In this document: in pieces, positions 1 to 23,353 of the stretch | How positions within the stretch are numbered: position 1 is the first letter of the stretch | How the letters are laid out: each line of letters begins with the position of its first letter | IMG/VR virus record: IMGVR_UViG_3300009285_004661 | Coordinates: 1 to 23,353 of that record | DNA: 23,353 nucleotides | Strand: one strand, 5' to 3' | From: a virus | The notes under the pieces: model-generated | What the model saw: only the letters and a program-made list of their open reading frames with translations | What the model was told of the DNA's origin: nothing | Database searches by the model: none | Made by a program: the position numbers and the translations under genes

Positions 1-981
1 TACTTTGAGGGGGCTTACCTGGAAAGAGGCGATGTAAACGTGTCCGAAAGCAAGCTCTGCAAGAGGACTGGACACACCAGGCAGACCATTAGGAGTTCGA
101 TTTGTGCGCTTATAGGTCAAAAAGAAATAGTGAAAAAAGCAACCAACGAAGGGGCCAACGGCTCACTAGTGTATCGCATATGTAATTATAATACTTATAA
201 TGTCTTCCTTGGGAAACTGGCCAACGAAGTAACCAGCAACCAACCAGGTAGTAACCAGGTAGTAACCACATCCAAAGAAGAAGAAGGAAGAATAAGGAAG
301 GAAAAAGAAGAAGATCAAAGATGTACACCTGACGCTGACTCCCCCCAAGATGTCATCCCATCAACCCCCCGTCAGCGCCCTCGCGTTGCATCCTCGAAGA
401 CTCCTGCCGATCCTCAGACCAACCCAAAGCCGATCCTGGAAGAAATCGAGCTCGCTGGAACCGTCATCCTGTGGGGGAAGGACGGAAAACTGCTCAAGGG
501 CCTGATGCAGTCCCGAGTCAGGGCTGGGGTTCAGGACGTGCCCGCCGAGGTCCGGGACAGGTGGGGGGTGTTTAAGGCCTCCGCCGACGAGGGTACTGAC
601 AAGTATGGCCATACGGTCGGGGTGTTCCTTAGCCGATACAATGCCCTGCTGGAACAGGCGAAGGGGAACGGGAGGTCCGCGGCCAATGCGGTCCAATACA
701 TCATCACGAATGGATACGATGGCAAGCCAATAAAAGACCCGGCAAAGCGCCTAGGGACGATTGTTCGCAGATGGCGGGATTACTACTCACACCTGCCCCA
801 CATCCTCGACCCGGACAAAGGGGCTCCTGGATGCACATGGGCGTTGCCTGACGAGATTATTCTGGAGACCATAGAGAAGGCTAAAAATGGAACATGGGAT
901 GGGGGGATTGTGGTGGAGACTCCAGAGGAACTGAAAGAGAGGATCAGGGCGAGAGAAAAGGAATTGGAATTCGGCACATAG
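1..981 (+). CDS. Phage replication initiator, winged-helix (5'-truncated)
   Basis: The frame is open from base 1, so the true start lies outside the window; the GTG at 40 is only an internal codon. The first ~60 visible residues read as a winged helix: a helix-turn-helix segment (SKLCKRTGHTRQTIRSSI), a helix, then a wing ending in ICNYNTYNVF. An 'ICNY..Y' ending after an HTH is common in phage replisome-organiser proteins of the lambda O/DnaD-like type. A Glu/Lys-rich linker follows, then a Pro-rich segment and a C-terminal region (about residues 130-313 counted from the GTG) that I do not recognise. The gene lies 25 nt upstream of the primase-helicase, which supports a role in origin recognition or helicase loading. 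The N-terminal coding part is clearly more AT-rich than the rest. It also contains 11-bp iterons, listed separately. The family call is by pattern only. Confidence 0.7.
   Translation, partial: YFEGAYLERGDVNVSESKLCKRTGHTRQTIRSSICALIGQKEIVKKATNEGANGSLVYRICNYNTYNVFLGKLANEVTSNQPGSNQVVTTSKEEEGRIRKEKEEDQRCTPDADSPQDVIPSTPRQRPRVASSKTPADPQTNPKPILEEIELAGTVILWGKDGKLLKGLMQSRVRAGVQDVPAEVRDRWGVFKASADEGTDKYGHTVGVFLSRYNALLEQAKGNGRSAANAVQYIITNGYDGKPIKDPAKRLGTIVRRWRDYYSHLPHILDPDKGAPGCTWALPDEIILETIEKAKNGTWDGGIVVETPEELKERIRAREKELEFGT
229..272 (+). repeat. Four tandem 11-bp iterons (putative origin)
   Basis: Four direct repeats start at 229, 240, 251 and 262, each exactly 11 bp: GTAACCAGCAA, CCAACCAGGTA, GTAACCAGGTA and GTAACCACATC. 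They share the core (G/C)(T/C)AACCA. Because 11 is not a multiple of three, the repeat cannot come from a repeated peptide; each copy is read in a different frame. The spacing of about one helical turn would put initiator protomers on one DNA face. The position inside the initiator gene parallels the lambda origin within O. That this is the origin is inference. Confidence 0.6.
274..314 (+). other. Purine-rich tract next to iterons (candidate unwinding element)
   Basis: A 41-nt run is all A and G on the + strand except one T at 293. It starts immediately after the iterons. It encodes the Lys/Glu-rich linker of the initiator. In lambda a strand-asymmetric, easily melted segment also follows the iterons inside O, so this could be the unwinding element. 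It could equally be just a charged-linker codon run. Confidence 0.4.
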
Positions 982-1006
982 GCAAACAGAGAGAGAATGG
1001 GGAAAA

Positions 1007-2824
1007 ATGAGAGAACTTAATTTTTGCTACGTGGATACGGCCTTCGGTAATGTGTCGTATCGAAACAATGTGATGCGCGTCCAGGACGTGAACAGGGGCA
1101 TCCCGGAAGACCGGAAGAGCTGCTATGCGACCTGGCACAGGTTCCCGAAGGTCTACCAAGAGCATTGCGAGAAAACCGGCTCCGTGAAGGGCTATCGAGG
1201 TCCGTCCTATGCGGATTTCTTGCCGTTTGATTTTGACTCGGATGACTTGGCCGTGTCCCTGGAGAAAGTGCGGGACTTTCTCAGAATGCTGGAGGTGTCT
1301 TACGAGGTTGACGGGCTGTGCGGGGTTCGGGTGTGGTTCAGTGGAAAGAAGGGGTTCCACGTAGGGTTGTCATCGGTTCTGTTTGGGGGATGGGGGCCTG
1401 CCGTGGACCTTGCCGAAAAGCTCCGGATTCTGTCGAAGATCGTGGGCCAGGGATTCGATCTGGACTCGAAGATTTACGACCAGAACCGAATGCTCAGGAT
1501 GCAGAACACCTTGCACGCAGAGAGCGGCCTATGGAAAATACCCCTGTCGCCGATGGAGGTCATTGTAGAACCCATTGAAACCATCCAGGCTTGGGCCTCA
1601 CAGACCCGGCAGGTGGAATGGCCTGACTGGTATGACGTGATGCCCAAGGCCCCCCTTGTGCAGGTATGGGAGTCGATCAAAAAGGGACAGCACAGGAACG
1701 AAAAGAAGGAACAGACAGGGACGATTTTCACGGCTGGAATGAGAGATGGGGACGGTCGGGACAACCAGGCTTTCCTCATCGCCAGATTTCTGCGCGACAA
1801 CGGGTTGAAGCCGCAAGCGGCCGTCAAGGTTCTGGAGTTTTGGGACGGGCAGCAGGAGGAGGCGTTAGGGCTGGAGACTGTGCAGGACAAGGTGCGAAGC
1901 GCCTACAGCACGCTGGAGGGGCCGGAAGAAAAGCGCGTGACGGTGGAGGCCCTGAAGAGGGTATCGGATCTTGCGGCGGAATATATGGCTTACGTCGAAA
2001 CCCTCAGGGCTCGCAAAATATGCCTGGGATATACCGATGTCGATAAGTTGTTGCGCGGGATTGCCCCGGGGGAGGTGTGCACCGTCATAGCCCGTACCGG
2101 CGTGGGGAAGTCGGCATTTCTGCAAAATGTTCTCAAGCACGTCGCAAAAACACAGCCGCACGTTGAAAGCGTTTTTTGCTCGATGGAGCAGCCCCTTGCC
2201 CAGTGCTTCGAACGGTGGGCACAGATGACAGCCCTACTGCCGGGGCGGGAGATAGAGGAGGGATGGCATGATGCGGTATATCGGGAAAGCATCCTGGGAG
2301 TTATGTTCGAAACCTTCGGGGATAGGGTGATGACCTGTGGCATTCCGGGCCTCTCGCTCGAAGAACTCGGGGATGTGGTGGACTGCGCAGAAGAGAAAAC
2401 GGGCCGCAAAGTCAACCTGCTTGGGCTGGATTACCTGGGCCTGATGGAGATGTCGGACCTGGACAGGACGGCCTACGGACAGGTATCAAAAGCTGCTCGG
2501 ATGCTGAAAACGTTCGCCAAGGCGAGGGATATTGCCCTGCTGGTGCTCTGCCAGGTGCACAGGGGAAGTGGAGAGGAAGAAAGCACCCCCTTGACCATCC
2601 ATTCCGCCCGAGAGTCCGGGGCGATTGAGGAGAGCGCGGACTTTCTGCTCGGGCTTTATGTGAAAGAGGAAAAACTGGCGATACAGGTTCTGAAGAACCG
2701 GAAAGGGCAAAAAGGGGAGTTCTTGCTTAACTTCGACCGACAGTCAATGCGGATATCCCAGGATTCAGAGATGGTCGGGGCTAACTGGTCCGGGGGTCCA
2801 AGCCTGGAGGCACTCAGGATTTGA
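1007..2824 (+). CDS. Primase-helicase: AEP-type primase fused to DnaB-like SF4 helicase
   Basis: This 605-aa protein would unwind the replication fork and make primers in one chain. The N-terminal part carries archaeo-eukaryotic primase (AEP) motifs: motif I DFD at D75/D77, motif II FSGKKGFH ending at H118, and a motif III region with D153/D158 followed by R161 and RMQNTLH. About residues 240-305 resemble the helical PriCT linker found after such primases. The C-terminal half is a RecA-fold SF4 helicase: Walker A ARTGVGKS at 362-369, Walker B LLGLDYLG with D475, then LCQVHR, the DnaB-like SARESGAIEESAD, and a KNRKGQKGE stretch near the end. Functionally it parallels T7 gp4 or Twinkle, but those carry a TOPRIM primase domain instead. 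The ATG at 1007 follows a purine-rich GAGAATGGGGAAAA leader. The domain calls are firm; in vivo polymerase activity is unknown. Confidence 0.88.
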   Translation: MRELNFCYVDTAFGNVSYRNNVMRVQDVNRGIPEDRKSCYATWHRFPKVYQEHCEKTGSVKGYRGPSYADFLPFDFDSDDLAVSLEKVRDFLRMLEVSYEVDGLCGVRVWFSGKKGFHVGLSSVLFGGWGPAVDLAEKLRILSKIVGQGFDLDSKIYDQNRMLRMQNTLHAESGLWKIPLSPMEVIVEPIETIQAWASQTRQVEWPDWYDVMPKAPLVQVWESIKKGQHRNEKKEQTGTIFTAGMRDGDGRDNQAFLIARFLRDNGLKPQAAVKVLEFWDGQQEEALGLETVQDKVRSAYSTLEGPEEKRVTVEALKRVSDLAAEYMAYVETLRARKICLGYTDVDKLLRGIAPGEVCTVIARTGVGKSAFLQNVLKHVAKTQPHVESVFCSMEQPLAQCFERWAQMTALLPGREIEEGWHDAVYRESILGVMFETFGDRVMTCGIPGLSLEELGDVVDCAEEKTGRKVNLLGLDYLGLMEMSDLDRTAYGQVSKAARMLKTFAKARDIALLVLCQVHRGSGEEESTPLTIHSARESGAIEESADFLLGLYVKEEKLAIQVLKNRKGQKGEFLLNFDRQSMRISQDSEMVGANWSGGPSLEALRI

Positions 2825-2841
2825 CTCGTAAGGAGAAACCA

Positions 2842-3120
2842 GTGGCAGAGCTACTACAACCTCGGAGCCTGGCCGAGATTATGGCCGAGACTCACGTGAC
2901 AGTGGAAAAGAGCGCAAGAGCATGTGAACATTCCTACCGGCGAGGGTGTCACCAGACCGCGGCGCAATGTTACGAGATGGTGAAGGGGTGCAGAAACATC
3001 CGACATGCCCTGAGTCTGCTGGCGGCCTTTGAAAACACGCTCGGAGAGTTTCGGTATGACCTATCAACGGGAAACACCACGCTGCTGTGGGACGCAGCAA
3101 AACTGGCGAGGCGCAGATGA
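2842..3120 (+). CDS. Hypothetical small protein
   Basis: Encodes 92 aa from GTG 2842, which has AAGGAG at 2830-2835 six nt upstream. An in-frame TTG at 2821 overlapping the helicase stop is possible but has no ribosome site. The protein contains four Cys (including CEHSYRRGC and CYEMVKGC) within a predicted helical region, and a basic C-terminus. The paired Cys/His residues could bind a metal, but no known zinc fold is recognisable. Its place directly behind the primase-helicase suggests a DNA-metabolism accessory role; the function is unknown. Confidence 0.6.
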   Translation: MAELLQPRSLAEIMAETHVTVEKSARACEHSYRRGCHQTAAQCYEMVKGCRNIRHALSLLAAFENTLGEFRYDLSTGNTTLLWDAAKLARRR

Positions 3121-3461
3121 GAAAGCAGTGCCGCGTCTGCGGCGCCTTCCTCCCGGTCCGGAACCCGGACGGATCCCGGCGCCGGGGCCGGCAGTTCTAC
3201 TGCCGGCTCCACTCCAAGAACCACCCGGCCCCGGTCCCGGTCTTCGGCCCGGAGGAGGTCCGGCGCAACCAGGAGCGGCTCCTGGCCCGGTATCGGCCTC
3301 CGGACGCGGTCCAGCCCCTGGCCCGGTATCGGCCTCCGGACGCGGTCCAGCCCCCCCACCGGCTTTTGTCGATGGTGGTGGGGGAGAACGGGAACGGGCC
3401 GTTTGTCCGGGCCTGCAACGAGTTCCTGGATCGGGTCGGAAAAGCGAACGGACTCTGGTAG
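3117..3461 (+). CDS. Zinc-ribbon-like small protein with tandem 12-aa repeat
   Basis: Encodes 114 aa, starting at ATG 3117, which overlaps the previous stop (ATGA). The N-terminus has CX2C at C5/C8 and CX2H at C29/H32, a plausible single zinc ribbon or knuckle. The stretch between them is very Arg-rich (GSRRRGRQF), so nucleic-acid binding is plausible. Residues 56-79 are two identical copies of LARYRPPDAVQP, encoded by a perfect 36-bp tandem duplication. The C-terminal 35 residues look like an ordinary folded segment. An upstream in-frame ATG at 3087 would add ten residues but lacks a good ribosome site. The function is unknown. Confidence 0.6.
   Translation: MRKQCRVCGAFLPVRNPDGSRRRGRQFYCRLHSKNHPAPVPVFGPEEVRRNQERLLARYRPPDAVQPLARYRPPDAVQPPHRLLSMVVGENGNGPFVRACNEFLDRVGKANGLW
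3282..3353 (+). repeat. Perfect 2 x 36-bp tandem repeat
   Basis: The copies at 3282-3317 and 3318-3353 are identical base for base and stay in frame, duplicating twelve residues of the zinc-ribbon-like protein. The absence of any divergence points to a recent slippage or recombination event, or to an assembly artefact. Confidence 0.95.
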
Positions 3462-3556
3462 GGCGTATCCAGGGTGGCCTTGGTAAAGAAAGTCGAAATT
3501 TGGGCCTGAACCCCCATTCCTACGGGCCTCGTAGAGAAAACCGGAGGTTATCACAG

Positions 3557-3952
3557 ATGCCAGGAAAGAGCTTCTCGTTCACGATCCCCGGTTCGCCGGT
3601 CCCCAAGGCCCGGGCTCGGGTCGTGGCCCGGCCCGGCAAGAAAACCGTGGCTTACACGCCCAAGAGGACGGCGGACTACGAGAAGAAGGTTAAGGCGCTA
3701 GCCCTGGTGGCCCGGCAGAAGGCCGGGTGCCGGAAGTTCACCGGGGCCGTGTCCGTCACGGTCGCGGTTTACCGTGAGCAATTGGTGATCGAAGTGCATG
3801 ACATGGGGTGTTCGTGCTTGTCGAAACGTGGCGATGCAGACAATTGTCTGAAAAGCGCACTTGACTCGCTCCAGGGTGTCGCATTCGACAACGACCGCCA
3901 GGTCGAACACGCCTCGATCTGGTTTGAGAGGGAGGGCGCTGAAGATGCCTGA
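3557..3952 (+). CDS. rusA: RusA-family Holliday junction resolvase
   Basis: Encodes 131 aa. RusA enzymes are homodimeric, Mg-dependent nucleases that cut four-way DNA junctions; in phages they resolve replication or recombination branches before packaging. The diagnostic block is present: GDADNCLKSALDSLQG with D93 and D95, followed by FDNDRQV with D111 and D113. This matches the D-x-DN-x2-K...D-x-L-x-G...DD-x-Q pattern that holds the RusA catalytic aspartates. The N-terminus (FTIPGSPVPKARARV) is also typical. The length is close to the family norm (~120 aa). ATG 3557 was chosen because GGAGG lies at 3543-3547 and the family N-terminus begins here; the open frame runs further upstream but only as an out-of-frame shadow of the preceding gene. 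Confidence 0.92.
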   Translation: MPGKSFSFTIPGSPVPKARARVVARPGKKTVAYTPKRTADYEKKVKALALVARQKAGCRKFTGAVSVTVAVYREQLVIEVHDMGCSCLSKRGDADNCLKSALDSLQGVAFDNDRQVEHASIWFEREGAEDA

Positions 3953-4184
3953 CAGCCTTTACGCTTGGCTCCACGTTCCCGGCTATGTCGCGGCCCTGTC
4001 GATCCCGATCGTGCTGCTCGGGGGCGGGCTGCTGCTGATCCTGATCTACGCAGTGGGCAGGGGCGTGCGGTCGTATCACCGGGACGGAGTGGACTGGTCG
4101 CCGGAGGAGGAAGGGGGAAAGCCGGCCGATTCCGTCCCCGTGTACGGCACACACTTCGGGCCGAGAAGGGGGGCTGGCGAATGA
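3945..4184 (+). CDS. Small single-TM membrane protein
   Basis: Encodes 79 aa starting at ATG 3945, inside the end of rusA (8-nt overlap), with AGGGAGG just upstream. One strong hydrophobic helix spans about residues 13-38 (VAALSIPIVLLGGGLLLILI). A basic, then acidic, then Pro/Gly-rich tail follows and is likely cytoplasmic if the short N-terminus is outside. Together with the next gene it forms a pair of tiny membrane proteins. A lysis-accessory, spanin-like or superinfection-exclusion role is possible, but nothing in the sequence decides between them. Confidence 0.6.
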   Translation: MPDSLYAWLHVPGYVAALSIPIVLLGGGLLLILIYAVGRGVRSYHRDGVDWSPEEEGGKPADSVPVYGTHFGPRRGAGE

Positions 4185-4303
4185 TCTCCTGGTGGTGGCT
4201 GATCGTGGCCTGGGCCGCAGGCATCGGAACAATGGTCGCCGTGGCGTGGCTGTTGAGTCTGGCCGTAGAAAACACGCCCAAACAGCGGTTTAAGTTACAT
4301 TGA
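4181..4303 (+). CDS. 40-aa single-TM peptide
   Basis: The ORF encodes 40 aa and its ATG overlaps the stop of the preceding membrane gene (ATGA), with AAGGGGGG upstream. The sequence opens with three consecutive Trp and has one TM helix at about residues 5-28. A short polar basic tail (NTPKQRFKLH) follows. Tight coupling to the upstream TM gene and the downstream lipoprotein gene suggests a membrane cluster. I recognise no family. Confidence 0.5.
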   Translation: MISWWWLIVAWAAGIGTMVAVAWLLSLAVENTPKQRFKLH

Positions 4304-4314
4304 GGAGTTGCCCA

Positions 4315-4770
4315 ATGATCCCATTCCTGTTCATTCTTCTTGCCTGGGCGCCGATCTTGTTCCTGGCCGGGTGCGATCGCCAGTTCACGGAGCGGGAAGC
4401 CCGGGCGATGCACCCGCAGAAGGACGAGGCGCGGTTCCGGTCGGAGATTCAACACACCAGGGATGTGCCAAGTTGCAGTGTTTCAATTTGGTATCCCGTT
4501 TGGTATCCCATGAAGACAGACAGCATAGTTCTTGCGGACCCGGTTTTCCTGCGGGAGTCTAAGTACCCCACGGGAATGGCGACCGCGTATCCCATTCCTG
4601 GGGATAGCATGAGGATGCGCATTGTCCCGGATAGTGCTTTCGTTCCGAGCCCGAAAGACTTCGACGTTGTCCTTGTTCCGGCCTGGTGGGTCCGCCGGGT
4701 GGACGGGGCGCTGCGGCAGATGGGCGTTGGCATGGACGAGCCGCCGACGAACCCAAAGGAGAAGCCATGA
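4315..4770 (+). CDS. Predicted phage lipoprotein
   Basis: Encodes 151 aa from ATG 4315, with GAGGAG at 4302-4307. The first 19 residues form a hydrophobic leader ending in the classic lipobox LAGC with C20 as the acylated Cys. The leader lacks the usual Lys/Arg n-region, which slightly weakens the call. The mature part has a Trp/Tyr-Pro-rich middle segment (SIWYPVWYP) and a Pro-rich acidic/basic end. It would sit in the envelope, facing the periplasm or surface. Phage lipoproteins usually serve as superinfection-exclusion factors or outer-membrane spanins; at 151 aa and without a partner i-spanin, exclusion or surface modification seems at least as likely. The exact role is unknown. Confidence 0.65.
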   Translation: MIPFLFILLAWAPILFLAGCDRQFTEREARAMHPQKDEARFRSEIQHTRDVPSCSVSIWYPVWYPMKTDSIVLADPVFLRESKYPTGMATAYPIPGDSMRMRIVPDSAFVPSPKDFDVVLVPAWWVRRVDGALRQMGVGMDEPPTNPKEKP

Positions 4771-5000
4771 ACAATGACGACCTGGCCATGCGGGCCGATG
4801 ACGTTAAGGCCGCAACGGTCGTGAAGGAGGACCTTGAACGCCTGGGGGCGAAGGTGATTTTTTTGGCAGATGTGGACGAGTACCGAGTTCACTACACGAT
4901 CCGGGCGTTTTGGGAACAGCCGGATATGGGGGAAATGAGGGACGTTTATTGGGACGTCCACGTCCAGCCGAACACCGAGAAGGAGCCCCCCAAGTCGTGA
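4767..5000 (+). CDS. Hypothetical small acidic protein
   Basis: Encodes 77 aa. ATG 4767 overlaps the lipoprotein stop (ATGA) and follows AAAGGAG at 4755-4761. The alternating pattern (KVIFLADVDEYRVHYTIRAFW, then YWDVHVQP) suggests a small alpha/beta fold with two or three strands. Composition is acidic with aromatic residues. There is no signal peptide or TM helix, so it is likely cytoplasmic. I recognise no family. Confidence 0.55.
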   Translation: MNNDDLAMRADDVKAATVVKEDLERLGAKVIFLADVDEYRVHYTIRAFWEQPDMGEMRDVYWDVHVQPNTEKEPPKS

Positions 5001-5050
5001 CCCCTGGCGAACCCGAAGATGAGGACGAGGAAGATAGAGTTGTCTTTTGA
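4997..5050 (+). CDS. Possible 17-aa coupled micro-ORF
   Basis: GTG 4997 overlaps the previous stop (GTGA), the frame runs 17 very acidic residues (MTPGEPEDEDEEDRVVF), and its stop at 5048 overlaps an in-frame TTG of the next gene. AAGGAG lies at 4980-4985, a rather long 11 nt away. It may simply keep ribosomes moving to the next gene. It is not convincing as a protein. Confidence 0.25.
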   Translation: MTPGEPEDEDEEDRVVF

Positions 5051-5070
5051 AGGCCCAGAAAGGCTTTAGA

Positions 5071-5322
5071 ATGGGATCTCCACAGGACACCAATGAGAAG
5101 AAGGTCCTGAAGGTCGCCCGGCTGCACCGGCCCTGGTTCACGTCCCGCGACTGCGGCCACATCGGATCCGGCCGGAAGGTCCGGTCGCTGCTGAGGAACA
5201 TGATTCGAAACGGCCTCCTGTCTCCGATGACGGCCTATCACCGGGTCGGCGGGACGGTCCTGACGGCTTACCGGGAGGCCAGGGACCGGAGGCCGGTGGA
5301 GATCAATGTGGAGGGGAGGTGA
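5071..5322 (+). CDS. Small winged-helix-like DNA-binding protein
   Basis: Encodes 83 aa from ATG 5071 with GAAAGG at 5058-5063; the open frame extends to a TTG at 5047 that overlaps the micro-ORF stop but has no ribosome site. The pattern KVLKVARLHRPWFTSRDC, then SGRKVRSLLRNMIRNGLLS, then a hairpin ending in TAYR fits helix-helix-recognition helix-wing. This is seen in small MarR/DprA-C-like or phage regulatory wHTH proteins. Its net charge is positive. It could regulate phage transcription. The fold call is by eye. Confidence 0.5.
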   Translation: MGSPQDTNEKKVLKVARLHRPWFTSRDCGHIGSGRKVRSLLRNMIRNGLLSPMTAYHRVGGTVLTAYREARDRRPVEINVEGR

Positions 5323-5329
5323 TTCAGCC

Positions 5330-5446
5330 ATGGCGAAGGCCAGCAAGACAAAGAGGTCGAGTAAGGCCGGGGGCAAGAAGAAGGCCGGCGACGGGCACAT
5401 GATGCCGGGGATGCCGCCGAAGAAGATGCCGATGAAAGGATACTGA
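5330..5446 (+). CDS. 38-aa Lys/Met/Pro-rich basic peptide
   Basis: A 39-codon ORF starts at ATG 5330 with GGAGG at 5315-5319. The N-terminal half is Lys/Ser/Ala-rich (MAKASKTKRSSKAGGKKK) and the C-terminal half is Met/Pro-rich, ending MPMKGY. It is strongly basic with no TM helix. It resembles in style the tiny basic peptides of many phage genomes. The possible roles are nucleic-acid or capsid binding, but this is unproven. Confidence 0.5.
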   Translation: MAKASKTKRSSKAGGKKKAGDGHMMPGMPPKKMPMKGY

Positions 5447-5716
5447 TCGGCCCAAGGAACTCGATAGCGGCCCGCGAAACAGCCGGCATGGTGCAAAGCA
5501 CAGCATACTGACCGCAGTAAGCGGACGGAGACTGAGGGTACGGGGCGAAACCCCCTGCCGGCACCGGAATCGGATAAGATATCGCGGGAGCGGCCCAGCG
5601 GGTTTCGGTCACAACAAAGGCGACCGCGGCATTGGGGAGTGCCGGCGGAGGACGAAGGCCGTGTCCGGTGGGGGAGCCGGGCCGGTCGCCCTTAACAGGG
5701 GCAAGGGCGCAATCGG
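5447..5716 (+). other. 270-nt structured region without a convincing gene
   Basis: No ORF of useful length with a ribosome site is seen on the + strand; the large minus-strand frame covering it looks like a GC-driven shadow. The region contains a cloverleaf-like fold (5482-5562), a bulged 8-bp hairpin (5624-5648, loop 5632-5639) and a perfect 7-bp hairpin CGCCCTT/AAGGGCG (5687-5693 with 5703-5709). It lies inside a co-directional operon where neighbouring genes otherwise touch or overlap. It may encode an RNA or be a decayed gene. Confidence 0.5.
5482..5562 (+). ncRNA. Candidate tRNA-like cloverleaf RNA
   Basis: A perfect 7-bp closing stem (GCCGGCA 5482-5488 with TGCCGGC 5556-5562) is followed by a 2-nt linker. 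Then come a 4-bp hairpin (GTGC 5491-5494, GCAC 5498-5501), a central hairpin 5503-5522 (GC and TACTG pairs, one A-A mismatch, loop ACCG), a 19-nt spacer and a GGGG/CCCC hairpin with loop CGAAA (5542-5554). The 3' flank reads ACCG. The order and sizes mimic tRNA, but the D loop is 3 nt, the anticodon loop is not 7 nt and there is no TTC in the T loop. It is therefore not a canonical tRNA. It may be a tRNA-like RNA, a decayed tRNA or chance pairing in GC-rich DNA. Confidence 0.35.
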
Positions 5717-5848
5717 ATGTGGTTCTTGATCGGGTGTCTTGAGGTCTTCGCTGGTGCCTGGATGGAACTGATATTCCTGGCCTTTCCGGACGACAGGGCC
5801 TGGTTGCTGAAGATAGGAGCGAGAAGCCCATGGCCGTTCAACTTGTAG
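5717..5848 (+). CDS. Possible 43-aa hydrophobic peptide
   Basis: The frame from ATG 5717 gives 43 aa with a hydrophobic first half (residues ~1-24, many Trp/Leu/Phe) and a more polar end. Its end overlaps the start of the next gene by 19 nt. There is no good Shine-Dalgarno; AAGGG at 5703-5707 is weak and also lies in a hairpin. It could be a small membrane peptide or a spurious frame. Confidence 0.25.
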   Translation: MWFLIGCLEVFAGAWMELIFLAFPDDRAWLLKIGARSPWPFNL

Positions 5849-6045
5849 ACATAGCCAGGGAAATCGTCTATGGTCGGGAACTCGAAACGCCGCTTGTGCC
5901 GTGCGAGAGGCCACTTGGCTATGTTGGGGAAAGCAGGGCCTTTGTGATGGTTCCGTCGGGGCCGTCCACAATGGAACTTGAGATGGAAGTTCTCCGCGTA
6001 GTCAAAATACTTCAGTCAAAAAGGATTGGTGAGCCGACCCCATAA
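5830..6045 (+). CDS. Hypothetical small protein
   Basis: Encodes 71 aa from ATG 5830, with AGGAG at 5815-5819. It appears soluble, with no TM segment. The C-terminal ~20 residues (MELEMEVLRVVKILQSKR) should form an amphipathic helix. The start region shares a 16-bp identity with the start of the next gene. I recognise no family. Confidence 0.5.
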   Translation: MAVQLVDIAREIVYGRELETPLVPCERPLGYVGESRAFVMVPSGPSTMELEMEVLRVVKILQSKRIGEPTP

Positions 6046-6058
6046 GGGAGAGAAGCCC

Positions 6059-6631
6059 ATGGCCGCTCGGTCTGTAGAAGATCGCAGAGTGAAGACAAAA
6101 ACCTCCACACCCAAAGAGATGGAGTGCGCGAGCAGGTTTCTGCAACTCCCACAAAACGCAATGGTCAACAATGCCCACTACATGCGGACATTGAGGCGTG
6201 CCTTGCGCGAGGGGTTGTTGATTATCCCGAAGGCTGGAGCGCTTCTTCTCGCCCTCCTCCTGGCCGCCTGCGGCCTTCTCCGGCCCGGCCCGGTCGTCCA
6301 CTACGTCGCGCAGCGCGACTCCTCCGATTGCGGCCCGGCCTGCCTGACGATGCTGGGATACGACGGCTACGGGCGGGACTTCTGGATGTCGGCCCCGGAC
6401 GTGCTGGGTCGGGCCTGTGGGGTCAGGGAGATAAAGCCGGGGATCGAGTGGACCCAGGAGAACCCGCACATGTTGGTGTTGGAGTGGCCGAACGGTCGGC
6501 AGCATTGGGTCGTGGCGTGGAGAGACTCGATATACGATCCGGCAAACGGCATCCTGCATGAGCGAGATTTGTCGGGAGAATCGGTGAAGCGCGAGTTCGT
6601 CGTGCCGTTTGCGAAGGGAGCCTTGAGGTGA
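6059..6631 (+). CDS. C39-like cysteine peptidase with lipoprotein signal
   Basis: Encodes up to 190 aa from ATG 6059 (AAGGGAG at 6044-6050). Residues 84-96 read AQRDSSDCGPACL, the active-site signature of peptidase family C39: Q85 (oxyanion hole) and C91 (nucleophile). H149 (RQHW) and D160 (IYDPANG) complete the expected triad. C39 domains usually cleave double-glycine leaders in ABC exporters, but stand-alone secreted C39-like peptidases exist. Directly before the domain is a signal-like segment: basic RTLRRALREG, a Leu/Ala helix, and the lipobox LAAC with C71. That signal is unusually far from ATG 6059; M42 (ATG 6182) would give a normal signal length but has no ribosome site. The mature enzyme should therefore be an envelope-anchored peptidase. 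Substrate unknown. Confidence 0.68.
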   Translation: MAARSVEDRRVKTKTSTPKEMECASRFLQLPQNAMVNNAHYMRTLRRALREGLLIIPKAGALLLALLLAACGLLRPGPVVHYVAQRDSSDCGPACLTMLGYDGYGRDFWMSAPDVLGRACGVREIKPGIEWTQENPHMLVLEWPNGRQHWVVAWRDSIYDPANGILHERDLSGESVKREFVVPFAKGALR

Positions 6632-6639
6632 GAAACACT

Positions 6640-6819
6640 ATGTGGACGCCCCAAATTGGCAAGTGGAAAGGTATTGAGATAGTCCAATGTTCAGACGAGG
6701 AGGCTCAACGCAGGAGGTTTGAGAATGCCGTATTGCAGTCTGCAATGGAAAAAGCGATGTTTGGCTTGCCATTTAATGAGGCCGAGGCTGAGCTTCTGAA
6801 AAAGTGGAACCTGGTCTAA
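6640..6819 (+). CDS. Hypothetical small protein
   Basis: Encodes 59 aa from ATG 6640, chosen because GAGGTGAG lies at 6625-6632 at ideal spacing. An in-frame GTG at 6628 overlaps the previous stop (GTGA) and has AAGGGAG upstream, so a 63-aa form is also possible. The protein is helical and charged (CSDEEAQRRRFENAVLQ, then NEAEAELLKKWNLV) with no TM. The function is unknown. Confidence 0.5.
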   Translation: MWTPQIGKWKGIEIVQCSDEEAQRRRFENAVLQSAMEKAMFGLPFNEAEAELLKKWNLV

Positions 6820-6847
6820 AATGACAAAAGACGAAAGGAGCCAAGCA

Positions 6848-8212
6848 GTGAAAGACCTTTTTCCCGGAGAGGACCTGTTTGTCCTTGCCTGTCTGTGGGT
6901 CCTGGCCTGCGGCCTGGCCTGGGGCGCCTCCGGCCTCGGCCTCGGCCTGGACTTCTTCTACGACGAGGTCTGGTCCCTGACCAACTACGTGTTCGTCTCG
7001 CCCTGGGCCACGGTCAGCCAGCTTCCGGTCCCGAACAACCACATCTTCTGGAACCTGCTGGTTAACTTCTGGACGAAGCTCTTTGGCCTGGACCTGGCCA
7101 CGGTCCTCCGGCATCCCTGGACCGTCCGGATCCTGCCGGCGGCCTTCTCGGTCGGGGTCTTGATCTACACCTATCGTTTGGGCCGGTGGATGGCGGGGCG
7201 AGAGACGGGCCTGTTGGCCGTGGCCGTGCTGGCCTCCAGCCTGCCGTTCTGGAACTTCGCCACGGCGATGAGGGGCTACGCGGCCAACATGTTCTTCGTG
7301 TCGGCGGGGATCTGCTATGCCGCTGCTCTCCCAAGGTGGTTCGGATACGAAAAGCCGTCCCAAGCATGGGCACGTCCTGTGGTTTGTGCTTCTCTTGCCA
7401 CATGGACCCTGCCCACATCCCCATTGGCCCTCCTGGTGGCCCCGGTGACACCTCTCTCTGTTGGGGTGCTGCTTGGGTTTCTGTTTTACATGCCAGTATG
7501 GCCGGGACTCTGGGCCATTTCTTCAGGCGGGGGCGGTCCTGCCGAATGGCCCTGGACCGTCCTTGCGGCTTTCTCGTCGAACCGCTGGGTGATCGCCCTG
7601 GCCATTCCTGGTCTGATCTTGTTCTGGAAGAACAAGGCTTGGGGCACGCGCAAAAACATCACTCTTCTATCTTTCATCGTCCTGGCCTCGGTCGTCGTAG
7701 GCAAGGCCCTCGGCTGGCCCGACCGGACGTTGGTCTGCCTCCTGCCGATCTTCTCTGTCCTGGTTGCGACCGGCCTGTGGGCCGCGGTCGGATGGTCGAG
7801 GGTCGCGACCGGGGCCGTGGTGGCGCTGCTGTTCGTTGGGTTCTGGGTGGGGGCCATCCGCAGCCGGGACGGGCTGGAGGCCAACGCCTGGTCTTCTCCG
7901 TCCGAGAAGGTCTACACCCTGTCTGCGACCTACAACCAGTTTGGTTATCATCCACGCGAACTTCTGGAGCGGTTCGACGCCAGCCGGGACCGGGCCGTGC
8001 CGGTGGTGCTGGCCGAGTGCGACCGGGTGGCCCTACCTGCCTATCTGTGGCTTCAGAGGATTGAGTGGCTTGGATTGTTGATTGGAGATGGTTCTATGGG
8101 GACCATGGCGAACACCTATATGATCGGGACCGGCCTGCCGGAAGGTGGGCGGGCCGTGGACGACCAGGGCTTTCACAAGATTTCGTTCTTTGGGAGAAAG
8201 GAGCCGCGATGA
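6848..8212 (+). CDS. GT-C membrane glycosyltransferase (PMT/ArnT-like)
   Basis: Encodes 454 aa from GTG 6848, preferred because AAAGGAG sits at 6834-6840; ATG 6821 would add nine residues but lacks a site. The protein has roughly ten or more hydrophobic helices. The first loop holds the acidic pair D39-E40 (FFYDEVWSL), followed by NNHIFW with H65, then VRILPAAFSV, GRWMAGRETGLLA and the R-G-Y of MRGYAANMFF (R142). This order matches the PMT_2/GT39/ArnT-type GT-C fold, in which the loop acid activates sugar transfer from a polyprenyl-phosphate donor. A soluble periplasmic-type segment ends the protein. Phage GT-C enzymes such as Gtr proteins modify host O-antigen and block reinfection. No gtrA or gtrB partner is visible, so the host would have to supply the donor. 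The fold is confident; the substrate is not. Confidence 0.75.
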   Translation: MKDLFPGEDLFVLACLWVLACGLAWGASGLGLGLDFFYDEVWSLTNYVFVSPWATVSQLPVPNNHIFWNLLVNFWTKLFGLDLATVLRHPWTVRILPAAFSVGVLIYTYRLGRWMAGRETGLLAVAVLASSLPFWNFATAMRGYAANMFFVSAGICYAAALPRWFGYEKPSQAWARPVVCASLATWTLPTSPLALLVAPVTPLSVGVLLGFLFYMPVWPGLWAISSGGGGPAEWPWTVLAAFSSNRWVIALAIPGLILFWKNKAWGTRKNITLLSFIVLASVVVGKALGWPDRTLVCLLPIFSVLVATGLWAAVGWSRVATGAVVALLFVGFWVGAIRSRDGLEANAWSSPSEKVYTLSATYNQFGYHPRELLERFDASRDRAVPVVLAECDRVALPAYLWLQRIEWLGLLIGDGSMGTMANTYMIGTGLPEGGRAVDDQGFHKISFFGRKEPR

Positions 8213-8412
8213 AGACGCACTGCACAAAACATAGACTTGCTGAGCGCCGACACCTTATCCCTGCCGATATTTATTATCTGTGCGGGAGGTGGCTGCTTGA
8301 TGGCGGCAGTTCACAAAGCTTTTACTGGACAAAGAGAGCATTCTTGAGGTCGACGCGGTCGGATAAGTGCAAAACCTGCCTCGGAATCGCCAGAAAGGAC
8401 CGGAACACATGA
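8209..8412 (+). CDS. Small Cys-rich protein, zinc-binding possible
   Basis: Encodes 67 aa; ATG 8209 overlaps the glycosyltransferase stop (ATGA), with AAAGGAG at 8197-8203. It contains CTKH at the N-terminus, a Cys at residue 25, and CKTC near the end (CX2H...C...CX2C), which could coordinate one zinc. Net charge is basic. No TM. Function unknown; perhaps nucleic-acid binding. Confidence 0.55.
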   Translation: MKTHCTKHRLAERRHLIPADIYYLCGRWLLDGGSSQSFYWTKRAFLRSTRSDKCKTCLGIARKDRNT

Positions 8413-8600
8413 ACCTTCATGGAGTGCAGTGGGTTGGCGAAAACTTCATCCGAGACACGAACCGCTTGTTTCGCTATCCCTGGCCCCTCGGCATCATTAT
8501 GGAGCACTGTGCGGAAGCCCTCCCCTACTGGCGGGACTTCAAGCGGAAGCACGTCCACTGGACAGGGACCAAGATTGTCTTGCGTGAGGACGAATGCTGA
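8409..8600 (+). CDS. Hypothetical small protein
   Basis: Encodes 63 aa; ATG 8409 overlaps the previous stop (ATGA), with AAAGGA at 8395-8400. Aromatic and His residues are frequent (Trp, Tyr, His), and the C-terminus is charged (VHWTGTKIVLREDEC). It is soluble by appearance. No family recognised. Confidence 0.5.
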   Translation: MNLHGVQWVGENFIRDTNRLFRYPWPLGIIMEHCAEALPYWRDFKRKHVHWTGTKIVLREDEC

Positions 8601-8923
8601 AGCCGGAACCTGAACACGAGGACGAGATCCCGCAGGATCCGGCGATCGTGCTGGACTGGATCGGGGGTGCCGTCCGGGCGATGTATTCCGCCGACCACCC
8701 GCCCACGCGACTCTATCGGCAGGACTTCTATGCCGTCAAGGTCCACCTGAACATGGCCGCACTGATGACCTCCAAGCTTGGCTACATGTTCACGGCCATC
8801 GGCTGGAACCCGCAATTGAGCTGTTTTGAAGCCGCGTTTCTTGTGAATGTTGATGATCCGCGCTGGAAGATCGAAAGAAGGTGGCCCATCGTTGAATACC
8901 CGAAAGGAGATCCACAGCCATGA
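8594..8923 (+). CDS. Hypothetical protein
   Basis: Encodes 109 aa and overlaps the previous gene by 7 nt. The N-terminus is acidic (PEHEDEIPQD). The rest looks like a mixed alpha/beta domain (IGGAVRAMYS, FYAVKVHLNMAAL, CFEAAFLVN). There is no signal or TM segment. The ribosome site GTGAGGA is very close to ATG 8594, so initiation may depend on coupling. No family recognised. Confidence 0.5.
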   Translation: MLKPEPEHEDEIPQDPAIVLDWIGGAVRAMYSADHPPTRLYRQDFYAVKVHLNMAALMTSKLGYMFTAIGWNPQLSCFEAAFLVNVDDPRWKIERRWPIVEYPKGDPQP

Positions 8924-9432
8924 AACATCAGCTAGAGCGAGACATCCTGGGCCTGACATACCGGGCCAAGAAGAAGATCGGCCAGGCCATCGAGACCCTG
9001 AACGCCCTGGACGGTCTTGTCCGGGACGGCTGGCTGACCCGGAGCCGCCTTTCCGGTGCCATGAGCTACCTGAACCAGCTCATCCGGCTCCTCCGAGAGT
9101 TCGATGAGCGCAAGGCCGACGCCCCCGGCCTACTGAGTCCGTCCGAGGCCATCCTGAGCGTGCTGAAAGGCCCGGACGAACCCCTTTTGCCGTCCGAGAT
9201 TCGGGAGTTGGTGGAGCCGATGGTGAAGTCTGGGAAGGTCCGAACCCGGTCGACCTACCTGTCCGGCAGCGTCGGATCGACCCTGCACACCCTTTGTCGC
9301 AAAGGCGTGGCCGTGGCCCTGCCGAGCAACAACGGCAGGCCGCGGCGGTACTGCCTGGCTGCGGCCAAAAAGGACCCGGACGAGATCGCGGATGCTCGCA
9401 GGGCACCGTATGATGTTGCGGAAGCAGTATGA
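8920..9432 (+). CDS. Helical protein with C-terminal winged-helix-like domain
   Basis: Encodes 170 aa from ATG 8920, with AAAGGAG about 9 nt upstream and a 4-nt overlap with the previous stop. Residues ~1-65 form two long helices (possible coiled coil or dimer unit). Residues ~72-150 fit a winged helix: SEAILSVLKGPDEPLLPSEI, then a turn, a long helix with STLHTLCRKG, and a wing ending GRPRRYCLA. This is consistent with a DNA-binding regulator. The tail is acidic/basic without a motif. As the only clear larger DNA-binding regulator in the middle block, it is a candidate controller of the late genes; that is inference. Confidence 0.5.
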   Translation: MKHQLERDILGLTYRAKKKIGQAIETLNALDGLVRDGWLTRSRLSGAMSYLNQLIRLLREFDERKADAPGLLSPSEAILSVLKGPDEPLLPSEIRELVEPMVKSGKVRTRSTYLSGSVGSTLHTLCRKGVAVALPSNNGRPRRYCLAAAKKDPDEIADARRAPYDVAEAV

Positions 9433-9623
9433 TCCAGACCTTGCTGCTGGTCTATCTCTTGATCTGCCTGGTCCTGCCGGTCACGCCGGCCGGGATGGCC
9501 GAGGCCCGGTACGCGGACGCGGCCGGGTGGTGTGTGTGGTTCTGGGCGTGGGGGGCCGTCGCGGTCGCGGCCGGGGTGGTGGGGAAGGCGCTGTGCGAGG
9601 AATGGAGAAGGAGGAGGCCATGA
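9429..9623 (+). CDS. Two-TM holin-like small membrane protein
   Basis: Encodes 64 aa; ATG 9429 overlaps the preceding stop (ATGA). Two hydrophobic helices at about residues 3-20 and 33-55 are joined by a short loop with charged residues (EARYAD). The tail is a positively charged EEWRRRRP. Size, two helices and a basic tail fit class II holins, which form pores that start lysis. No endolysin is recognisable beside it, so the holin label is only structural resemblance. It could also be another small inner-membrane protein. Confidence 0.5.
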   Translation: MIQTLLLVYLLICLVLPVTPAGMAEARYADAAGWCVWFWAWGAVAVAAGVVGKALCEEWRRRRP

Positions 9624-10039
9624 AAAGAGCCAAAAAGCCCACTCCGAGGCCGAGGAAGTATCTGGTCGTGCACCTTTCTATCTTCAGGGTGGCCGTCGTT
9701 GTCACGTGGGAGACGGACAAAGCCTGGATAATGAACCACGCCAGAAGGCACAATATAGCAGCCACAGAGGAAGGCATTGGGAAGGAATTATCAAGGCACA
9801 TTGAAAAAGATGGCTGCTTAGGACTCTGTGTGTACTTCGGCGACGGCAACGCCGACGTGTTGGTGTGGCTTAGGGAGCGACCAGAGAGGGCTTCGCAGTA
9901 TGGGGTCCTTTATCACGAGCTTCACCACGCGGCCCGGCGCGTTTCAAAGGACAGAAACCTCAAGGGGGCCGAGGCCGAGGCGTTCATATTCGAATATCTC
10001 GCGAATGAATGCAACTCTTTTCTTTGGCCGAAGAAATGA
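9620..10039 (+). CDS. HExxH metallopeptidase-like protein
   Basis: Encodes 139 aa from ATG 9620, overlapping the two-TM gene stop, with AAGGAGG at 9608-9614. The segment YHELHHAARRVS contains HExxH (H99, E100, H103). An acidic helix follows with E118, E120 and E125 (EAEAFIFEYLANE), which could supply the third zinc ligand of a gluzincin-like site. Small phage-encoded zincins of this style are known but mostly uncharacterised. There is no signal peptide, so it would act in the cytoplasm unless released through the neighbouring membrane protein. The protease call rests on the motif alone. Confidence 0.55.
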   Translation: MKRAKKPTPRPRKYLVVHLSIFRVAVVVTWETDKAWIMNHARRHNIAATEEGIGKELSRHIEKDGCLGLCVYFGDGNADVLVWLRERPERASQYGVLYHELHHAARRVSKDRNLKGAEAEAFIFEYLANECNSFLWPKK

Positions 10040-10362
10040 ACACCCCAACCCCAGACGAAATCGTCACCCTATACCGGGAGATTGCCTATTGGAGGGGCTT
10101 CATCCTGAAGCAGGCAAGGATTATCACCATCCGAAAAGTGCTGCAGAATGCTGTCCTTACTGTCCTGCCGTCCGCGGATCATAAAAAACAAGAAGTTGCG
10201 AACGGACAGCATGTGGACGGTATCACGAGACAGAAAGCCGATACCGCCCAGATACCGTCCGGCATTAATTCATTGCGGCCCAGCGAAGTGGACAGTAAGG
10301 ACGGTATGGACGGTATTTTAGCAACCCTTTCGGCTGATACTCTCAGGGGGGGTAGGATATGA
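10036..10362 (+). CDS. Hypothetical protein carrying a repeat cluster
   Basis: Encodes 108 aa; ATG 10036 overlaps the previous stop (ATGA). The first ~45 residues look like a normal helical domain (DEIVTLYREIAYWRG onwards). The C-terminal half is low in structure and coincides with 9-bp repeats in both orientations (listed separately), so DNA function rather than protein may shape it. No family recognised. The coding call is moderate for the N-terminal part and weaker for the tail. Confidence 0.45.
   Translation: MNTPTPDEIVTLYREIAYWRGFILKQARIITIRKVLQNAVLTVLPSADHKKQEVANGQHVDGITRQKADTAQIPSGINSLRPSEVDSKDGMDGILATLSADTLRGGRI
10151..10316. repeat. Cluster of 9-bp repeats GGAC(A/G)GTA(A/T), both orientations
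   Basis: On the + strand: GGACAG 10204-10209, GGACGGTAT 10215-10223, GGACAGTAA 10290-10298, and GGACGGTAT 10299-10307 and 10308-10316. In reverse: CTGTCC 10151-10156, TTACTGTCC 10157-10165, TGCCGTCC 10166-10173, ATACCG 10241-10246 and ATACCGTCC 10252-10260. A perfect 13-bp inverted repeat joins 10153-10165 to 10290-10302. It may be an operator, a second origin or a packaging-recognition site; the sequence does not decide. Confidence 0.6.
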
Positions 10363-10391
10363 CCGGCGTAAGGAGGTAGAAAGGGGGCTTT

Positions 10392-10715
10392 ATGGAAGCA
10401 GATGCGAAACCGTTTGATCAGTGGGTGATTCTTGAGCTTATGGGACACCGCCGCCTTGCGGGAAAACTGACCGAGGCCACGATCGCCGGTGATGGTTTCT
10501 TGAGGCTGGACGTTTACGCCGGAGAGAACCAGGAGGCTATGGTGACGCAGTTCTATCAGCCAAGTGCGGTTTACGCGATCACCCCGACGACCGAGCCGAT
10601 AGCCCGGCTGATTGCGGCCAGTGCCCAGGCCGGGCCGATTTCCCCGTGGGAGATCCGGGCCATGCTTGAGGACGAGGTTGGGGCGACACTGGAGGGTGAG
10701 GAGGATGAAGAGTAG
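10392..10715 (+). CDS. Conserved phage-type hypothetical protein
   Basis: Encodes 107 aa from ATG 10392. The opening FDQWVILELMGHRRLAGKLTE and the segment TQFYQPSAVYAITPTTE resemble a small protein found in many phage genomes with no agreed function. It has a predicted beta-rich core and an acidic tail (LEGEEDEE). Upstream is a full anti-SD complement TAAGGAGGT (10369-10377), 14 nt from the ATG, and a second purine run AAAGGGGG nearer to it. The double site may support high expression. It overlaps the GIY-YIG start by 1 nt. Confidence 0.6.
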   Translation: MEADAKPFDQWVILELMGHRRLAGKLTEATIAGDGFLRLDVYAGENQEAMVTQFYQPSAVYAITPTTEPIARLIAASAQAGPISPWEIRAMLEDEVGATLEGEEDEE

Positions 10716-11086
10716 TGGACAAAAACGAGATCCCCGAAGAGCTTCAATCTTCGGCTCCCTGGCTGAAGCAGGCGGGCCTTGGCGAACTGCCCCTGGGGCC
10801 ATGTGTCTACTTTCTGATCCTCTATGGACGGATCCACTACATCGGCAAGGCCAAGAATGTATTGCAGAGGATTCTGACCCACAGGCGGTCCAAGCGGCTG
10901 AAGTTTGATCGGGTCTTCTTCTTGCCGGTGGATGCTCGCAGGATGGTTTCTGAGGAAAAAGCCTGGATACGCAGGTTCAATCCGCCGGGCAACCGGGCCG
11001 ACGTCAAGCCGCATGTCCTGGCCCGCCGGGGCCGGGTTTTCACCAAGCACCGGAGGCGTCGGAAGGTCAACCAAGTGACCTGGTAG
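10715..11086 (+). CDS. Stand-alone GIY-YIG nuclease
   Basis: Encodes 123 aa from GTG 10715, overlapping the previous stop by one base and preceded by GAGGAGG. The GIY-YIG fold is clear: CVYFLI (V31-Y32-F33 replacing GIY), HYIGKAKNVLQRI with Y42-I43-G44 and R52, H56, catalytic metal-binding E80, and N93 in the NPPGN region. The basic tail (KHRRRRKV) probably contacts DNA. Family members cut one or both DNA strands and include homing and repair nucleases. It sits just before the terminator and the terminase, so it could be a homing nuclease or a helper in DNA processing for packaging. There is no separate DNA-binding domain. Confidence 0.85.
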   Translation: MDKNEIPEELQSSAPWLKQAGLGELPLGPCVYFLILYGRIHYIGKAKNVLQRILTHRRSKRLKFDRVFFLPVDARRMVSEEKAWIRRFNPPGNRADVKPHVLARRGRVFTKHRRRRKVNQVTW

Positions 11087-11115
11087 TGTCATAAAAGCCT
11101 CTGTCGCAGCACATT

Positions 11116-11150
11116 AGCTCACTCATCTCTCTTGATGGGTGAGCTTTTTT
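11116..11150 (+). terminator. Rho-independent terminator
   Basis: A 12-bp stem (AGCTCACTCATC 11116-11127 with GATGGGTGAGCT 11134-11145; one G-U pair) has a 6-nt loop and runs straight into a T tract at 11145-11150. It follows the GIY-YIG gene by 29 nt and separates the middle gene block from packaging. Confidence 0.9.
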
Positions 11151-11151
11151 G

Positions 11152-11179
11152 TTGATTTTCAGACAGTTTCAACTACATT
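11152..11179 (+). promoter_or_regulatory. Possible sigma70-like promoter for terminase block
   Basis: TTGATT (11152-11157) and TACATT (11174-11179) are 16 nt apart, each matching four of six consensus bases. They lie immediately behind the terminator, where a new promoter is needed. The predicted start (~11186) would be only a couple of bases before ATG 11188. The match is weak and could be chance. Confidence 0.3.
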
Positions 11180-11187
11180 GTTTGCAC

Positions 11188-12726
11188 ATGAAGGCCTCGC
11201 CAATCACTCGCGCCATCCTGATAACGGAGCATCGGGAGGAACAGAAAGCCTACCTGGGTGCATATCGCCCGGTGAACGCCAAGGCTAAAGAGTTCCATTT
11301 TTCTACGGCACGCTGTAAGTGTCTGTTCTGCGCGAATCAGGGCGGCAAGACGCACTCAGGAGGAGCTGATGTAATCTCAGAAATGAACGGCACCCATCCA
11401 CTTCAGCGGATGGGCAAAAGACCCCCGCCACCCCTGCAATGGAGAGTCTGCGGGGTTGACTTCCCGAACGGAATTATGAAGTGGCTTCTGCCGAAGTTCC
11501 GTGAGCTGGTTGATCCCAAATACCTCAAGGGTGGAAGCTGGAGCGACGCGTATAGCGAGCGATACCGGGTGCTGACCTGGAAAGATGGCGGGTTTGTTGA
11601 GTTCATGTCCTACGACCAAGACCTGGACAAGTATGGCGGGACACAGCGAGACGGCGTGTGGTACGACGAGGAGCCGCCGAAGGCGATCCGGATGGAAAAC
11701 CGGATTCGCCTGATGAAGCGGCACGGGATCGAGCTTTTCACCATGACGCCGGTCAATGGATGCACCTGGATTTACGACGACATCTATGAGCCTTGGGAGC
11801 TTGGACGCCTGGCCGAGAGCACCGCCTGCTGGAATTGGAGCCTGTATGAAAACCCGTTCATAGACAAGGCCGAAGTTGACAGGATTGTCGAGAGTTGCGC
11901 AGACGAGAACGATGTTCAGATCAGGGTTTACGGTAAATTCGTCCACCGGACCGGCCTAGTCTACAAGAACTGGCGTCGGCAGCACCCCTGGACCTACAAC
12001 CGATTCGACATCCCGGAGGAGTGGACCCGGTACGTAGCGATTGACGCGCACGCAAGGAAGAATCATGCGATCCTGCTGTGCGCGGTTTCTCCGTCTGGAG
12101 AACGCTGGTACTACGACGAGATATACAAAGGCGCGGATGTTGATGACAACTGCGACGAGCTCAAATTCAAGCTCGACGGCGTTCCCCCGGAGTGGATCCG
12201 GATTGACAACGCGGCCAAGGGATACGACTACAAAGAGGGCGTCAGCGTCTACGACTACTACTGCGAGGCCCTCGAAGAGCGCGGCCTTGGCTCCCCGGAA
12301 CTGGCCCTGAAAGACCCGGCGGCCCGGCTGATGGCCGTCCGAAAGGGATTCAAGTGGGATCCGAAGCTTGTTCCAGAGCGCAAGATTCTATACGACCCGA
12401 CCTGCGACCTGGCCCAGCCGACCGGTGGGCCGCACATCCACATTTGCGAGCAGGACTGCCCGAAGCTTCTGTGGCAGCTTGCGCGCTACATCTACCCGGC
12501 CCACGCAAACCGGAAGGATGACGAGAAGAAGGACGCCCCCGAAACCCCACGCAAGAAGGACGACGACCTGCCCGATGACCTGGGATACATCGAGGTCGAA
12601 CAGCCGGAGTTCGTAGCCGGGGGCGGAGGGCACAAGAAGGACAGGCGAGACAGTGATGACGACTTCGAAGACGACGAGGACCTGGAACTGGTCGGGGAAT
12701 ACGAACAGGGCTGGTTGAACGCCTGA
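11188..12726 (+). CDS. terL: Terminase large subunit
   Basis: Encodes 512 aa from ATG 11188. TerL is the ATP-driven motor and nuclease that cuts and pumps DNA through the portal. The ATPase has Walker A ANQGGKT (A49-T55) and Walker B VWYDEE (D160, E161). The RuvC-like nuclease has YVAIDAHARKNHA (D286), RIDNAAKG (D340) and the late KKDDDLPDDLGY (D463/D464). The C-terminal ~50 residues are a very acidic extension. The start is uncertain: the frame opens with a TTG inside the terminator T tract, and ATG 11188 has no Shine-Dalgarno. It is nevertheless the last Met before the ATPase domain, so it is preferred. No small terminase is recognised upstream. Confidence 0.92.
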   Translation: MKASPITRAILITEHREEQKAYLGAYRPVNAKAKEFHFSTARCKCLFCANQGGKTHSGGADVISEMNGTHPLQRMGKRPPPPLQWRVCGVDFPNGIMKWLLPKFRELVDPKYLKGGSWSDAYSERYRVLTWKDGGFVEFMSYDQDLDKYGGTQRDGVWYDEEPPKAIRMENRIRLMKRHGIELFTMTPVNGCTWIYDDIYEPWELGRLAESTACWNWSLYENPFIDKAEVDRIVESCADENDVQIRVYGKFVHRTGLVYKNWRRQHPWTYNRFDIPEEWTRYVAIDAHARKNHAILLCAVSPSGERWYYDEIYKGADVDDNCDELKFKLDGVPPEWIRIDNAAKGYDYKEGVSVYDYYCEALEERGLGSPELALKDPAARLMAVRKGFKWDPKLVPERKILYDPTCDLAQPTGGPHIHICEQDCPKLLWQLARYIYPAHANRKDDEKKDAPETPRKKDDDLPDDLGYIEVEQPEFVAGGGGHKKDRRDSDDDFEDDEDLELVGEYEQGWLNA

Positions 12727-12734
12727 AGGATTTT

Positions 12735-14822
12735 ATGCCGATGCCAATCACAGCCGAAAAGCTGCAAGCCCTACTGGAGCGGAGGGTTTTTGAAGGCGAA
12801 GAGGAAGCCGCCTCCAGGATTAAGCGCGCCCATCAGGTCAACCAGGACTTCATTCGATTTCTATCCTACCGAAACGACTGGCTCGACGATCGACAGACCG
12901 CGATAGACTTCTACGAATCCCGCCAGTGGCCGAACCCCTCCACCAAGAAAATCCAGGTTACGGAAAACAGAATCATGCCCGCCATCAACCACGTGATGAG
13001 CATTGTGTCGCGGGCGAAATTCACAGTTGTGATCGAGGGCGTGGGCCCGGAAGATGCGGTCAAGGGTAAGATCATGAACCGGATCTTCGAGGACGCCGAC
13101 CGGCAGGACTCCACCGAGTTCAAGGTGTTCGAGTGTATCAGGGAGTCCAGGAAGGTTGGCCTGGGGGTTGGGAAGGAGGTGTGGGACTACTCTAAGAACT
13201 TCCCCTTCGGAGAGCCAAGGTTCGAGGTTGTGCCGTCGGACGAGATTTTTATTCAGCCGGGGGCCAGGGGGATGCAGTACGAGGACGCCGACAGGATCAT
13301 CCACGCGGTTCGCTACACCGTCGAGAAGCTTCGGGCCAAGTATCCTGATTTCAAGGACGAGATTCAGTCTGACGCACAGTGGATCAGCGAGGGGGCCGGC
13401 TCAAGGACCTATGTCTCGACCGCCACCACCGACAAAACCTACCGGCTCACGCACCTTGGTGGATCCCCGTTCTCTCCCGAGGGCGAGGAAGATGTCGCCT
13501 ATCTCAAGGAGGAATGGTACAAAAAGTATGAGCGCGAGTTGAAGTACGTGGCCCTGCGGGACATCCGGATGGTTTCGATCCCAATCTTCGAGGACGACCA
13601 GACCGGAGAAACCGGCCTGGACGGTCAGCCCCGGGTCGTTCGGTTCCGGCCCGGCGATGTCTTGGACGAGAAGGACGTCTTTGAATCCGGCCTGAACCTG
13701 GTGCCGGGCACCGACTACGAAGAAATTCCAATCGTGGTTGCGAAAATGTGGGTTGCCAGGGTGATAAACGACGTCACGGTTGAGGACCACCCAAGCCCGT
13801 TCGGGCATCAAGAGTTCCCGTTTATATTCTTCAAGGCCATCACGCTCGACAAGTACACCTATCCTGCCGGTGACATCATTTTCCTGGTTGACCTTCAGGT
13901 TATCCGCAACAAGATACGCTCCGTGGGCATGGACAACATGATCCGAAACAACAACGCCCCCCTGTGGAGCGACGGCCCGGTCAGTAAGCCCACCAAGGAT
14001 ATGTATAAGAAATACGGTGCTTACGCCGGGATGATCCTGGAGACCCGCAGAGGAGGGAAGCTGACGCGCTTGCCCCCGGGCGAGATCAACCCGGAAGTCT
14101 ACATCTCGATGCTCCGGGGGATCGACGCCGCCTTTGACGAACTCGCCGGCGTCACGTTCCAGGCCCCACAGACCCGGTCCGGAGAGCAGGAGCGCGAGAA
14201 CCGCCTTACCAACGAGATGTTCCACCAGCCCAAGAACAGCCCGATCCAGATGGCCCTTCTCTGGCTCGGCAGGATGCGGATGGCGAATGTTCAAAAGTTC
14301 ATGAAGGGCGAACGGATGGTGCGGATCGACGAACGTCTCTACAAGGCCCTGGAGGGAACCCCGCAGAAGGCTTTCCTGGGCCGCGATTCAATGGACCAGC
14401 CGTTCTACACCGTCAACAAGCAGGGCGAGACCCCGGACGGCCAGACGATCAACCTGAACGACCCGGCCGTTGGCCGGTTCGACCTGAAGGTGATGTTGGC
14501 CGCCGACTATGCCGAGACCCGCCGGAGCCGGGCCGAGGTTGCCCTGGGCCTGCGCAAGGGCGGGGACATGACCCGCAAGAGGATGCTGGAAGACCTTGGG
14601 TACGAAGACGCCGAGGCGATAGATGCCGAACTGAACGAGCAAAACAGCCTGTTGCAGATGGGCAAGCAAGTCGCGGAGGACCCGGTCCTGATGGCCGCGG
14701 TCCAAAACCCGCAGATTCTACAGCAACTGAAGATGTTGGTAGAAAGCCAGGCCGGGGCCGCACCGGCCGGCCCACCGGCTCCGACCGGCCCGGAGACTCA
14801 GCCGCCCATGCCCGCACAGTAA
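12735..14822 (+). CDS. P22-like portal protein
   Basis: Encodes 695 aa. The portal is the dodecameric ring at one capsid vertex, the docking site for terminase and later the tail. Length, position directly after TerL and sequence features (RNDWLDDRQTAIDFYESRQWP near the N-terminus, NRIMPAINHVMSIVSRAKF, a clip/stem region with RGGKLTRLPPGEINPEVY, and the ERENRLTNEMFHQPKNSP helix) fit the P22/podovirus portal group. The C-terminus is a Gln/Pro/Ala-rich tail similar in style to portal barrels. Two near ATGs (12735 and 12741) follow GAAGGA at 12725-12730; the second has the better spacing. Confidence 0.85.
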   Translation: MPMPITAEKLQALLERRVFEGEEEAASRIKRAHQVNQDFIRFLSYRNDWLDDRQTAIDFYESRQWPNPSTKKIQVTENRIMPAINHVMSIVSRAKFTVVIEGVGPEDAVKGKIMNRIFEDADRQDSTEFKVFECIRESRKVGLGVGKEVWDYSKNFPFGEPRFEVVPSDEIFIQPGARGMQYEDADRIIHAVRYTVEKLRAKYPDFKDEIQSDAQWISEGAGSRTYVSTATTDKTYRLTHLGGSPFSPEGEEDVAYLKEEWYKKYERELKYVALRDIRMVSIPIFEDDQTGETGLDGQPRVVRFRPGDVLDEKDVFESGLNLVPGTDYEEIPIVVAKMWVARVINDVTVEDHPSPFGHQEFPFIFFKAITLDKYTYPAGDIIFLVDLQVIRNKIRSVGMDNMIRNNNAPLWSDGPVSKPTKDMYKKYGAYAGMILETRRGGKLTRLPPGEINPEVYISMLRGIDAAFDELAGVTFQAPQTRSGEQERENRLTNEMFHQPKNSPIQMALLWLGRMRMANVQKFMKGERMVRIDERLYKALEGTPQKAFLGRDSMDQPFYTVNKQGETPDGQTINLNDPAVGRFDLKVMLAADYAETRRSRAEVALGLRKGGDMTRKRMLEDLGYEDAEAIDAELNEQNSLLQMGKQVAEDPVLMAAVQNPQILQQLKMLVESQAGAAPAGPPAPTGPETQPPMPAQ

Positions 14823-14839
14823 CCTGGAGGAATGGTCCC

Positions 14840-15631
14840 ATGAAGCGATTTCTGATAGCCGCGGCGCTCCTGGCGGTTCTTGTTGCCGGAATCTCCTGGG
14901 CCGCACCTCCGGCCAGGCCGCTGGCCGGAAAGATTCACGCCGGTCCGCCGGCGGCCGCAGGAAAGACCTGGCATGTCTTCGCGCGCGACACTGTCCTGTA
15001 TAAGGACTGGCACATAGTCAATGGCTATGTGCTGAACCAGATGAGCGCAGCCGATAGTGTTGTGGCCTGGAGCACGAACGCCGCAGACTCAACCTACCTC
15101 CGAATCCTTGGGATTAAGTCCAACGACACCAGCCGGGCTGAGGCCCTGGTTCGGATCCGCGGAACGGATACCGTTCGCGTTCAGGGGCAGAAGTTCCAGT
15201 ACATTGAAAACCTTATTTCGGACACGTCCTCGGCGGGAGACGTCCGGGTAAAGGCGCTGACGTCTTCAAGCAGCCTGACGACTCAGATTCTGGCCGGGAC
15301 CCGACAAACGAATATTGCTCACCACTTCTTCGACAAGTTTGAAGGTGGAGTCATTGACGGCATTGTGGTTCAGGGCCACCCGGTTCCGGCAGACTCGACC
15401 ATTTACTATCAGGTGCGATTGTACTCGCTGCACCGCACGGCCATTGCGTCGCCGGAGGATGGATACTCTGTTTTGTGGGAAGGGGAAACCCGAGACGGGT
15501 TGCCCCCACAGACGATCCCGATCAACACCGAGTGCCCCCCACAGTCTTATGTGACGGTGGTTGCCAGGACGACCGGGACAAATTACACTGGCCGGATCTG
15601 GGTCATGTTGAGCGGACACGAGCGGAACTGA
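14840..15631 (+). CDS. Sec-exported protein in the virion operon (exported A)
   Basis: Encodes 263 aa from ATG 14840 (TGGAGGA just upstream). A textbook Sec signal peptide opens it: MKR, a hydrophobic core at residues 4-18, and a likely signal-peptidase I cut after SWA (21/22). The mature part starts with a Pro/Ala-rich stretch and is then Asp/Ser/Thr- and beta-strand-rich (ARDTVLYKDW, AADSTYLRI, IRGTDTVRV). It reads like a jelly-roll or beta-sandwich surface protein. It lies between portal and scaffold, a slot usually held by cytoplasmic structural genes, and is followed by a terminator. It could be a decoration protein, an exported superinfection factor or an adhesin-like moron. I recognise no family. 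Confidence 0.6.
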   Translation: MKRFLIAAALLAVLVAGISWAAPPARPLAGKIHAGPPAAAGKTWHVFARDTVLYKDWHIVNGYVLNQMSAADSVVAWSTNAADSTYLRILGIKSNDTSRAEALVRIRGTDTVRVQGQKFQYIENLISDTSSAGDVRVKALTSSSSLTTQILAGTRQTNIAHHFFDKFEGGVIDGIVVQGHPVPADSTIYYQVRLYSLHRTAIASPEDGYSVLWEGETRDGLPPQTIPINTECPPQSYVTVVARTTGTNYTGRIWVMLSGHERN

Positions 15632-15670
15632 TGTAGCTTCACCGAGACAACCTGAGAAAAGACGCAGCAT

Positions 15671-15740
15671 AGCCCGGTGTATGGGACCGGGCGGAGTGCC
15701 CATACCACTCCGCTCAGACCATACATCGGGCTTTTTCTTT
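15671..15740 (+). terminator. Nested-hairpin terminator
   Basis: An outer 14-bp stem (AGCCCGGTGTATGG 15671-15684 with CCATACATCGGGCT 15719-15732; one G-U pair) encloses a perfect 8-bp inner hairpin (GCGGAGTG 15691-15698 with CACTCCGC 15706-15713). TTTTTCTTT follows (15732-15740). It ends the TerL/portal/exported A transcript or lowers read-through into the capsid genes. Confidence 0.85.
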
Positions 15741-15911
15741 GTATCCAAGATGCCGCCAGCGGCCCACTGCCGGCCTCCGGCGGCCCGATGAAACAAACCC
15801 CGTAACGCCAACCGTCCGGCGCCACAAGGCGACCGGGTGCGCGGGCAATGCCCGCCAACTCCCGGCTGACCCCCAATGGCCAACCGACCGGCGCGGAGAA
15901 GGAGACTCAAG
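15741..15911 (+). other. Leader of scaffold/capsid operon
   Basis: This 171-nt stretch has no supportable gene. It contains GC-rich pairing potential, including the hairpin GCGGGC-AAT-GCCCGC (15841-15855), and ends with AGAAGGAGA in front of the scaffold start. No convincing promoter boxes are seen, but a promoter would be expected after the upstream terminator. A leader controlling capsid gene dosage is possible. Confidence 0.4.
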
Positions 15912-17018
15912 ATGGCAGACAGTCCGAAAAACAACGACACCCCGACGTTCTCGCCCGATCCCGTGGGCCGGGACAAGATTGTTGGGACAGACGAAGAGAT
16001 CGCTGAGATCGAGCGGCAGATGAACACTCCGCCCGGCCAGGAGCCAGGGCCTGCCCCGGCGCCCGCGCCAAAGGCGGCACCTGCCACTGCCCCCGCCGAG
16101 GATGCCGTCGATGTCGATGGCGAGATGGTTCCGCTTGGTGACTTGAAGAACCAATTCCGCAGGCGGAAGGCCAACGATCGGAGAGCACAGGAGATCGCGG
16201 ACGAGAGGCGGCAGTTCGAGGCCCAGCTTAAAGGGGTTGAAACTCGACTCTCGCAGCGGCTTGACGACCTTGGGGTTCGCATTCCAGAACCCCCACCCCC
16301 ACCGGAGCCGGAAATCGAAATCCCTGATCTTGGGGAGATGCCGGACTATACGACCGTGGACGGCGCGGAGCAGCTTGGCAGCTGGATGAAGGAGAGCTTC
16401 AAGAAGGTTGCCCTGGCGACCCAGAAGGCAACCATCGAGGCCCTCCGGAAAGAACCAGCCAAGCCCGCGAGCGCCCCCGGGCCGGAGCCGGCAGCGGCCT
16501 CGGCCGAGCCGGATCTTGATGTTGATCCGAGCCTTGAAACGGTCGTGGCCTACAACCGGCGCCTGAGTGGGAACTTCCTGGAAGTCAAGAACCTGACGGA
16601 CCTTGGGATATCCAGGGAGGAGGCCACAAGAGTTCTGGATGATGTCGGCAAGGGCCGGGTCGAAGTAGAGGCCACCGGAGAAACCGACGCAAGGTCTGGA
16701 TTGAAGCTCCTGACGCTCAACGATCTCAACCGGCTGGTGAAAGGCACGAACGGTCGGGCCGCACCAGCGACAGCGACTCCACCTTCCAGGGAGGGAAATC
16801 CTGTGTCCCAGGCAATCACCGACGCCAGGCGCGCCTCCGAGACGGCAAGTTCGGCAGGCGGCGCCCCACAAGCCCAAACTCAGCACCAGGCTACGCTGAA
16901 GCGGGTTTCAGACGACCCCAGCATTATCAAGGACCTCCCGGCCCAAGAGTGCCTTGACCTGCTTAGGCAGGGGTTTGATATGGGGTTGTTCGAGGGGAAA
17001 ATGGGGCACGGCCAGTAG
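15912..17018 (+). CDS. Capsid scaffold protein
   Basis: Encodes 368 aa from ATG 15912, with GAAGGAGA about 8 nt upstream; an in-frame ATG at 15876 lacks a site. Scaffolds guide procapsid assembly and leave before or during packaging. The protein is acidic overall, with a disordered Pro/Ala-rich segment at about residues 37-65 and a long heptad-like helix at ~73-125 (RRRKANDRRAQEIADERRQF onwards). More Pro-rich linkers and short helices follow. A small C-terminal helix (ECLDLLRQGFDMGLFEG) could bind the capsid protein. This composition and the place immediately before the capsid gene are typical of scaffolds; sequence similarity was not used. Confidence 0.75.
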   Translation: MADSPKNNDTPTFSPDPVGRDKIVGTDEEIAEIERQMNTPPGQEPGPAPAPAPKAAPATAPAEDAVDVDGEMVPLGDLKNQFRRRKANDRRAQEIADERRQFEAQLKGVETRLSQRLDDLGVRIPEPPPPPEPEIEIPDLGEMPDYTTVDGAEQLGSWMKESFKKVALATQKATIEALRKEPAKPASAPGPEPAAASAEPDLDVDPSLETVVAYNRRLSGNFLEVKNLTDLGISREEATRVLDDVGKGRVEVEATGETDARSGLKLLTLNDLNRLVKGTNGRAAPATATPPSREGNPVSQAITDARRASETASSAGGAPQAQTQHQATLKRVSDDPSIIKDLPAQECLDLLRQGFDMGLFEGKMGHGQ

Positions 17019-17035
17019 GCGGAACGAGAAGGGGT

Positions 17036-17057
17036 GTCACCTTTGAGAGAGGGTGAC
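17036..17057 (+). promoter_or_regulatory. Hairpin over the capsid ribosome site
   Basis: GTCACCTT (17036-17043) pairs with AGGGTGAC (17050-17057), eight pairs including one G-U, with loop TGAGAG. The best ribosome-binding purines before the capsid ATG 17063 (GAGAGAGGGTGA) lie in the loop and 3' arm. The stem could therefore mask initiation until opened, for example by ribosomes finishing the scaffold gene. The role is inferred. Confidence 0.5.
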
Positions 17058-17062
17058 TTGAA

Positions 17063-18178
17063 ATGGCTGCATTGATTGGCAATACCGCAGGGGCCGCTGT
17101 CAAGCTTTGGGACAGAGTGGCTCACCAGCAGACGTTTTCCAGGTTGGTCTTCCGACAGAACAACCTGATCGGCAAGGACATAGGGGGAGAAGGGAAGCTT
17201 GATGGCGACGTTCCCTATTTCCCCATTGTCGAGAAGGAAGAGTTCGGCAAGCGAAAGAAGGGCGACCGGGTCCGGATGCACCTGTTCCGGCAGCTTTCCG
17301 GAACCCCGATCTATGAGGCAGCGACCCGCGCCGGCAACGAGACCACGATGGTCATCGACACGCAGGACGTGGACGTCTCGGTCGCGTGGATCGGCAACAA
17401 GATCAACGACTACGCCGCGTCGGACATCAGGACGCAGTTCAACCTGGAGCAGAAGTGTCTGGAGCTTTTGGGCACCAGGATGGCCCGATGGCTGGACAAT
17501 GAGTTCTTCTATACCTACTACTACGGGTATAGCCAGAACAACATCGGGAACAGCATCTCCGGCTGTTCCGCGACCCGGCACACCAACTGGTTGTACGCCA
17601 GCGGTGCCAGCCCGGGGTGGACGGCGGCCAAAGAAGGCGGCATGGACTCCGACCACAAGATGTCCACTCGCGTCATCAACATGGGGAAGGTGTACCTGAC
17701 GGAACACCTGAACGCCCCCCCGATCATGTGGAAGGGGAAGGCGTGTTATCTCGCATTTGTCCACTCCTTCCAGAACAACGACCTGTTCGAGGATCCCACA
17801 TGGGTCGCTTCCGCGCAGCGGGCCGCGATGCCGGGGGACGACAACCCCCTGTGGACCGGGGCCGTGGGGATGTGGAACAACGTCTGGATTCATGTGGCCG
17901 ACCAGATCGACTCCGCGAACGGGACCTGGTCCTCAAGCGATGGGGTCGAGGGTGGGGAGAATGTCAGGCGTGCGATCTTTACCGGGGCGCACGCCCTGGC
18001 TTTCGGCATCGGCCAGGAAGCAAAGCGGACCGTCCTGAACGAGGACGACCACCAGAGTAACCTCGCCCGAGGCCTTGAGGTGATTTACGGAGTCAAGCGC
18101 CTCGACTGGACCGTGGGGAACCAGTCCAGTTGCATCGTTTCCACCAGAGCCGCCGCGCCCTACAACGTTCAGGGCTAA
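17063..18178 (+). CDS. Major capsid protein, N4 gp56 family
   Basis: Encodes 371 aa from ATG 17063. This HK97-fold protein forms the head shell. The signature region KKGDRVRMHLFRQLSG, then a variable loop and MVIDTQDVDVSV with a following helix (RTQFNLEQKCLELLGTRMAR), matches the N4-gp56-family major capsid pattern. A later segment (PPIMWKGKACYLAFVHSFQ) fits the A-domain strands. Length is near the family norm (~350-400). Its place after the scaffold supports the call. A hairpin overlaps its ribosome site. Confidence 0.88.
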   Translation: MAALIGNTAGAAVKLWDRVAHQQTFSRLVFRQNNLIGKDIGGEGKLDGDVPYFPIVEKEEFGKRKKGDRVRMHLFRQLSGTPIYEAATRAGNETTMVIDTQDVDVSVAWIGNKINDYAASDIRTQFNLEQKCLELLGTRMARWLDNEFFYTYYYGYSQNNIGNSISGCSATRHTNWLYASGASPGWTAAKEGGMDSDHKMSTRVINMGKVYLTEHLNAPPIMWKGKACYLAFVHSFQNNDLFEDPTWVASAQRAAMPGDDNPLWTGAVGMWNNVWIHVADQIDSANGTWSSSDGVEGGENVRRAIFTGAHALAFGIGQEAKRTVLNEDDHQSNLARGLEVIYGVKRLDWTVGNQSSCIVSTRAAAPYNVQG

Positions 18179-18238
18179 GAAGTAGCTAAAGGCCTTGAGT
18201 GTCAAGCGCATCTCACTTCTCGAAAGGATGTGAACGAG

Positions 18239-18856
18239 ATGAACAGAATCACGAAAATCCTGGGCGCAGTGCTGGTGCTGACCGCTCTTTTTGGGTTTGC
18301 ATGGCAGAGTGCTCAGGCCGGGATAGGTGAGACCAAGCCTATCAAGTATGGGGTCAGCGCAATCGACTCTGTCAGGTGGATCGCGGCAGCCAGCACGGAT
18401 TCCACCACCCACGCCGGCTACATTGCCAAGGGGACGAAATTTTTCAAGACCGTCTCCACCGGCGCGGACACATCCGAAATCATCGACGGCCGAAACGCCC
18501 ATCTGCGCTCCGTCATGTGGATCACGAACAACCATGGCGGGAGCGCCTCGACCGGCACCATCGACTGCGCCCTGTGGTTGCAGGGCAACGTTGGAATGAT
18601 GGGGACTCGGCTACAGAACGACTCCACATGGGTAAACCTCGTTGTTATCGACTCTTTCCAGACGGCCACGACTCCGGACAGGCTCAAAGTCCGGTATAAG
18701 ACCTTCTGGCAGGGTGCAGCCCGAGATACGGCGGCCAGTGTTTATCCGCTGCTGAGGTTTATCGCCAAAAGCTGGGGGACCAGCGTGGACACGACCCGAG
18801 GCGTGGTCGTGCCATACTTCGAGTATCCGCCCACCCGGGATGCGTTGAGCCGGTGA
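18239..18856 (+). CDS. Sec-exported protein in the virion operon (exported B)
   Basis: Encodes 205 aa from ATG 18239, with AAAGGA at 18223-18228. The first 27 residues form a Sec signal: Arg/Lys n-region (NRITK), a hydrophobic core, and AQA as the signal-peptidase I site (27/28). The mature chain is beta-rich and Asp/Ser/Thr-rich (AIDSVRWIAAASTDST, TGADTSEIIDG, VVIDSFQTATTPD). It resembles exported A in style but not in clear sequence. Placed directly after the capsid gene, where decoration proteins often lie, it may be a head or surface decoration protein that uses an export step, or a moron. No family recognised. Confidence 0.6.
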   Translation: MNRITKILGAVLVLTALFGFAWQSAQAGIGETKPIKYGVSAIDSVRWIAAASTDSTTHAGYIAKGTKFFKTVSTGADTSEIIDGRNAHLRSVMWITNNHGGSASTGTIDCALWLQGNVGMMGTRLQNDSTWVNLVVIDSFQTATTPDRLKVRYKTFWQGAARDTAASVYPLLRFIAKSWGTSVDTTRGVVVPYFEYPPTRDALSR

Positions 18857-18863
18857 GGGGTGG

Positions 18864-18940
18864 GGTTTACACAAACCGATGCCAACAGGCGGCGGGAGGG
18901 GGTTTGAGGGCTCCTTTCGCCCTTTCGCCGCCCTGTTGGC
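18864..18940 (+). terminator. Nested hairpin without T tract (attenuator-like)
   Basis: After a small hairpin GGTTT/AAACC (18864-18877), a long stem pairs 18881-18894 (GCCAACAGGCGGCG) with 18926-18940 (one bulged G). Inside it AGGGC (18907-18911) pairs with GCCCT (18919-18923). No U tract follows; the next ribosome site begins 5 nt later. It may be an attenuator or an mRNA-stability or processing structure rather than a simple terminator. Confidence 0.5.
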
Positions 18941-18957
18941 TTCTGAAAGGAGCCAGG

Positions 18958-19569
18958 ATGTTAATCGAGTTCGTTGGAGACGGCGAAAGCAAGTTTGTGC
19001 TTTTCAGGGGGCAAGACTACAGGTTCGTTCCGAACCCGACCTATGAGGGTGCCAGGGTGCTGGACGTGGTTGACCGGGATGCTCAAATCCACGTCCTGAA
19101 CATCACGGACCTCACGGGGAATGTCCGTCGGTTCCGCAAGTACCCAATGGACGCCCTCCGGGACCCGGACTTCCTCCGGGCCATCGACACCAACCCAGCT
19201 GCGGCCTGGCACCGGCTGGCCCAGATCGACGCTGGGGAGGTGGAGTTGGACCTGGAGGCCCTGAAGTGGCAGTTTGCGCACTCCGATCTTCAGGCCCTGC
19301 GGCTCTACGCGGCCCAGCAGGGGATCGCGATAGATCAGAACTATCCTCATCATCGGGTCGTTGAGGTCTTGCTGGACAAGTTCACCAAGCTCTCGAAGGT
19401 CCCGGTCGGACCGCCGGATTCGCCGGCGGAAAGCGACGAAGGGCTGGACTTGACGACGAAGACGAAGGCGAAAAGGCCAAGGGGCAGACCGAAGAAGAAG
19501 GCCAAGCACGCCAAAACCCATGCGACCGCTGGCCTGGCCGGGTTGGGCACTGAAAAGACTGAGGGCTGA
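18958..19569 (+). CDS. Virion-region protein with C-terminal AT-hook
   Basis: Encodes 203 aa from ATG 18958 (GAAAGGAG upstream). Residues ~1-75 are beta-rich (MLIEFVGDGESKFVLFRGQD); the middle is helical (residues ~100-150). The tail is strongly basic and carries the AT-hook core RGRP at 175-178 within KRPRGRPKKK. AT-hooks bind the minor groove of AT-rich DNA. Between capsid and adaptor genes it may be a head-completion or DNA-end-binding protein. The AT-hook is clear; the overall function is not. Confidence 0.6.
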   Translation: MLIEFVGDGESKFVLFRGQDYRFVPNPTYEGARVLDVVDRDAQIHVLNITDLTGNVRRFRKYPMDALRDPDFLRAIDTNPAAAWHRLAQIDAGEVELDLEALKWQFAHSDLQALRLYAAQQGIAIDQNYPHHRVVEVLLDKFTKLSKVPVGPPDSPAESDEGLDLTTKTKAKRPRGRPKKKAKHAKTHATAGLAGLGTEKTEG

Positions 19570-20258
19570 TGGCCGCGATCTACTCAACCGTAGAGGATCT
19601 GCTTGATGCGGCGGTGGAGGTTGTTCTGCCTCTCAAGGGTGTATCCGGCAACCGGGCCTTGATGCTGGTGTGGCTCAACTTGGGCCAGCTTGAGATTCAG
19701 AGGCTCCGGGCCGGGCGTGGCTACGAGACACTGCGGACCGTTCGTAGCCTGACGATGACGACCACCAGGGCCTACGACCTGACGGCAGGAGATTGGGCCG
19801 TGGATCGGGAGACCTTCAGGGATTCTGAGGGCACCAAGATCATCTACCGGACCGAAGAAGAGATCCGGAGGAACCTGGACGGCGGATGGGATGACACCGG
19901 CACCGTCAGCCGGTTCACGCAGAAGGCCGGTCAGATATGGCTTTGGAAGATCCCGACCGCGGCGGCGATCACGGACCAGTCCCCGATCACCTACGATGCG
20001 TTCGCCCGGTTCGACGGGTTCACGGCAGAGGCCGACACCCTGGGTCAGTACCGAGAGTTGGACCGGATCGTTCTGCTTCAGTATCTGATCTACCGGGGCA
20101 TGGTCGAGGACGACGACCCATCGGCGGACCGGGCGCTGAAGATATTCGAGGCGATGGTGGACGCGATGGACACGGAAGAGGGTTTCGGGGACCTGATTCA
20201 GATCGGCCTGGGACCCTACTTCGACGAGACGGTCGCGGCTGAAACCGATGAGTGGTGA
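19569..20258 (+). CDS. Head-tail adaptor-like protein
   Basis: Encodes 229 aa; its ATG overlaps the previous stop by one base (TGATG). The N-terminal helices (STVEDLLDAAVEVVLPL, then ALMLVWLNLGQLEIQRLR) and the later bundle (ELDRIVLLQYLIYRGMVED, then RALKIFEAMVDAMD) flank a beta insertion. This resembles gp6/gp4-type connector adaptors that extend the portal ring and bind the tail. The position after the capsid genes fits. There is no firm motif, so it is an adaptor by layout and helical pattern. Confidence 0.6.
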   Translation: MAAIYSTVEDLLDAAVEVVLPLKGVSGNRALMLVWLNLGQLEIQRLRAGRGYETLRTVRSLTMTTTRAYDLTAGDWAVDRETFRDSEGTKIIYRTEEEIRRNLDGGWDDTGTVSRFTQKAGQIWLWKIPTAAAITDQSPITYDAFARFDGFTAEADTLGQYRELDRIVLLQYLIYRGMVEDDDPSADRALKIFEAMVDAMDTEEGFGDLIQIGLGPYFDETVAAETDEW

Positions 20259-20737
20259 TGAGCACGGTCTTTCCCCTCGAAACCTATGGAACAGTGTTCC
20301 CGACCGGCGTGTCAACCCGCCCACACAACGTCATCGAGCTGTTCAACCGCAGCGGGAGCGCGATCAATTGTGGGGCTCCGGCTTGCCTGTTGGTCACGGG
20401 GGCCGTGGACTTCGGCATCGACGCCACGATCCCGGCGGCCAATAACCTGACTCTGTTCAGGGGGGTGTGGCTTCCTAACTTGGACGGCACACTCACGATT
20501 CCGAACCATCAGTTCGGGCTGGTGCAGACAAAGGGTCTCGTGTACAACCCGGCGGACGGGGTTGGCCTGGCAAGGGTCCTGGGGCACGCCAGCATCACGG
20601 CGGCGGGGATCGTCCTTCAGTTTACCGCCGGCAACGACTACTTCGAATTGGGCGACTTGATAGCAGAAGAGCAGATCATCTCCGGGGAAGCCTGGACGAC
20701 AGCGAGCACGGCCTTAAAGAAGGTGTTTTTGAGGTAA
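20258..20737 (+). CDS. Unknown virion-region protein
   Basis: Encodes 159 aa from ATG 20258, overlapping the adaptor stop by one base; in-frame GTGs at 20252 and 20255 are less likely. The sequence is beta-rich, Gly/Ala-rich and hydrophobic (VFPTGVSTRPHNVIELFNRSG, then CGAPACLLVTGAVDFGIDATIP), with two Cys. No signal or TM is convincing. Between adaptor and tail protein it may be a decoration or tail-completion component. No family recognised. Confidence 0.55.
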   Translation: MSTVFPLETYGTVFPTGVSTRPHNVIELFNRSGSAINCGAPACLLVTGAVDFGIDATIPAANNLTLFRGVWLPNLDGTLTIPNHQFGLVQTKGLVYNPADGVGLARVLGHASITAAGIVLQFTAGNDYFELGDLIAEEQIISGEAWTTASTALKKVFLR

Positions 20738-20746
20738 TGACGAGCA

Positions 20747-22324
20747 ATGCCATCCAAACAAGTGCCAGTCCTCTACCACTCCTGGGCCGGGGGCCGGAAC
20801 GACTCCAAGAGCCTTCTGGCCTTGAACCGGAACGAGCTGGCGGAGATCAGCAACTTTTACGTGGCGCAGGACGGGCACCTGAAGAAGCGGGCCGGGTTCT
20901 CGAAGGTCTACGCCACGACCCCGATCGGGTCGACGGTCGCGCACGGCATGATCCAAACCCGGATCGGCACGACCCGGTATCTGATCACGACCGCGGGCGC
21001 GGAGATCTACAAGAACGACGACGGAGCGATCACCGGGACGGCATCGCTGACGGCGGGAGCGGACAAGCCGGTCGTGATGGTGACGTTCAACGACCTGCTG
21101 ATCGGCACGCAGTCCGATACGACCGTGGGGATCAACGCCCCGTTTGCGTGGTCAGGGACCGGGAACGCGGCGGCACTGACGACATCTCCGCCTTCGCTGG
21201 CCGTTACGGTCGCGGCGTTCAAGAACCGGCTGGTCTTCGGCAATGTGACGTTTGGCGGCACGGCCTACCCCAATGGCATCGTTTTCTCGAAGGTGAACAC
21301 AGCAACAACATATCCCACCAACCAGATCATCTTGGCGTATCCCGGGACCGGAAAGTACATCGCGTCCTTTTTGAACTTCGCTGCGGACGTGTCGGAGTCA
21401 GACAAGGAGGTTCTGCTGGTTTTCCAGGACAGCGGACTTTGTATGTTGAGGCACCAGGTCTTAACCGTGGGGGATCTGACCACGGCATTCGTGTTGGACG
21501 CCATCCCGGACGCGGGAGGGTGCCCGGCCCCGTTGGGGCCGATCGCGGCGGATGGGTTTGCCTACTGGCCGTCGTACCGAGGCTTCTATTACATGGGGAC
21601 GGACCTGAAGCCGGTCTATATCGGCAGGCCGCTGGAGACGTTCTGGAGCACGGTTCCGAAGAACAGGATCCCGCACATCAAGTCCGTGCATTTGCAGGAC
21701 CTGGGACATATATGGTTCTCGGTGTCGGGGGCCGGATCGGTCGGCGGGACGCAGGCCACGAACAACAAGGTCTGTGTCTGGAGCACGGTCTTTCGCAGGT
21801 GGGTCGGGATATACTCGGGCATTCTCGCCAACGTGATGTGCGAGTTCATCGACTCGAATCTCAACCGATACGTCTACTCGTCGGACTACGCAAACTACCT
21901 CATCTACAAACAGAACACGGGCACCAGCGACGGCGTGAGCACGACCGGCATTCAGGCCAGCTTCAAGACCGGGTTCATGGACCTGGGCAACCCGAACATC
22001 CAGAAGTCCTTCCGGAAGTTCATTCTGGAGTTGGGAACCGACGCGCTCAAGCAGTATCAGGTCAATATCTCGCTCTACAACGTCACCGGCGCTCAGGCCC
22101 TTGCACTGGAAAGCGGGGAAGCGGGCGTGCTGCTCGACAGTTTCATGTTGGACTCGGATTCGTTGGCCGGGCCGGAGTACGGCCAGGTGTGGGCCAGGAT
22201 CGGCGGCAAGGCCAGGTATGCGCAGGTTGAGCTTGTGACCGCCGCCAACACTCAGGATTTGGACATCTATGGACTCGGGTTCTATGTGGTTCCGCGTAGG
22301 GCCACGGCGGGAGTGAAGCGATGA
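20747..22324 (+). CDS. Beta-propeller-like tail protein (P22 gp10-like)
   Basis: Encodes 525 aa from ATG 20747. The opening GGRNDSKSLLALNRNELAEI...NFYVAQDGHLKKRAGFSKVY is typical of phage tail-hub/DNA-stabilisation proteins related to P22 gp10 ('N...NEL...N.....DG.L..R.G'). The long middle is made of repeating beta hairpins (TTRYLITTAGAEIYKNDDG, KNRLVFGNVTFGG, GFYYMGTDLKPVYIG), which suggests a propeller. The C-terminal ~120 residues look like a beta-sandwich domain. The position between adaptor and fibre supports a tail hub/stabilisation role. A same-sized overlapping frame on this strand is a compositional shadow. Confidence 0.7.
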   Translation: MPSKQVPVLYHSWAGGRNDSKSLLALNRNELAEISNFYVAQDGHLKKRAGFSKVYATTPIGSTVAHGMIQTRIGTTRYLITTAGAEIYKNDDGAITGTASLTAGADKPVVMVTFNDLLIGTQSDTTVGINAPFAWSGTGNAAALTTSPPSLAVTVAAFKNRLVFGNVTFGGTAYPNGIVFSKVNTATTYPTNQIILAYPGTGKYIASFLNFAADVSESDKEVLLVFQDSGLCMLRHQVLTVGDLTTAFVLDAIPDAGGCPAPLGPIAADGFAYWPSYRGFYYMGTDLKPVYIGRPLETFWSTVPKNRIPHIKSVHLQDLGHIWFSVSGAGSVGGTQATNNKVCVWSTVFRRWVGIYSGILANVMCEFIDSNLNRYVYSSDYANYLIYKQNTGTSDGVSTTGIQASFKTGFMDLGNPNIQKSFRKFILELGTDALKQYQVNISLYNVTGAQALALESGEAGVLLDSFMLDSDSLAGPEYGQVWARIGGKARYAQVELVTAANTQDLDIYGLGFYVVPRRATAGVKR

Positions 22325-23353
22325 AACTCAAGAAAGCCGGAACGATACTGCTGGCGCTGCTGATGGTTGCGTGTGGGGCTGTGTGGGCCACCACCACGAT
22401 CACGGCCACAAAGACCTGGGGTGCGGAGAAGCTGTATGCGTCGGAACTGAACGCCCGGTTCGTGAACGCCGAGTCCTACTTGAACACCTATATCGCGTCG
22501 TGGACGGATGTGACGGCCTCGATCTCCGAACTCAACCAACTTGACGGCAACCTGTTCACGACCGATGCGACCTTCCGGGCCTCCGTCACGATCGACACCT
22601 TGAAGATCCTGACGGTCAACGGCCGGGCCAAGATCGACTCCCTCCAGGCCGATACCCTCCAGTCTCCGGCAACCGGCACGATCCTTGGGGCATCCTTCTA
22701 CTTGCTCCCCCTGACCGACGGCACCGGCTACCTGGGCACTCCCGGCACGAACCTCCGGTCGGCGGCCCTGGACACGCTGCACCTGAATACGAAGATGGTT
22801 GGGTCCGTGCTGGACTCCGGCAACATCGTGGCCGGCGGGATCGGGACTTCCGACCTTGCCCCTGATGCTGTGGATTCTACGATCATTGAGGACGCCACCG
22901 TCAGCCGGGCCGATCTCCGGGCGGACGTCGTGGACTCGGTCGTGATCCGGGCCGCGTCCGTGGCCGGGTCGGACCTGGCCGCGTCCCTGAGTGGGAGGAA
23001 GTACTTCACCCAGGGCCTGAAGACCTCCGGTATGGAGGCGGACACGATCTATGGCCAGGCAAGCAGGGCAAACCTGGTTTTTTCCGTGAACGGCGCAGAC
23101 ACCACCCTCATCCTTAATCATGCAAGTGCCGCAGACTCCTACTTGCAGCTTGGGAGCCAGCAGTTGAACTCGAACTACCTTGTCATTCAGAGCAAGGGAA
23201 CAAGCACTTCCACTGTTCAGGGCCTTGTTATATACGAAGGCCTTGGAACTGGTCCGGCCAGCCAGAGGGCGTGGTTCGTGGGTTATGACGCAGCCAACAA
23301 CCGCTTTCGTATCAACTCGGGCGACATAGACGGCGCCCCTTCGCCCACGGCGG
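22321..23353 (+). CDS. Signal-peptide-bearing tail fibre/spike (3'-truncated)
   Basis: ATG 22321 overlaps the tail-protein stop (ATGA); the frame is open to the window end (344 codons seen). It begins with a signal sequence MKLKKAGTILLALLMVACGA, cut either as Sec (after VWA, 23/24) or as a lipoprotein at C18 (VAC). The region at about residues 160-222 has repeats of the type GGIGTSDLAPDAVDSTI, then VSRADLRADVVDSVVI, the pattern of a parallel or trimeric beta-helix found in fibres. The last visible part (GLGTGPASQRAWFVGYDAANN) looks like the start of a receptor-binding or chaperone-type beta domain. Position and repeats indicate a host-binding fibre; the signal peptide is unexpected for one. 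Confidence 0.7.
   Translation, partial: MKLKKAGTILLALLMVACGAVWATTTITATKTWGAEKLYASELNARFVNAESYLNTYIASWTDVTASISELNQLDGNLFTTDATFRASVTIDTLKILTVNGRAKIDSLQADTLQSPATGTILGASFYLLPLTDGTGYLGTPGTNLRSAALDTLHLNTKMVGSVLDSGNIVAGGIGTSDLAPDAVDSTIIEDATVSRADLRADVVDSVVIRAASVAGSDLAASLSGRKYFTQGLKTSGMEADTIYGQASRANLVFSVNGADTTLILNHASAADSYLQLGSQQLNSNYLVIQSKGTSTSTVQGLVIYEGLGTGPASQRAWFVGYDAANNRFRINSGDIDGAPSPTA

Follow-up and report, generated by a model that had tools for sequence, protein, structure and literature searches.

In the textbook view, tailed phages are put together entirely in the cytoplasm. Late phage operons are known to encode exported proteins, among them the spanin Rz1, lambda Lom, Cor, and T5 Llp; T5 Llp and the Cor proteins of N15/phi80 are receptor-masking lipoproteins, and exported morons have been described in tail operons. 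Another group, the capsid decoration proteins and tailspikes lambda gpD, T4 Soc/Hoc, phage L Dec, and P22 gp9, is able to bind finished particles in vitro. Literature searches in one paper collection returned no report of leaders on the virion proteins of tailed phages, which does not prove that none exists.

The window considered here, 23,353 bases long, comprises an IMG/VR fragment in full. Its right half holds a P22-like podovirus late module, with the genes in the order TerL, portal, gene A, scaffold-like gene, capsid, gene B, three small genes in the connector position, nozzle, and a fibre-like gene. A, B, and the fibre gene open with predicted Sec-type leaders. Like Lom, Cor, Llp, and Rz1, they are late genes with a presumably Sec-exported product, but in the window these are three separate genes in core slots, one of them a fibre, conserved between distant relatives. 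The earlier note had regarded signal peptides on proteins in structural positions as unexpected. Put so broadly, this overlooks the known exported products of late operons, while three conserved genes in virion slots, including a fibre, are indeed unusual.

The late module and detection of the leaders

A P22-type portal, a coat protein of the Phage_capsid_3 group, and a gp10-like nozzle occur in this order in the window, and the module shares portal PF16510, capsid PF13252, nozzle phrog_3287, and gene order with the late modules of P22-like podoviruses. It differs from them in the additional, putatively exported genes in the portal–scaffold slot, in the post-capsid slot, and after the nozzle. 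The features are as follows (G001 and L091 belong to the relative introduced in the next section).

12735..14822, + strand: portal protein, P22 type (PF16510, E 1e-36; phrog_156)
14840..15631, + strand: gene A, 263 aa, putative exported protein in the portal–scaffold slot (ORF; GGAGGA ribosome site; homologue in L091)
14840..14902, + strand: predicted signal peptide of A, 21 aa, predicted cut SWA↓A (score 49.0; leader of the homologue ends AMAQ)
15671..15732, + strand: strong intrinsic terminator between A and the scaffold gene (−45.7 kcal/mol, z = −7.15, then a T-rich run)
15876..17018, + strand: scaffold-like protein (phrog_3927, E 0.0028; homologue in L091)
17063..18178, + strand: major capsid protein (PF13252, E 1e-26; phrog_334)
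18239..18856, + strand: gene B, 205 aa, directly 3′ of the major capsid gene (ORF; homologue)
18239..18319, + strand: predicted signal peptide of B, 27 aa, predicted cut AQA↓G (score 45.6; leader in the homologue)
20747..22324, + strand: tail nozzle/stabilisation protein, gp10-like (phrog_3287, E 1e-14; 57% identical in G001)
22321..23353, + strand: fibre-like gene, cut by the contig end (ORF; complete 414-aa homologue in G001)
22321..22389, + strand: predicted signal peptide of the fibre, 23 aa, predicted cut VWA↓T (score 44.4; alternative lipobox cysteine at residue 18)

Lipoprotein-like genes are also present in the window, at 4300 and inside 6026.

The N-termini of A (14840), B (18239), and the fibre (22321) each combine a short basic n-region, a strong, charge-free hydrophobic core, and an AxA-type site, as expected of Sec/SPI substrates. 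With the predicted cuts they read MKRFLIAAALLAVLVAGISWA↓APP for A, MNRITKILGAVLVLTALFGFAWQSAQA↓GIG for B, and MKLKKAGTILLALLMVACGAVWA↓TTT for the fibre; in the fibre, the best cut given by the script lies at residue 29, and VWA↓T at 23 was read by eye and agrees with the homologue. Leaders were detected with a rule-based predictor written for this analysis; 117 annotated genes in three regions of E. coli K-12 served as its benchmark. The predictor recovers 24/24 exported E. coli proteins, and no soluble protein passes at a score of at least 30; the false positives at this threshold are membrane proteins only, nearly all with an N-terminal membrane segment, and the predictor is unable to tell membrane anchors from leaders.

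Only A, B, and the fibre score among the 11 late genes of the window. When the first 45 residues were shuffled, a score of 40 was reached in 9 of 2000 shuffles for A and in 6 of 2000 each for B and the fibre. Related phage loci supplied a background of 1557 forward-strand ORFs without redundancy, and 12 of these reach a score of 40 with a ribosome site; this rate is if anything generous because several of the 12 are leader-bearing late genes themselves. The probability of at least three such genes among 11 is then about 7e-5, with genes treated as independent. Usable ribosome sites lie upstream of all three starts: GGAGGA for A, AAAGGA for B, and GGGAG for the fibre, whose ATG overlaps the nozzle stop (ATGA). 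Both the leaders and the good ribosome sites proposed in the earlier note are thus upheld. That the leaders are products of chance or of wrongly chosen starts is extremely improbable: a small share of shuffled sequences do have hydrophobic N-termini, and such N-termini are common in membrane proteins, but the shuffles, the background rate, the ribosome sites, and conservation in a relative together nearly exclude this reading. No comparably strong leader was found on the structural late genes of three known phage genomes identified by capsid similarity.

Searches of PHROGs and Pfam found no family for A or B. The earlier note had ascribed an Asp/Ser/Thr-rich beta style to the mature parts, which is plausible; AlphaFold models of mature A and B, built from two-sequence alignments, have pLDDT values of 37 and 40, too poor to confirm the fold style. 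The same note had placed the three genes in one late operon. This is weakened by the strong terminator 3′ of A, which separates it from the scaffold gene, so that A and the scaffold–capsid–B genes may form separate transcription units; a simple scan found no comparable terminator 3′ of A in L091.

A syntenic relative with leaders on the same three genes

When IMG/VR was scanned directly with the capsid, portal, A, and B proteins, no relatives came up, and TBLASTN of the portal, fibre, and A, as well as of the L126 fibre, gave no matches in the phage collection. A relative was reached via a TerL profile built from the window and two distant relatives. This is the IMG/VR record G001 (54.5 kb; parent of L090, L168, and L171–L174), of which G002 (L091) is a near-identical fragment; the two count as one relative and provide one independent comparison. 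Identity between the window and the relative is 46% for TerL, 42% for the portal, 42% for the capsid, 57% for the nozzle, 59% for g20252, and 33% for the scaffold.

The relative has its homologues in the same slots: A between portal and scaffold (386 aa in L091), B directly after the capsid gene (199 aa, E 3e-16), and the fibre directly after the nozzle. Their mature parts are 37%, 28%, and 39% identical to those of the window, respectively. A leader is kept in 3/3 homologues (MLKWNRKVDVAFGVLVALMIAVVAMAQ for A, MRKFLGSTFVLTVILAIAALSMAQ for B, MMKRILSILLLLALFPFPAGA for the fibre), as is the position of the AxA-type cut (window/relative: SWA/AMA for A, AQA/SMA for B, VWA/AGA for the fibre); with the predicted cuts, the leaders of the B and fibre homologues read MRKFLGSTFVLTVILAIAALSMA↓QQ and MMKRILSILLLLALFPFPAGA↓TT. 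Since all three homologues bear leaders and the mature parts have diverged, the leaders are kept in kind, not in letters. Homologues without leaders would have spoken against the proposal of the earlier note; every homologue found for A, B, and the fibre, all in G001/G002, has one, which supports functional export. Export of the three proteins is therefore likely, as far as sequence can tell.

The fibre leader of the relative lacks a cysteine. The lipoprotein (SPII) option raised earlier for the fibre, based on LMVAC with C18 in the window, is thus not sustained, and Sec/SPI is preferred because the lipobox is not kept. Along residues 1–200, the two fibres are about 32–60% identical per 25-residue step; 20/25 residues are identical at 201–225, and identity then falls to about 20%. 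Adhesion fibres typically keep their shaft and exchange their tip, and here an N-terminal part kept to residue ~225, an exchanged C-terminal tip, and adjoining tail genes are found together. No record of the phage collection contains a convincing fibre homologue.

The conserved slots also bear on a moron origin, under which A, B, and the fibre gene would, like lambda lom, be exported host genes that entered the late region and contribute nothing to the virion. Exported morons of tail operons provide a precedent, and the strong terminator 3′ of A would suit such an insert. However, a relative whose TerL is 46% identical has the three genes in matching slots, and their mature parts have diverged about as far as the virion genes beside them (scaffold 33%, portal 42%), so their insertion was not recent. 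Morons are expected to be sporadic, while all three genes are kept in the one relative known; their G+C content resembles the surroundings. As to transcription signals, a terminator follows A only, and nothing like a promoter precedes A, B, or the fibre immediately. This origin is accordingly very unlikely. Judged by slot and divergence, all three are settled members of the late module, with positions as stable as those of the portal and scaffold.

3′ of the fibre gene, G001 encodes a second exported-looking protein (7406–7900), which has a hydrophobic start ending AKA and lacks a basic n-region. A zinc-ribbon gene, a SleB-type-like wall hydrolase, holin-like genes, and a lipoprotein follow, the lysis identities being assigned by inspection; further on, G001 encodes a giant protein that combines SLT and ddrB-ParB domains, as well as an OmpA-domain lipoprotein. 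The latter suggests a host with an outer membrane.

Cleaved leader or membrane anchor

The hydrophobic cores have a median KD12 of 2.93, compared with 2.30 for E. coli leaders, and their median KD19 of 2.0 lies between E. coli leaders (1.68) and N-anchored proteins (2.45). It is conceivable, although on balance unlikely, that the N-termini, mainly that of A, are uncleaved inner-membrane anchors that tether the proteins facing the periplasm. A is the most anchor-like, its KD19 of 2.42 and that of its homologue (2.58) falling within the E. coli N-anchored range; the cores are generally longer and more hydrophobic than E. coli leaders, and the rule-based predictor does not separate the two classes. 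On the other hand, the n-regions are short, with 2–9 residues ahead of the core, an AxA-type site follows the core in 6/6 proteins, B and the fibre (KD19 1.93–2.22) are closer to leaders, and the mature parts lack a second membrane segment. Cleavage of the leaders in A, B, and the fibre is thus rated as likely, on predicted sites.

Possible roles, and leaders in other uncultured phages

A, B, and the fibre would be exported via the host Sec system, probably by co-translational (SRP) targeting given the strongly hydrophobic leaders, and leader peptidase would free the beta-rich mature proteins outside the inner membrane. In a host with an outer membrane, they would most likely wait in the periplasm. 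At lysis they could meet finished capsids, to which A and B would attach as decoration and the fibre as a tail fibre whose exchangeable C-terminal tips would bind the next host. This joining of the virion at lysis is slightly favoured, if only tentatively, because A, B, and the fibre have the gene slots, and the fibre also the architecture, of virion parts, and because it is chemically nothing unusual for decoration proteins and tailspikes to be added once a particle is complete. The binding of gpD, Soc/Hoc, Dec, and gp9 to finished particles provides an analogy, but those proteins work in the cytoplasm and are made without a leader, whereas A, B, and the fibre bear leaders; no sequence relation to them was found here. 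All homologues found for the three proteins bear leaders, so a virion role rests on gene position and fibre architecture. The sequence offers no reason why a phage should assemble in part after lysis. Mature parts contain few cysteines (none in the fibre, one in A, one in B, and none in the B homologue) and no conserved pairs, so periplasmic disulphide folding is not the reason for export. The conservation of all three leaders in a distant relative suggests that in some tailed phages a part of the particle or adhesion machinery is exported and not all of it is kept in the cytoplasm.

The proteins might instead stay on the infected or lysogenised cell, an option that the earlier note had named beside decoration after lysis. 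Displayed on the cell surface or released to it, they would be masking receptors, excluding other phages, or binding neighbouring cells, in the manner of T5 Llp and the Cor proteins as far as masking is concerned. The leaders are real and conserved, the lipoprotein-like genes of the window together with the OmpA-domain lipoprotein of G001 indicate that this phage group invests in the envelope, and a free fibre with a receptor-binding tip would bind the receptor. Such a surface role is rather unlikely, though a serious competitor, since the portal–scaffold and post-capsid slots of A and B are typical of virion genes and are kept, and the lipobox that could tether the fibre is missing in the homologue.

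A further comparison comes from a post-capsid beta-helix protein of another uncultured podovirus (L115:11189-12193), which has a 24-residue leader followed by KMTNYPNGITSFG. Four relatives of this protein (L089, L126, L140, and MW202647) lie in the same slot after the capsid gene and have no leader; they start M(P)LTNFPNGITSFG or similar, with stop codons just upstream. A leader can thus be added to an ordinary post-capsid protein. This family shares the slot of B, but homology to B is not detectable, and most of its members lack a leader. A broader proposal is that a group of uncultured tailed phages completes its particles outside the cytoplasm, with Sec-exported decoration proteins and fibres matured in the periplasm and added at lysis, and that this step is gained or lost through a leader on ordinary virion proteins; we consider it possible, with appreciable doubt. 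The conserved exported late set and the natural pair of post-capsid proteins with and without a leader make the question testable: either decoration and adhesion parts are added after export, or fibre-like surface proteins control superinfection. Either answer would alter the practice of calling "virion genes" in uncultured phages by their position alone.

Strong leaders also occur on late genes of other uncultured phages in the TerL- and capsid-related sets, namely in L088, L115 (three genes), L126 (two), L140, L029–L031 (fibre-like), and L177, the last being a bacterial-genome contig in which the phage-like genes come after genes with a chromosomal look. A Shewanella phage match to the L029 fibre was set aside, as the gene annotated at that place runs on the other strand. 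The leader-bearing protein of L126 matches a PHROG tail-fibre family, and that of L140 has a C-terminal half in common with tail-spike and minor tail proteins of isolated phages.

Predicted leaders in other phage loci

In an uncultured podovirus locus (L115), the post-capsid beta-helix protein (L115:11189-12193) carries an added predicted Sec-type leader peptide, while its relatives in four other phages are leaderless, and together they constitute a natural with/without pair. In podovirus MW202512, a small protein that carries a leader and is annotated as 'hnhc' (HNH-like) is encoded upstream of the capsid gene (L002:10390-10668). Bacterial genome contig JAHDNF010000025.1 (L177) bears a phage-like region related by TerL (L177:9577-21300), which is located downstream of chromosomal-looking genes; two of its genes, lying between those for TerL and the portal, encode proteins with leaders. 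This region is a possible route to identifying a host.

Lipoproteins and the giant protein of G001

The distant syntenic relative G001 (parts L172 and L173) encodes the following proteins:

L172:3612-4088, lipoprotein
L172:9201-9665, lipoprotein
L172:14662 to L173:7661, ~4000-aa giant protein carrying SLT transglycosylase and ddrB-ParB domains

The lipoprotein genes look like paralogues, with similarity between VHNAYLDIL.. and AHNAYLTAL..; one of them lies immediately upstream of the gp10-like nozzle gene and the other within the lysis region. The giant protein is probably an ejected DarB-like protein.

Early-region genes, a membrane protein and the probable terL start in the window

The early region includes two lipoprotein-like genes. 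These and a gene for a polytopic membrane protein are listed here:

4300-4770, lipoprotein-like, begins MRSCPMIPFLFILLAWAPILFLAGC...
6026-6631, lipoprotein-like, internal start MRTLRRALREGLLIIPKAGALLLALLLAAC..., with a weak Peptidase_C39-like domain downstream of this start
6821-8212, polytopic membrane protein, 463 aa

The membrane protein has no Pfam match and looks like a putative membrane glycosyltransferase.

Within positions 11116-11188 there is a terminator-like hairpin, and its terminal T-run includes the TTG start (11149) of the listed terL ORF. The true terL start is probably not this TTG, but the ATG at 11188 (MKASPITRAI...).
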